Shown piece by piece: positions 1 through 64,000 of a DNA stretch of 64,000 nt (its first letter is position 1; each line of letters starts with the position of its first letter). A program made the translations under genes and the position numbers. The DNA comes from Neoarius graeffei (taxonomy: Eukaryota > Chordata > Actinopteri > Siluriformes > Ariidae): the NCBI RefSeq assembly GCF_027579695.1, contig NC_083590.1:16069656-16133655 (forward strand), given 5' to 3'. The notes below the pieces were generated by a model. It made no database searches, was not told where the DNA came from, and was given only the letters and a program-made list of their open reading frames with translations.

Positions 1-223
1 CACACTCACATTCACACCTACGGTCAATTTAGAGTCACCAGTTAACCTAACCTGCATGTCTTTGGACTGTGGGGGAAACCGGAGCACCCGGAGGAAACCC
101 ACGCGGACACGGGGAGAACATGCAAACTCCACACAGAAAGGCCCTCGCCGGCCCCGGGGCTCGAACCCAGGACCTTCTTGGTGTGAGGCGACAGCGCTAA
201 CCACTACACCACCGTGCCGCCCC
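1..223 (-). mobile_element. tRNA-derived SINE (Mermaid-like), cut by window edge
   Basis: Minus-strand copy of the main SINE of this window. The tRNA-like head (GGCGGCACGGTGGTGTAGTGG in reverse complement) ends near 223, and the body motif around 61-130 matches the other copies at 5533, 37815, 45225, 52055 and 60689. The 3' tail lies outside the window. It probably inserted in the LTR remnant next to it. The name Mermaid is from memory of fish SINE families. Confidence 0.9.
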
Positions 224-376
224 AAAGCCAAATCTACCAAAAACAAAAAACATGAATCAATTACCAGTTACCATTTACTCTTAACCATTTTTAACCATTA
301 CTTTTCACAGTTTTGTTTTACCATTACCCCAACACAAAAACACAAGCACACATCAAAAGTAGTGACCTCCCCCCCC
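224..376 (-). repeat. Polypurine tract and probable 3' LTR remnant
   Basis: Plus-strand pyrimidine run at 366-376 is, on the element's strand, a G-rich polypurine tract about 115 bp downstream of the RT-RNase H stop, where a 3' LTR should begin. The presumed LTR is cut short by the SINE at 223, so its other end and any matching 5' LTR cannot be shown. Confidence 0.45.
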
Positions 377-492
377 GAAAATCGAAAACCCTGCCCCACA
401 CATGCTTTCCACCCAGCACGTCCCAGCGCCTGGACAGCGATTTAAGGGCAAAAACAGAGGAGCAAAGAGAAGATTACGGAGAAGAGACCACC

Positions 493-2109
493 CTACGAAC
501 AGGCATCAGGAGCCCGAGACAACGCGTCAGCGATCACATTGTCAGACCCCTTAATGTGCCGTATTGACAGGTTATAAGGCTGCAGAAATAGAGCCCAACG
601 CATTAGGCACTGGTTGGCATTCTGCAGGGAGGACAAAAAGGTAAGAGGATTGTGGTCAGAGAAGACCACCACCGGATGCACTCCACCACCAACATAAACA
701 TCAAAATGTTGGAGCGGCCATATAAGAGCCAGGGCCTCCTTTTCAATAGTAGAGTAATTAAGTTGGTGACAGTTAAATTTTTTAGAAAAATAACAAACAG
801 GTCTGTCCATCCCAGTCTCATCCTTTTGGAGGAGGACTGCTCCAGCCCCTACCTGACTAGCATCGACCTGAAGCTGGAAAGGGTCCTCCATCCTGGGCGC
901 AGACAGGACAGGAGCAGAAGTCAAAATCAATTTAGCATTGTCAAATGCACGTTGACAGTCAGATGTCCAAACAAACTGCACTGAACTTTTCAACAAATCA
1001 GTCAGTGGTGCAATAACAAAAGAGAAATTCTGGCAAAAGTTACTGTAATAGCCTATCATGCCCAAAAACCGCATTAACTCTTTTTTCGTCACAGGACGAG
1101 GAAAACCATCAATGGCCAGTACGTTTGCCCTTATAGGCCAGACTTCACCCTGACCGACCACTCGGCCAAGATAGACTACTGTAGCCTGCGCAAATTCACA
1201 CTTGGCTAAATTAACTGTGAGAGTGGCTGCCACAAATCGCTCAAACAGCAAACGAACTCGGAGGAGATGATCTCCCCACGTCTCTGAATAACACACAACA
1301 TCATCGAGATACACAGCGCACCCCTCCAGTCCTCTCACCACCTGATTCATGAGGCGTTGGAAACTGGAGGGGGCGTTGAGCAACCCAAAAGGCATCCGGG
1401 TATAAGAATTTGGCGTCACAAACGCAGAGATCTCCTGAGCTCTGGGAGTGAGAGGCACCTGATAGTAGCCTTTAAGAAGGTCAAATTTACTAACGTATCG
1501 AGCTGCACCCACCTGATCAACACAGTCTTCAATACGAGGTAAAGGATACGAATCAGGTTTTGTAACCGCATTAACCTTTCTGTAATCCGTACAAAACCTG
1601 TATGTGTTGTCGGGTTTCTTAACCAGCAGACACGGAGACGACCAACTGGAACTAGACGGAACAGCCAGACTATTATCTAAAAGGTATTGCACACTATCAT
1701 CTAGGCACCTACGTTTGTCAGGGCCAACACGATAAAACCTCTGACGAACTGGCTCTGCATCACCAACCTCTAAGTCATGTGTAACCCATGACGTACAAGA
1801 GGGAACATCTGAAAACAAACAAGAAAACTCTAAAATTAAGGTCTTTAACTGATGTCTTTGTTGAGGCTCTATATGACCCAGGACCACATCCAACTGAGCC
1901 AACATCTCAGAATTATTTAAACGAGCATGTAATACTTCATCATCAGGGACCTTCACGTCATCATCTACCTCAGGAACCCTTGCAGACCCAACTACACCAA
2001 CAGGCACCTCTGTTGCGGTACCAGCTGAATGAACAGATGCATAATATGGCTTGAGGAGGTTAACGTGACACAATTGTGTTGCACGCCTACGTTCGGGAGT
2101 GGCAACCAA
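493..2109 (-). pseudogene. Reverse transcriptase-RNase H region of the Gmr1-like element
   Basis: An uninterrupted 538-residue frame. Its first ~25 residues are the C-terminal tail of integrase (HVNLLKPYY motif). The RT follows: the fingers contain a YRFCTDYRKVN block, and the palm has MPFGLLNAPSSFQ and the catalytic YLDD at about residues 267-270 (bases 1300-1311). RNase H starts near residue 408 with the first catalytic Asp in LQVDAS and has the late SDHNPLTFL motif near residue 485; the frame ends ADALSRA, the usual RNase H end. The frame itself looks intact, but the full pol is broken by an in-frame TGA just upstream and by frameshifts in the integrase and protease parts. It would copy element RNA to DNA and degrade the RNA strand. 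Confidence 0.9.
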
Positions 2110-2130
2110 ATAATTCGTTTCAGAGACCTG

Positions 2131-3370
2131 TCAAACTACATTGTATGGTCCAGAAAACTTGGCAGCAAAGGGAGAACCAGGAATTGGCAACAATGCCAGA
2201 ACCTGATCGCCTGGGCTGAAAACACGAGTTTGAGCCTTACGATCATAATGCTTTTTCATTTTTACCTGAGCTGCAGTCAAATTATCATTGGCCATTTTAC
2301 AGGCCAAAAGCAACCTGCGTCGAAAACCACACACATAATCAGACAAAGACTTTGGCAGTTCTGAGGGATCAAAATCACTGGACAAAACAGACAAAGGGGT
2401 TCGAACTTGATGACCAAAAACTAACTCGTTAGGACTAAAACTAGTGCTCTCCTGCACTACTGCTCTAGCTGCCAGCAGTAGCCAAGGCAGTCCATCTTCC
2501 CATTCCCGACCCATCTCCACACAGTACGCACGCAGCAGAGACTTCAAGGTAGCATGGAAACGTTCCAAGGCTCCTTGGCTTTGTGCATGATATGCACTGC
2601 TCAAATTATGTTGTATGTGGAGCTGTTTCAAGGCTGCTACAAAGGTCTTCGACGTGAAATTTGAGCCACGGTCGCTTTGAATGACCTTAGGAAGGCCAAA
2701 CACAGAGATAAACAGATAGAGATTTAACAATCAACTTTGTAGTTATAGATCTTAATGCATATACAGCAGGGTATCGAGTGGCTTGACACATTACTGTAAA
2801 CAAATAAATACATCCAGACTTAGACTGAGGCAACGGGCCTACACAATCAATAATCAGATGCTGAAAAGGTGTACAAACAGAGGGGACTGGCTTCAAAGGC
2901 ACAGGCTTAATAACAACATTTGGTTTGCCAGCAACCTGACAAACATGACAGGCCTGAACAAACTTAGCTACATCTCTCTTTATCCGGGGCCAATAAAAAT
3001 GCTGCAGCAGGTGATTATAGGTTTTCCTCACTCCAAAATGACCTGCTGCTTCCCCATGAGCTGCACGTAGCACAAGCTCTCTAAACTTTTCCGGCATCAC
3101 CACCTGAAAGATCTGCTCTCTCACAACAGCATCCCCCCTAGGTGACCACCGTCTCAGCAATAAGCCATTTTTAACAAAATAACTGTGGTCCAAATCATCA
3201 ACATCATGTTCAACCAAATCAAAATATTTGTTTAAGCCTGCATCCTCTCTCTGAGCTTCAACAATGTCAGACTGCAACAAAGGGGCCGGTAATTTTGGAA
3301 CAAACACATGAGCAGGAAAAAAATTTAGATACATCAGATGGCTTGGCATCATGTGCGCGCGCCATGGCAC
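2131..3370 (-). pseudogene. Integrase of the Gmr1-like element, frameshifted
   Basis: Two overlapping frames (3370-2687 and 2730-2131) together give one integrase, so a single frameshift lies around 2690-2730. The first holds an H2C2 zinc-binding module (HGEAAGHFG, then CHVC) and the first catalytic Asp (LIIDCVGPLP). The second holds the second Asp (IQSDRGSNFTS) and catalytic Glu (QGALERFHATLK). It ends at an in-frame TGA at 2131-2133, beyond which the same frame continues as the tail of integrase and then RT. Catalytic residues are all present, so the breaks look like later decay. Position upstream of RT is the notable point. Confidence 0.88.
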
Positions 3371-3644
3371 GCGTCACCGCACAAGCCATGAACACATCAG
3401 GGAAATCTTTTTGACTACTGTCTACTTCACCAGGTTGGACGGCCTTAGTCATATCTACTGGTGAAGGTGAAACCTGTTCAGGGAAAACACAATCACGTGC
3501 CAAATTATTCCCCACAATTACATGTATTCCCTCTATGGGCAATGAAGGACGAACAGCAATGACTACTTCACCATTTACAAAACCAGAAAAAAGTTGAATT
3601 TTATGCAATGGCACGGGAATAGACTGAAAACCAATTCCTTTCAC
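3318..3644 (-). pseudogene. Protease-end fragment of the Gmr1-like element
   Basis: A 125-residue frame begins with GIGFQSIPVPLHKIQL and includes VIVGNNLARD, resembling the C-terminal part of gypsy-type retropepsin domains (the LGNDLA motif before the next domain). The catalytic DSG is not seen; it would lie further 5', where the element has been replaced by the hAT-like repeat at 3654. The frame crosses into the integrase frame between 3267 and 3370, implying a frameshift there. Confidence 0.6.
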
Positions 3645-3653
3645 TAATACAAC

Positions 3654-4737
3654 CAGTGGCGGAACAAGTCAGAGCCGGGCCGGGGGTGGGGCAAATGACC
3701 GGGCCCTTTATTAAAGCTTATCATAACATCATTTTAGGCTACAAAATGTCCGCAACTGCGGTGTTTACCAATTTCAACACTACCGGGTGCAACTATGTTA
3801 TTTAGTACATCAAGTCCTTCAAACGAACATGTAACTCAGAAACAAAAAACATTAGGATACTGTACATGGCTCATAATAAAACATCAATAGCCTATACTGC
3901 GCAAATTATTTGAAGGGCATACGAATGAGCGCTCAGAGGTTGCAACGGTGACAGGAAGAGTCAGAAATAAAAGGAGGGCGGTGCAAACCTCACTGAATGC
4001 ACTGTGTTTACCAATTTCAACACTACGGGGTGCAACTGTGTTATTTTGTACATTAAGTCCTTCAAACGAACATGTAACTCAGAAACAAAAAAAAACATTA
4101 GGCGACATAGTGACCATGAGGACGAACTAAATATGTGTCCAGTTTAAGTAATTTAGCCTTTCCCTGCTCCCTTTTTTCCCCTTTCTTTTCGCTTCGCCGC
4201 TCCACTTTTATGTTTATATGAACTCATGTTAACTATCGTAGTAAAAATGCTTGTAGCATAGCCAACTCTGTTGACAAGTGACTGATGACGATTTTACCCA
4301 AAATACACTTGGAGACAATATCTTATTAAATTTGCACGCTGTAAAGCAAAACGCGAGAGTGAAAAGCAGGACAGTTATACAAAACATTTTATTCTATATT
4401 TTACAGCTGTTAAATCTTGAGTGAATCTTGAGTTCAGTTTTTAGCAACTATGAGGCATAACTCACCCTGACTGTGTCAAGCTATAAGCCCTAACACAACC
4501 CCTGAGCTACGGCAACATACATTATCTTACAACATTGTACACGCTCGCGCGCTCGACTATTTGCAACACATTGCAACGATTTTAAGGGGTGCATCAGATA
4601 ACTCCACGGGCCCGGGCATGAGCACGACGAATGTAATCTCGAAGGACTGAGTGTAAGCGATATATCGGGCTTATCTCCGGGTCCTCGCCCGGGCCGGGGG
4701 CGGTTCGCCCTCTCAGCCCCCCCACGGTCCGCCCCTG
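3654..4737. mobile_element. Non-autonomous hAT-like element with CAGTGGCGG ends
   Basis: The left end CAGTGGCGGAAC and the inverted right end CAGGGGCGGACC form imperfect terminal inverted repeats, flanked inwards by G/C-rich tracts on both sides. CAG(T/G)GGCGG ends are common in fish hAT families. No convincing 8-bp target duplication is seen (AATACAAC left, GCATGGAG right), so the junction may have been deleted after insertion. No transposase is recognisable. Confidence 0.6.
3761..4102. repeat. Internal direct duplication, two ~97-bp copies 243 bp apart
   Basis: Bases 3761-3856 recur at 4004-4102 with a few mismatches and a longer A run in the second copy. Both copies run from a GTGTTTACCAATTTC block to an ACATTAGG block. 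It lies wholly inside the hAT-like element, so it is a duplication internal to that repeat. Confidence 0.85.
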
Positions 4738-5228
4738 GCATGGAGTGCTGAGTAAAAGTGAGTGATGTGTTGGAGAGAAATGTGGTTGTATTTGACTGAG
4801 CTCGTGTAAAAACAGCAGTAAAACTGCGGAACTGAAATCACCTGAGAAGGTGTTTAATGGCTAAATACAGGTGCAATGTCCTGCATCAGTGACCAGTGTT
4901 TTCTCATAAGGAGTGTCTTTAGGCTGCTTTCTTCCCTCTGCATGTTTTTTAAACGCATGTTGTTTTCACTGTGTCTGTCGTATAAATTCCAGCATTTCCA
5001 TTTAAAGGGACTGACTGCAAAGGCATCTGAAATTTTATGTATTATGTATGTATGTATGTATATATGTATGTATGTGTGAATGGAATTGTCCTATGTCTCC
5101 CAAGAACAGTATCATGCGGAAGAGATTTGATAATTTTGATGTGCTGAAAGTTTTTTTTCCTCATGATAAAGAGTTTTGCTGAACTGTGGTGTGACCGGTT
5201 CGACCTGTCTGGGGTTTAGAAAACCTGT
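4738..5228. other. Unassigned stretch with short (TATG)n run
   Basis: No coding region or known element recognised. A short TATG/TGTA-type microsatellite lies at about 5041-5075. The right end runs into the LINE RNase H relic and may be its degraded upstream part. Confidence 0.4.
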
Positions 5229-6260
5229 GTGGACATGGAGTTACTCAGGATTACACTCACTGATAGGAATGCAGATCTAACCAGTGAACATTATAGTTAT
5301 AGGGACTGTATGTATAAAGACAGTATTCAGATCTTTACAGGTGGAGCAAAGGATTTGCAAACAGATGCCACAGTTTCTGCAGTTGCTGTGCCCAGTGACC
5401 AGGTCGAAATTAGTCAGAGAACTTCTGATGGTTTGAGTGTCTGTACGGTGAAATTGTTTGCCATAATGTTGGCATTAGAATGGACTGAACAGGTAAACTG
5501 CAGAAATATATTAATCTGTAATGATTCTGTGTTGGGCGGCACGGTGGTGTAGTGGTTAGCGCTGTCGCCTCACAGCAAGAAGGTCCGGGTTCGAGCCCCA
5601 TGGCCGGCGAGGGCCTTTTTGTGCGGAGTTTGCATGTTCTCCCCGTGTCCGCGTGGGTTTCCTCTGGGTGCTCCGGTTTCCCCCACAGTCCAAAGACATG
5701 CAGGTTAAATTAACTGGTGACTCTAAATTGACCGTAGGTGTGAATGTGAGTGTGAATGGTTGTCTGTGCTCTATGTGTCGGCCCTGTGATGACCTGGCGA
5801 CTTGTCCAGGGTGTACCCCGCCTTTTGCCCGTAGTCAGCTGGGATAGGCTCCAGCTTGCCTGCGACCCTGTAGAAGGATAAAGCGGCTAGAGATAATGAG
5901 ATGAGATGATTCCATGTCAGCACTTAGGAGCATGAAGACAGCTTCAACTAGAAATCATCAAGATCTGCTTTATGAAATCTTGTTTACCAGTTCAAGAATG
6001 GTTAATCAGGGGAAAATATCACATTCATTTGGGTCCCAGCACATTCAGGCATCCAGGGGAACAAGAGAGTGGACAAACTTGCAAAAGAAGCAGTCAAAAA
6101 AGAAACTGTTGAAGCGAGCATCAAATTCTCAAAATCAGAGGGAAAAGCATGGTGTGGAGAAAGGCAAATCAACAGTGGCAATAGTTATAGGATAAAGGGG
6201 AAAAAAGGGAGACATTTGCACTCAATCCAAAACAAAGTATGTTCAGGAGATCAAACCAGA
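5229..6260 (+). pseudogene. RNase H domain of a non-LTR retrotransposon, split by a SINE
   Basis: The left half (5229-5532) reads through IQIFTGGAKD and LSVCTVKLFAIMLALEW to ILICNDS. The right half (5918 onward) resumes with SALRSM and, after a frame slip, VPAHSGIQGNKRVDKLAK and KGRHLHSIQNKV. This is the domain layout of the C-terminal RNase H found in I/R1-type LINEs (family knowledge). The first catalytic Asp is Gly and the conserved Glu is Lys, so it is dead even without the insertion. A SINE at 5533-5905 splits it with a target duplication, and the coding sense is restored across the duplication. Confidence 0.8.
5533..5905 (+). mobile_element. Mermaid-like SINE inside a LINE RNase H domain
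   Basis: Full-length plus-strand copy from the tRNA-like head (GGCGGCACGGTGGTGTAGTGG) to a GATAATGAGATGAGAT tail. The flanks ATGATTCTGTGT (5521-5532) and ATGATTCCATGT (5906-5917) form a 12-bp target duplication with two mismatches, dating the insertion after the LINE fragment. Confidence 0.92.
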
Positions 6261-6517
6261 AAGAGCAAATGTTTATTTACTTTTTATGACTGGTTCTTTT
6301 TGCACATACAGTGATATCATGCATTCAGTGTGACCGATAAACTCTCGTGGAGTTGTGACCGTCAGCCAGTTCAGACTTTAAACCAACTTTTGATATTGTG
6401 GACATTGCACTCCCCTGGGTCTTTTGTTTACTCGTGCATGGCCAGAGGAAAAGAAAGAGAGGGAAACATGCTGGAGTTCTGTCCTGCTCATGACAGAGAA
6501 TCAGGAAGTCTCCTCTG

Positions 6518-6706
6518 CCCAGCATCCTGCTCACTAATGTTCAGTCTTTGGACAACAGACTGGATGAGCTGCATGCATGGATTAAACACCAGAGGGACAT
6601 CAGAAACTGCTGTGCTTTGGCGTTCACAGAGACGTGGCTGGAGCCCTGCGTTCCCGACTGTGCAGTCACACCAGAGGGTTTCACTGTTTATGGGAGGGGT
6701 GTGTGA
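6518..6706 (+). pseudogene. LINE endonuclease N-terminal fragment
   Basis: One frame reads PSILLTNVQSLDNRLDEL, then FTETWLEPCVPD and TPEGFTVYGRG. This matches the start of the apurinic endonuclease domain of L2/CR1/Rex-type LINEs: the N-V-Q-S-L block and the E-T-W-L block with the catalytic Glu. About 60 residues remain; nothing before or after continues it. Confidence 0.75.
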
Positions 6707-6853
6707 TTTATGATTAATTCTTCATGGGCCACGGATATTTGCATCTTAGCAAAGCATTGAACTGAACTAGTTCCATGAAACAAAAGATGAATATATCTTT
6801 TCTCTTTACTGCTTTTGTATTCTTGTTTCTTTCTCTGTAAGATCAAAACATTA

Positions 6854-7468
6854 GGCTGCTGGGCCATAGAAGGTTCACGCTGCATGCTGCACGCTGCACG
6901 CTACACGTTCACGTGAAGAACCGGACCCTGGGCCATTAAACTTCATGCTTGGATGTTCACGTGTTGCGTCTGTTCTACTTTGACCGAGTAACCAACAATA
7001 TGGACTCTTCGGATGACGACGATTGCCTCATTCTGCTTTTACTGAGACAGAGGAAGAGAAAAAGGAACAGAATTTGGAGCCGAGAACACTTCCTTCTGAG
7101 AGAAACCCGTGGTGAATTTCACCGAACATTCTATAATCTGCTTGACAATCCCGATGAAGAACTATTTTTCAATTATACCATTCAATTATATTTTTTCTGA
7201 AGTTTTCCCCTGAAAGCATAGCGTTATCTCCCTAGACCCGTTCTGATTGGCTGGCGCGGCGGTGACCGCATGCATTGACTGGAATTTCCGTCTTCACGCC
7301 TAGAAAAAAAAGTGTGCATGTTCATTTCACGCTTCACGCGTGAAGTGTGCAGCGTGCAACGTGAACGCCGTTCTATGGCCCAGAGCAAGTCATGCTACGT
7401 TTGTCCACTTTTCTTTACACGCGTGTAGCGTGCAGCATGCAGCGTGAACCTTCTATGGCCCAGCAGCC
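6854..7468 (+). mobile_element. Harbinger-derived non-autonomous element, copy 1
   Basis: 615-bp element with terminal inverted repeats GGCTGCTGGGCCATAGAAGG at both ends and TTA duplicated on each side (6851-6853 and 7469-7471), the 3-bp target typical of PIF/Harbinger. Short CTGCACG/GCAGCGTG units sit just inside both ends. It carries the start of a transposase-like reading frame. A second copy in opposite orientation is at 33216-33807. Confidence 0.9.
7000..7200 (+). pseudogene. Harbinger transposase N-terminal remnant
   Basis: Starting at an ATG, the frame gives an acidic opening (MDSSDDDD), a basic run (RQRKRKRNRIWSREH), then RGEFHRTFYNLL and DEELFFNY. The arrangement basic stretch, W, RGEFH and D-E-x-x-F-F-x-Y is the N-terminus of Harbinger (HARBI1-like) nucleases. 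The frame leaves the family right after FFNY and stops within ten residues, so the rest of the transposase was lost by an internal deletion. The longer 83-residue frame from 6949 is identical to that of the copy near 33.6 kb. Confidence 0.72.
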
Positions 7469-7856
7469 TTAGGGGTATAACTCCATACTCGCTACTGTGG
7501 AGTCGAGCCCATGCATTCTAAGGCTAAGATAGCTAAGCGCTAGCTAGAATGATTTAGTTATCTGTCCAGCAAAATGACATCCTCTAATCTTGCTCTATCT
7601 TGCAGTTGCACTCACTCAGCAGGCTTTCCTTTTCTTTTCCACTTGCGGGAGAGTTGAGTCTACCATGTTTGCCCATTCTGACTTGTTTGGGTTAAAAGTA
7701 GAATCGTAAAATGCGGGATGCTTTTTATCTCGGCAAAATGTTGGATACACGTGGTGTGTGTGTGTGTGCGCAGCAGTGAAACATCTCGAAATTCCAACAG
7801 CAATAGAAATAGAATGTTTTACCCAGAATTCAACTTTGCAGTCAGAACCTTTAACT
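7469..7856. other. Unassigned spacer
   Basis: Between the Harbinger-derived element and the hAT element. No coding or repeat structure recognised apart from a short TG run near 7755. Confidence 0.4.
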
Positions 7857-8929
7857 CAGTGTTTCCCAACCACTGTGCCGCGGCACATTTAGTGTGCCGT
7901 GAGAGGTCATCAGGTGTACCATGGGACATTATCCAATTTCACTTAATTGTTCCGAAAATTATTTATTTACGGCAAATAATTTGTCTTCATTCGTCTATGC
8001 CAGCGACGTATAGTGACCGGTACAACAATTAAATACTCTTCCAATAGATGGCAGCAGGTAGCTAATTAACCTGTGTATCTACCGGTACCTGTTGCCATTC
8101 AAACAATAGAATTAGTAATGCTTCGGGTATGACAGCAGTGAAAGCGAGAGCAGGGATGAGAGTTTTCCGCATTTCTGCAGATTTCAGCTTTTTCGGAGTA
8201 AAAATCGACCTTTTTATATTATGCCAAATCCGTTGAGATTTTTTTTTCATTTCTTGAAGGGGGTTGGGGTATGTTCCTTCATGATACTCAAGCGTAATTC
8301 ATTCCTATGACGATGTTACATGTTTACATTTTTGCCATCTTTTAGTCTCGTGGTAGAATGCGTGTTATTTACAATGTAATTGGCCAAAACATCGCTGGCG
8401 AGAGCATGATAGCCAATCATAAGTTCTTACAAAAGAGAGGACTGACAAGCTTTTGTCTTTGGCCAAAAAGCTGAAGAAGAAGTCAAAATGATCAAATGAA
8501 AATGAGAAGTGACTGTGAACTATAAATAATTGTATAAAGTGTACATAGACATTATCCCATAAACTTAGCATTCGTTTGATTTAATACATTGAACATGTAT
8601 ATGATGGTCAGTAAATCTGAATTAATGCTGACAGTTTTGAAAACTTAAATATTTCAAAAGACTTTTTGAAGAAATCATATGCAACTAATGAGGACATGGG
8701 GAGAAAAGGACAGTCACCCTAAGAAACTTTTATTTAATATATGAACATTTTGATAATTAATAGAACTTAAGTTTAATGTGAATTTAGTTTGTCATTTTTG
8801 TTGATCATATTTGAAACATATTTTCATGTAAATATATAAAAAAGACCAGATTTTTTTTTTAATCTACTATAGCTCAGATTGCAGGAAAAGTGGTTTGTAA
8901 GGCCTTATTTTTCAAAACTTTCCTGGGGA

Positions 8930-9021
<92 letters not shown>

Positions 9022-9102
9022 ATATTTTTGTTTGGTGGTGTGCCATGGGATTTTTCAAATGTAAAATATGTGCCATGGCTCAAGAAAGGTTGGGAAACAC
9101 TG
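7857..9102. mobile_element. hAT-type non-autonomous element with perfect 8-bp target duplication
   Basis: Ends CAGTGTTTCCCAACC and GGTTGGGAAACACTG are inverted repeats, and CTTTAACT is duplicated exactly at 7849-7856 and 9103-9110: a clean hAT signature. Inside the ends are paired GTGCCGTG/GTGCCATGG blocks. No transposase is recognised. A decayed relative is at 54719-54935. Confidence 0.92.
8929..9019. repeat. Compound microsatellite (AT)n-(T)n-(TG)n
   Basis: An AT run, about 28 T's, then about 22 TG units in succession near the right end of the hAT element. The reading frames across it on both strands are low-complexity artefacts. Confidence 0.95.
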
Positions 9103-9500
9103 CTTTAACTGATGTGGATTTTTTTACGCACTAGATTCCCTGTGTTCTTGGCCATGCTGATGGGAAACAAAATGAGGAAACGTAACCCAAGGAGCTGCTG
9201 ACTCTGGGTTATTATTGGTTTGTTCCTGTGTCTTTCAGGGAGACCGTGAGCTGGACTAGTGAATAGAGTAAAGTCTGGCTCAGAAAACAAGATGCCACGT
9301 CTCAGCATTTTCAGCACAACTGACAAAATATATTTAGTATCACGGTCCATGTGATCCCTCAGTAAAAACAGATCATGGATCGTTCATGGTGTAAAACAGT
9401 CATATCACACACCCCTACTTTAGGCTCACAGAAATCATCTCTGGTTAGTGCAACTGACTTCAGACTGACTGACTTCTGGATCAGAATTTATTCAGACTAA

Positions 9501-10362
9501 GGGTGTTTTCACACTTGGTCCCTTTCAGCCATCTAACCGAACTCAGATCGATGACTCAGCATTTTTTGCTCATATGTGAACACACCAACCGTACCCAGAC
9601 CCCTTTAAAGCGAACCAAACTGAGACCACCTCAGGAGGTGGTCTCAGTACGGTTCGCTAAAAATCAAAGGTACGGTTCGCCTAATCTGCGCATTGTGAAC
9701 AAAAAGCGCACCGGGTTCACTTCGCCTTTTTCACTGTAGTTTAACCTTCTTCGTTTGCTGTAGTTGGTCACGTGACTGTAGCAGGGAAACTCACTTCCTT
9801 TTGGAACTTACCACAGCCGCTTTACAGTTCTCTGATGGCTATCCATATAATATTATGTACACTAGCTGTTTGTCGCCTTTCTCTGCCATCCTCTGAACCC
9901 CATCACTTTCTGCCCACCTATTCATTGATTCATATCTTTCAAATGAAAGCTGAATTGTCACAAGTGTTGCCAACATCAGACGGTTTATCATTTTTTGTCG
10001 CAATGAAGTTCTCTTAAGCCATGGCCTTCTTCTTTGTAGTCTCCTCAGCCGTGTTTTGTGCTCATAGATAGCTGGAATAAATTTATTTCCCTTAATCCGC
10101 ACTATTTTGATCAAAGAATATTGTACCCAGAATTCCATGCACTTGGGGTCTGAGGGCTCTAGAGGACCTGGTGTGAACAGAAAGAGGACTGAGGCCCCAT
10201 CAAAGCTTAACTGGACCAGAAAGAGAACCCAGTCCTCTTTGTAATAAATTCACAGTGTGAACACAAAAATAACTGAGTTCTTTTTCTGTTGGTCCACTTT
10301 TTGGTCCACTTAAAGAGGACTGAGTCTGGTTCCTTTAAAGGGGACCAGGTGTGAAAACACCC
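9501..10362. mobile_element. MITE with GGGTGTTTTCACAC inverted ends
   Basis: The left end GGGTGTTTTCACACTTGGTCC has its inverse at the right end (ggaccaggtgtgaaaacaccc). Several internal copies of ACCAG/GAGGACTGAG motifs repeat near both ends. Flanks are TAA left and AAA right, so a 3-bp duplication is only approximate. No coding region recognised. Confidence 0.8.
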
Positions 10363-10601
10363 AAATTTAATTTAAAACTATTAAATTTAAAACCATTTAA
10401 TGCTGGTAAAGAGAAAGTAGGATTAGACTTAAAGTAGCCCTTCTATTAACTACAGATTATTTTAGTCGCCTCCTGCTTCAGCTTTTTTAGTGAAGGCATC
10501 ACAGCTGACCTGCTTGGACTTCAAACTGTGTCTCCTCCTTTCCAGCAGAGGTCTCAATCCCCTGATTACTGAACTGGTCACCTCACCTCCTGTGTGGAGG
10601 G

Positions 10602-11093
10602 TGTAGTGACTTCTTTTAAGGCACTTCTTCTAGACGCCGTTGAGGTGTTTTTAATTGCACGTGGTTTATTTAAACAGAAAAGTCTTCGTATAACGTCCAC
10701 CATAACTCATAATAATAAAGGCAAACAAAAGGGTCCATGAAACAAAACGATAAACCAAGCATGGTACAAGCACTACTCTAATAGTATGCCGCTGTGTTGA
10801 TTTGTTATTAAAAACCTATATGCCTGCTGGCGTCACCAAATGTCCACAATTCCAAATTCCACAATATTCCACAGTTCCAAGTTTCCACCAGCTCACACTC
10901 CGACTACCAAACAGACTCCCTGTCTGTGTGGCACCCTCTACTAATTGTGCACCGCCTCTAATTGGACACCTGTGCATCAATTAGAAGACCGAGGCACTCA
11001 AGGCCAGGTTAAGTTGCAGCATAATTCTAAACAATTCCATATTCTGCCAGCAGGTGTCCATGTCAACATAAATGAATCAAATTGGCTCCTATA
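10602..11093 (-). repeat. BEL 3' LTR
   Basis: 492 bp, identical to 18527-19018 apart from one base. On the element strand it begins TATAGGAGCC and ends TCACTACA. Purine-rich AAGGAGGCAGGTG sits immediately upstream (11094-11106), the expected plus-strand primer site. The 60-residue frame inside it is also present in the other LTR and is not a gene. Confidence 0.95.
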
Positions 11094-11639
11094 CACCTGC
11101 CTCCTTATTAGTACCGGGTAAGGTACAATAACAAAAATAAACGAAAGAAACAAAAAGGAGCCATACTAAACAATCATAAGTCATTACTGCCATTTCCATC
11201 GCATTGCATGACAAACCAACATAAGTTTCACCACATGTACATTTTTTTTTTTTTTGTATTCAAGGTCCATATGTGCAGCAATGTCCTTTCAAGAGCTCAA
11301 ATTCACGAGAGTCTTTCTTGTTAAGAGCTTACACATAGTCCATAATAGTCCGTATGCCAAAGGCATGATTTCTGAGTCCATATCTCATTGGTGTATGTTC
11401 TGCATTATGTCTGTGTATGTACGACGCTCATGTGTGCACGAATAGAGTCCATGGCATGGTCCTTGTCACGCATGTGAAGATCAAGGTTCAGTCAGTGTAA
11501 GTGGCAGGAAATTCAAGTTCTTAATACACAATATGTATCACAATTCAACTTCATATTCTTGTCCACATCACACATTCAACTTGATGTTCAATCAGACATT
11601 TTTTTTTTTTCTTTTTCAACTTCATAGTCATGGTGCACA

Positions 11640-12713
11640 TCACATCATATCGTTCTCTAACAACAAGCAGACCTTTGCAATTGGCCTGTCTATAACACTC
11701 GTCTTTGTTTTCAGGGTCACACTACGTACCACCCCCCTTTTATCCTTCTTCGTGTCAATTACCCTCCCCAACATCCAAGATGCCCTAGGGGCAGTAGGGT
11801 CAGCAATTAACACGACATCACCACATGTATAGTTACGCCTCAATTTCAACCATTTCTGTCTTTCCTGTAAGGTAGGAAGGTATTCCCTAACCCATCTTTT
11901 CCAGAATGTATCTGCCATGTATTGTACCTGTTTCCATCTGCGCTTACTATACATGTCGGTTTTCTGGAATAGACCAGGGGCTAGTGTGGGTTGACCTTTG
12001 AGTAGTAAGAGGTGGTTGGGTGTTAAGGGTTCGAGATCATTGGGGCTATCTGAGATGGTGGTTAGTGGACGACTGTTAACAATTGCTTCGACTTCACAGA
12101 AGAAGGTGTGAAGGGACTCATCATCCAACGTTTGAGTTTGGGTTATGGCCAGGAGTGTTTGCTTCACTTGTCTGATTAACCTTTCCCAGACCCCTCCATA
12201 ATGTGAAGCGGCAGGTGGGTTGTAAATCCATTCTATGCCTCGTTGTTGTAGGGCAATGTGTAGTTTGTGGCTTTCATTCCATTCTTTGACGGCATTCCTG
12301 AGCTCACGATCAGCTGAAATCAGGTTGGTGCCATTATCGGATCGTATTTGCTGAACCTGACCTCTTCTGCTCACAAATCTACTAATTGCGTTGATGCATG
12401 AGTCAGTGTCCAGTGAATTGGCCACTTCTAAATGTACTGCTCTTGTTGCGAGGCATGTGAAAATAACGCCATATCTTTTTATTTCACTTCGTCCCTTTTT
12501 AACTATGATTGGGCCAAAATCTGCGCCAACATTTGTAAAGGGTGGTGAATCAGGCGTTACCCTTTCCTTTGGCAAGTCTGCCATCTTTTGCTCACCTAAG
12601 CGTGCATGTTGTTTTCTGCAGAATACACACTCGGATCTGATCCTTCTGGCCAGGGTGTTTGCTGCCGGTATCCAGTATTGCTGTCTCAGTTTGGCTAACG
12701 TGATTTCTTCCAC
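11640..12713 (-). pseudogene. BEL integrase, C-terminal part of pol, in shifted frame
   Basis: 357 residues. They start within the H2C2 zinc module (KLRQQYWIPAAN, then CVFCRKQHA). The catalytic triad is visible: Asp in VGADFGP, Asp in IRSDNGTNL, Glu in HYGGVWERLIRQVK. It ends in the BEL-specific C-terminal domain (GDVVLIADPTAPRASWMLGR). The His pair of the zinc module lies in the preceding pol frame, so a single-base indel near 12,690-12,713 splits the domain. This is the main lesion in an otherwise young element. Confidence 0.9.
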
Positions 12714-15702
12714 AGTGCCCTAGTTGTTCATGAATGTGTCTGAGCAGCACTTTGGACACGTGGTGGTTTTTTGGAAGGATGGCAGGATGTTTCTGTAATT
12801 CTGGCATGGCCATTCTGCTTAGCCTTCCTCCTGTACGCAGGATTCCATTCTGCAGAATTGGATCGAGCATTCGAATGTGGCTCTGGCGGCTTAGGTTTGC
12901 CTTTTCCTTTTGTAGAGTCTCCATTTCCTCAGGAAACGCTTCCAGTTGAGTGTGTTGAATAATTGCGTTCTCCGCTCTTTTCAGGTCATTCAGTGTCATG
13001 GGTTGTACGATCATGCGTTTTTTCACCTTTTCCATTTTCTTTTCCAACAGGTTTTCCTTTTCAGGTGTGGAGTTCGTCGTGGCAAGTTGGGTAAGTATTT
13101 CCTTTCGTTTAGTACTTAGGTTCTTTAGCAGGTCTTTCAGCTTCAATAGCCATGCGACTGCCCTGGTAAGTTTGGTCCAATTTGAGTGGTGGTGAATAAA
13201 TGCATGCGTAGGAGTGTGCTGCTCCTGCTCCTTCACCACTATGTTCATCATGAGAACATTCCTTTTGACTTCCATGTCATTTTCCAGTTCTGTTTGTGGC
13301 ACGAGTTCGGACTTGGGCCACTCGAATGGCTGGCCCTTCAGGAATTCTGGACCATTGAGCCAAGTTTTTGACTGCAAGAGTGCACTTGCCTTGAGGCCAC
13401 GAGATGCGCAATCTGCCGGATTTTGTTTTGTGTTTATGTATTTCCATTGGTTGATCCTTGTCATCTCTCTGATTGTATTTATTCTATTGGCCACGAATGT
13501 TTTGAACCTTTTGTTCTCGTTCTGAATGTACTTTAGTGTTGAAGCACTGTCAGTCCAGAAGGTGGATGGTTCCAGTTGTAGTTGCAGCTCTGATCGAAGG
13601 AATGCGTCTATTCGTACCGCAAGAACTGCTGCAGTTAGTTCCATTCTTGGCATTGTGGTTTGTTTCAAGGGTGCAACTCTGGATTTCCCCATTATGAATG
13701 AGGTGTGTATTTCATGGCTTGAATTGGTGAGGCGGAGGTAAGTGACACAGCCATAGCCGCTTTCCGAGGCGTCGCTAAAGTGATGAAGCTGAGCAGATGT
13801 TACTGTACCGAAGGTTTTGGGCTTAATGCACCTGTCAACTCTGAGCTCTCCAATAGAGCACAATCCGTCCATCCATTCTTGCCACTGATACAAGTAGTGG
13901 TCTGGTAAGTCTTTGTCCCAGTCATATTCATGCTTACAGAGATCCTGAAGTATGTTTTTTGCAGTGAGTGTGAATGGGCATATGAGTCCGAGTGGGTCGT
14001 ATACTGAAGAGATGACGGAGAGGATTCCCCTACGAGTGAACGGCTGGTCTTTGAGGCTTACTGAAAAGCTGAGCTTGTCACTCTGGATTTGCCACTGTAT
14101 TCCAAGGGTTCGCTCTGTTGGCAGCTCACTGGACTCTAAGTCCAAGGTTTTGACATCACTAGCCCTGTCTGCTTGTGGAATGGAGGCCAAGACTGCTCTG
14201 CTGTTGCTGATCCATTTGTGAAGTCGGAAGCCTCCCATTGAGCAAGCAGTTTCCAACTCTTTGCACAATTGCACGGCGTCAGCTTCTGTAGCCACCGATT
14301 TCAAGCAGTCGTCTACATAGTAGTTACACTTTATTGTATCTACTGTCTCAGGCATGAAGAACTCCTTGAAGTCTTCCGCACATTGTCTTAGGGCAAAAGA
14401 TGCACAGCTTGGGGACGATGATGCGCCAAACAGATGCACTACCATTCGGTGTTCTTTTAGTGGCTGGCTCAGGTCACCATTTGGCCACCATAAGAACCGC
14501 AGAAAGTCCACATGCTTCTCCATCACTCGCACTTGATGAAACATGCTTTCGATGTCTGCCATGATGGCAATGTTCTCTTTTCGGAAACGCAACAGGACAC
14601 CTACCAGGTTGCCAGTCAGGTTCGGGCCTTGGATTAGTTTGTCATTCAAGGACGTTCCTTGGAAAGAGGCTGAACAGTCGAACACCACCCTCAGGGTGCC
14701 TTTCTTCGGATGATGAACAGCATGGTGCGGCAAGTACCACACCTTCCCACTAGAGGGCGCTAGTTCGTTGAATGGGACCACCTCTGCATGATTCTTTTGT
14801 AACATGCTTTCCAAGAAGGTTGTGTATTCACTGTGATACTGTTCATCCTTTTCCAATTTCCTTTTGAGAGACATGACTCGCTGGTGGGCCTGTTGGTAGT
14901 TGTTTGGCATTGTGATATCACTTTCTTTGAAAAGCAAAGGTAAGTAGTAGTGCCCATTTTTAATTTCCTTTGATTTTTCCATAATGGACATAAAACGTTT
15001 ATCTTCTACTGACATCTCGCTCTTCTCTTCAGCTGCCAGTTCTGGGAAATCCTGCTGATACTGCTTCATCAGCAGGTCATTCACATCCCTTATGGATATG
15101 CGGTTTACAGTACATGAGTGAGTTCCATGCCCTTCACAAGTTGCTTCATGCATGAGGCCGTTGACGACCCACCCTAGAGGTGTTCTCACAGCATAGGGCC
15201 CAGTACCCTCACTGTTAATTACCTCCCAGGGCTCCATAACCTTTGCAGCGTTTGTGCCTATAAGCAACTCTATATCGGCATCCAGGTGTGGAATTGTCAC
15301 GTTGTGTAAGTATGTCCATTTTTCCAGGTATTCCTGTTTGGGTATATGATGTTTCGAGATGGGTAAGTGTGTTTGGGTACAAGTTGGTGGCAGCTTGTGG
15401 TATTGCACACCATCGATGCTGCTTACCTCGAGGCCAGAGACGAGACTACTGTAGATTCTCCTTTCCTGTCCTAACGTACAGAGCATGATTGAGACCTCCT
15501 TGCCAGGGATGTTCAGTTTGCTTCTCAATGAGTCTGTACAGAATGTGGCTGAGCTGCCGGGATCTAAAAACGCATGTGTGAGCACCATCTCGTCACTGTT
15601 GGACAACCTCACCTTCACAGGTACTATGGCTAGGGAGTACTGGTCAGAGGTACCGGCCCCCATTGGGTCGCTATTGTCCACTGACACCATGGCATTACTC
15701 AA
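12592..15702 (-). CDS. BEL/Pao pol: protease, RT, RNase H, start of integrase
   Basis: A 1036-residue frame. The protease is near residue 47, where the active-site motif reads LDPGSS (DPGS rather than DSGS). RT spans about 250-560 with YVDD at about residues 462-465 (bases 14308-14319). The Pao-type region and RNase H follow (FSDASESGYGC near 650, WTDSASTLKYI near 740). At the end come the first His residues of the integrase zinc module (HEQLGHCGRNH), after which the frame runs out-of-phase and stops. The open frame continues upstream of the first in-frame start, past the gag stop, with HPTVLHI, the sequence that normally follows the BEL zinc knuckles. So gag and pol are offset by one base there. 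Confidence 0.93.
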   Translation of the reverse strand: MSNAMVSVDNSDPMGAGTSDQYSLAIVPVKVRLSNSDEMVLTHAFLDPGSSATFCTDSLRSKLNIPGKEVSIMLCTLGQERRIYSSLVSGLEVSSIDGVQYHKLPPTCTQTHLPISKHHIPKQEYLEKWTYLHNVTIPHLDADIELLIGTNAAKVMEPWEVINSEGTGPYAVRTPLGWVVNGLMHEATCEGHGTHSCTVNRISIRDVNDLLMKQYQQDFPELAAEEKSEMSVEDKRFMSIMEKSKEIKNGHYYLPLLFKESDITMPNNYQQAHQRVMSLKRKLEKDEQYHSEYTTFLESMLQKNHAEVVPFNELAPSSGKVWYLPHHAVHHPKKGTLRVVFDCSASFQGTSLNDKLIQGPNLTGNLVGVLLRFRKENIAIMADIESMFHQVRVMEKHVDFLRFLWWPNGDLSQPLKEHRMVVHLFGASSSPSCASFALRQCAEDFKEFFMPETVDTIKCNYYVDDCLKSVATEADAVQLCKELETACSMGGFRLHKWISNSRAVLASIPQADRASDVKTLDLESSELPTERTLGIQWQIQSDKLSFSVSLKDQPFTRRGILSVISSVYDPLGLICPFTLTAKNILQDLCKHEYDWDKDLPDHYLYQWQEWMDGLCSIGELRVDRCIKPKTFGTVTSAQLHHFSDASESGYGCVTYLRLTNSSHEIHTSFIMGKSRVAPLKQTTMPRMELTAAVLAVRIDAFLRSELQLQLEPSTFWTDSASTLKYIQNENKRFKTFVANRINTIREMTRINQWKYINTKQNPADCASRGLKASALLQSKTWLNGPEFLKGQPFEWPKSELVPQTELENDMEVKRNVLMMNIVVKEQEQHTPTHAFIHHHSNWTKLTRAVAWLLKLKDLLKNLSTKRKEILTQLATTNSTPEKENLLEKKMEKVKKRMIVQPMTLNDLKRAENAIIQHTQLEAFPEEMETLQKEKANLSRQSHIRMLDPILQNGILRTGGRLSRMAMPELQKHPAILPKNHHVSKVLLRHIHEQLGHCGRNHVSQTETAILDTGSKHPGQKDQIRVCILQKTTCTLR

Positions 15703-15784
15703 GGTGGTGTGGCTACTTCTGACCTTGCTGCTCTCCTTTCTAGTGGGAATGTGAAGGACTGTTGGATGCGGGAGTGAGCAGGTT

Positions 15785-17725
15785 TCACGTCATTCGGTTT
15801 GTGCACGTTTTCCCAAGATGGCCCTTCGAGAGGCAACCAAAACACATTCCCTGGGCCTTCAGATACTGAATTTTCTCTGTGTTGGGCTTGGACCGAAAAG
15901 TTTCACATGTGTCAAGATTGTGATTTCCATTACAGTACATGCATGAGTCCATATTGGTAGGTGGAAGTTGTTTGCGAGTGTGTGAGTCATAGCCTTTGAC
16001 CACAGGAGTAGCCACTGTGGTGGCAAAGCTGGGGCTGCTACGGGGTTTGGCCTTCACCTGTAGCTTGGACTTTGGTGCTACTTTGGTGTCGGTTGGGAAC
16101 TGGATGTCCCCGAAGACCGGATCTAGCAACACCCTAGCCTGCTTCTCCACAAACTCCACTAAGTCCTTGTATTTTGCCCTCTGGGCCTTTTCCTCCATGC
16201 TGTACACAACTCCACGCCACCTGTCTCTGAGCTTGAATGGAAGCTTTGAAACCAGTAGCCTCAAATTACTTGAATTCTCCAGTTCTCTAAGTCCATCGAT
16301 ATCGGACATTGTATTAAAACAGCTACGTAAAAACAATGCATACGAACGCAAGTCCTTTCCATGCTCTGGCTTTATGACTAGCCAGTTCAAGGCCTTGTTC
16401 ATATATGTTGAGGCTATTCTGTAGCTGTTGCCAAAGTTGTAGGCTAATTGTTCTTTGGCTTCTTTATATGCCACAGTAGGATCCATATGTAGGAAGCTGG
16501 TGACTAGAGCTCTAGGTTCACCTTTGGTGTACTGTTGCAAATAGTACAGACGGTCATCAGAGTTCTCAGTTTTCCCTTCCACAAACTGTTCAAATGCCTT
16601 GATAAATGTCTTGTACTCCAGTGGGTCTCCATCAAATACCGGTATTTCTCTATCCGGTAGAAGAGAAAGTGCCTGCTGTTTAACCAGCAATGTTGTGATT
16701 TCTGTATGTTTTTTCAGAACATCAGTTACATTCACGTCATTAACATTAGAACTGGTTGCATTGCCACTGTTTGTGGTGGTGTTGTTACTTGCACTGGGAC
16801 TGACTGCATTTGGATTGTCTGTGGGGGCATGCTGATGTGCACTGGCACCGGCTACTTGGGCATCTGTACTGTCAATTCCGTCATTTTGTTGCGCACGGGT
16901 TATGTGGGCATGCTGTTGTGTTATGTTTTGGACAGTTTGTTGCACAGTTTCGCTATGTGGAGTTACTTGTGCTCGCTTTATTCGTTGCGCAGTGGCAGGT
17001 ATATTGTATTCTGTGGGCGTGCCGAATTTGTGTAGCCCTGACAGAGAGCGCAAATCCTCTGCTTGTTTATATACTTCCCGCTTTGCCTCGGCGGCAGCGA
17101 GTTCGGAGCTTAGTGCGAGCCTCTGCCTGCGCGCTTGGATCTGTGCCTTTCTTTTTGCCATATCGTTTGCCATATCGGCCATGATCATTGCCTCTTCCAT
17201 GTCGAGGTCGATCCGTTTGCTCATGGCATCCAGCTTGGCCCTAGTGGCCGCGCACTCGGCTTCTGCCTTTAATTGTGCATTCGGGACATGAGACGCGCGG
17301 CTTACGTGGCTCGGGTCTTTAGCACTACGAGCTGTCTGCGATACACTGTCCTCTGGCTTTACATCCTTTTCCTTTTCCACTTCCTCATCGCCATCCTCCT
17401 TCCGTATCCATTCTAAAGTTTCATCCAGAAAGTCTTTGTTCAATTTATATTTTGGTTCATACCAGTCTCTTTGGTCTGCGTCCTTCTCGTCTTCGTCGTC
17501 TATTAAACTCTGCACTGTTAATTGTATGCTCCTAAATTCAACTAAAAATTTATCAAATAACTCAAGTTGGGAATTTACTGTGTCTTTGTCTTGGCCAGCT
17601 TCTATGAGGTCATTAATTTCGTTTCTTTTTCGAGTGAGTACGCCAAGTTTCCCTCTACGGGTTCCCATTAATTTGCTTAACTCTCTCTCCTTATCATAAC
17701 CAGTTTCAGTTGGACCGTCAGACAT
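15785..17725 (-). CDS. BEL/Pao gag
   Basis: 646 residues, intact from ATG to stop. The N-terminus is charged and coiled-coil-like (ELSKLMGTRRGKLGVL), followed by a long helical basic/acidic stretch and a Thr/Asn/Ala-rich linker. The capsid-like DUF1759-type core follows at about residues 370-560 (PVFDGDPLEYKTFIKAFEQF). Two CCHC-like zinc knuckles lie at the C-terminus: CMYCNGNHNLDTC, with one residue fewer than usual before His, and CFGCLSKGHLGKTC. It would package the element RNA. The stop codon lies right after the second knuckle, where related elements usually continue into pol. Confidence 0.93.
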   Translation of the reverse strand: MSDGPTETGYDKERELSKLMGTRRGKLGVLTRKRNEINDLIEAGQDKDTVNSQLELFDKFLVEFRSIQLTVQSLIDDEDEKDADQRDWYEPKYKLNKDFLDETLEWIRKEDGDEEVEKEKDVKPEDSVSQTARSAKDPSHVSRASHVPNAQLKAEAECAATRAKLDAMSKRIDLDMEEAMIMADMANDMAKRKAQIQARRQRLALSSELAAAEAKREVYKQAEDLRSLSGLHKFGTPTEYNIPATAQRIKRAQVTPHSETVQQTVQNITQQHAHITRAQQNDGIDSTDAQVAGASAHQHAPTDNPNAVSPSASNNTTTNSGNATSSNVNDVNVTDVLKKHTEITTLLVKQQALSLLPDREIPVFDGDPLEYKTFIKAFEQFVEGKTENSDDRLYYLQQYTKGEPRALVTSFLHMDPTVAYKEAKEQLAYNFGNSYRIASTYMNKALNWLVIKPEHGKDLRSYALFLRSCFNTMSDIDGLRELENSSNLRLLVSKLPFKLRDRWRGVVYSMEEKAQRAKYKDLVEFVEKQARVLLDPVFGDIQFPTDTKVAPKSKLQVKAKPRSSPSFATTVATPVVKGYDSHTRKQLPPTNMDSCMYCNGNHNLDTCETFRSKPNTEKIQYLKAQGMCFGCLSKGHLGKTCTNRMT

Positions 17726-18526
17726 TTTTTAAACAAAAACTTCAACACAATGTCCAGTCCAAACAAGAAAATGCAGTGCTTACACAGTCCAGTATTTAAC
17801 TTAAACGAGGAAGTGATTCACTAACTAAAACAAGGGCACAGAGTTCAATTCTAAACGAGCGCAGATGCTCCAACGATAGCAGTGAGTTGTCTATCAGTGG
17901 GCGCGGCAGCCCCAATGACAGCAGGTGACTGTCCAATCGATGGGCGCGGCGGCCCAAGTTCAAGTGAGAGCTCGGCGGCTCGGAGAAACCCAGTTTTACT
18001 CACGGTTGGCCGTCCAATGTCACAGTCTCACCAAGCATGAAGCAGCAGGCCCAGGCCTCATCAGCTAAAATCCAAAGCACAGCAAATAATCCAAACGTTC
18101 TGCGATCCCAGCTCCCTGATAAGGGTAATCCAATACTTTCGTCGATCACAGCGACTTCAGCGCAGCCCTTAATGAGCCGCTCAGGTGTTCCAACTTGCAA
18201 TCAGCCGGCGTTTCTAGCTGCGTCTTGAGGCTTGCTTCTTCTTGGGTTCTTCGTGCTTACTTCTGTTTTCACAACTTCTTTCCAGGTTGCTTTTCTTTCA
18301 GCGCTCTTGCCTTCCTTCTTCTTGTCGCGTTTATTCTTCTCCACGCAGGGTCCAGAGAGAGTTCCTATTCAATTTTTTCGTCTTCCTCTTCTTCAGGTGG
18401 ATTTTAATGAAGCGAGGGTTTTAACTGGAGGGATGGTTTTAAATGATGCTCTTCTTTCTTCCTTACTTGCAGATGAGGGTTTTAACGTTTCGATTCCATT
18501 TTGACTTGCAAGCAGGTTTTTAACGA
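17726..18526 (-). other. BEL 5' leader
   Basis: About 800 bp between the 5' LTR and the gag start, with no supported coding region. A GGGCGCGGCRGCCC motif occurs twice (about 17,900 and 17,943). A primer-binding site is not obvious next to the LTR. Confidence 0.7.
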
Positions 18527-19018
18527 TGTAGTGACTTCTTTTAAGGCACTTCTTCTAGACGCCGTTGAGGTGTTTTTAATTGCACGTGGTTTATTTAAAC
18601 AGAAAAGTCTTCGTATAACGTCCACCATAACTCATAATAATAAAGGCAAACAAAAGGGTCCATGAAACAAAACGATAAACCAAGCGTGGTACAAGCACTA
18701 CTCTAATAGTATGCCGCTGTGTTGATTTGTTATTAAAAACCTATATGCCTGCTGGCGTCACCAAATGTCCACAATTCCAAATTCCACAATATTCCACAGT
18801 TCCAAGTTTCCACCAGCTCACACTCCGACTACCAAACAGACTCCCTGTCTGTGTGGCACCCTCTACTAATTGTGCACCGCCTCTAATTGGACACCTGTGC
18901 ATCAATTAGAAGACCGAGGCACTCAAGGCCAGGTTAAGTTGCAGCATAATTCTAAACAATTCCATATTCTGCCAGCAGGTGTCCATGTCAACATAAATGA
19001 ATCAAATTGGCTCCTATA
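18527..19018 (-). repeat. BEL 5' LTR
   Basis: Partner of 10602-11093. Same length, one difference noticed. It would carry the element promoter; I could not assign a TATA box or initiator confidently. Confidence 0.95.
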
Positions 19019-19023
19019 GAGGG

Positions 19024-20070
19024 ACACACGCGTCTTGTGCATAATCATTAAAACGACTCTTACTCTGAATTCTCTTGCTTCTTAATTTGAGTCTTTCGCA
19101 TGTACAGTTCATTTAGATGTGAAATTTATTTTTCTCCAGTTTTAATAGCATGTTTTTTTTCTAATTTTTAGGAGTGTAATTCATTCAGTCCAAGAGATCA
19201 GTGTCCAGGAATCAGCAGTGAGCCCATGAGCTTTGTGTCCATACACTAATGTTCAAAAATGGTGTGATCTGTGATCTGGACACAGATAATGTGACCCCAC
19301 CCTCAGAAAAGCGGTAAGCTGCCATGTTCTAATATTTTAGTCATTAACTGTTCATATCTGAAATATGGAGTGAGGATATCTGAAGAGAGAAACTTAACTT
19401 ATACTGAGAATGAAAAGTTTAGTCGCCACTTGAAAAAAATGCCAGATTCTGTTCATTGTTAGTAAAATTATGTTCTTATAAAATTACAAATGCAGTCGTA
19501 TGAGACAGTACACTAAAGCCATGATACGAATCACATCCCAATCCAGGCTTCACAGGACCAGACTGATGAGACGGTGCTGACACAAAACATTACATTTTAA
19601 AGTGTAATACATTTATTTTGATTTGTAAAGGCAGCAAATCAAACCACTGCAATATCAATACAGTCGGGGTGTTAAACCTGTGTCAAATCCAGGCATTTAT
19701 TTTAACCTGCATTTCAGACCGTGGTCAATCCAGCCGTGATAGAAACTGGAGTGCACGTATGTATATACAGTGGTTTACTGTAACTACCTTCAGATGGCTC
19801 CACTACAGATCTGCTGTGAAATTCTGGATAGTGTGAAAATGTTAAAGGAGAACTGAAATCATTTTTAAACTTGCTTTATTTCTTAATTAATGTGTTATTC
19901 AGTTACGTTTTCAGTTTTAGTAACCTTATATCGTGACTCGTATTGGCAACTAATTGCAATAAATTATTATATTTATCGGCCTATTCGTTTTTTAGCCATG
20001 TTGAATTTAGTTCGTTTGGTCTACGGCAGGCGTCGCTTATCCACGCAATCTTCACGAGACTTGTGTGTTA
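19024..20070. other. Unassigned intergenic stretch
   Basis: No supported gene. One exon-like segment at about 19172-19313 has AG and GT borders but stops in the relevant frames (see rejected items). Confidence 0.4.
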
Positions 20071-20141
20071 GGGTTTTGCTGGGATTCGAACCCGGGTCGC
20101 TGGTGTAGTGATCCAGCAAGCCCCCACTAGGCCACCAGGGG
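20071..20141 (-). repeat. tRNA-like head of a repeat, not a functional tRNA
   Basis: On the minus strand, TGGCCTAGTGG resembles a tRNA A box and GGTTCGAATCC is a good B box, about 45 bp apart. The ends do not pair into an acceptor stem. It abuts the repeat at 20144-20679, so it is most likely a tRNA-derived repeat part. Confidence 0.55.
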
Positions 20142-20143
20142 AA

Positions 20144-20679
20144 TGACTCAAGTGCAGAGGCATGAGGCGAAAGTAGAGTAGAAAAAGGCAGTTTATTTAC
20201 AATGCAAAAAATCCAAAAATCCAAGGAGAAAAAAATACGTAAAATCCAACGCTCAGAAGATATAAGGGAAAATAAAATATCCAACAGTTCAAAGTCCAAA
20301 AATCAGAAAAGAAAAGGCAAAATTGCAGAATGCTCAGAAGATCCAAAAATGTTAAGTACAACGTCCAAAGAAAGCAAAAATACCAAAAAACACTAGGGCA
20401 TAAGCAAGGTTCACGGGACAGAGGTAACTAACCATAAGTAGCACAAAGACTCCGTGACTAGGGACTGAACTGAGGGAGTATATATACACACAAACTAAAT
20501 AGGACACAGGTGACAATAATGAGGACTAGGCGGGGCACAAGGCACATGGAAAAACAAAGGCACATGGTTGTCAAAACAAAAACACAGAAACAGTGGCGGC
20601 CTCTAGAGGCCAAAACAAACAAGACAAGATAAGGAAATAAGAGCGGCCTCTAGAGGCCAAAACAGTCCCAGTCCTAACA
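20144..20679 (-). repeat. Probable solo LTR or LTR-like repeat
   Basis: On the minus strand it starts TGTTAGGACTGGGACTG and carries two GGCCTCTAGAGGCCGC palindromic blocks, a TATATA-containing stretch near 20,480, and an A-rich interior. TG at the start and AT-rich promoter-like sequence suggest an LTR, but no partner or target duplication is seen. Confidence 0.45.
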
Positions 20680-21039
20680 TTGTGCAAGACTTCGAAACGT
20701 GAAGTGTCAGCCAGGTGTCAGTGCCACCATTTTGAAAACTGTTTTCCAAATGAAATATTGCACAAAAATGAGTTTAAATGATCACTGTCTACTTTTTTCA
20801 GACTTTCCTGATTGCTATCAAAACAAAAAAAAAAACTTCCAGCTTGATTACATCAGCATTCAAAAGAGGGCGCGCGTGTCTTTTGACAACGTTGGCAGAT
20901 GTTGCCCTGTGTCCCAAATCACTTCCGACTCACTATATAGGGCACTATATAGTGGGGATGCCATTTTGTAGTAGTAATTCCCTATTGAGGTATTTCACCT
21001 GACGTCACAGGGTCACGTGATGCCCCGGTGTCCACCATT

Positions 21040-21490
21040 TTGGACGGCAAGCTAGCTAATGTCAACAACAGTAGCTAGTATGTTACTGTAGCAATATTTA
21101 CGTTCAGTCATTTGGATGACTGTTAAAACCTTTCAGTCTCAAGTTTTTCCTTTACTGGATTTACTAGTTTACTGAGCTAGCGCGCGATGGCTCCCGGCCC
21201 GGCCGGAGAGCGCGCGATGGCTCCCGGCCCGGCCGGAGAGCGCGCGATGGCTCCCGGCCCGGCCGGAGAGCGCGCGATGGCTCCCGGCCCGGCCGGAGAG
21301 CGCGCGATGGCTCCCGGCCCGGCCGGAGAGCGCGCGATGGCTCCCGGCTTGGCCGAGCGCGCTAGCTCAGTAAACTAGTAAATCCAGTAAAGGAAAAACT
21401 TGAGACTGAAAGGTTTTAACAGTCATCCAAATGACTGAACGTAAATATTGCTACAGTAACATACCAGCTACGATGTTGTTGACATTAGCT
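21040..21490. repeat. ~135-bp inverted repeat flanking a minisatellite
   Basis: Left arm about 21040-21184 and right arm about 21354-21490 are near-perfect inverted copies: both contain the GTTACTGTAGCAATATTTACG block and the TAGTTTACTGAGCTAGCGCGC end. The loop is the 30-bp repeat array, so the whole can fold into a hairpin about 450 nt long. Confidence 0.92.
21181..21360. repeat. 30-bp GC-rich minisatellite, six units
   Basis: Five identical units of CGCGCGATGG-CTCCCGGCCCGGCCGGAGAG plus a diverged sixth that runs into the right hairpin arm. The unit length is a multiple of three, so an open frame repeats a ten-residue MAPGPAGERA peptide; this is a consequence of the repeat, not evidence for a gene. 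Confidence 0.97.
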
Positions 21491-21689
21491 AGTGCTAACA
21501 GCTAGCTGCTAGTACACTGCTACAACACAGACACCGACCCTAATAATACAGTTCTTAGTCATTGCCTGGTAACAGCAAATTTATAACGGGCCATGTCTCA
21601 ACAGACTAAGAAGTTATTTCAATGACATTTAATAACATTTTGTTTATCCTGAGGACCGAAAGTAAATGAAAATGTGAACAAACCTTAGC

Positions 21690-22110
21690 TGTAATCAGAT
21701 GGCGACCACCGGCTCCAGGGACGACCCACTGATGTAGGCATGTTACCCAGCCTGACACAAAATATTTGTAGGCATCCAAACTCTTATACGCTTTCAGATC
21801 AATACCTGTGTATGGCGATGGGTTTTTAACGACATAGATATACAGATCCTGTGGGCCGAAGTCAGGTAAAGACGAGGGCTTCGTGTACTTCCGTACGTCA
21901 GTGAACAATCCTGGTGGAAGCAGGTAAACATCGTTCTCTAAGCCTGCTAACCTCAATTTTTGCAAATACCTCTCCCTCTGCTCGCCCTGTAAATGCCCTA
22001 CATTGCTGGATAGTGAAGGTGTTTTCTGCATCTCGCTCCTTTTTCTTTTATGTTTTTCGTTTGTCGCCTTCCTCGCATTCAAACTGATTCGAGCCGTGCC
22101 GTCCAAAATG
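21690..22110 (-). pseudogene. Transposon-borne accessory exon (LKAYKSLDAY type)
   Basis: Minus-strand frame with a basic start (EKHKRKRSEMQK), GEQRERYLQKLRLAG, and then NPSPYTGIDLKAYKSLDAYK followed by YFVSGWVTC and LITAKV at a GTTTGT splice donor. The S-P-Y-T, LKAYKSL, F-x-x-G-W-V pattern is one I associate with repetitive fish and invertebrate proteins that continue into SWIM zinc-finger and YqaJ-type nuclease domains (family memory). No following exon is found inside the element, so it is a remnant. The element's left half, where it would continue, is occupied by the hairpin. Confidence 0.5.
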
Positions 22111-22195
22111 GCAGCATCACATGACTTGGTCACGTGAGTGAAATACCTCAATATAGGGAGTAGTGAACAAGTGAGCGATTTCGGACACAGGGTTG

Positions 22196-22649
22196 GTCAC
22201 TTTGACTTCCGCTGTATGTTTTACTTCCGTCCTACGATGTCTCGCACAGGTCTCAACGAATCTCATTTATGGCCTTTGCTTTGACATATGGACATGTATT
22301 ACAGAGCATATTTCAAACACTCTTAACTTGCTATAGCAGTGACAATACAGCTATCAAAAATTAATTCCTATATTTAATAAAATGAGAAATGGCATTTTGA
22401 TTCTATATATTTGCCTTAAGTTCTCCTTTAAGCAGTCGTGTTCTAGAGGCTGTTTCAGTTTTATTGTTTCCAAGTTCACGCGGGCCGAATGAAACGAGGC
22501 TGTGGGCCTGGAGTTTGACCCCATGTGCCATAACACTTCCTTCTGATGAGCTTCACTTTCTGGACTGTTCAGTCAGCGTGCTTTGAGGCAGTTCGGTTTC
22601 CACTCTATAACTCTGTGAGCTACGACCTTTGGTGCTGCCACCTAGTGTG
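22196..22649. other. Unassigned spacer
   Basis: No coding region, repeat end or RNA recognised. Confidence 0.4.
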
Positions 22650-22906
22650 TAAGAACAGAAAAAGAAGAAGAAACCTTTATTTGTCACATGGACACTTCTA
22701 GCGCAGTGAACACACACGCGCTCGCACACACCCAGAGCAGTGGGCAGCCATACTACAGCGCCTGGAGAGCAGTTAGGGGTTAGGTACCTTGCTCAAGGGC
22801 ACTTCAGCCCAAGGCCACCCCATGTTAACCAAACTGCGTGTCTTTGAACTGTGGGGGACCCCGGAGCGCCCGGAGGAAACCCATGCAGACATGGGGAGAA
22901 CAAGCA
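22650..22906 (-). repeat. Dispersed fish repeat with SINE-body similarity
   Basis: Contains TTATTTGTCACATGG and GGTACCTTGCTCAAGGGCAC blocks common in fish genomes, and its right end (GTCTTTGAACTGTGGGGGA to GGGGAGAACA) resembles the body of the Mermaid-like SINEs at lower identity. No target duplication defined. Confidence 0.6.
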
Positions 22907-23060
22907 ATGCCGGTGGTGTCAGAGGTAGAGCACAAAAAGAATATTAAACAGAAATATCACAATACATGAAATGAGCAGCAAATTCATCTCTCCCAGTACT
23001 TTGTATTGTGATATTTGAGAAAATGAAATTGTCTCATGCCTCCTCTATAATGTTGTACAG

Positions 23061-23177
23061 TAAACTCCAGATGAAGAGATCAAACTCACCAGAACCCAGC
23101 TGTGTCTCCATGAAGAGTGATCGGTCTATGGATCCTCCTTGGAGGTTTAACAGTGGAAACCCCTCATCTGTCCACAG
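23061..23177 (+). CDS. NLR N-terminal cassette exon 1
   Basis: 117-nt exon between a TTGTACAG acceptor and a CACAG/GTAACA donor. It encodes SPEPSCVSMKSDRSMDPP, the short peptide repeated at the N-terminus of many fish NLR proteins. If spliced from the TTGTACAG acceptor its length is a multiple of three with the same phase at both ends, so it can be included any number of times. An in-frame ATG ten bases in could also serve as the start codon. First of three copies in tandem. Confidence 0.8.
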
Positions 23178-23518
23178 GTAACATCCCATAATTCCCATCG
23201 TTAAAGTCACTGTAGAGAGAAAGACTGTGTTACACATTCCTTTATCCTGTCCAGATCATCATCAGCATTTTGATATTTATCAGTTTGTGATACTTTAATT
23301 AGGTCCTAATGCTGCTACAATACTTTCACTAAACATTTTACTTTCACTAAACATTTGCGTTCAGTGTTTCACAGTGTCACATACAGGATAAGGCAGAAAG
23401 TGCATCTGGATGGGACACCAAGTCAGAGTAATTGCTAATGAGATAATTAAAGCGACTAGTAATTAATAATAGCCAGTGTAAATGGTGAATATAAAGGACT
23501 GTCTGTAATGTTGTACAG

Positions 23519-23635
23519 TAAACTCCAGATGAAGGGATCAGACTCACCAGAACCCAGCTGTGTCTCCATGAAGAGTGATGGGTCTATGGATCCTCCTTTG
23601 AAGTTTAACAGTGGAAACCCCTCATCTGTCCACAG
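23519..23635 (+). CDS. NLR N-terminal cassette exon 2
   Basis: Same borders, length and phase as the copy at 23061. Peptide SDSPEPSCVSMKSDGSMDPP. The surrounding intron sequence is also copied, giving a tandem unit of about 458 bp. Uninterrupted frame. Confidence 0.8.
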
Positions 23636-23987
23636 GTAACATCCCATAATTCTCATAGTTAAAGTCACATTAGAGAGAAAGTCTGTGTTATACATTCCTT
23701 TATTCAGTCCAGATCATCATCAGCATTTTGATATTTATCAGTTTGTGAAACTTCAATTAGGTCCTAATGCTGCTACAATACTTTCACTAAACAGTTTAGA
23801 GTAATTAATATCAATAACTGCACAGTTCAGTGTTTCACAGTGTCACATACAGGATAAGGCAGAAAGTGTATCTGGATGGGACACTAAGTCAGAGTAATTG
23901 CTAACGAGATAATTAAAATAACTAGTAATAATTAATAATAACCAGTGTAAATGGAGAATATAAAGGAATGTCTATGATGTTGTACAG

Positions 23988-24104
23988 TAAACTCCAGATG
24001 AAGAGATCAGACTCACCAGAACCCAGCTGTGTCTCCATGAAGAGTGATGCATCTATGGATCATCCTTTGAAGTTTAACAGTGGAAACCCCTCATCTGTCC
24101 ACAG
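23988..24104 (+). CDS. NLR N-terminal cassette exon 3
   Basis: Third tandem copy, 469 bp beyond the second. Peptide SDSPEPSCVSMKSDASMDHP. The downstream unit is cut off about 30 bp after the exon, and 100 bp further an L1 element is inserted on the opposite strand, separating this array from the rest of the gene by 16 kb. Confidence 0.8.
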
Positions 24105-24613
24105 GTAACATCCCATAATTCTCATAGTTAGTCAGTTAAAGGCTGTGCTACACTGTCATTCGCAGCTATTTTTGATTCAATATTCGAGTGTCTCTCATTC
24201 AACTGTACAGTTTGTTTTTTCAACAATGTTTTTATTCATTTTCAACACATGACAAAATAAGGGACAAAAACCAGCGTACAATGCGAACACTATAATATAA
24301 CAGATGTCTTCCTCCGACCCCAGATAAGCCACCCTCCCCCCAAACTCAAACACACTTATTCTCTCTCTTGTTTAATTAAAAAGAAGTCATTTCACGTTAG
24401 TACAGGGTAAAAATTTAAATAATAATAATAATAATAATAATAATAAGAGAAGCAAAAATAAAACAAAATATAAAATCAAATCAAATGGATGGTACCTTAG
24501 CAGAAAATAAACGTAACATAGCACTACATCAAGATCTCAACCTCAAACATCTTCCGGGGTCTACCATAATGGTATAGATTAGTTTAGGTTCTCCGGCTGT
24601 AGGTGCTCTTCTA

Positions 24614-26212
24614 CAGTGGTGCTTGAAAGTTTGTGAACCCTTTAGAATTTTCTATATTTCAGCATAAATATGACCTAAAACATCATCAGATTTTCACACA
24701 AGTCCTAAAAGTCGATAAAGAGAACCCAGTTAAACAAATGAGACAAAAATATTATACTTGGTCATTTATTTATTAAGGAAAATGATCCAATATTACATAT
24801 CTGTGAGTGGCAAAAGTATGTGAACCTTTGCTTTCAGTATCTGGTGTGACCCCCTTGTGCAGCAATAACTGCAACTAAATGTTTCCGGTAACTGCTGATC
24901 AGTCCTGCACACCAGCTTGGAGGAATTTTAGCCCATTCCTCTGTACAGAACAGCTTCAACTCTGGGATGTTGGTGGGTTTCCTCACATGAACCTCACGCT
25001 TCAGGTCCTTCCACAACATTTCGATTGGATTAAGGTCAGGACTTCGACTTGGCCATTTCAAAACATTAACTTTATTCTTCTTTAACCATTCTTTGGTAGA
25101 ACAACTTGTGTGCTTAGGGTCGTTGTCTTGCTGCATGACCCACCTTCTCTTGAGATTCAGTTCATGGACAGATGTTGTGACATTTTCCTTTAGAATTCGC
25201 TGGTATAATTCAGAATTCATTGTTCCATCAATGATGGCAAGCCGTCCTGGCCCAGATGCAGCAAAACAGGCCCAAACCATGATACTACCACCACCATGTT
25301 TCACAGATGGGATAGGGTTCTAATGCTGGAATGCAGTGTCTTCCTTTCTCCAAACATAACACTTCTCATTTAAACCAAAAAGTTCTATTTTGGTCTCATC
25401 CGTCCACAAGACATTTTTCCAATAGCCTTCTGGCTTGTCCATGTGATCTTTAGCAAACTGCAGATGAGCAGCAATGTTCTTTTGAGGAGCGGTGGCTTTC
25501 TCCTTGCAACCCTGCCATGCAAACCATTGTTGTTCAGTGTTCTCCTGATGGTGGACTCATTAACATTAGCCAATGTGAGAGAGGCCTTCAGTTGCTTAGA
25601 AGTTACCCTGGGGTCCTTTGTGACCTTGCCGACTATTACACGCCTTGCTCTTGGAGTGATCTTTGTTGGTCGACCACTCCTGGGGAGGGTAACAATGGTC
25701 TTGAATTTCCTCCATTTGTACACAATCTGCCTGACTGTGGATTGGTGGAGTCCAAACTCTTTAGAGATGGTTTTGTAACCTTTTCCAGCCTGATGAGCAT
25801 CAACAACGCTTTTTCTGAGGTCCTCAGAAATCTCCTTTGTTCGTGCCATGATACACTTCCACAAACGTGTTGTGAAGATCAGACTTTGATAGATCCCTGT
25901 TCTTTAAATAAAACAGGGTGCCCACTCACACCTGATTGTCATCCCATTGATTGAAAACACCTGACTCGAATTTCACCTTCAAACGAACTGCTAATCCTAA
26001 AGGTTCACATACTTTTGCCACTCACAGATATGTAATATTGGATCATTTTCCTCAATAAATAAATGACCAAGTATAATATTTTTTGTCTCATTTGTTTAAC
26101 TGGGTTCTCTTTATCTACTTTTAGGACTTGTGTGAAAATCTGATGTTTTAGGTCATATTTATGCAGAAATATAGAAAATTCGAAAGGGTTCACAAACTTT
26201 CAAGCACCACTG
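24614..26212 (-). mobile_element. Tc1-like transposon
   Basis: Ends CAGTGGTGCTTGAAAGTTTG in inverted orientation with TA on each side (24612-24613, 26213-26214). A 1.6-kb element, normal length for Tc1, with one decayed transposase gene on the minus strand. It inserted in the 3' untranslated part of the L1. Confidence 0.96.
24834..25849 (-). pseudogene. Tc1 transposase, frameshifted
   Basis: From the ATG at 25849: paired helix-turn-helix DNA-binding region (LRKSVVDAHQAGKGYKTISK), a GRPTKITPRA linker with the basic GRPRK-like motif, then the DDE catalytic domain. The first Asp sits in WTDETK (about 25,400), the second in QQDNDPKHTS, and the Glu in PDLNPIEMLW, a DD34E layout. A one-base loss in an A run near 25,490 shifts the frame, and an in-frame TAG lies near 25,321. 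It would cut and paste its own element if intact. Confidence 0.93.
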
Positions 26213-26540
26213 TATGTCTTCATTTTAATAAAGTCACTGAATGGTTTCCATATCCCTTCACACATGTTCAGTTGTTTTTTTAAAAAGTGCTATTCTCTCC
26301 ATTGGCATGCATTGTGCCATACATTTAAAGGGGAAGAAAGGGCAATATATAGAGTAAATATAACAATAAAACACAGATTGACGAACCTTATTCAAAACTT
26401 ACAAAAGTTTTTTGTTCTAAGGTTGAAAAGTTATAGTGTTTTGAAAGTAGCTCGAGCAAACTATTTTCACAGTTTGAACAGGCCGCCATGATATTAATTT
26501 TATCCAATCAGAATGCACGTTCATTTTCTCTGCGTAACAC

Positions 26541-27156
26541 TTATGACGTATGTATGTGCCCAGTTGTAAATAAACAATCTGGCTCATTGAGGTTGGAAAT
26601 ACCTGTTTCTGCTTCTTGTGACGATTTCGCAAGTCCACGGGTGGCGCCTATCTCATTGCAGCAAATAAATTCGGCTGGACTCGTGAGCAACTCCGTCACA
26701 TTTTCCGCACGAGCACCATGCTGTGTCACCTGCACGCAGCTGCTCTGGTCAGCATCAGTATCGGTTTCATCCTCGCCGGGGTGTTCTGTAAAGCCTACTG
26801 CACATGCACGAAGCCTACTGCGCATGCGCAGAACAATATTGCGTGAAATACTCACCGATTTTTTCTATCAGCCCAGCTGATCGGTAGGACAAAACTACTG
26901 TTGAATTTTCCTACCCTCCTGGATTTCGCACATGCGCAGTAGGCTTGGTAGGACAAATCCAAGAGGTAGGATAACTTTACAGAACACCCACATCCGAGCT
27001 TTCTTCTCTTATTTCGTCATCACCGGAGTCGAGAGTACCTCTCCTAGGTTCAAACTGGTACCCTTCTAAGCCATAGCTTGCTTGCAGTGTGTCTTGCGGG
27101 ATCTCTTTGTACGATTCGACAGAGCTGTCGCTTTCAGTTGATGCGCCCGACGCCAT
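26541..27156 (-). pseudogene. YQFEP-type acidic N-terminal exon with CCNEI motif
   Basis: From the ATG at 27156: MASGASTESDSSVESYK, then YGLEGYQFEPRR, an acidic run, then (after the inserted MITE) DETDTDADQS, a Cys-containing stretch and EFICCNEIG. The YxFEP start, acidic linker and CC-x-E-I are the order seen in fish proteins annotated as P2X7 C-terminal-domain-like, whose zinc-binding module has W-C-x-C...CCQEI (from memory). The Cys pattern here is incomplete. A MITE at 26779-26989 interrupts it and supplies a stop. The plus-strand element at 49001 carries a related exon. Confidence 0.5.
26779..26989. mobile_element. Small MITE with GGGTGTTCTGTAAAG ends
   Basis: 211 bp, inverted ends GGGTGTTCTGTAAAG, internal copies of CCTACTGCGCATGCGCAG on both strands. 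It sits inside the YQFEP exon. The left part of a second copy is at 49924-50812, itself split by a hAT element. Confidence 0.8.
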
Positions 27157-27465
27157 AATTACATGCTTCTCTCCTAGTGCAGTGGGTAGGGCTGACGTCA
27201 CGGTCTTTTAAAAATGACGACTCTTATGTGGTTTAGCGTACCGACTATTATATTTACAATTACCAAGATATTTCGTTGTTTTCTAGTACATAAATTTGAT
27301 AGAATACTTAAGAATACGTTACTTTGTCACATCAGGAACCGTATATATTGCCCTTTCTTCCCCTTTAATCCAAGCTCCTATTGTGGGTGCTGTTTCTTTC
27401 TTCCGGTTCAGTGCAATCAGGCACTTTGCCTGTAGTTTAGCAAAATTAATAAATGTGTACTCTAT

Positions 27466-28148
27466 TGCCGCTTTTCCACTACCAACGCGGCTGAGTTGGG
27501 CTGAGCCGTGCTGTGCTGAGTTGGGCTGAGTCGAGCTGAGTGGGGCTGTTGGAGTTGAATTTCGACTACAACCGCGCTGAACTGTGCTGGCTGGAAGTGG
27601 GTGGACACATTGGGTGGAGTTAGCGAAAGTGGGTGGACGTCAGGTGATGTCATTAGGCGGCACAAACAGTGACATCAGTGACCTTTTAAGCGGTAGTCTC
27701 ACAACCCGGAGAGTAAACAATAAACATGGAGGACATGGAGTCGTTAGTGTTGCTGGTCTTGGTGCTGTGGCTTGTTGTCGCCGACAACGCCAACAGATAC
27801 TGGCAAGAGCGTATAGATGAGGCGAGGCGCATAAGGCTTCATAATTCTTGTAATTCTCCTTCTTCCGGGTTTACGGTGTTTACAGATCCCAGCGTGCTCG
27901 CGGGGCGTGTGGGCGTGTGAGGACACTCCTCCTCACCAATCAGTGCACAGGGGACTGTCTGCTCACGCCTCTAGCCTCACTTGGCTCGGTTTGGCTCGCT
28001 TCAGCCCCACTCCAAAACGGTGCGAGTTTTGGGGGCTAAGCAGGGCTGAAGCGAGCTGAGTTGTGCTGTTCTTAGATAGTCGAAACGCGAGCCGTGTCGG
28101 GCTGAAGTGAGCTGAAGCGAGCTGAAAAAGGGTAGTGGAAAAGAGCCA
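27466..28148. mobile_element. MITE with CTTTTCCACTACC inverted ends
   Basis: Ends TGCCGCTTTTCCACTACC and GGTAGTGGAAAAGAGCCA pair imperfectly, flanked by TAT (27463-27465, 28149-28151). Subterminal regions hold many GCTGAG/GCTGAAGCGAG units on both sides. A short plus-strand frame from the ATG at 27726 (MEDMESLVLLVLVLWLV then NRYWQERIDEARR) may be the first exon of a lost transposase partner. It interrupts the 3' part of the L1. Confidence 0.8.
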
Positions 28149-28728
28149 TATCTCTCAGATTAAGATCTGCTGGATACAGGTGTAACAAAATCATTGTGGG
28201 GTTTAATGAAATGTTTACAGATAAAATGGTTGTGATTTTATCCATCACCTCCTCCTTCCAAAATTTTCTGATCTTGTCACACTCCCAAATATAATGTATA
28301 AATGTCCCTTCAGCCTCGCTACACTTAAAACACGTATTAGGTATATTGCTATTGTACCTGTGTAGCTTAACGAGGGTAATGTAAGTTTGCATTAGCCAGT
28401 TGTATTGAAGTAACTTTAAATTAGTGTTGGCTGTTTGTGTCTGTGGCTCCTTGCAGGCTTTGATTCAGTCATTAATAGAAATATCTGTTTTTAATTCTGC
28501 CTTCCATGTATTGAGTTTAAATGTTGATGTCTCATTAGAACCAGATACGAGCCAGTTATATATGAGTGAAATCCAGCCTTTTGTACGCTTGTTAGTAACA
28601 GTTTCCTCGAGAGGTGTAAGTGGAGGAATTATTAATGACTTATTTTACGTTGAAGAGATAATGTTCCGCAATTGCAGATATTTAAAGAAGTGTTTCTTAG
28701 GAATATTACGCAAACGAGAAATTTCCTT
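28149..28728 (-). pseudogene. L1 ORF2 C-terminal region with zinc-binding motif
   Basis: Minus-strand frames read SRLRNIPKKHFFKYLQLR near 28,690 and, at 28,072-28,392, CFKCSEAEGTFIHYIWECDKI, the C-x2-C...H-x4-C cysteine-histidine motif that closes L1-type ORF2 proteins. Frame breaks occur between. The MITE at 27466 removes the true C-terminus. Confidence 0.8.
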
Positions 28729-31114
28729 CAGTGTTTCCCACAGGCCAGGTAGCAATTTGTGGTGCCCCACTGTACTGACGAGGGACTCGTGCATGGTGTC
28801 ATGGCGGTCGGTGGAGTCGGTCATTGGGGTGTATGCAAAGTGTTTACAGCAGGCGGTGTTCAAACACACAGTATTTTTCTTCAGTGTCACCTGCTGGGAC
28901 TATTTTAAAGCTACAAGAAGCATTTGAGATTATTCAGTTAAATCTAAATTCTTTTAAGTTCTTTAAGAGAAGACAGTTAAAACAGTTTTTACCAGAACCC
29001 TGCCTGGTTTCATTCCTCGACCCAACTTTACATTACAGGGCAGGCCATTAGTTTGCTGGGCTTGATGTTGGTGGAAAACCTGTCTTTTAAATTTATGAAA
29101 ATTACTCACCAAAATTGAAGTTAAAGTTTAGTTTTTACCTTAGTTTTTTGCCTTTTTGGTGGCGATCTTTCAATCATTCTTTAGTTGACATTCAAGGAAT
29201 AAATTGCAAAAAAACAAGCTGGAGGCTTTTATTTTAAATATTGAACTCAACACTTACCTCAACCAATACTAAAATGAAATAAATAGTATAATGCAACAAC
29301 AAAATTATAATAATAAAATATCATAATTAGATGTAAGAAACCACTTAAGGTAACACCAAGGCAACTAACAATAATGAAAAAGCATTACCCTAATTGGTGC
29401 AAAGCCTGCATGCCCAATCAGAACATTTAATTCAGCTGCCAGTGTGTGTGCGTATCACAGTGATGCAGTGATGGTTTATCTACTTCACCAATAAAGCTAA
29501 TAAAGATGTTTCTTAAAATATTTAGATTAGAGATGCACTGATAGCAATTTTTTGGGCCGATTCTGATTTTCCATGGAGTGTGACCTGCTGATACCGATTT
29601 TGGCCGATTCCGATTTCATTTTTTTCAAACCACTTCACAGCACACACAAAGACTATTTTCTTTTTATCTTTTCTTTAATAGAACATTCTTCCAGATTTTC
29701 AGTAATAAATTTAACACCTCAAAGGTTGAAAACAAACAAAAAGACATTGCTCTTTGTAAAATCTTTCTTCATGTTTGGTATTAACATATATATTCCTGAA
29801 ATAGAAAATTCACACAAACATTTTTTCGTTTCCCATCAAATATCTGGCACAAAAACAACTTCCCCCTCATATATTATTTGCCTACTGCTATGGAACACAC
29901 TTTCATAAGCCTATTTAGATCTGAAAACGTATGCCTTATAGAACAACCCATTTCTTCATTCAGTATCAAAATACAAAAATAATTTCCAGTCATACTTATA
30001 CCATAGCCATTCTATCATCTTTGTCAAATGTGTATTTGTAGAGTAATTTCCAATGGAATCAAGTACAACCAAAAGTTGTAAAACAAACAAAAAGAAATTT
30101 TTTTCTTTCTCTCTTTGTACAAATCTAACTAGATGTTTGGTAATAGGCTAACGTATTAATTCCTGTAATGGGAAATTCACACAACCACAAACTTTTTCTT
30201 CTTTTCACATCCAATATCTGGCACAAAAAAAAAAATCACTATATTTGGATATATAATATATCCAAATCGATAATTTTTTTTGTTGTTGTTAACGGCGCGC
30301 GCGCCGGAGCTCGTTAGGCGCGCAGGACTGACGCTGTTCTGCGCAAGCGCAACACAATCGCACTAGAAAGCATGTTCAAGCTGCCAATGTAGCTGCAGTC
30401 TTTTTAGTTGCGAATTATGAGTATTTCCACTTTCATCTCTATGTGATACACAAGTTTTGATCAGCAGAAAATCGGCATATTTTAATTTTGACCGGCCGGT
30501 CGCCGGTCATGGCCGATCACGTGAAAATCGGCCGATTCCGATCAGCAGCCGGTCAATCGGTGCATCTCTGATTCAGATTTTATGCTTCAGATAGCATCAA
30601 CTAGGCATCCCCGCGAGTATAACAACATTTTATTTAGGCTAGTGGGAAATCCTTATTTATTGTGAATGTCAAGCCATTATTAATAACTTGCATGAATGCT
30701 GAAGAGGGATAAACAATAAGGCCGGTTCCTCACGTCAAGCTGCTGCTGTCTGCATCAGAATTGGTTTATAGCCTGACTCAGGGATGTCCGTTTCCTGTAA
30801 GCCAAGAAGGCTATGATAAAGCTCATCACGAGCACGACGTAGGCGACCTTTTAAAATAAGGGGTCGGAAGGCGAATCGGTAAGGCTGCGTTATTTTTAAT
30901 TAGCGCAACGGCAGGCCTGTGGACACGCCCCTCCGTCTCTGTGTGTGGGTGTGTGCGCGCGCGCGTGAACGAGAAGAGCGAGCACTATGAATGAACGGAA
31001 CGATACGCAACGGAATTTTTTTTTTTTTTTCAAAACCGCGAGTCTGATTGTGTGGCGCTAGGAATCCATTGTGTGGCGCTGCGCCACACAATGATCTATG
31101 TATGGGAATCCCTG
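28729..31114. mobile_element. hAT-like element with CAGTGTTTCCCA / TGGGAATCCCTG ends
   Basis: It splits the L1 ORF2 between the C-terminal motif and the RT-proximal part. Ends are imperfect inverted repeats of hAT type. The flanks (ATTTCCTT, TCCTCGAA) do not give a clear 8-bp duplication, so the borders may be off by a few bases. No transposase recognised. It contains another hAT-like element. Confidence 0.6.
29528..30570. mobile_element. hAT-like element with TAGAGATGCAC ends
   Basis: Left end TAGAGATGCACTGATAG and right end CAATCGGTGCATCTCTG are inverted repeats; ATTTAGAT and ATTCAGAT flank it (7 of 8 match). Both termini carry several GGCCGATTCCGAT-type units. The interior has a diverged tandem duplication of an ACAAACAAAAAGA to TCTGGCAC block (about 29,730-29,850 and 30,080-30,230). 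Confidence 0.78.
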
Positions 31115-31225
31115 TCCTCGAAAGACATTAGAACCTCCTCCCTGTATAGGTCAGCTATTTTACTTGGCCCATTCTTTGTCCATAATTTGAATCCAGCATC
31201 CAGCTTGCCTGGTTTAAATGAGGCA

Positions 31226-32081
31226 TTACCCCAAACTGGACTGAACTGTGACAGAGTTTGATATTTTCATGTGTTTCTTTCCCTCGTACCATATATTAAC
31301 CATATTTAGTACTATCGGATTGGCTGTATGCATTCTCAGATATTTTAGATCAGCTGAGTACAGGTATAAATGTAATGGTATCTGGACACCTTGTGAGACT
31401 ATGTCCATCCACGATGTCATGTTGTCAGAGAAATAGAACCTCAAGGTACTCAGCTGTGCTGAGAGGTAATACCAATAAAGAGTAGGACATTTTAGCCCCC
31501 CTGTGTCAAATGGAAGGTACAACAGTGATAGGCGAACTCGAGGACATTTTTTATTCCATATGAACCTCCTGATCAGTGGTGTTATATTTTTAAATATTCC
31601 TTCAGGTGGTGCCAAAGGGATATTTTGGAATAAATATATAAATTTAGGCAGAATATTCATCTTTAAAATATATTTATTCTTCCTATGAGAGAAATGGGCA
31701 AGGACATCCATCTTTCTATACACTTAAATGTTGAGTCAATCACAGGTTCACAATTTATTGACGGTGTATTTTCTAACTGAGGTGTTAATTTAATGCCCAG
31801 GTAAGTGAACCCGTTTGAGGGCTTAAAAGGAGATAGATGTTGAACAGATCCTTGTTCCTTGTTTTCGTTAAGCAGCATAAGTGAGGATTTTGAGGCGTTC
31901 AATTTATAACCAGACATTTTGCCAAATCGGTCTAACAGATCTAACAATGCAGGTATGGAGGTGTCTGGCTGATTTAAAAATAAAATTACATCATCCACAA
32001 AGAGAGCTATTTTGTGTTCTTTGTTGCCAATTGAAACCCCTATTATTTCTCTGTTAGCTCTAATTGCTCTTGCTAATGGCT
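31226..32081 (-). pseudogene. L1 ORF2, RT catalytic end and post-RT region
   Basis: The RT active site is FVDDVILFL (bases about 31,990-32,010), with FVDD where most LINEs have FADD. Downstream come GKMSGYKLNASKS, GFTYLGIKLTP, and in a second frame (31723-31226) KMNILPKFIYLFQNIPLAPP and IRRFIWNKKCPR, the well-conserved post-RT block of L1/Tx1-type LINEs. One frameshift near 31,690. Confidence 0.88.
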
Positions 32082-32535
32082 CTATAGATAGTTTTCACTG
32101 ATGTCACGGCATTCCGGGGAACGCCCCCCAGCCGCTATCTTGGTGCGCAAACAAAACGGACCATCGCCACTACTGGCTACGTTATCTCGGACGAATTGAT
32201 GAAGTTATATAGTCAGTTTTCTAAAATAAAGATCAATGTTGGCAAAATCAAGCAAACAGAAGTATATAGATACACATCTCACGACAACGGTATGCAGCCA
32301 AACTGGCCTTGATTGGGGGAATTGACCCCTACGAAGTGGACAAAGATGCATTAAGATCTATGTGATACACAAGTTATACACATATATAACTTTCTATCTA
32401 TGTGATACACAAGTTATACACATAGTGACTATGCAGGGCTGCCAAAGCCTGAAACTGCCAAAGCCTGCTCCAAAGCCTGAAACTGACTTCATCAAACTTT
32501 AAAGGCTGTCTGATATATACAACTTTATATATTCA

Positions 32536-32855
32536 CAGTGCGCCTTTTGGCGGATGCCGCCTGAATCGCGCAGAAAAAAAAAAAGAAAAAAAAAAAAAAA
32601 AGTTTAAATCAGGAAGCTGCGCACATTTGCGCAGTCCTGCACACCGCTCAGGCTGCACAAATGTGCGCAGCTTCCCGATTTAAACTGTTTTTTTCTTATC
32701 CTTATACTTCCTGTTTCATGGACTGTAACGGATTTGCTTATTTAGTAATTTTAATACAGAATTTACTTTGAAATTATAATCAGACACTCCAACGCCCCCC
32801 CCAAAAAAAGATCGGATCTGCGCGATTCAGGCGGCATCCGCCAAAAGGCGCGCTG
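32536..32855. mobile_element. MITE with CAGTGCGCCTTTTGGCGG ends and nested hairpin
   Basis: The terminal inverted repeat is about 39 bp (CAGTGCGCCTTTTGGCGG...GCGCAGA). Inside it, AAGCTGCGCACATTTGCGCAG near 32,614 has its inverse near 32,655-32,675, a second hairpin. No 8-bp duplication found. Confidence 0.8.
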
Positions 32856-33215
32856 TTTGCATCCCAAACACAAATCAAATCATACAGAATAGACCTAAAA
32901 TTTTTTCAAAAATGACCCTTGCGTGAGTGAAGTGACAAGTGTCAAATAGAAACGTGACAAACGAGCGATATTAAGTGTGGATTACAATGTAAACGTACAC
33001 TCAGCGGTTCCAGTTAGGCATTCTCCAGAGTGTTCACATGATGTTTTAGTTTCCAAAAACAAACTTAAACACAACTGATTGTTTATTTAAACAACTTACC
33101 ACTTGTAAAATGATCGGAGCAGACTTTGCTATGTTTGGAAGGCTGATAATCCTTGCGGTTGATTCTCGCAAGCCATAGATTTCTCCTTTGTATACTGAGT
33201 TTGTTTGCTGCCTTA

Positions 33216-33807
33216 GGCAGCTGGGCCATAGAAGGTTCATGCTGCACGCGTGTAAAGAAAAGTGGACAAACGTAGCATGACTTGCTCTGGGCCATAGAAC
33301 GGCGTTCACGTTGCACGCTGCACACTTCACGCGTGAAGCGAGAAATGAACATGCACACTTTTTTCTAGGCGTGAAGATGGAAATTCCAGTCAATGCATGC
33401 GGTCACCGCCGCGCCAGCCAATCAGAACGGGTCTAGGGAGATAACTCTATGCTTTCAGGGGAAAACTTCAGAAAAAATATAATTGAATGGTATAATTGAA
33501 AAATAGTTCTTCATCGGGATTGTCAAGCAGATTATAGAATGTTCGGTGAAATTCACCACGGGTTTCTCTCAGAAGGAAGTGTTCTCGGCTCCAAATTCTG
33601 TTCCTTTTTCTCTTCCTCTGTCTCAGTAAAAGCAGAATGAGGCAATCGTCGTCATCCGAAGAGTCCATATTGTTGGTTACTCGGTCAAAGTAGAACAGAC
33701 GCAACACGTGAACATCCAAGCATGAAGTTTAATGGCCCAGGGTCCGGTTCTTCACGTGAACGTGTAGCATGCAGCGTGCAGCGTGAACCTTCTATGGCCC
33801 AGCAGCC
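33216..33807 (-). mobile_element. Harbinger-derived non-autonomous element, copy 2
   Basis: Same family as 6854-7468 in opposite orientation. One end is GGCAGCTGGGCC (one change from GGCTGCTGGGCC). Flanks are TTA and TAA, so the 3-bp target duplication has one mismatch. It is about 23 bp shorter than copy 1, mainly because of fewer GCTGCACG-type units next to the ends. It inserted in the THAP exon. Confidence 0.9.
33468..33719 (-). pseudogene. Harbinger transposase remnant, copy 2
   Basis: 83-residue frame identical, residue for residue, to the one at 6949-7200, including the acidic MDSSDDDD start and the RGEFHRTFYNLL motif. Like that copy it loses similarity after FFNY. It cannot be a working nuclease: the DDE domain is absent. 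Confidence 0.75.
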
Positions 33808-34045
33808 TAAAAGCTCCACTTGACTTCATCATCTGACCTATTACGACAGCCGTGAATACAACAAGTGTGCACCATTGCTAGCTTTAAATAGTAGTAATGT
33901 AACTATAAATGTAAATAATATATAAATGAATGTAACTCGCGCGCTACAATGTGTGCTCAGTGACCCGTACGGTAAGCTGGCCCTCCAAGATGGCCGCTAC
34001 CAGGGAATCCCCGACTCTGTGACGTCATGTGAAAACTATCTATAG

Positions 34046-35194
34046 CTAGTGTAAATAAAAGTGGTGACAGAGGCGAGCCCTGTGGACACCCTCGAGTGAC
34101 GTTAAAGGGTTTGGAGGTCACATCATTTGTTAGCACCTTGGCTACAGGGTTTAGATGTAATAATTTAATCCATCTATAAAAATGGTCTCCAAATCTCAAA
34201 ATAACAAAGAGAGAATTCCATTCAACTCTGTCAAAGGCCTTTTCTGCGTCAAGTGGTAAAAGAGCTGTATCCCTTTCTCCCCTGATTGTGAAGAATATTA
34301 AGAACGCGTCTTGCATTATGGAACCCCTGCCTACCCTTTATGAACCCATTTTGATCGTCCCCCCCAATATTTGGAAGTACACCCTCCAGTCTCTTTGCCA
34401 AAAATTTACTAAGAATTTTTGTGTCTGTCTTTATTAAACTTATTGGGTGCATATTTTCACATTTAGTATTACTTTTCCCTGGTTTTGGAAGCAGGATAAT
34501 TAAGGCCTTTCTCAGTGAAGTAGGTAAAATGCCATTATAGTCGGATTCTAAATGCATCTTGTAGAGAGGGGTTACCAGTTTGTCTTTGAAGTATTTATAT
34601 AAATCAATTGGAAGACCGTCTGGTCCTGTTGATTTCCCTGCCTTCAGTGCCCCGATGGCTTCTGATATTTCAGCTACACTTAACTGCCTGTCCCGCATAT
34701 TTCTACTTTCTTCAGAAATTTTTGGAATATTAAGTTGATCTAAGGATATGGTCAGAGTGTTACTGTTGTATTCAGTTTTATAAAATTTTTGTAGAAATTT
34801 CTGAATGTTGCATTGATTTCCAGAGGGTCATTGATAACATTCCCATGTGTATCCTCTATATTTGTAATTGTCCTCTCAGTTTGCTGCTGTTTAATGCACC
34901 ATGCAAGAAGTCTACCAGGTTTTTCCCCTTGATCATAGTAGCTTTGTCTAAGTCTCATTAAATTTGCCGCAGCCTTAGAAGATGTTCTCATTATATTGAG
35001 TCCTTAATAGTAATAACTGTTTGTGTGCATCACTGTCGTACTCCCTCTCGTGGTAGCTCCTGTTCTCTCGTGCTTTAATTTGTAGTTCCAACTCTCTATA
35101 TTTTCCTTGCAATTCCCTTGATCGTCTGCTTGTGTAACTTATAATTTGACCCCTCATAAATGATTTGAAGGCTTCCCATCTAATTGTAGCAGAG
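34046..35194 (-). pseudogene. L1 ORF2, RT fingers and palm
   Basis: Successive minus-strand frames: RWEAFKSFMRGQIISYTS (pre-RT), WCIKQQQTERTITNI, then the RT proper with [70 protein letters not shown] (first catalytic Asp) and [13 protein letters not shown]. Frameshifts occur near 34,290 and 34,720 and a stop near 34,980. The THAP element separates this part from the FVDD motif. Confidence 0.9.
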
Positions 35195-35743
35195 GTCTGG
35201 GTTAGAGCCCTGCACTCCCGCAGGAGTCCCGCGGGACCCGCCGCAAAGCAGTGTGGCACGGGACAAATTTTGAAAGCTCATTGCGGGCGCGGGCGGGACC
35301 GGACGTGCACATATGTGTGCGCGGGCAGGAGCGGGAGTGCACATATGCGGCGCGGGCGGTAGCGGTGATAAGCTGCAGTCTCGCTAACTAAAAACGTGTT
35401 TGAAATAAAATTTATAAATTATTAATTTATGTCTATCATATATAATTTGTGCTGGATATTTTATTTGCCATTAATAAAAATTTTTTAAGATGCTTAAATT
35501 TGCAGAGAGAGTCAGATTGCCAGATTGAGTGAGGAATGGCATCTTAAATTTGCCACTGATCACCCTAACGGGCAATCCTTTGATCACTCTAATGACTCGC
35601 CGTTCACACCCAGCCTAACATGATGCCTCAATGACAGCTTAGATGAGCTGGTCATCAGAATTCTGATTCTGATCCAGGAGAGGATAAATATCTCTCGTTC
35701 GTTTCTCGATTCTTTTTCTCTTCCGTGTTTGAGATCTCCGATC

Positions 35744-35960
35744 ATGGCAGAAGAGCAGAGCTCCTTTACTGAATCTCACAGTGCTTCAAAAGTAAGTGCT
35801 GGTTTAAAAAGAGGTACATTTACCGTTAAAAAGTCAAGAGTCCTGAAATCGGACATTTGGAAGTCGTTCTCACTCGTGTACGACGCGGATGGAAATCAGC
35901 TGCCCTTTGCTTGCTGTGATAAGTGCCAAAAGGTTCTGACATACAACAGCCATAAATCAG
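35744..35960 (+). pseudogene. hAT BED-type zinc-finger exon
   Basis: Starts MAEEQSSFTESHS and holds SDIWKSFSLVYDADGN and CCDKCQKVL: the W-x-x-F and C-x2-C half of a BED finger, ending at a CAG/GTAGTT donor. The His pair expected in the next exon is not found before the right end. BED fingers bind the transposon ends in hAT transposases. Frame intact but orphaned. Confidence 0.8.
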
Positions 35961-36063
35961 GTAGTTAGAAATGCTTAACAAATGTAAACTGGGTTAGCCT
36001 AATGTTTTTGTATGGCTGAACAAATATACCAAATTTCCACTTGGAATTACGTGCTCGCCTGTC

Positions 36064-36101
<38 letters not shown>

Positions 36102-36842
36102 GTGCTGTAAAAAATGTCGCGTTATTATCACGTTAACTTGACTCAATTTTAACGGCAATAATTTTTTTTATTGCGAGGTTAACGCTCTGTGACATGATGT
36201 AGGTTTTTCATAAGCTTTTGAAACTAATAGAGATGGGATTTATGGCTCTTTGATGGGATCCGCATCTTTGTGATCCGTTCTTTGAAAAGAGCCATTCAAA
36301 AAACTGGCTCATTTGGCTCTTTTTAAATATTTATTCAGTTTTAAGAAGACAGCGTCTGAAAACTCAATGCTATCCCAGAAATCCTTCCTGTAATATGAAA
36401 ATTTGGCCGCCTCTAATTGGACAGCGCGACGCATCAACAGGCAGAAAAAGTGTAAAAGTACGAAATGTGTTAAATGAGATGAAACAGTAAAGATCAGATT
36501 CAATGCAATATTTATCAACGAACAACTTAAAGTTAATATAATAGTGTACTTTATATTATAATCAAGCATGTCAAGCCTACCGTCCCTGTGTAACCTGTCT
36601 CTCTCTCTGATTAGAGTTGTAGACTAACTCAAGTAGGACATCATTTCACTGAGTGAAGTGGAAGAAGAGTGAAGTTCACTCCTCTTGCTAACCTCTGCTT
36701 TGCAAAAAAAAAAAAAAAACCCACACCATTGGTACAAAACAAACCCATTCACTTTTTGATGCTGATCAGAGAATTACAATGGTTTCTCATGTGATAAAAA
36801 TGTGCGATTCTCAATTAAATATTTTAATCGCTTGGCAGCACT

Positions 36843-36976
36843 AATTATTATTATTAGAGACACTACATGCTGAATTCAGAAACAAGTTAAATAATAACAA
36901 ACGTGAAGTTCACATTTGTTATTATTTACCTTGTTTCTGAATTCAGCGTGTAGTGTCTCTAATAATAATAATGAAC
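36843..36976. repeat. Perfect-looking hairpin, ~60-bp arms
   Basis: The left arm contains GAGACACTACATGCTGAATTC and AACAAGTTAAATAATAACAAA, with their inverse from about 36,912 to 36,976. One G/T change at ACATGC versus GCGTGT. The loop is only a few bases. Confidence 0.88.
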
Positions 36977-37109
36977 GTGAGCTGTTCATTTTATTTATGC
37001 TCAAATCCACTCAAAGTAGGGGGCGGGGCACCATCACGCTGTGTCAAGACAAGAACTTTCCTGAGAAATAACGCGAACGTCTGCATCATGCGGGATTTGA
37101 GGACGGGAG

Positions 37110-37330
37110 CGGGACAAAATATGGCACGTGCGGGCGGGAGCGGGACTGAAAATCATAATTTTTTTGTGTGCGCGGGCGGGAGCGGGACTGAAATTTTCAG
37201 TCCCGCTCCCACCTGCGCGCACAAAAATTATGATTTTCAGAAAATCATAATTTTTTGCGGGCGCGGGCGGGAGTGTGACTGCACAATGCGGGCGGGCGCG
37301 GGACTGAAAAATCCGACCCGCGCAGACCTC
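37110..37330. repeat. Subterminal GCGGGCGGGAGCGGGAC repeats with inverted pairs
   Basis: The GGGCGGGAGCGGGACTGAAA motif recurs about five times near the right end of the BED hAT, once in inverted orientation around 37,195-37,215, so the end can fold back. Similar units occur at 35,280-35,360. Confidence 0.8.
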
Positions 37331-37340
37331 TAGTCTGGGT

Positions 37341-37802
37341 TGTGTTCATTTCAAAATAAATATCAATTTGTTCCCCCAGAAACTGTAGAAATTTTGAATC
37401 CTGCATCCATTTAGTCTGGAAACTCCACTTAGGGCATTGATATATCAACTTTGGCTCAACAAAGACCATGGAGACTGTTCCATGGTCTGAAATGACTATG
37501 CTATTGTAGTGACAGCCTCTAATATTAGACAGGAGTTCTGCTGACACCAGAAAATAGTCTATTCTAGAAGAACATTTATAAGTGCTGGAATAACAGGAGA
37601 ACTCTCTCACTGTTGGGTTCAAATTTCTCCATGTATCCACCAGATTGAGTTCTTTCATGAAATGGTGTATTGTTTTTCTGGATCTAATATGAGTATTGTC
37701 CACACCGACTGGTCTGTCTTTGCTTGGATCCAAGATGCAGTTAAAATCTCCATCAATAATGTTTTTGCCTGGCAAAGTTGAGATTCTCAAAAATAAATTG
37801 TT
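37341..37802 (-). pseudogene. L1 ORF2 endonuclease, C-terminal half
   Basis: Minus-strand frame with IIDGDFNCILDPSKDR (GDFN motif), SSRIDYFLVSAELL (R-I-D-Y-F) and VISDHGTVSM (S-D-H), the catalytic Asp/His motifs of the APE-type endonuclease. The frame is uninterrupted to the BED hAT. The first half lies beyond the SINE at 37815. Confidence 0.92.
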
Positions 37803-37814
37803 ATAAAAGTTTAC

Positions 37815-38195
37815 GGGCGGCACGGTGGTGTAGTGGTTAGCGCTGTCGCCTCACAGCAAGAAGGTCCAGGTTCGAGCCCCGTGGCCGGCGAGGGCCTTTC
37901 TGTGCGGAGTTTGCATGTTCTCCCCGTGTCCGCGTGGGTTTCCTCCGGGTGCTCCGGTTTCCCCCACAGTCCAGAGACATGCAGGTTAGGTTAACTGGTG
38001 ACTCTAAATTGACCGTAGGTGTGAATGTGAGTGTGAATGGTTGTCTGTGTCTATGTGTCAGCCCTGTGATGACCTGGCGACTTGTCCAGGGTGTACCCCG
38101 CCTTTCGCCCGTAGTCAGCTGGGATAGGCTCCAGCTTGCCTGCGACCCTGTAGAACAGGATAAAGCAGCTAGAGATAATGAGATGAGATAATGAG
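37815..38195 (+). mobile_element. Mermaid-like SINE inside L1 endonuclease
   Basis: Full-length copy; ATAAAAGTTTAC is duplicated exactly at 37803-37814 and 38196-38207. It splits the L1 endonuclease between the N-terminal and GDFN parts. The exact duplication suggests a young insertion. Confidence 0.96.
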
Positions 38196-38207
38196 ATAAA
38201 AGTTTAC

Positions 38208-38561
38208 ATCGTCAGTATTTGGTCCGTAAAGATTGATCAAATTAATCTGTATAGAAAGAAGGCGGCCTTGTACGATTGAAGATCTACCATTATGGTCCTC
38301 GATAATTCTTTCAATTTGTAGTGGAATGGATTTATGTATTGTCATGACTCCTCTGGCATTAGTAGAATAAGATGATGTTAGCAAATGCCCTGGCCATCTA
38401 TGTTTTATCTTTGATAACTCATTAGCTAGCAAGCGTGTTTCCTGTAAGAATATTGTCTTGGCTTTTAACTGTTTTATCCCGTTCATAACCTGTTTGACTT
38501 TGGTAAGTTTATTCAAGCCTCTACAATTCCATGAAATACATTCAATTAGGATATCCGCCAT
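38208..38561 (-). pseudogene. L1 ORF2 endonuclease, N-terminal half
   Basis: From the likely ORF2 start at 38561: MADILIECISWNCRGLNK (the N-C-R-G motif), TIFLQETRLL (catalytic Glu), RGVMTIHKSIP, and QINLINLYGPN. Uninterrupted to the SINE. Confidence 0.9.
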
Positions 38562-39019
38562 TAATATATTATGTTTTAGCCTATTATGAAGTTTGGTAGG
38601 TTTCCCATTATTAATTGCTTCTTTTATGTCTTCCATTTGGGAAGGTATGATGAAAAGGCATTAAATCTGATAAAGTTGGTACCATGCTGCACATGAAGAG
38701 AGATTTCCCTCCCTGAACATCCCAAACACACAAATGCCCAACTTGAACACTAGGGGAACCCTTATCCCTTATCAAACTTCTTCCTTCGAACACTCTGAAC
38801 AGGTCCACTCTATGATGAGGAACCATTCTTCTGATTAATTTAGCTCTCTTGCTAGTGTTGCTTGTTGGTTTAGATTTAATTCCTATCCTTACTGTTATTA
38901 ACATGAATATAGAAAATTTGCTGTAAATGTTAACCTTAAAGAATGGAGTTTCATAACATCACAAAGAGAAATCACATCTTAACTGTAGTGATGAGTTTGT
39001 AGTCCCTTAGTTAATTAGT

Positions 39020-39853
39020 CTCCAGGCTCCGATTCCCCCAACTCCCTGATGTATTTATCCACATCATCAGGCTGTCAAAGACGGTTGTTTGCGCTCTGAG
39101 TCAGCAGTAGCCTGGCAGGGAAGATGATGCAGTGTTTGAGGATCCCCTTGTCCTGCAGCCTTTTCCTCATGTTGTCGTACTGTCTCTGTTGTTTGTAATC
39201 TTCTGCAGACAAGTCCGGGAGGAATCTGATTTTATTATTTTTGTAGATTATCTCTTTTTTTTTTAACTTATTAATTAATTTATTTTTTTCCTCACCCTGG
39301 TAGCTTGAATTTTGCCCTCTCTATCCTTATAATTAAGGCATTTCACAATGAGTGCTCTCAGCGTAGAACCAGGATTTTGGTTCAGTAAGCGGTGGGCTCT
39401 CTCCAGAACCGGGACCGATATCTCCAGATTGTCCACAATCCATTTCTCGATGTACGAGCATGGGTTGGATCCCTCCTCTTTCTCAGGTATGCCCAGTATG
39501 CGCACATTGTTGTAATGGCTCCTGCACTCCAGGTCTTCCACTTTACTGGCTAAACTTTCAGCCGCCTTCTCAAGTTTGGCCACCGTCGCTTGCAGTTTGT
39601 TAATGGTGTCCTCCACTGCAGAAATGCGTTGCTCTGCCTTGGAAGTGCAGCCGCTGCATTCTTTAATGTCAGATTGCACGTTCTTGATAGCCGCCAATAC
39701 CCCTTCCATTTCTGTATGAAAGTCTTGTTTGAATGACAGTATAGCTTTCATGATGTCCGAGGTAGAGGGATTTTCTGTGCTTTCGATGGAGTCGGTGTTA
39801 CCCACCTGTGCAGGTGGCGCATCGCTGTTCTCTTCGGAGTTAGCTGTCGACAT
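39020..39853 (-). pseudogene. L1 ORF1 protein
   Basis: ATG at 39853. A Glu/Ser/Thr-rich N-terminus, a long coiled coil (about residues 45-125, with AVEDTINKLQATVAKLEKAA), then an RRM-like block RSHYNNVRILGIPEKEEG. The 192-residue frame stops at 39275 in a poly-T region; the C-terminal domain continues in another frame with FLPDLSAEDYKQQ and ILKHCIIFPARLLL down to about 39,020. This coiled coil-RRM-CTD layout is that of L1 ORF1p, an RNA-binding chaperone. Confidence 0.85.
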
Positions 39854-40260
39854 GTTTTCTTCATTAAGGAGCCCTCCGTTTCACTTTAGCTCGTCCTTGT
39901 TCTTTGTCCTTGTCATGTTTGATTGTTCAAGCCTAAATCACAAAATCTTTTACTTTTAAAGGCGGTTAGGAATGTTTAAAGTGCTCAACTTGTAGGATTA
40001 GCAACAGAGCAAGAGAAACCACGACTACTCAGCGCGCCACCATTACCGGAAGTCTACTGTACAGCTTTTATGATATAATAGTTTCTTAGTCTTTAGTAAT
40101 TCAGCAAGACTTTCAGGAAATGCTTTTGAGGAGTGTAAACATTTATGAAGGTCAAATGTTTTATAGGTAATGTCTTAAATGCTAATATAAGCAAAAACAA
40201 TATGGAATTACTACTACTACAAAATAGTAATAATAATAATAAAACATTTACGGTTAAAAT

Positions 40261-40372
40261 CCCGACCCCATTGAGATCACTGTTACTTGGCCGTGTCTCC
40301 ATGAAAAGCGATGTGTCTGAGTGTTTCTGTAAAATATAATAGAAAATGGAGACCCTTTATCTGAACACAATG
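40261..40372 (+). pseudogene. Decayed NLR cassette exon 4
   Basis: Aligns along its length with the cassette exons at 23-24 kb: CGTGTCTCCATGAAAAGCGA here against TGTGTCTCCATGAAGAGTGA, and AGAAAATGGAGACCC against ACAGTGGAAACCCC. It has stops and lacks the GTAACA donor, so it is a fossil copy on the other side of the L1. Confidence 0.65.
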
Positions 40373-40889
40373 ACTATTTACCATAAATCACATCACTGAC
40401 ATTACAGTATTTATTAATAATAATGAAAATCAGCATTTTCCTCAACCTGAACTCCCACCTCCCAAAAACATGTCAGTAGGTTGACTGATCACTCTGTTGC
40501 CCCTAAAATGATGGACTGGTGGATCATCCAGGGTGGAGTATAATTCTAGATCCAGTTACAGATTTTATACCTGTGAACATTTCTGGCCGGCTTTCTGAAA
40601 AATACACATCTGCTGTTGCATCCATTTAAAACACATTATCTGTTCATTATGCATGATGGAGTGATATTCTGTTCCATCCCTAATGACCATATAAGAAGGA
40701 AAAACTATTTTTTTTTCTCCAGTTCCACAATATTTTTGTCGTGTTGTATTCAGCACTGTGCTCTCTAAATCTTAATGCACTCAAAGAATTATTGTAGTAA
40801 AATTAGGGTTAAAATTTAGATTGTAGGCTTAAAGTGATGAAAGTTATTGTCTTTAACAGCAACAATGTTTTGTTCCCAGTGATTTACAG

Positions 40890-40933
40890 AAGGCAGGAGA
40901 CAGAAGAGAAAAGATCTTCATCACAGATACAGG
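40890..40933 (+). CDS. NLR linker exon, 44 nt
   Basis: Between a GATTTACAG acceptor and a GTAAGA donor. Its phase fits the end of the cassette exons (AG + A) and the start of the NACHT exon (G + AC), giving RRQETEEKRSSSQIQ followed by D. Too short to recognise alone; the phase match on both sides is the evidence. Confidence 0.65.
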
Positions 40934-41172
40934 GTAAGATCAAACCCAACACCATGACTGTGACACTGACGCACGGGTATTATAAACCTCTCTGCTGTTA
41001 TTTCATAGAGACTGATTAGATTATAGAAAACATACAGGAGAATAAAACAAATGCACAGTGAGAACATCATAAAGAACTCTCTGTGGAAACCAGTCAGAAA
41101 AACTGTGATCTTAAACTGTAATAATTGGAGCCCATGTCTCACCATGTCTTCCTACTTCACCCTGTCACACAG

Positions 41173-42960
41173 ACACGCCCCAGGATCTGCTGCTGGAAAT
41201 GAAGTCCAGAAAAAGTTCAAATTAAATCTGATGAAGAAGTTTCAGTGTTTAAATGAAGTGATAATAAAGCTGGAAAACCGAGTGCTCCTGAATGAGATCT
41301 ACACAGAGCTCTACATCACAGAGGGAGACAGTGGAGACGTCAATAAAGAACATGAGGTGAGACAGATCGAGGCAGCGTCCAGGAGAAAAATAGAGGAAAC
41401 ACCAGTCAAATGCAACGACATCTTTAAGCCCTTATCTGAAGAAGATGAACCCATCAGAACTGTAGTGACAAAGGGAGTGGCTGGTATCGGAAAAACAGTC
41501 TCTGTGCAGAAGTTCATTGTGGACTGGGCTGAAGGGAAAGCAAATCAGGACGTCCCCCTCATATTTCCACTTCCTTTCAGAGAGCTGAATCTGATGAAGG
41601 ACCAAAAACTGAGTCTGATGGAGCTCCTTCATGTCTATTTTAAGGAAACCAAAGAAACAGAAATGTCCAAGTTGGAAAAGGTTCTGTTCATTTTTGATGG
41701 ATTGGACGAGTGTCGTTTCCCTCTGGATTTCCAGAACACAGTGAGAGTGTGTGATGTAACTGAATCAGCATCAGTGCACGTGCTGCTGATAAACCTGATC
41801 AAAGGGAATCTGCTTCCCTCTGCTCTCATCTGGATCACCTCCCGACCAGCAGCAGCTGATCAAATCCCCTCTGAGTATGTCCATCGAGTTACAGAGGTAC
41901 GAGGGTTCAATGACCCTCAGAAGGAGGAGTACTTCAGGAAGAGGGTCAGTGATCAGAGCCTGGCCGAGAACATCATCACACACCTGAAGTCATTAAGAAG
42001 TCTCTACATCATGTGTCACATCCCAGTCTTCTGCTGGATTTCAGCCGCTGTTCTCGAGAGAATGTTGGGTGAAGCAGAGAGTGGAGATATCCCCAAGACT
42101 CTGACTCAAATGTACACACACTTCCTCATCATTCAGACAAACATCATTAGAGGAAAGTACTCAAAGAAACAGAAGCATGATAAAAAAATGTTTCTCAAAC
42201 TGGGAAAACTGGCTTTTGAGCAGCTGGAGAAAGGCAACCTGATCTTCTATGAGGAAGACCTGAGAGTGTGTGGCATTGATGTGACAGAAGCAGCAGTGTA
42301 CTCCGGTGTGTGTACGCAGATCTTCAGAGAGGAGGTTGGGCTTCACCAGAGTAAAGTGTACTGCTTTGTTCATCTGAGTGTTCAGGAGCATCTCGCAGCT
42401 CTGTATGTGCATCTGACCTTCATGAAGGAAAAGAGAAATGTTCTTGATCAGAGTCAGTCCAGTAATTTGTATTTTTGGTCCTTTAAGACAATTTCAGATG
42501 TACACAGGAGTGCTGTAGATCAGACCTTAAAAAGTCAGACTGGACATCTGGATCTGTTCCTCCGTTTTCTTCTGGGTCTCTCACTGAAGTCCAATCAGAA
42601 ACTCTTGCATGCCTTAGTAACACAGACAGGAAGTAGCTCCCGTACAGGAAAGAGGAAAACAGTTCAGTACATAAAGGAGAAGATCAGTGAAAATCTTCCT
42701 GCAGAAAAATCCATCAATCTGTTCCACTGTCTGAATGAACTGGGTGAAGATTCTCTAGTGGAGGAAATCCAACGCTACCTGAAATCTGGAAAACAAAGTG
42801 AACTCTCTCCTTCACAGTGGTCTGCTCTGGTGTTTGTGTTACTGACTTCAGCACAGGAGCTGGAGGAGTTTGACCTGAGTAAATATACCAGGACAGGGAA
42901 GATACCAGAGTGGGTTCTTGTGAAGGTGATGCCTGTGATTGCAGCATCCAGAAAAGCAAT
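41173..42960 (+). pseudogene. NLR FISNA-NACHT exon (fish NLR-C type), 1-nt frameshift at start
   Basis: Begins after CACACAG with TPQDLLLEM in the frame dictated by the previous exon, but the downstream frame ([18 protein letters not shown] onward) needs one more base, so about one G is lost near 41,200. After that the exon is open to its donor. Fish-specific FISNA region: [25 protein letters not shown] ATPase: Walker A GVAGIGKT (about 41,474-41,497), Walker [14 protein letters not shown] (about 41,680), then [12 protein letters not shown] (sensor). Helical region: [31 protein letters not shown]. It ends SRKA at GCAAT/GTAAGT. NACHT proteins are cytosolic innate sensors that oligomerise with ATP. 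The large first exon and lack of introns inside FISNA-NACHT are normal for this family. Confidence 0.92.
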
Positions 42961-42964
42961 GTAA

Positions 42965-43838
42965 GTAAATGTAACCCAGGTATCCCATTTAAGGATATAA
43001 CTAAATGCTGAGGGAGACTGGGCCTGAGTTCATAAAGTAAAAGGTTTACCCCTTATATCTGAAAGTTATTCTAATTTTGCTAAGTTTCACTAATTTACAG
43101 TAAGGACCACCACACTGTTTTAGAAAAGCCACATCCTTTACAGGTATTTATTTACAAAGGGACAAAATGAAAGCTGTTATAAGGTAAATAAGAACTTTTC
43201 CCAAACGCAAAATATAAAATAAAATACAGGGTCACTTTAAACGGTGTACGTCAGGTTCTAGGAACTCTGGTTTTATACCCTATAAAGCAAAACTAAAATC
43301 AAATGTCCCTGGTCTTAATTTCAATTAACTTCAATAAACTCAAAATTCACCCGTGGGCCCACACACACACACTCACTTCAAATAACCCCAAACTCCGTTG
43401 CAGGCCTGTGCCGAAGCTCGGGTGCGGTGAGACCTAAAACTTTTTGGTCACTTCACTCAAATAAGAGCATAAACTAAGAAGCACATGCAATGTCAAGTCA
43501 GTAATGTACTCACAAATCCAAATGAGGGACAAGGGGGATAGCAGAGGATAGTTAATGGTGACCACAGAGGCCGATGGCAGTCACAGTCCACAATGCAGTC
43601 CGCATGCAGCAACGAAGTCCGGGAAAGAAAAAACAGCAGGGTCCATCCACCAGCAAAACTCGTCTCAATCTTGTTTTCACAGCGTCCGTCTCCTTTAACG
43701 GCACAAAAGCGAATTGAGCCACAATATCCTCGAGCTATATCATTCAGTTATACCCGAACGCCAGTCATACTTAGCGCTAGCTTATTTTAGCATCGGGAAA
43801 CAGCAGACATGGAATGTTACGTTAGCATAGCAGGTATC
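42965..43838. other. NLR intron, unassigned
   Basis: No coding region. A short CACACA run near 43,360. Otherwise no structure recognised up to the hAT at 43839. Confidence 0.4.
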
Positions 43839-44935
43839 CAGGGCCGTTGCAACAAGGTAGGCAGACTTGGCAATTGCCTAGGGCCCCAGCCCTCGAAGGG
43901 CCCCCACTGCCGAACGACTGGTTATGTATTCAATAGCAATGACAAGTTTTTGAGCGCGGCAGCGCAGCGCCTGACACTTGTTGAAATACCCTAGTTCCAA
44001 GGGGGGCCCCCTAATGCACAACAGTGCCTCCCTACATGCTTTGGCCGAAAAGTGCAATGACAGTCTGTTGTCAACCTCTCAATGCCCATCTCCGTCCAGT
44101 CAAGTGGTTGCAGAGCTCCGCGGCAAAAAAAAAAAAAAAATCAAATATGAAGTGAAATTACCCCTCAGGGAGCCAGAAGAGAAAGAAGAAAAGGGAAGAG
44201 GAAGACAGAAAAAAACAAGACACTGGTAAGTGAGAATGTACACACTCATTAATACCAAGCGGGTCGACAAGCAAATTTGGTAGCTAGCTTACGTTAATGG
44301 TAGTTATCTTGTAGACAGTGTTTATAACAGTGATGTAAACGTTGTCATGCACAACAGGCTTACAAACTTGCAAGGACTGGCTGAAAATTCTAATATGTGC
44401 CACACAAATAGGTGAAAGACTGTCAACTTCTCCCAGATTAACTTATTGTGTTTATCAAAATCTCATAGTCAGAGTTAGTTTCAGCGAGCTGCATGGCTTT
44501 CATCAGAAGTAGCTAGTGTGTCGTGAGCATGAATGGAGTAGGACAGGGGATGGCTCACAAGAAAGCTCTTTTTTACATAAATAGGCTACGTTTGTGACCT
44601 TGGTCGGATATTAATGCAGTAATTCAGCTAAGAAACCCGAACTTTCTGCAAGGAAGCCCTGCTGCGATCAGCACGGCTAATGACTACGACATGGCAAGTT
44701 TGAGAGAACAGTTTTAGACATTTTGCCCATGATTCTAGTTGTGTATTCTTAAATTTTTGTGTTTTTCTATACCTTTTGCACTTTTCTGTGTGTCCTGGTT
44801 CTTATTAAGATTCTTATTCATGTTTGTAATCATTTAATCACCATTTGAAGTTATTTCTACTTGTGTATATACTGTAAATATTTAGTGTTGCGTTATTGGC
44901 ACATTTTATATTACTTTGTCTTATTTTCATATTTG

Positions 44936-44937
<2 letters not shown>

Positions 44938-45001
<64 letters not shown>
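44938..45001. repeat. (TA)n microsatellite
   Basis: About 31 TA units. Its flanks TTTGATTTA and TAAATCAAAT make the whole run palindromic. Further (TA)n tracts at 45,184-45,221 and 45,592-45,648 bracket the SINE. Confidence 0.97.
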
Positions 45002-45003
<2 letters not shown>

Positions 45004-45224
45004 CAAATATGGTCATGGTCATATGCTTTGTTGCATTCTGGCCCGCCTCCTCATTCTCCCTCCAGACCAGTCATGCCCCCTGATTGGCGGAGGAGCGAGT
45101 CAATCACAGTCTCCCCCACAATTTGATTGGTGAGATGCGGTCATGTGACAGAGCGTCTGCTGGAAGTCTCGACAAAACATAAACAAACAGACCAAAATCA
45201 AAGTATATATATATATATATATCA

Positions 45225-45590
45225 TTATCTCATTATCTCTAGCCGCTTTATCCTTCTACAGGGTCGCAGGCAAGCTGGAGCCTATCCCAGCTGACTACGG
45301 GCGAAAGGCGGGGTACACCCTGGACAAGTCGCCAGGTCATCACAGGGCTGACACATAGACACAGACAACCATTCACACTCATTCACACCTACGGTCAATT
45401 TAGAGTCACCAGTTAACCTAACCTGCATGTCTTTGGACTGTGGGGGAAACCGGAGCACCCGGAGGAAACCCACGCGGACACGGGGAGAACATGCAAACTC
45501 CACACAGAAAGGCCCTCGCCAGCCCCGGGGCTCGAACCCAGGACCTTCTTGCTGTGAGGCGACAGCGCTAACCACTACACCACCGTGCCG

Positions 45591-45591
<1 letters not shown>
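45225..45591 (-). mobile_element. Mermaid-like SINE between TA repeats
   Basis: Minus-strand copy from CATTATCTCTAGCCGC (tail side) to the tRNA-like head at 45,591. Both flanks are (TA)n, so a target duplication cannot be separated from the microsatellite. Confidence 0.93.
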
Positions 45592-45678
<87 letters not shown>

Positions 45679-45908
45679 TTTGTCTATTCTTGTGTTTAAT
45701 TTGGTTTGATAATTATTTATAATAATGTAAAGAGTTCATTTATTAAGTAAAAATCGTAAGAATGATTACAATATGTGTGATGTTTATTTATTAAGTCTTC
45801 AGTGGGTAGGCGGCCATAAGGCCTTTCGTCGAGGGGGGGATAATTATGGGCCCCAGATCCCCCTTTGCCTAGGGCCCCCAAATAGCTTGAAATGGGCCTG
45901 CAGGTATC

Positions 45909-46690
45909 CAAACGCATCTTTTCAACTACAACATGAAGTTACAGCTCAAACTAAAAATGTACATTATATTTACCTTCTGTAGGTCACAGAAAAGCATATA
46001 CACTCAGGACCACGGGTAGTCATCCTCAATGATAATTCTCAATGTTTCCCACAACACCTTCGCTTCCTTCAGGACTCTGAATGAAAACGCTCACTCACTC
46101 TCCTGTTCAAATATGCTTGAACCACAGCCTGAACTTCCCGCCCCGTTCCAACATAACTGCATGAATTGGATTGGCTGAGCACTTGCTTACTTGCTTCTGA
46201 CCAATGACAACGCAGAAATCAAATGACTGACATACAACTTAAAGGAAAAGTTAGATTTCACAGTAATCGCACTCGTGCTCAAATCAATTTCTCGTCTTTT
46301 ATATAACAGACCTTTTTAACCATATATCTATTTATTTATTTTTTTTTTTCTGTAAGTAGCGTAACTTATGAAATCGTACATATATTTATTATGTTTTATC
46401 CAAAACATTTTTTACTGACCTAAATATTATAAACTCTTTTTAATACTCTCTTTTTAACAAAACTAATATGCATATACTAATTTTTATGAACTGACTTTTA
46501 AATGTTACACAGGGTTACATAAACCTGAATATAACTGTTCTACTGTTCCACTGTTAGAAAGAGAGAAACTGAAAGCACTTGGACAAATCTGCACTTTGGG
46601 ACAAAATCCACAACTCCATTACTCGAGTGAAAGTAAAGATCCTCCTGGTCAAATGTTACTGCAATACAAGTGAAAGCTGTTCAGTCGAAT
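45909..46690. other. NLR intron, unassigned
   Basis: No coding region recognised. The stretch around 46,560-46,690 (TTACTCGAGTGAAAGTAAAG and similar) resembles a common fish repeat also seen around 63,200-63,300. Confidence 0.4.
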
Positions 46691-46699
46691 TTTTACTTG

Positions 46700-47005
46700 A
46701 GTTACAGTACTGGAGGATTTGCTTTAAAAACACTTCAGCCTTCAAAAATACTTTTTCATGATTCTTTTTGTTTTCTTTTTAATATCAAGGTGTTGTTGGA
46801 TTGTTGCCATGATGCATTTACAGAATCTAATGACTCGGAAACAACCTCCTGAATGCAGTGACTTGCTTGTAGAACCTGTTGGATAGTGTGTAGAATATGA
46901 TACAAAGCCTGTAGAAATGCCGATAGAAATACAATTGAATCGACAAAAGGACAGCGTTTTCTTTGTTGTTGTTGTTTTTAAACACCCCCACCCTGTCAAA
47001 TACAC
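46700..47005 (+). repeat. Dispersed ~300-bp repeat, copy 1
   Basis: Matches 61,600-61,866 over most of its length in the same orientation: shared GGTGTTGTTGGATTGTTGCC, TACAATTGAATCGACAAAAGG-like and AACACCCCCACCCTG blocks. No terminal repeats or coding capacity seen. It could be a SINE-like or 3'-end repeat. Confidence 0.8.
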
Positions 47006-47019
47006 ACAGAGCGCGCGCG

Positions 47020-47059
<40 letters not shown>

Positions 47060-47297
47060 TTTGTGGGTAATTCTATGGATCTGTGATGCCTGCTGGAAGA
47101 GAAGGTCAGGGAGGATTGGGAATCGAGCGGCAGTCATTTGTTTTCACCTGATATATCCAAAACTTGTAGCGTCATAGCAACCATCGCAAAGACATGGACA
47201 AAAAGCCCAGAAACTCCTCCTTACCCGGGCAACAACGATACAGGATTTATCTTGTCGTGTCCTGATCCCCAGATCTTTAACCCAGACACATATAAAA

Positions 47298-48721
47298 CAG
47301 GGGCGATTTCTCAGAGACCACAAGGGAAGCCGAGCTTCCCCTAAAATTCTCTCCCCAAACTGCGGCATCTATGACGTTGAATTCTCATTAAAACAATAAC
47401 TTGCATAACATAATATATGCTCAAGATTGTATTTACGTTCATAACTATCCTGTTATTTGAGTGATGTCTGACGAACTTGCAGTTCGCTACGAGAATCACC
47501 TTTGCTGCCAGGCTGTAACCAGCATTGCCAGATACTGCTGACATTTTCCAGCCAAAATATGTTCAAAACCCACCAAAATGCACTTAAAACAGCCCAATCT
47601 GGCAACACGCTGTAACCTTTCTTATTTCAATGGGCTCTATGGCTGGCAGCCGGGTTTCCATTGCAGTCTATGAGAGGGCTCTGAACAGCCAATTTCGGCT
47701 AGTTGTTATTGGTTAAAATCGACAAAATCGTCACTTCCAGGGAAGCCGGGCTTCTCTGGGACTAAACGAGACAGTGGGAGGGGCAAGAAGCCAGGCTGAT
47801 GAAGGATTATTGGAGGTAGTGAGGAGGGCGGGCTCTGTACTTCGGTGTCGGCGAGGAACACGGAAGTATGATCAGTCCCTAGCGGATGTTGAGAAAGTGT
47901 AGTCGTGTGCCAAAGTGCTGTCCGAATTTCTTTTCATATAAACGTTTCTTCTCATTGATGTCTCTGTACATTACTCTGTAAATAAATGTAAATATTACTC
48001 GTTGTGCTCCGTTAACTTTCATCCATTCTATCAGTTTGATCATTCGTGAATTCACTCGTTTATTTCATTTGTAGTTCAATCTGGTTGTAGGCTAGCTTGA
48101 GCCTTATTGGGATCTGCAGTGCTAGCTGCTAACAGAAATTGGTGAAGTCTCTGGAAGGCACAACCAGCTGGTATGACAGGGTCACAGACCATTTTCTGGA
48201 AAAGGAGCGGAGGGCAGAATTTGTGCATAAATAGTGTGCATCATATCATGTTCATGAATCTGAAGTGTGTATATTGTTCAGTAATGTTAAGAGAATGGTG
48301 GGCTCTGTGTTATAGGTTATACCTAGGTATAATATTCAAGGTTCTGTTTGTTGCATAGCCTACCTGGTTATGAATTTCCAGACTGTGTTGCAGAAGATGT
48401 TCAAGGATGTGTTGCACAGCTGGGTGTTGTGTTAAAGACTCTGTGTTGCATATCAGGGTATGATGTTCAAGGCTCTTCATTGAATAGCCAGTGATTTTTG
48501 GATGTTTGATATTTTTGATTAAGGATATGAGGCACTAGCCTGGCAAGCCAGACTATAACATGAAATGTACAAGCAAAAATACTTTCTGCCACTAGGTAGG
48601 GTTGTCTAGTTCACTGTGCTAATGGGGCACACCTTTCTATGCTTTGATATCCGGCCTACAGGTTTTACGATGAATACGTAAAATGGGCTTCCCCTGTTTT
48701 AAAAACCAACAGCTGCCACTG
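47298..48721. mobile_element. hAT-type element with CAGGGGCGATTTC ends
   Basis: ATATAAAA is duplicated exactly (47290-47297, 48722-48729). The left end CAGGGGCGATTTCTC pairs loosely with the right end, whose inverse reads CAGTGGCAGCTGTTGG. Inside each end is a GGGAAGCC(G/A)AGCTTCCCC-type block (GGCTTCCCCTG at the right). No coding region recognised. Confidence 0.88.
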
Positions 48722-48729
48722 ATATAAAA

Positions 48730-48996
48730 AAGTTGTTCTCCTCCATGCCTTTCCAGGTTTAAATCTGTGTGTCCATGTAGAACGATGTCTGCAGCACCAG
48801 GTAGTTTGAGACATCAGGGAACTCAACGGATGGATAATTTTCCACCTCATAATGAATGAATAACTTTATTTAAACACAATAAGTTGATCAGCAGAGCTGG
48901 TTGGGTCGTGCATGTACAGATACAAATAATTACAAATACAAGACTAAAATATACACAATGTTTAAAAAAGCTTAAAATCTGTTGATTATCTTCACA
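48730..48996. other. Unassigned spacer
   Basis: AT-rich; ACTTTATTTAAACACAATAAG near 48,863 resembles the 3' tail of a LINE in minus orientation but cannot be assigned. Confidence 0.35.
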
Positions 48997-49237
48997 TTAA
49001 AGGATATGGGACATGGATTTTTTTCTGGGTATAATTATATATAAAGGACATAAGAAATGCCATCTAAATCACTGCAGGGCATCAAAAATGTGAAAATCAT
49101 CACATTATTCAAGTTTTTTTATACATCAGCGTAAAACAAAGATTCGTTAATGAGCTAGGTGGTCACGTGACCCGTGACGTAACAAAAACTTTCCAAGGAG
49201 CCAGCACTTGGGAATCTAATGTAAACAGGTTACCGAA

Positions 49238-49431
49238 ATGGACACCATCGACAGTGATATTCCCGATGTTTCACAGAGATGTGAAGTTAGACCTTATCAA
49301 TTCGAACCAATAGCTGGAAATTCACATGAACATGGATCTTGTCTTTACTCTGACGGGTCAGATGATTCTGAGAGTGAAAGTTCATTCAGTCCCCATGAAA
49401 CTGAAAGCGGTCGGCTCGATAACACTTCCTG
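49238..49431 (+). pseudogene. YQFEP-type acidic first exon
   Basis: MDTIDSDIPDVSQRCEVRPY then QFEP, an Asp/Ser/Glu-rich linker (SDGSDDSESESSF), and RLDNTSW at a CCTG/GTAAGT donor. In related fish proteins the RLxNxxW is followed by C-x-C-x2-C in the next exon (P2X7 C-terminal-type zinc module, from memory); no such exon is found in the 200-500 bp after the donor. Open frame and clean donor, but the gene is incomplete. Similar in plan to the exon at 27156. Confidence 0.55.
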
Positions 49432-49923
49432 GTAAGTTAAAAACAATTTTGCTCAAAGGCTAATGATCTGTTGAAAGAAGTATTATTTTTGTATCATACA
49501 TTGAAAGTTCATCATAGATCTAGCTAAAGTCCGTTGCAAGCTAGTTTTTTTTTGCTGATATTTTTCGAGATTGATTGAGATACAATGCTTCCAGAGTCCG
49601 AGATGAAAACATTCAAAATGGCGAAACGAGTCAGAATTATGATAATCAATAATTGATACACCCAAAATTATAATACTAATCCTTACCTCGGCTTTCAGTC
49701 ACTTAGCGAATGCACCTCGTGGTGGCCGTAGCACTTCGGGTTTCACTCCGCTGTCTTGTTCCTGAATTGGGACGTTGGGAACGGCTCCATCTTTAAGTAG
49801 CCTCTTAAATTTGGCTTGGCAATTAATATCGCTCAGTACCTGAGTATTAATGTTGAAAGAATCCTCAGTGAAATGGTCCAAACACAGTTTGTGGGAAACA
49901 GTAGGTGCAAAGTTTTTTCAACA

Positions 49924-50670
49924 GGTGTTCTGTAAAGTTATCCTACCTCTTGGATTTGTCCTACTAAGCCTACTGCGCATTAGTGATGGGAATTTCGGCT
50001 CTTTTTCGGGAGCCGGCTCTTTTGGCTCTTCTTACTATAAGGAGCCGGCTCTTTCGGCTCCCAAACGGCTCCTGAGGTTTTATTTTTGATTTAATTGCTG
50101 CAATTAACTAGTTAATTAATTACATTATTATTTATATTTTATCAATAGGATGTTTTCCATTTTATTTTTTAGTTTTTGTAGCCATTGTAAAGCTTTGTAA
50201 AGTATAGCAGTGTAACAATGTTCTAGCTATAGAAATAAAACTTACCAATTAATACATTATTTTCTCACAAACATAATGCAAAACTGTGTTATATTACCAA
50301 TATAAAATACACAGAAGACATCAACTGTTTATCCTTTATGGCTTTATTTCACACTCGACCTTGAACAAAATGCCACAAAATAAATTAGGAAGTATAAATC
50401 AGGCCTAAAAAACTATGAAGCAAAGTTGGAAATTATTTTAACAAACACAGAACAATGTGCAACAAAATATTTTATTAAATAAAATATTAGACTCCTCTCC
50501 CCTGTGCTCCACAGCTTTAAGCATTACACCAATTTTCGTATTTTCGCAGCTGTGAATGACATCAACCCCCCCAACCAAAAAAAGTAGGCGTACACCATGC
50601 TACTTTTTTTCCTTTGAATGGTAATAGACAACACAAAGACGCAATCGGACAGCAACTTTTTTTGTGAAAG

Positions 50671-50701
<31 letters not shown>

Positions 50702-50812
50702 CACCTAAGGACAAAAAAACTAATTCGGCTCCCCAACTCGGCTCCCACCGAAGAGCCGGCTCTTTGAACCGGATCGTTCGCGACCAACACATCACTACTG
50801 CGCATGCGCAGG
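49924..50812. mobile_element. Partial copy of the GTGTTCTGTAAAG MITE, split by hAT
   Basis: GGTGTTCTGTAAAGTTATCC to TACTGCGCAT (49924-49980) resumes after the hAT with CTGCGCATGCGCAG (to about 50812). It matches one half of the MITE at 26779-26989; the other end is missing. Confidence 0.7.
49981..50797. mobile_element. Non-autonomous hAT (GAGCCGGCTC family), copy 1
   Basis: CTGCGCAT is duplicated exactly (49973-49980, 50798-50805). Ends TAGTGATGGGAAT and ACACATCACTA, subterminal GAGCCGGCTC palindromes on both sides, and a long CT run near 50,672. Copy 2 in opposite orientation lies at 53653-54342. Confidence 0.94.
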
Positions 50813-51216
50813 TGAGCCCACACTTTCCTCAGCTTCGGGTCCTTGGGGAATGCAAAAAAACTTACTCCAGGGCATTTCCCATTGGAATTATTGCAACCAT
50901 AAGCAGCACAATACACCATGATGTTCAATGTACGTTAAAGACTATAAAAACAATTTTCTTGTCATCCACTTCTCCATTCATCTACCCGCTTCTGCTGTGC
51001 CCGAAAGTTTTTGTGACATATGATCACGTGACAGCGGCTCTTCCGGTTGTAGAAAATGCATATCGGAAGTCGAGCAGAAATTATAATCATCACGAATATA
51101 ACGATTTTGCTGAATTTAATAGATAATTTTTTATTTGTTGATGCAATTAATTCATATTTTTAATGGAAAGAAACTGATATAGCATGCATTTATGTTTCAT
51201 GTCCCATATCCTTTAA

Positions 51217-52041
51217 GTTAATTAACAGTTTGCATAACTATTGTCTTTGTATTTAGTTACAGCTACAATATGATCACAATTCTACTAATGTCAAATTTAG
51301 GTGGTAAATTTTTCTTTTATAGGAAAAATCCTTCAGAATGGTTTCTATATCCACTTCTTTTGAGTGGACTTCTTGGTTTTAATAACCTACTTGTTTGCTG
51401 AACACAAACATGGCAATAAGTTCTTGTGCGAATGGATCAGACTCCACTTTTGGATCATTAACCCCTTCTGACTGAGAATGACCTGCATCCGTACAGCTTT
51501 AAATACAATACCTACAATCTAAAAATTTTTTATTGCATTTATTTAAATTCCCATCTGTAACAGGGAGTGATGTTGCATCCCATGAATACACTTTACAGTA
51601 GATTATTAGATTCTAATAGAATAGATGAGCCAAAATAATTGGGGATCTTTTTTAATGGGCCCCGACTCGGTACAAGTATGAATAGGTGGGCTTTAAAGCA
51701 GAGAAAGCTGAGAACCCCTGCTCTACAGGGCCTGGATCTCGATGCGTTTAATGCTGAGAGGGCAGGCCACCTATGGTGGACGGCGTGAACGGCGCCCACA
51801 ATTTGCAGAGGCTGCACTGGTAGCTGATGTAGATGAGGAGGACAGGTTGTTTAATTTCCTCCTGAATGCAATGGCAGACTGAATGATAAGACAGTACTGC
51901 AGTACACACTCCTGTTTTATAATGTTTTTAGTTTTATAATTCATCTTTGCAATATTGCGAGTCATTGTGAGGCAAAAGAAAGTGTTTTGTGTCGGAAACT
52001 CGATATAAAAAGACGTATTATGTACTTGTACCATACGTAAG
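51217..52041. other. Unassigned stretch with one small open frame
   Basis: No element ends identified. A 46-residue plus-strand frame at 51742-51882 (ATYGGRRERRPQFAEAALVA then DVDEEDRLFNFLLNAMAD) is preceded by a CTCTACAG acceptor-like site. Its composition looks protein-like, but I recognise no family, and it may be a terminal exon of an old transposon gene. Confidence 0.3.
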
Positions 52042-52054
52042 TCTTACATATATG

Positions 52055-52427
52055 TCATCTCATTATCTCTAGCCACTTTATCCTGTTCTACAGGGTCACA
52101 GGCAAGCTGGAGCCTATCCCAGCTGACTACGGGCGAAAGGCGGGGTACACCCTGGACAAGTCACCAGGTCATCACAGGGCTGACACATAGACACAGACAA
52201 CCATTCACACTCTCATTCGCACCTACGGTCAATTTAGAGTCACCAGTTAACCTAACCTGCATGTCTTTGGACTGTGGGGGAAACCGGAGCACCCGGAGGA
52301 AACCCACGCGGACACGGGGAGAACATGCAAACTCCACACAGAAAGGCCCTCGCTGGCCACGGGGCCCGAACCCGGACCTTCTTGCTGTGAGGCGACACGG
52401 CTAATCCCTACACCACCATGCCGCCCC
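52055..52427 (-). mobile_element. Mermaid-like SINE
   Basis: Minus-strand full-length copy. TCTTACATATATG (52042-52054) and TCTTACATGTATG (52428-52440) form a 13-bp target duplication with one mismatch. A few bases of the tRNA-like head are missing (GACACGGCTAATCCC against GACAGCGCTAACCAC elsewhere). Confidence 0.95.
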
Positions 52428-52699
52428 TCTTACATGTATGATATTAATTTATGTTTCATGTTTTCAGGGTTTGTCTTGTTCTTCTGTTGCAGACACAAAT
52501 GTTTTTAAAAATAATTGTTGAAATGTTCTTTTGTCTAAATAACTCAATTATACCCCTAGAAAACATATCAGTGGTGCCTTGAACCGTGGACTTGACAACT
52601 TGCCGAAATACCACAAAATTTTAGGGCAAAAGGAAATTCAAAGGGGACAAAAATGTTTTGAAGCCATTTGCCCTGCAGGGAAAAAGGTGACAAAAGTTA

Positions 52700-52832
52700 A
52701 TGTTGAGGCCTGTTATGACCTGAAAAACGGTTTTATTCAAGTTGTGAAAACAGACTTTCACAGAGAACTCATTACAAACACCATTCTTATTTACTTTTAT
52801 TACATCATAATATAAATTTATTACATTATTTT
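52700..52832 (+). repeat. Dispersed ~130-bp repeat, copy 1
   Basis: Matches 63,842-63,960: shared GTTTTATTCAAGT, CTTTCACAGAGAACTCAT and TACTTTTATTACATCATAAT blocks. The 78-residue frame beginning at 52579 reads through it and is not supported as a gene. Confidence 0.85.
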
Positions 52833-53545
52833 GTTTTAATGTCCTTATATAAATTTAATTTTTTTTCCCGTTGACCTTCACAGCTTTTGTTCTTTTCCCT
52901 GCTGTAGCTCTCTGATTTATTGATTTCAGGTCAGACAGGGAGAGACAACACACAGAGTGTAAGGGAAAGAACATGTCCAGTCTGTAAATCGCTGGCACCA
53001 GGAACAAATAAGGAGAGACATCCCAAGTGTCCCGGAAGTACCGGGAGTCTCCCGCATACTGATAGCGGCTCCCTGATGCCCACAAATTAGAGAATATCTC
53101 CCGGAATCTAGAGCAAGCGAGCAAGAGCGTGCACGCGAAACATTAATGTCTGCATAGCGCACAGCACCGGCAATTGCTATTGAGGTATTTCACCCACGTG
53201 ACCAAGTCACGTGACGCAGCCATTTTGGATGGCACGCTTGAGTCCTTCAGTGCAAGGCGGACCTTTGCACATTTTAACAAGAAAGTAAGCTGTGATTTGT
53301 GTTAAATTGGATCTGTCTTTTATCACAAACACTGTACCCAGCCTTGGTATGGAGCCCTGTTTATTTATTTCTGTGTCCCGTTTCTTTCTAGCCTCTGTTA
53401 TTGCGTTTTATGTCTGATGTCTGCTACATGCAACCCTAGACAAATTAACACTGCCTTGTTTCACTGCTCAGATGGGTTAACAAACACTGTCCCATTTACT
53501 TTTTGCTATATATTTTATCAAAATTGCGTTAACTGATAAACTAAC

Positions 53546-54418
53546 CTGAAATGAAATGATCACTGCAAAGTCTGGAGTACTCTGGCTCCCAATCCTGTCT
53601 CTTCACAGCTGCAATCCATTTGGCCCTCTTGTCTGGGTCAGTAGGAAACCGGTAGTGATGTGTCGGTCGCGAACGATCCGGTTCAAAGAGCCGGCTCTTT
53701 GAAGTGAACGACGGAAGCCGGCTCTTCGGTGGGAGCCGAGTTGGGGAGCCGAATTAGTTTTTTTGTCCTTAGGTGCCTCAGAGAGAGAGAGAGACTTTCA
53801 CAAAAAAAGTTGCTGTCCGATTGCATCTTTGTGTTGTCTATTACCATTCAAAGGAAAAAAAGTAGCATGGTGTATGCCTACTTTTTTTGGTTGGGGGGGT
53901 TGATGTCATTCACAGCTGCGAAAATACGAAAATTGGTGTAATGCGTAAAGCTGTGGAGCGCAGGGGAGAGGAGTCGGTGAGGCACCTGAGGAGGGGAAAA
54001 TCAGCTGTGTATTTTATATTGGTAATATAACACAGTTTTGCATTATGTTTGTGAGAAAATAATTTATTAATTGGTAAGTAAGTTTTATTTCTATAGCTAG
54101 AACATTATTACACTGCTATACTTTACAAAGCTTTACAATGGCTACAAAAACTAAAAAATGAAATGGAAAACATCCTATTGATAAAATATAAATAATAATT
54201 TAATTAATTAACTAGTTAATTGCAGCAATTAAATCAAAAATAAAATCTCAGGAGCCGTTTGGGAGCTGAAAGAGCCGGCTCCTTATAGTAAGAAGAGCCA
54301 AAAGAGCCGGCTCCCGAAAAAGAGCCGAAATTCCCATCACTAGAAACCGGTAAAAGGAGCGTCCTGCACGCTGTCCCTGTCTGTTGTGGCAGCCCACAGC
54401 ACAACAAGCAAACACCAT
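53546..54418 (-). pseudogene. THAP-domain exon, split by hAT copy 2
   Basis: From the ATG at 54418: MVFACCAVGCHNRQGQRAG (Cys ligands). After the hAT and its duplicated GAAACCGG it continues with FPTDPDKRAKWIAAVKRQD (conserved Pro, Trp) and SRLCSDHFIS (C-x2-H), ending at a CAG/GTTAGT donor (53545 downward). With the hAT and one duplication copy ignored, the frame is continuous and all THAP signature residues are present. This makes the TGAGG family a THAP-transposase family. Confidence 0.88.
53653..54342. mobile_element. Non-autonomous hAT (GAGCCGGCTC family), copy 2
   Basis: GAAACCGG is duplicated exactly (53645-53652, 54343-54350). Same family as 49981-50797 in reverse orientation but about 130 bp shorter, mainly from a shorter GA run (near 53,780) and a deletion in the AT-rich middle. 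Confidence 0.95.
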
Positions 54419-54718
54419 GGTTATTTATAGAGTGCTTACTGACAAATTAATTTATTCTAGGTGTCTGTAACACGTTTTTTTTTTCAAGCTGGTTCTCCCT
54501 CTCTGTCTGCAGCGTTAGTATGTAGCTTGACGTTCAAAATGGCGGACACCGGGGCGTCACGTGACCCTGTCATGTCAGGTGAAACACCTCAATAGGCGAC
54601 CTAGGCAATTGCCTAGAGCGCAAAGTGTGCCCAGGGGCGCCAAGGGCGACCAAAACCCCACCCAAAAGGAGGGATGGAGTTATTGAATGGAGATGTTACC
54701 AAGTGCATCAGTGGTGTA

Positions 54719-54935
54719 CACTGTTTACAACCACTGTGCTGCCGAACTCTAGTACCGCGGAACACTAGTGTGCCGTGAGAGATCACCAAGTGTACCGTGG
54801 AAAATTATAGAATGACTGTTTATTGTAAATATTGGCAACAGCGTTTTAGTTTCTGTCAACATTTTCTATTGGTGATGTGCCTTGAGATTTTTTTCATTGA
54901 AAAAAGTGCGCCCTGGCTCATGAAAGGTTGAAAAC
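54719..54935. mobile_element. Decayed relative of the CAGTGTTTCCCAACC hAT
   Basis: Shares GTGTGCCGTGAGAG and CTGGCTCATGAAAGGTTG with the ends of 7857-9102 but is only about 217 bp, with the middle lost. Confidence 0.7.
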
Positions 54936-55710
54936 CTTTTTTACAACACCTCTGATGCGGCTGGGGATGTAAAAATACGCGCTCCTTACCTCTGCTGTAG
55001 TAATCACATCATGCATTTTTCAGTGGGAAATCACCGACCATACGGCGCAGTCATCCCCAACAGCATCAGAGGTGCATCTTTTCCAAGCATTTGCCATTTA
55101 ATCACTACCAGGTAGAATAACAATCAATAGCAAAATAAGAAGCCTCAATAATAAAGCCAACACTATAGCTCATATAGCACACTCGCTGCATCGCATTACA
55201 TGCACATTCGCATTCTCAATTGTCCATATTAACAACTTGCTTGCTTGTCTTGCACAGCTAATTACTGCAGCATTTTTTAAACTACTACCTTTTATGATGC
55301 TGCACATTTGTGCTGAATTTTTTATTCATTTAACTTGTTAATTCTTCAGAGATGACTTAACTTTTAATAGCAAAAAAGAAACTAAAAATAATTTCTTGTT
55401 TATTGTCCATGCACTACATTTTGAACAGGGTGCGGAAGAGTTTTTGCCCATTATATGGAGATATGTATTGAATTTGTGTGGTCATTTTACTTTGTGACAC
55501 TTTATGTGAATAATGATAACAATAATAACAATAATGAAAAAGATAAAAATGACTTCTTGTTTATTGTCCATGCACCGTACATTGTTTTATAGTAATAGAA
55601 TAGAGTGATTAGATTAAAGTGTTATTTAGATGGTATTAGAGGGTTTTTTTTCTTGGGGGGGGGCGCCAAAACTCAATCTCGCCTAGGGCAGCCAAAGACC
55701 TACGGCCCTG

Positions 55711-56409
55711 CTCGCGCATATGACGGAGTGCGTGAGGGAGACTGCGCGTGTGCCTGTTCATGTAGCGCATGCTAGACAAAGAGCATCCTGATTGGCCTAC
55801 AGACATCAAAACTCATTTCAGGGAGGTGTCATGACCCCCCCCCCCCCCCGGATGGGGAAAAAGTCATGCGTCACGACACCTCCCTGAAATGAGTTTCTGC
55901 AGGTTGGGATGTCTGCAAGGAGCACCTGGCAACACACACACACATGCACACACAGTTAGCCAAGTAGCTCATCATGAGTATCTCCATAAAACTCCTTCAG
56001 CACTGGGCTGTGATCATTTCAGTCGCTCACTAATTAGAGAACAAATCAAATGTCTGATCTGTTCAGATAAATATGACTCTGCCTCGAACTCTGCCTGCTT
56101 CATCTAAACCTGACTTTTGAAACTCTTTTCCTTTCTCCTCTTATAAACATTTGAGATCAGACTCTTATTTCCTGATTTGGTGATCAGATTTGATGTTGCG
56201 TGTTTATCCCATGTGTCAGTGATGACGTATGCAGCAGAAAACTCAAATCCAAACAGCTCGAGCTGAATTACTGTTACAGCATTTCAGTGTATTGTCGACT
56301 CGGAGTTTGTACTTTTGTCATTTATGAAAATGAAATGGTGCAGTGAAAGATTTGAGGACCTGTTTGATCATTTGTGTGAGTTTATTATGTATTATTTTAT
56401 TTCCTTCAG
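55711..56409. other. NLR intron with a hairpin
   Basis: Arms AACTCATTTCAGGGAGGTGTC (55810-55830) and the inverse (55873-55894) enclose a run of about 16 C's (55,834-55,850). AGACATC/GATGTCT outer ends extend the pairing. No coding region until the LRR exon. Confidence 0.8.
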
Positions 56410-56604
56410 GATCAGTTGTGATACAATTAAAGGGAGAAGCGCTGAAGCTCTGGTCTCAGTGCTCAACTCAGAAACCTCCAGTCTGAGAGAACTGCATCTG
56501 ACTGTGAAGACACTGGATCTGACTGGGAATAAACTAGAAGACTCAGGAGTGAAGCGTCTCTGTGCTGTACTGGAGAATCCTCACTGTAAAGTGGAGACAC
56601 TGGG
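56410..56604 (+). CDS. NLR LRR exon 1, with 21-nt insertion
   Basis: Follows a CTTCAG acceptor and joins the NACHT exon in phase (AT + G), giving SRKAM-ISCDTIKGRSAEAL. The LRR unit reads LVSVLNSETSSLRELHL, then LDLTGNKLEDSGVKRLC and NPHCKVETL, the standard fish NLR ribonuclease-inhibitor-type repeat. At 195 nt it is 21 nt longer than the usual 174-nt LRR exon: seven extra residues (about HLTVKTL) duplicate the start of the beta-strand segment. Frame is kept. LRRs are thought to sense ligand or keep the NACHT inactive. Confidence 0.88.
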
Positions 56605-57067
56605 GTAAGATCATCTCTCTGAGAGTCACAATAACTCACTAAAGCAGCAGTTAATAGTTGTATACAGTGTTGTTTATCAATTAAAATTTTCTGTAAAAGT
56701 AAAACATGCAGAACAAATATATTAGCCATGAAGTGATCATTTCTCCTCAGAGTCACTTTTAGTTTCAAGAAATAATTTAAATGATTTTACAATTAAATTT
56801 GTGATCATTAAAAATCCAGTCAAGCAGAGATAAATTCTACAAAACTGACTCTTCACTTAAACCTTTAAATTATTGACTTTTGCTGAATCATTTGCACCTC
56901 GAGTAAACTTAATGTCAGTAACAGTGGTAATGTTTGACTCATTATTAATAATAGCTTGTGATTGGTGAAGAGAATAGAGACAGTCCAACATGAGAGACAT
57001 CATCTTCACAACCACTATTACACCAAGATGAAAATCTGTTGAAGTGTGTGTCATTGTGTCTCTGCAG

Positions 57068-57239
57068 GTTGTGGGGTTGTGGTGTCTCAGATGAAGGCTG
57101 TGCTGCTCTGAGTTCAGCTCTGAGATCAAACCCCTCACACCTGAGAGAACTGGATCTGACTAATAATAATCTGGGAGACAGGAGTGAAGCGTCTCTGTGC
57201 TGTACTGCAGAATCCTCACTGTAAACTGGAGACACTGGG
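57068..57239 (+). pseudogene. NLR LRR exon 2, 2-nt deletion
   Basis: CTGCAG acceptor, phase-matched to the previous exon (GG + G). Reads LWGCGVSDEGCAALSSALRS, then LRELDLTNNNLGD, after which the expected SGVKRLCAVL appears in another frame: GACAGGAGTG replaces GACTCAGGAGTG. The exon is 172 nt rather than 174. The donor GTAAGA is intact. No further LRR or B30.2 exon was recognised to the window end. Confidence 0.88.
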
Positions 57240-57283
57240 GTAAGATCGTCTCTCTGAGAATCACATGACCTGCTCCTCAGTAA

Positions 57284-57816
57284 AGGCCAATTTATGCTGA
57301 CAACCCAGTCCTCGCAGATAGCGTCGCAGACAGTGTCTGCGTAGCCCCCCCACCTTCGCAGACGCTCTGCGTGCACCTCCCAAAAATTGTGACCACCGCA
57401 GAAGCCTCGCAGACAGCGCCGCAGACAAGGGGGCTCTGATTGGTCCACTCTACATCCGCTGTACACGCACTTCCGCTTCCCTACTTTCCCGGTTTGTTTT
57501 GTTTTCACGACTGGCATTTTTAAAAAACACGAGCGAAGATGGAGCAGCACGAAGAGCGGTTGATTGAGGAAGTACGTACATCTATATGACTCCAGTTCTA
57601 GTCATTATAAAAAAAAAGTTCTAGTCATTATAAGTAACCGGAGGATAAACACTCCACTAACCACACCCACCAACTACTCCTAGCGACTTCGCACCCCCTT
57701 GCGTTGTGCTGGTGAATAACATCGCGCACGCCTATTACTCCCCGCTCAACGATAAATTACAACTGTCTGCGAAAAGCTATCTGCGAAAGCCTTGTCGCAA
57801 GAGCATGCAGAGGCCT
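57284..57816 (+). mobile_element. Harbinger-type MITE with MADF-like first exon
   Basis: TAA on both sides (57281-57283, 57817-57819), ends AGGCC and GGCCT with CGCAGA(C/G)-rich subterminal repeats on both sides. A start codon at 57539 gives MEQHEERLIEEV up to a GTACGT donor: the first residues of the MADF/Myb-like DNA-binding protein that accompanies Harbinger transposases. The rest is deleted. Confidence 0.75.
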
Positions 57817-57839
57817 TAAGACACATTCTCTAATAGTGA

Positions 57840-58302
57840 GACTGATGCAGAGGTTTTAGGTTCATCATCAATGTCCTGAGGAGGAAGATTGTTTCTTTTC
57901 ACTGCACACTGATGATTTGTCACAGAGTCTTTGGGTCAGATGGACGTATGTGAGAAGCTGCAGCACAAAACGGGACTTGATCCGACTGCAATGTGTCTGA
58001 AATCACTGTGAAATTTACTACAACACTGTAACTAATCACACAAACTGCACCTGAGACACAAACTAACTGCCCTCTTCAAAAAATTGAAGCTTTTAAATTC
58101 CGTTATTTGAATAAAATGATTCCTTGAAAGAAAGGAAAAGCAAAACTATAAATTGTGTGTCGTCTGCAGAGCTGTTTGTGTTACAATATTGGACTGATCC
58201 ACATGTCGTCATGCTAATCGAGGTGGATCAGTCATATTAAATATTAAATAAATTATCATAAATCAGGAAAGGGGAAAAAATAATACAAAGAGAAAAGAAA
58301 TT
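57840..58302. other. Unassigned spacer
   Basis: AT-rich, no coding region or repeat ends recognised. Confidence 0.4.
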
Positions 58303-58303
58303 G

Positions 58304-58350
<47 letters not shown>

Positions 58351-58351
58351 T
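58303..58351. repeat. (TAA)n microsatellite
   Basis: About 16 ATA/TAA units. Similar shorter runs at 24,418-24,447 and 36,069-36,100. Confidence 0.97.
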
Positions 58352-58517
58352 TAAACAACTTGGAAAGAAATAGAAATTGTTACAGCTGGACAGAAAGAAA
58401 AAGTAATTAATTCAGTGAAAAGATAAACATAACTATCAAGGCACCATTTATCAAGGTAGAAAGAGGAAAAAAATCAAAATCTGTTATTCTTTAGAGCTGC
58501 ACTGATTTGAGAGATAT

Positions 58518-60039
58518 CATGGGCGTCGCCACCATTGACATTGACATGCCCCCTTCACATTTCATAAATCTTCGTTTGGACCCTCCCACATTTAACATAA
58601 AATATTAGTTCACCCAGCGCTGTTTCTATTGCTTCATGAAAGAATCCATTCCACTTGATCGATAAGAGAAAACACAGACCACTGAAAATCCACTCCGGGT
58701 TTTCCGGGCGTTTCTTACAACAGCTCACCGCACGCGAGTGAATCTCAGCGCGAGCGGAGACATTTTGGTGCAGCTGCCCGAAAGTGGAGGAGGTGACGTC
58801 AGCCCCATTGCCACCTCATAATGTCTAGCTTTTGCTAAAACCTTATTCTTTTGTTCTATGCCCTCAAAATTAACCCTCGGCCACGTTAAATTAATGTTCA
58901 ACTAAACAATGAAATAAGCTTAGCCTAATGGGGTATTCTTGGTTGATGATTAATTGTTTGCAGTATTTGCTCCCTCCCCAGACACAATGGACATAAGGAC
59001 ATTCTTTACAAAGAAGCGGAAAGTCAGTCGAAATTTCCCCACAGGACAGGGTTTTTTTGTCCCAATGGAAATGTTAGTGCAGTTAGCTGGCTAGTCAATG
59101 TTAGGAGATGCATCAGCTAGCTTAATGTTAGCTATCATTTAATTCAAACCCAGTAGGCCTACCTTACTGTAATGCCAAGAATGAGGTCAAGTCTGCTCTG
59201 ATATTTATTGATTCCCTGTTGTGATTTGAAGAACTTGTTTTGTCTGGTCTTTGCCAGTTTTCTGGAAAGTAACATGGGAAATCAGTGTATGGGGAAGGAA
59301 TAGTAGAAAGGAAAGCAATGGAGAGAGATGGATTTTATTCCAGGTGGATTGTGAAGGAAAGGGGGATAAAAGTTATGAAGTGGTAGAAATTGTGGTGGCA
59401 CCAATGTAAGAAGGAGTTATATCTATAAATCTATTTGTTATACTAATCTGTAAATGTTACTGTAGCACCACCATTGCATGTAGGTTGACAAAATTGCACC
59501 TGTTCATTGTGTGAAGTTATTTTTTTGTGTGTCGCCGTTGCTTCACACAGTGTGATTTTGTGTTATGAAGTTTGCATGATGCCATGTCATGCCTGTTCAT
59601 TGTGTGAAATTATGAATATTCTTATTTTTAAACATACAGTTGAGTGTCACTATTGCTTGGCACAGTGGCATGTTGTGTTACATCTAAAACTAAATAAAAA
59701 AGGAAACACAAAATAAAAAGTAAAATGCACCCATAAAGTCATTGTTGGTGATAAATTGTGTCACATTCATCTCATTATCTTAGGCAGAGCAGTGGGTTTA
59801 AAAACAGGCTGATGAATATATGGACGAGTTGAATGGGGACTTATTGTTGAGTCTCTAAAATAGTCATTTAATTAAGTGACTTTTGTAGGTAAAATTAGGT
59901 GTTTAACAACCTGTTAAAAATACACCAGAATGCAGGAAATGGCATCTAATTAATTAAAAATTTTCTGGGGGACGACCCCCAGACCCCACGCCAGTGTCCC
60001 GTCCCCCCCCCCACATTAAAAATGCTTCTGACGCCCCCG
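58518..60039 (+). mobile_element. hAT-like remnant with GGGCGTC ends and MDIRTFF exon
   Basis: Left CATGGGCGTCGCC and right CTGACGCCCCCG are short inverted ends; a long C run lies by the right end (60,001-60,012). A plus-strand start at 58987 gives MDIRTFFTKKRKVSRNFPT, resembling the N-terminus of hAT proteins of the zinc-finger MYM-type / TTF group (MDIRKFF motif). No clear 8-bp duplication and no later exons. Confidence 0.6.
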
Positions 60040-60052
60040 AGTATAATTGTTA

Positions 60053-60680
60053 TATTTAAGATTCGCGATCAGGGCAGTATGCAGTTTTGTTGTTTTGGAT
60101 GCTCTCTTAATAACCCTGGTAAGTCATTCCACACCCTTACTCCTGCTCTAGAAAATGCATTACGTTGCATTTCTGGTCTAGATTTTTTTTTGTAAAAGTT
60201 CTTGGAAGTCGAAGCCCGAGTACTGTATGAATGGATGCTGCTGGTATCAATAAAAATATTTAATATGTTGGTTGGGGCAACCCATTTCGAATGTCATGCG
60301 TTTGGCAACATACGGATTCACAGTATAGGAATTTTCCAGACAAAATATCAGCATCAACAAAAAGTGGTTCCGTGTGCTCATTTCTTTTTGCAAAAGACAT
60401 GAAGCGCAGGGCATGTTTTTGTACGATCAAAATCTAATTTAAGTAACATTTACTGGCAAGACCCCGCACTGTAACAGCATAAGATATGTATGGAAAGATC
60501 AGAAACTGATAAATTTGAAGTAGTGTCTTAAAAGGTACAAAGTGCCTGAGTTTCGCAGTCATTTCTACAGTTTTACTTATCTTTACAGTTATGTTCAATA
60601 TGGTATTTAAATGTAAGATTACTCTCGATTAAGGTTCGAAGATATTTAATATAATCTTTGCACTCGAGGTTGGGAGGTTT
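60053..60680 (-). pseudogene. LINE RT C-terminal fragment (Jockey/CR1/Rex-type)
   Basis: On the minus strand: YLRTLIESNLTFKYHI near 60,620, FLIFPYISYAVTVRGLAS near 60,470, LIVQKHALRFMSFAKRNEHT, then TRNATYFSRAGVRVWNDLPG near 60,150. This order (YLG.lID, Y-x-x-l-I-P, l-Q-K-r-a-R, tR..yf.R....WN.lP) is the end of RT in many non-L1 LINEs. Several stops. The SINE at 60689 lies at its upstream side. Confidence 0.72.
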
Positions 60681-60688
60681 GCCTTTTC

Positions 60689-61066
60689 CATTATCCATCC
60701 ATCCATTATCTCTAGCTGCTTATCCTGTTCTACAGGGTCACAGGCAAGCTGGAGCCTATCCCAGCTGACTATGGGCGAGAGGTGGAGTACGTCCTGGACA
60801 AGTCACCAGATCATTGCAGGGCTGACACAGAGACAAACAACCATTCACACTCGCATTCACACCTACAGTCAATTTAGAGCCACCAGTTAACCTAACCTGC
60901 ATGTCTTTGGACTGTGGGGGGAAACTGGAACACTTGGAGGAAACCCGGGGACACGGGGAGAACATGCAAACTCCACACAGAAAGGCCCCTGTCGGCCACT
61001 GGGCTCAAACCCAGAACCTTCTTGCTGTGAGGCAACAGTGCTAACCACTACACCACCGTGCTGCCC
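60689..61066 (-). mobile_element. Mermaid-like SINE, older copy
   Basis: Complete minus-strand copy with more substitutions than the others (GGCAACAGTGCTAACC in the head, a deletion near 60,945). Target duplication not clear; the tail has ATCC repeats near 60,692. Confidence 0.9.
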
Positions 61067-61140
61067 CTTTTTCATCATCATAGATTGATATTTTACAGAT
61101 CCTGTCATCTCAAACTTTGAAGTTGTGTGTTTCAGCAGTA

Positions 61141-61548
61141 CCCTGGTGAAAAAACTCACAGGATCTTTAAGGATCCATGAGGATTGTCAAAGACCTGCCA
61201 AAGATCCTGAAAGATAAGGATCTTAGAAAGATCTTCAAAGATCTTCATTTGCAAAATCATTTGTAAAGATCCTCAGGGATTTGACAAAGATCTTTTAAGG
61301 ATCCTACAAAGATCCTCATAATGATCCCTGCAAAGATCTTTGCAAGCATCCTGCAAGATCCTCAAGGATTCAACAAGGATCTTTCAAAGATCTCAGAAAA
61401 CTGAAGATCCTTGATGATCTTGGTAAGAATTTGAAAGATACTTGAAAATCTTTTGAGAATCTTTGTTGATATCCTCAGCAGGATCCTCAAAGATCCTCAC
61501 AAAGAACTTTGTAGATCCTTGAAGATCCTTGAAAGATTTTCACCAGGG
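61141..61548. mobile_element. CCCTGGTGAAAA-ended MITE packed with GATC motifs
   Basis: Ends CCCTGGTGAAAAAACTCAC and GATTTTCACCAGGG are inverted repeats; the left flank is TA, the right CA. The interior is a degenerate array of AAAGATCCT and AGGATCTT units on both strands; 21 GATC counted by eye in 408 bp. Confidence 0.75.
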
Positions 61549-61599
61549 CATGTTTATTGAAATGCGTCAAAAAAAATTGCTTCATGTGCAGTTTAAGTC

Positions 61600-61866
61600 T
61601 TCAAAAGTACTTTTTAAAGATTCATGATTTTCTTGTTTCCTTTTTAATACCAAGGTGTTGTTGGATTGTTGCCACGATGCATTTACAGAAACTAATGACT
61701 CTGAAACAACGTACTGAATGCAGTGACTCGCTTGTAGAACCTGTAGAATAAAAAGTGTGTTGAATATGATACAAATCCTGTAGAAATGCTGATAGAAAAA
61801 CAATTGAATCGACAAAAGGTCCGCATTGTTGTTTTTATTTTTTTAACACCCCCACCCTGCCAACTA
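61600..61866 (+). repeat. Dispersed ~300-bp repeat, copy 2
   Basis: Same orientation as 46,700-47,005, with roughly nine-tenths identity by eye over the central part. No terminal structure recognised. Confidence 0.8.
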
Positions 61867-62085
61867 ATGTTTACATCCCTCACCATGCTTTCTCAGGTTG
61901 GACGGGAAATTTGTGTTACAGTGACGGTTTGTTTGCAGTAAACAGAGCAAAAACAATACAAATCTTTCTTCATTTCAAAAATCTCAAACATGGACTTCAG
62001 ATCTGGCCCTGGGTGCTCTGGTGAGGAACCATCATTTTTATCTGCTGTAGTCATCATTACCATCATCACCACCACCAAGTTCAAA

Positions 62086-62992
62086 CTGAACAGGGGCAGG
62101 TTTCCTGATAACGTTGCCCTTTAGGGCTAAAGAGCGAGTTGAGAGACTCTCTGAAGCAACGAACATTGTCTCTGTACATGGTTTTCCTGAACTCACTCGT
62201 AAGAAGTGATAAGAGCAACATTACGAAGAGCTGCTTTGCGGTGCACGTCCCCGATATAGGCATTAGTAGTTGCTTAGTCCACTCGATGAGGTCACATGAT
62301 GTTCATTTTTTATCATATTATATAATGTGGTAATTAATAATTGAAACTATTTTACATTTTTGGGCAATATTTTTATTACAAGTGTTTTTAATTAAATGAA
62401 TAAACGTTCACACGAAAGAATGAGCAAACAATAAACTAAATAATTAAGTAAATGTGTTCCCCATGCCCGCTCATTTCACTATTACTCAAACATACAGTCA
62501 GGATTATTTCAACTATTACCCACAATGCCAAGTTAGCAATGCTCTCCCATGTGTTTGCAGGGGTGGGGTTTGATCTGTCTCTTCCTAAGGATGATGAATT
62601 GACCTCTTGTATATACTTCCTGAGGTAGAGACAGATCAAATACTCACTCACTCACTCACACACACACACACAAAAAAAAAAAAAATTAACTCGATGTACT
62701 TGCAAATTACAAGAAATATATTTGAACACAGCAGCAGATTCAACACCAGTTTCCCCCGTTGACTGTGAGAGTCCCTCAGAGGCGCAGCGCAGTCTGTGGA
62801 TTCAGCTGTGAGCGAGACGCTCTTTGTTTTGAACGAGTGGTCCGGGTCTCTCGTAAATTCCGAGCAAACTAAAGGACGACTTGTGCGACAATGTTGTTCA
62901 GGATAACCACGTTAGCTTGATGGTGGATCTTAGGAGGTAATTAAAGACACTCTTGGCCAAAAGAGGCTTTCAGGAAACCCACCCCTGTTCAG
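62086..62992. mobile_element. MITE with CTGAACAGGGG ends
   Basis: Ends CTGAACAGGGGCAGGTTTCC and GGAAACCCACCCCTGTTCAG are inverted repeats (about two mismatches). Inside, TTTGATCTGTCTCTT (62,570) and its inverse (62,626-62,641) form a short hairpin of about 70 bp, followed by (CACT)n and A-rich tracts. No target duplication or coding region established. Confidence 0.75.
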
Positions 62993-63841
62993 AAAAATGC
63001 AGCAAGCACTTTGAACTTGATCGTAGGAGGAGTTTACTGTGATTGGTTTTCTCCTGTCACGAACACAGCGTATGGCCTCGCATTTTAGAAAAGAAACGAA
63101 AATTCATCTGCTGATATGAAAGCGATGTTTCAGAGTAACGAGTAACAGGAACCTTCAGAGAAATGTCCTGGAGGCAAGAGTCAAATATTTGTCCTTCAAA
63201 TGTAGTGGAGTAAAAGTCATAATTTTCCAAAAAATTAACACTCGAGTAAAGTATAGATACGAAAAACTTCCTTAAATTCAGAACTCCAGTAAATGGACTT
63301 CGTTCCTGTCCACCCCTGTTTTGGGATGTTTTGAGTTTCAGGTGATCCAGAGTGTGTTCATACAAATAGATCAGTAGATAAATGAAGGGAAAACAGTTGC
63401 ATGTAGAATTGAATAATACTGAAGGGCAGCGATTAAACATGTGGAAACCAGTTGATGTCACTGAAGGAGAAAAACGTTTACATGTAGAATGATGTAATTT
63501 TGTCCCAAGAAGTATTGAAGCTGTGAGCTGAAGATGGAAGCAACAGCCAACTAACTCGACTTACAAACAACACACTTCCAAAAATCAATGCAAATAATCA
63601 AACAACTTTTACTTGTAGTTTATTTTCAATATTTACAAATTACACCTCTATTACAGGCTCCAGTGTCCAATAAACATGGAGATTTTTTTTTCCTGTGTAA
63701 AACCTTCACTGTGTTTAGTTTGAAAATATTTTTCTTCACATTAAATTTGTGTTATTACTGAAATGTAATGACGCAGACACTGGGCCGATAGAACCGTGTG
63801 GAGTTTGCAGTAATACAGAATTATAATTAAAATCTTTACTG
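62993..63841. other. Unassigned stretch
   Basis: No gene. 63,190-63,320 holds GAGTAAAGTATAGATAC-type sequence, a common fish repeat motif also near 46,620. Confidence 0.4.
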
Positions 63842-63960
63842 TTATTATGACCTGATAAAAGGTTTTATTCAAGTGGAAAAACAAACTTTCACAGAGAACT
63901 CATCAGAAACACCATTCTTATTTACTTTTATTACATCATAATATACATTTATTACATGCT
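63842..63960 (+). repeat. Dispersed ~130-bp repeat, copy 2
   Basis: Matches 52,700-52,832 in the same orientation, starting TTATGACCTGA and including the TACTTTTATTACATCATAAT block. Confidence 0.85.
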
Positions 63961-64000
63961 AATTATTCTTTGTTCTTCTAATATCCTGACATCTTTTATA

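Follow-up and report, generated by a model that had tools for sequence, protein, structure and literature searches.

A shortened Kolobok element of Neoarius graeffei that keeps the first exons of converging KolX and THAP genes

Which transposon left a TTAA-flanked stretch of Neoarius graeffei DNA in which the remnants of two genes point at one another, and do the two encoded proteins belong together? The stretch lies in the window analysed here, 64,000 nt of contig NC_083590.1 (16,069,656–16,133,655; assembly GCF_027579695.1, 2.34 Gb in 38 contigs). A first-pass annotation had noted inverted ends, a TTAA duplication and two opposed gene remnants at 49001–51212, one remnant encoding a THAP domain and the other an acidic protein with the peptide YQFEP. 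These observations hold: a perfect 15-bp terminal inverted repeat (TIR) sits inside TTAA, and the acidic exon, which we assign to the KolX gene introduced below, converges on the THAP exon. The element, hereafter element 1, measures 2,220 bp (48997–51216), with 2,182 nt between 19-nt arms made up of TTAA and 15 bp, and comprises the following features.

48997–49015, + strand: left TTAA (48997–49000) and 15-bp TIR AGGATATGGGACATG (49001–49015)
49238–49431, + strand: KolX exon 1 (YQFEP/acidic), open, MDTIDSD...RPYQFEP...DNTSW
49699–49917, − strand: THAP C-terminal half, AVPNVP box, then a stop (Pfam THAP E 9e-4)
49924–49980, no strand assigned: 57-nt foreign segment sharing 98% identity with part of an insert in element 2
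49981–50797, no strand assigned: hAT-like element inside the THAP exon, 8-bp target site duplication CTGCGCAT at 49973–49980 and 50798–50805
50806–50919, − strand: THAP N-terminal half, MVYCAAYGCNN...KVWAHLR, start at 50919 (Pfam THAP E 3.3e-7)
51198–51216, − strand: right TIR (51198–51212), the exact complement of AGGATATGGGACATG, and TTAA (51213–51216)

The 19-mer at the ends matches just two sites in the 64-kb window at up to three mismatches, and not one of 100 shuffled sequences had a pair of matches. In the six frames of the window YQFEP is present at just two places (chance expectation 0.025, the mean of 40 simulated sequences), once in element 1 and once in a second TTAA element, element 2. 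KolX exon 1 of element 1 has no Pfam match and terminates in a W codon at the splice donor TCCTG/GTAAGT, where the slash marks the exon boundary. The C-terminal THAP half scored 20.4 bits, slightly below the Pfam cut-off of 23.9. Between the two THAP halves lie the 57-nt foreign segment and the hAT-like element, so labelled on the strength of its termini and the size of its target duplication; a second copy, 87–97% identical, stands 3 kb away at 53652–54342. Because the THAP exon is interrupted and carries a stop, and the catalytic part and the KolX zinc exons are absent, the copy is dead. Element 1 is a shortened, non-autonomous Kolobok remnant that keeps the first exon of each gene.

In the parts of Kojima & Bao (2022; PMC9587614) covered here, Kolobok elements are characterised by TTAA targets, termini of the form 5'-RR and YY-3', and a DDD/E transposase; the Kol0 lineage carries KolX, a second protein similar to the cytoplasmic ballast of P2X7. 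Element 1, element 2 and a fuller element elsewhere in the genome, L083, all have a TTAA duplication at both ends and AG...CT termini, in agreement with RR...YY. The P2X7-ballast-like second gene of Kol0 is present at two further loci, L081 and L082, while element 1 retains its exon 1 alone. The resemblance to the Kol0/KolX system (Kolobok-1_XT type), as far as those parts describe it, thus covers TTAA, the RR...YY ends, the DDD/E transposase and the P2X7-ballast-like protein; unlike the described system, element 1 is internally deleted and high-copy. The first-pass annotation had proposed a two-gene, Kolobok-like system in which an acidic, P2X7-C-like protein partners the THAP transposase. 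In structure that proposal is right, but it is not new, since the KolX of the Kol0 lineage is already described in the covered parts of PMC9587614. Measured against those parts and the open-licence literature, the convergent gene order, an intron at W/CxCxxC and the co-occurrence count are additions in detail. Within the open-licence literature YQFEP turned up in an unrelated context only, and PMC9587614, in the parts covered, was the sole source found for the idea that the P2X7 tail is a transposon gene.

Frog elements offer a second comparison. The covered part of Hikosaka & Konishi (2018; PMC6004289) describes Kolobok transposases with a THAP domain (C2CH, P/W/F residues and an AVPTIF-like box), as well as the Xenopus T2-MITE and XKol elements, non-autonomous, flanked by TTAA and with ends of the AGGRR type, that presumably rely on such transposases; KolX is named nowhere in the main text (0 occurrences). 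The T2-MITE A3 end given there, AGGACATG, resembles the AGGACATGGGACATG end of an element 1 subfamily. Unlike T2-MITE and XKol as they appear in that part, copies of element 1 retain exon 1 of each gene. In a subfamily with ends TTAAAGGACATGGGACATG (L039-type copies) the THAP exon is uninterrupted (THAP E 7.7e-18) and extends to a likely splice donor. Read by eye in the uninterrupted exon, the C2CH and P/W/F residues are present. The AVPTIF-like box after THAP is only in part conserved in the element 1 family, as AVPNVP; its L082 counterpart is AIPTVF.

Element 1 belongs to a large family. With up to two mismatches allowed, its end pattern matched 1628 and 1619 sites on the two strands; the reversed control gave 5 and 4. 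Among the first 100 end sites listed, 37 adjacent pairs delimit elements of 1.36–4.03 kb, 20 of them 1.61–1.66 kb long, and 26 sites are unpaired. Over the left 440 nt, the median divergence from the majority sequence is 2.0% (59 rows including duplicates, with four rows above 25% that are apparently misaligned); that of the window copy is 1.8%. The 4.0-kb L009 was considered as an autonomous copy and rejected, as the length between its ends contains a nested 614-aa ORF resembling reverse transcriptase. Scans of IMG/VR with the element 1 end and the THAP half gave no relative (38 peptide-pattern stretches, none confirmed), and a phage collection gave no match.

To what extent do the two exons travel together within this family? 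Our two-ended sample held 58 loci, 55 of them distinct, with 14 picked by ends, 20 by THAP and 21 by KolX; the end-picked set drew on the first 8 sites and on 12 of the 37 pairs, chosen to span the lengths, with one overlap between them. Of the 55 distinct copies, 46 have the two exons in convergent order, 9 have KolX (YQFEP) without THAP, and none has THAP without KolX. Among copies picked by ends alone, KolX exon 1 and THAP were both found in 14 of 14. The nine copies without detectable THAP (L061, L065, L070, L074, L075, L079, L057, L059 and L080) all stem from the KolX-picked set; six of them measure 1.45–1.48 kb and may form a subfamily. When one-ended loci are counted too, with about 1.5 kb of DNA on either side, 28 of 30 THAP-picked loci had KolX exon 1 and 18 of 30 KolX-picked loci had a THAP piece. 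Two end-picked loci with one end each, L005 and L008, showed neither exon within 1.5 kb. The first-pass annotation had suggested checking whether both genes always occur together, and had named intact elements lacking the YQFEP gene as evidence against its proposal. Since no fully intact element was found among the genome copies read, the second point bears on deleted or decayed copies alone: none of the 55 two-ended copies lacked YQFEP, and two THAP-picked, one-ended loci (L040 and L042) had no YQFEP exon in about 1.5 kb on either side.

The THAP exon of the family leads into a transposase. At locus L084 (C2:7187100–7197099), the right end matches that of the element 1 family exactly and the THAP exon is 98% identical; later exons on the same strand resemble the L082 transposase, with identities of 32% (E 9e-15) and 48% (E 3e-16). 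By eye, these exons contain the catalytic landmarks GDARCDSPG and then TDRHSMV...DVWH; the E expected as third catalytic residue could not be made out there. The transposase assignment draws on the L082 comparison, because the exons had no Pfam transposase match above cut-off (MULE, E 0.02, fell below it). Elsewhere in the assembly, nothing exceeds 59% identity to the exon with the second D, with all 79 candidates scored. Neither KolX nor a left end was found in the 17.5 kb formed by L084 and the 7.5 kb beyond it (L085), and nowhere in this family did a copy turn up in which both genes extend past exon 1.

Further exons of both genes are found in L082 and L083, members of a separate family in which the two genes face each other; the two copies are 97–99% identical in three aligned blocks. 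L083 measures 8,116 bp between and including its TTAA-flanked ends, with AG...CT termini, 21-nt arms with 2 differences and exons of both genes, and L082 has its right end only. On the transposase side, THAP (E 1.5e-12) is followed by matches to PF20700 in one exon (E 3.2e-7) and, under the cut-off, in another (E 2.5e-4). A DDD/E core can be read by eye as DGRADSPG, TDRHVSI...DIWH and VESFH, the last with the third residue, and includes the C/DxxH between the second D and E; this core is deleted from the window copy. The first catalytic exon of L083 contains a stop. The KolX gene has an exon 1 with PYALEP that ends NTDW, an exon 2 that begins CTCTHC and an exon 3 with PSCAVSKIRATYP. In L082, exon 3 matches Pfam P2RX7_C (E 3.1e-10) and exon 2 has no match; the joined exons 2 and 3 align with P2X7 in the PDB at E 0.007, the alignment falling in exon 3. 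The intron between exons 1 and 2 is in phase 2 and splits the W codon right before CxCxxC, and the KolX donor of element 1 agrees with it in position and phase. This intron is not universal: in L081, where it is missing, YLFEP, an acidic stretch and PWCRCGQC share a single open frame (P2RX7_C E 3.6e-8), which joins the zinc domain directly with the YxFEP part. L081 had no TTAA end pair under the criteria used. The matches in L081 and L082 support the P2X7-C-like nature ascribed to the acidic protein. The KolX zinc exon of the element 1 family itself was never recovered from the copies read; the matching donor suggests that its KolX probably continued into a similar domain.

The zinc motif of P2X7 was defined by Rump et al. 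(2020; PMC7016195), in whose covered part two host genes, P2X7 and nanor, carry the domain and the ballast of rat P2X7 binds a guanine nucleotide. KolX shares with the P2X7 tail and nanor, as presented there, the cysteine clusters WCxCx2C, CC and PSC...IR..YP; unlike P2X7, it is transposon-encoded and has no P2X channel part. When L082 KolX is aligned with the GDP contacts of the rat protein, R546 and R578 are kept, Y stands for H547, and R574 and K583 are absent. The latter two residues are also missing from fish P2X7 and nanor according to the same part of that paper.

The second TTAA element had likewise been flagged by the first-pass annotation, with ends unlike those of element 1 and a similar YQFEP exon, and both features are confirmed. 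Element 2 is a member of another Kolobok-like family, whose end pattern matched 606 and 643 sites genome-wide against 0 and 0 for the control. Its features are listed here.

26325–27368, no strand assigned: element 2, ends AGGGGAAGAAAGGGCAATATATA, 27-nt perfect arms including TTAA, AG...CT termini
26649–26718, − strand: KolX zinc-domain remnant, WCSCGKC at 26698–26718 and, in another frame, ICCNEI at 26649–26666
26779–26989, no strand assigned: nested 211-bp element, ends GGGTGTTCTGTAAAG, splitting the KolX gene
26992–27156, − strand: KolX exon 1, MASGAST...YQFEP...EESSD, with YQFEP at 27046–27060

WCSCGKC and ICCNEI lie downstream of YQFEP in a broken frame, beyond the nested 211-bp element. 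WCxCxxC occurs once in the window (0.075 expected), as does the CC pattern of ICCNEI (0.2 expected), and WCSCGKC fits the cluster 1 motif WCxCx2C of the P2X7 zinc domain as given in the covered part of PMC7016195. The broken pieces have no Pfam or PDB match, so that the link to P2X7 depended on the motif until L081 and L082 were read. A genome search with KolX exon 1 of element 2 scored 150 of 1606 candidates. The only two copies of this family fetched, L086 and L087 (798 and 796 bp), have KolX exon 1 and a THAP start in convergent order, with THAP E values of 2.8e-4 and 1.6e-4, slightly under the Pfam cut-off. We rejected a coding role for the 146-aa frames of this family, which past the YQFEP exon cross the reversed THAP start (2 copies). 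The same small foreign element (end GGTGTTCTGTAAAG) sits in a coding exon of both element 1 (49924–49980) and element 2 (26779–26989); in the element 1 family it also occurs in L011 and L015, and there it seems to substitute for a few THAP codons.

We then asked how KolX and transposase genes are placed relative to each other across the genome. A Pfam P2RX7_C search gave 124 matches among the best 150 scored of 245 candidates, and none in 14 control genomes. As PF20700 found only 4 loci, two of them beside P2RX7_C matches (L082 and L083), the L082 transposase exon was taken as query instead. It gave 88 matches which, with C9:30045270 from a search with the L084 exon, merged to 66 loci when same-strand matches within 3 kb were counted as one locus. 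KolX matches merged to at least 168 loci, the two lists covering 150 scored of 245 and 150 of 204 candidates and 21 rows of the first having been added to the second by eye. KolX lies within 12 kb of at least 37 of the 66 transposase loci and within 6 kb of at least 30, where random placement predicts 0.11 and 0.06; the 37 of 66 replaces a first count of 24 of 65 made before further KolX matches and one transposase row were added. Every one of the 37 linked pairs is convergent, with no tandem or divergent arrangement. Among the KolX matches listed, none falls within 12 kb of the other 29 transposase loci, that of L084 included, and just 37 of the 168 KolX loci partner a transposase match. The absence of KolX is weak evidence either way, because the KolX lists are incomplete and many loci are fragments.

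Eleven of the 29 KolX-free loci lie on C1 at 86–96 Mb. In the wider interval of 85–96 Mb, these eleven transposase-like loci cluster with six KolX-tail loci, five of which have 101-aa frames, and the cluster may represent domesticated or amplified copies.

Taken as a whole, we consider it very probable that element 1 belongs, as an internally deleted copy, to a two-gene, KolX-bearing Kolobok family of the Kol0 kind. Its full-length ancestor would have carried two genes converging from opposite ends. On the left, KolX would encode an acidic N-terminus containing YxFEP and, as in the P2X7 tail, a zinc ballast domain; on the right, the transposase would start with THAP and contain a DDE core. A central deletion would have left exon 1 of each gene between intact ends. 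Such deleted copies were presumably mobilised in trans, by cut-and-paste into TTAA, and amplified to over a thousand; the hAT insertion into element 1 would be later. By analogy with related families, the THAP domain may recognise the ends and the DDE core carry out cutting and insertion at TTAA; KolX would most simply be an accessory protein of the transposase-end complex. The two-gene reading of the first-pass annotation finds its support in the paired exons of the element 1 family, the passage from THAP to transposase in L084, the facing genes of L082 and L083, and the linked loci. The partnership of the two proteins is itself suggested by their linkage.

Whether KolX takes a direct part in transposition we judge an evenly balanced question. 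It could instead be a passenger that travels with the transposase and renders some other service, in expression or host interaction, outside the transposition reaction. This reading is consistent with the 29 transposase loci lacking KolX nearby among the matches listed, with KolX pieces having no Pfam match above cut-off besides P2RX7_C, and with the Kolobok lineages in the covered parts of PMC9587614 that have different accessory proteins or a transposase only. Against a passenger stands the invariable convergence of the linked loci even though the transposase exon is mostly 28–53% identical to the L082 query, a constancy across divergent loci that suggests long shared maintenance. We regard the passenger role as a tenable but less than even prospect.

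One specific form of direct role is suggested by analogy with the P element. In the covered part of PMC7776569, the P element and THAP9 transposases combine an N-terminal THAP domain with an RNase H-fold DDE core, and the P-element transposase requires GTP in a domain inserted in that core. The Kolobok transposase here resembles them, as described there, in its N-terminal THAP and DDE core; unlike the P element, it has a TTAA rather than an 8-bp target duplication and a separate KolX gene. No GTP-binding-domain match was among the Pfam matches listed for the L082 transposase exons. KolX might conceivably supply in trans a P-element-like guanine-nucleotide module that positions the transposon ends, which would make the P2X7 receptor domain a captured transposition cofactor. 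We think this very improbable; of the five contact residues in rat, L082 KolX lacks two, as fish P2X7 does, which argues against it. A descent of the P2X7 ballast from KolX has been proposed, in the parts of PMC9587614 covered.

A piggyBac-type TTAA element that acquired a KolX-like gene is a very unlikely source. piggyBac also targets TTAA, and the covered parts of PMC9587614 report a few piggyBac families that encode a protein like the KolX C-terminus. Those proteins mostly lack the KolX cysteines, which are present here; the ends are AG...CT as in Kolobok, and the linked transposases carry THAP and PF20700 and a Kolobok-like core with DxxH. The non-Kolobok ends and piggyBac transposase beside KolX that such an origin predicts were not found at the loci read. 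That the YQFEP exon belongs to a host gene caught between the ends by chance, as the first-pass annotation had allowed, has a negligible probability and is refuted by its copy number and its location inside the ends: host genes with the zinc-tail domain exist (P2X7 and nanor, in the part of PMC7016195 covered), but all 150 scored of 1854 candidate copies of the exon are 100% identical in protein, and it is present in every one of the 34 distinct two-ended copies selected, independently of YQFEP, through their ends or THAP. One P2RX7_C match with a single long exon, at C18:32477945, could be host P2X7.

The counts amount to a one-genome quantitative test of the idea that the zinc tail of P2X7, an immune receptor, is a transposon gene. 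Linkage that is frequent and always convergent across divergent copies points to a maintained two-protein system, and near-complete elements such as L083 provide material for asking what the original role of the ballast domain was.

Several other features of the window deserve mention. A third TTAA-flanked stretch (19842–22431) has AG ends and AGGAGAACT on both sides (9 nt). Its ORF at 21609–22196 (− strand), which has no Pfam match, reads ...SPYTGIDLKAYKSLDAY... and may resemble proteins of YqaJ-bearing transposons; a similar fragment lies at 6583–6918 of L084. Within the same stretch, 21123–21419 is a 297-bp segment with inverted ends whose centre consists of six copies of a 30-bp GC-rich repeat. 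A BEL/Pao-type retrotransposon occupies 11643–15789 (− strand), with Peptidase_A17 and DUF5641 matches and weaker ones to reverse transcriptase and integrase. At 41027–42961 (+ strand), a 645-aa ORF with FISNA, NACHT, NOD2_WH and NLRC4_HD2 domains represents an exon of a fish NLR gene, and an LRR match slightly under cut-off is found at 56267–56605.
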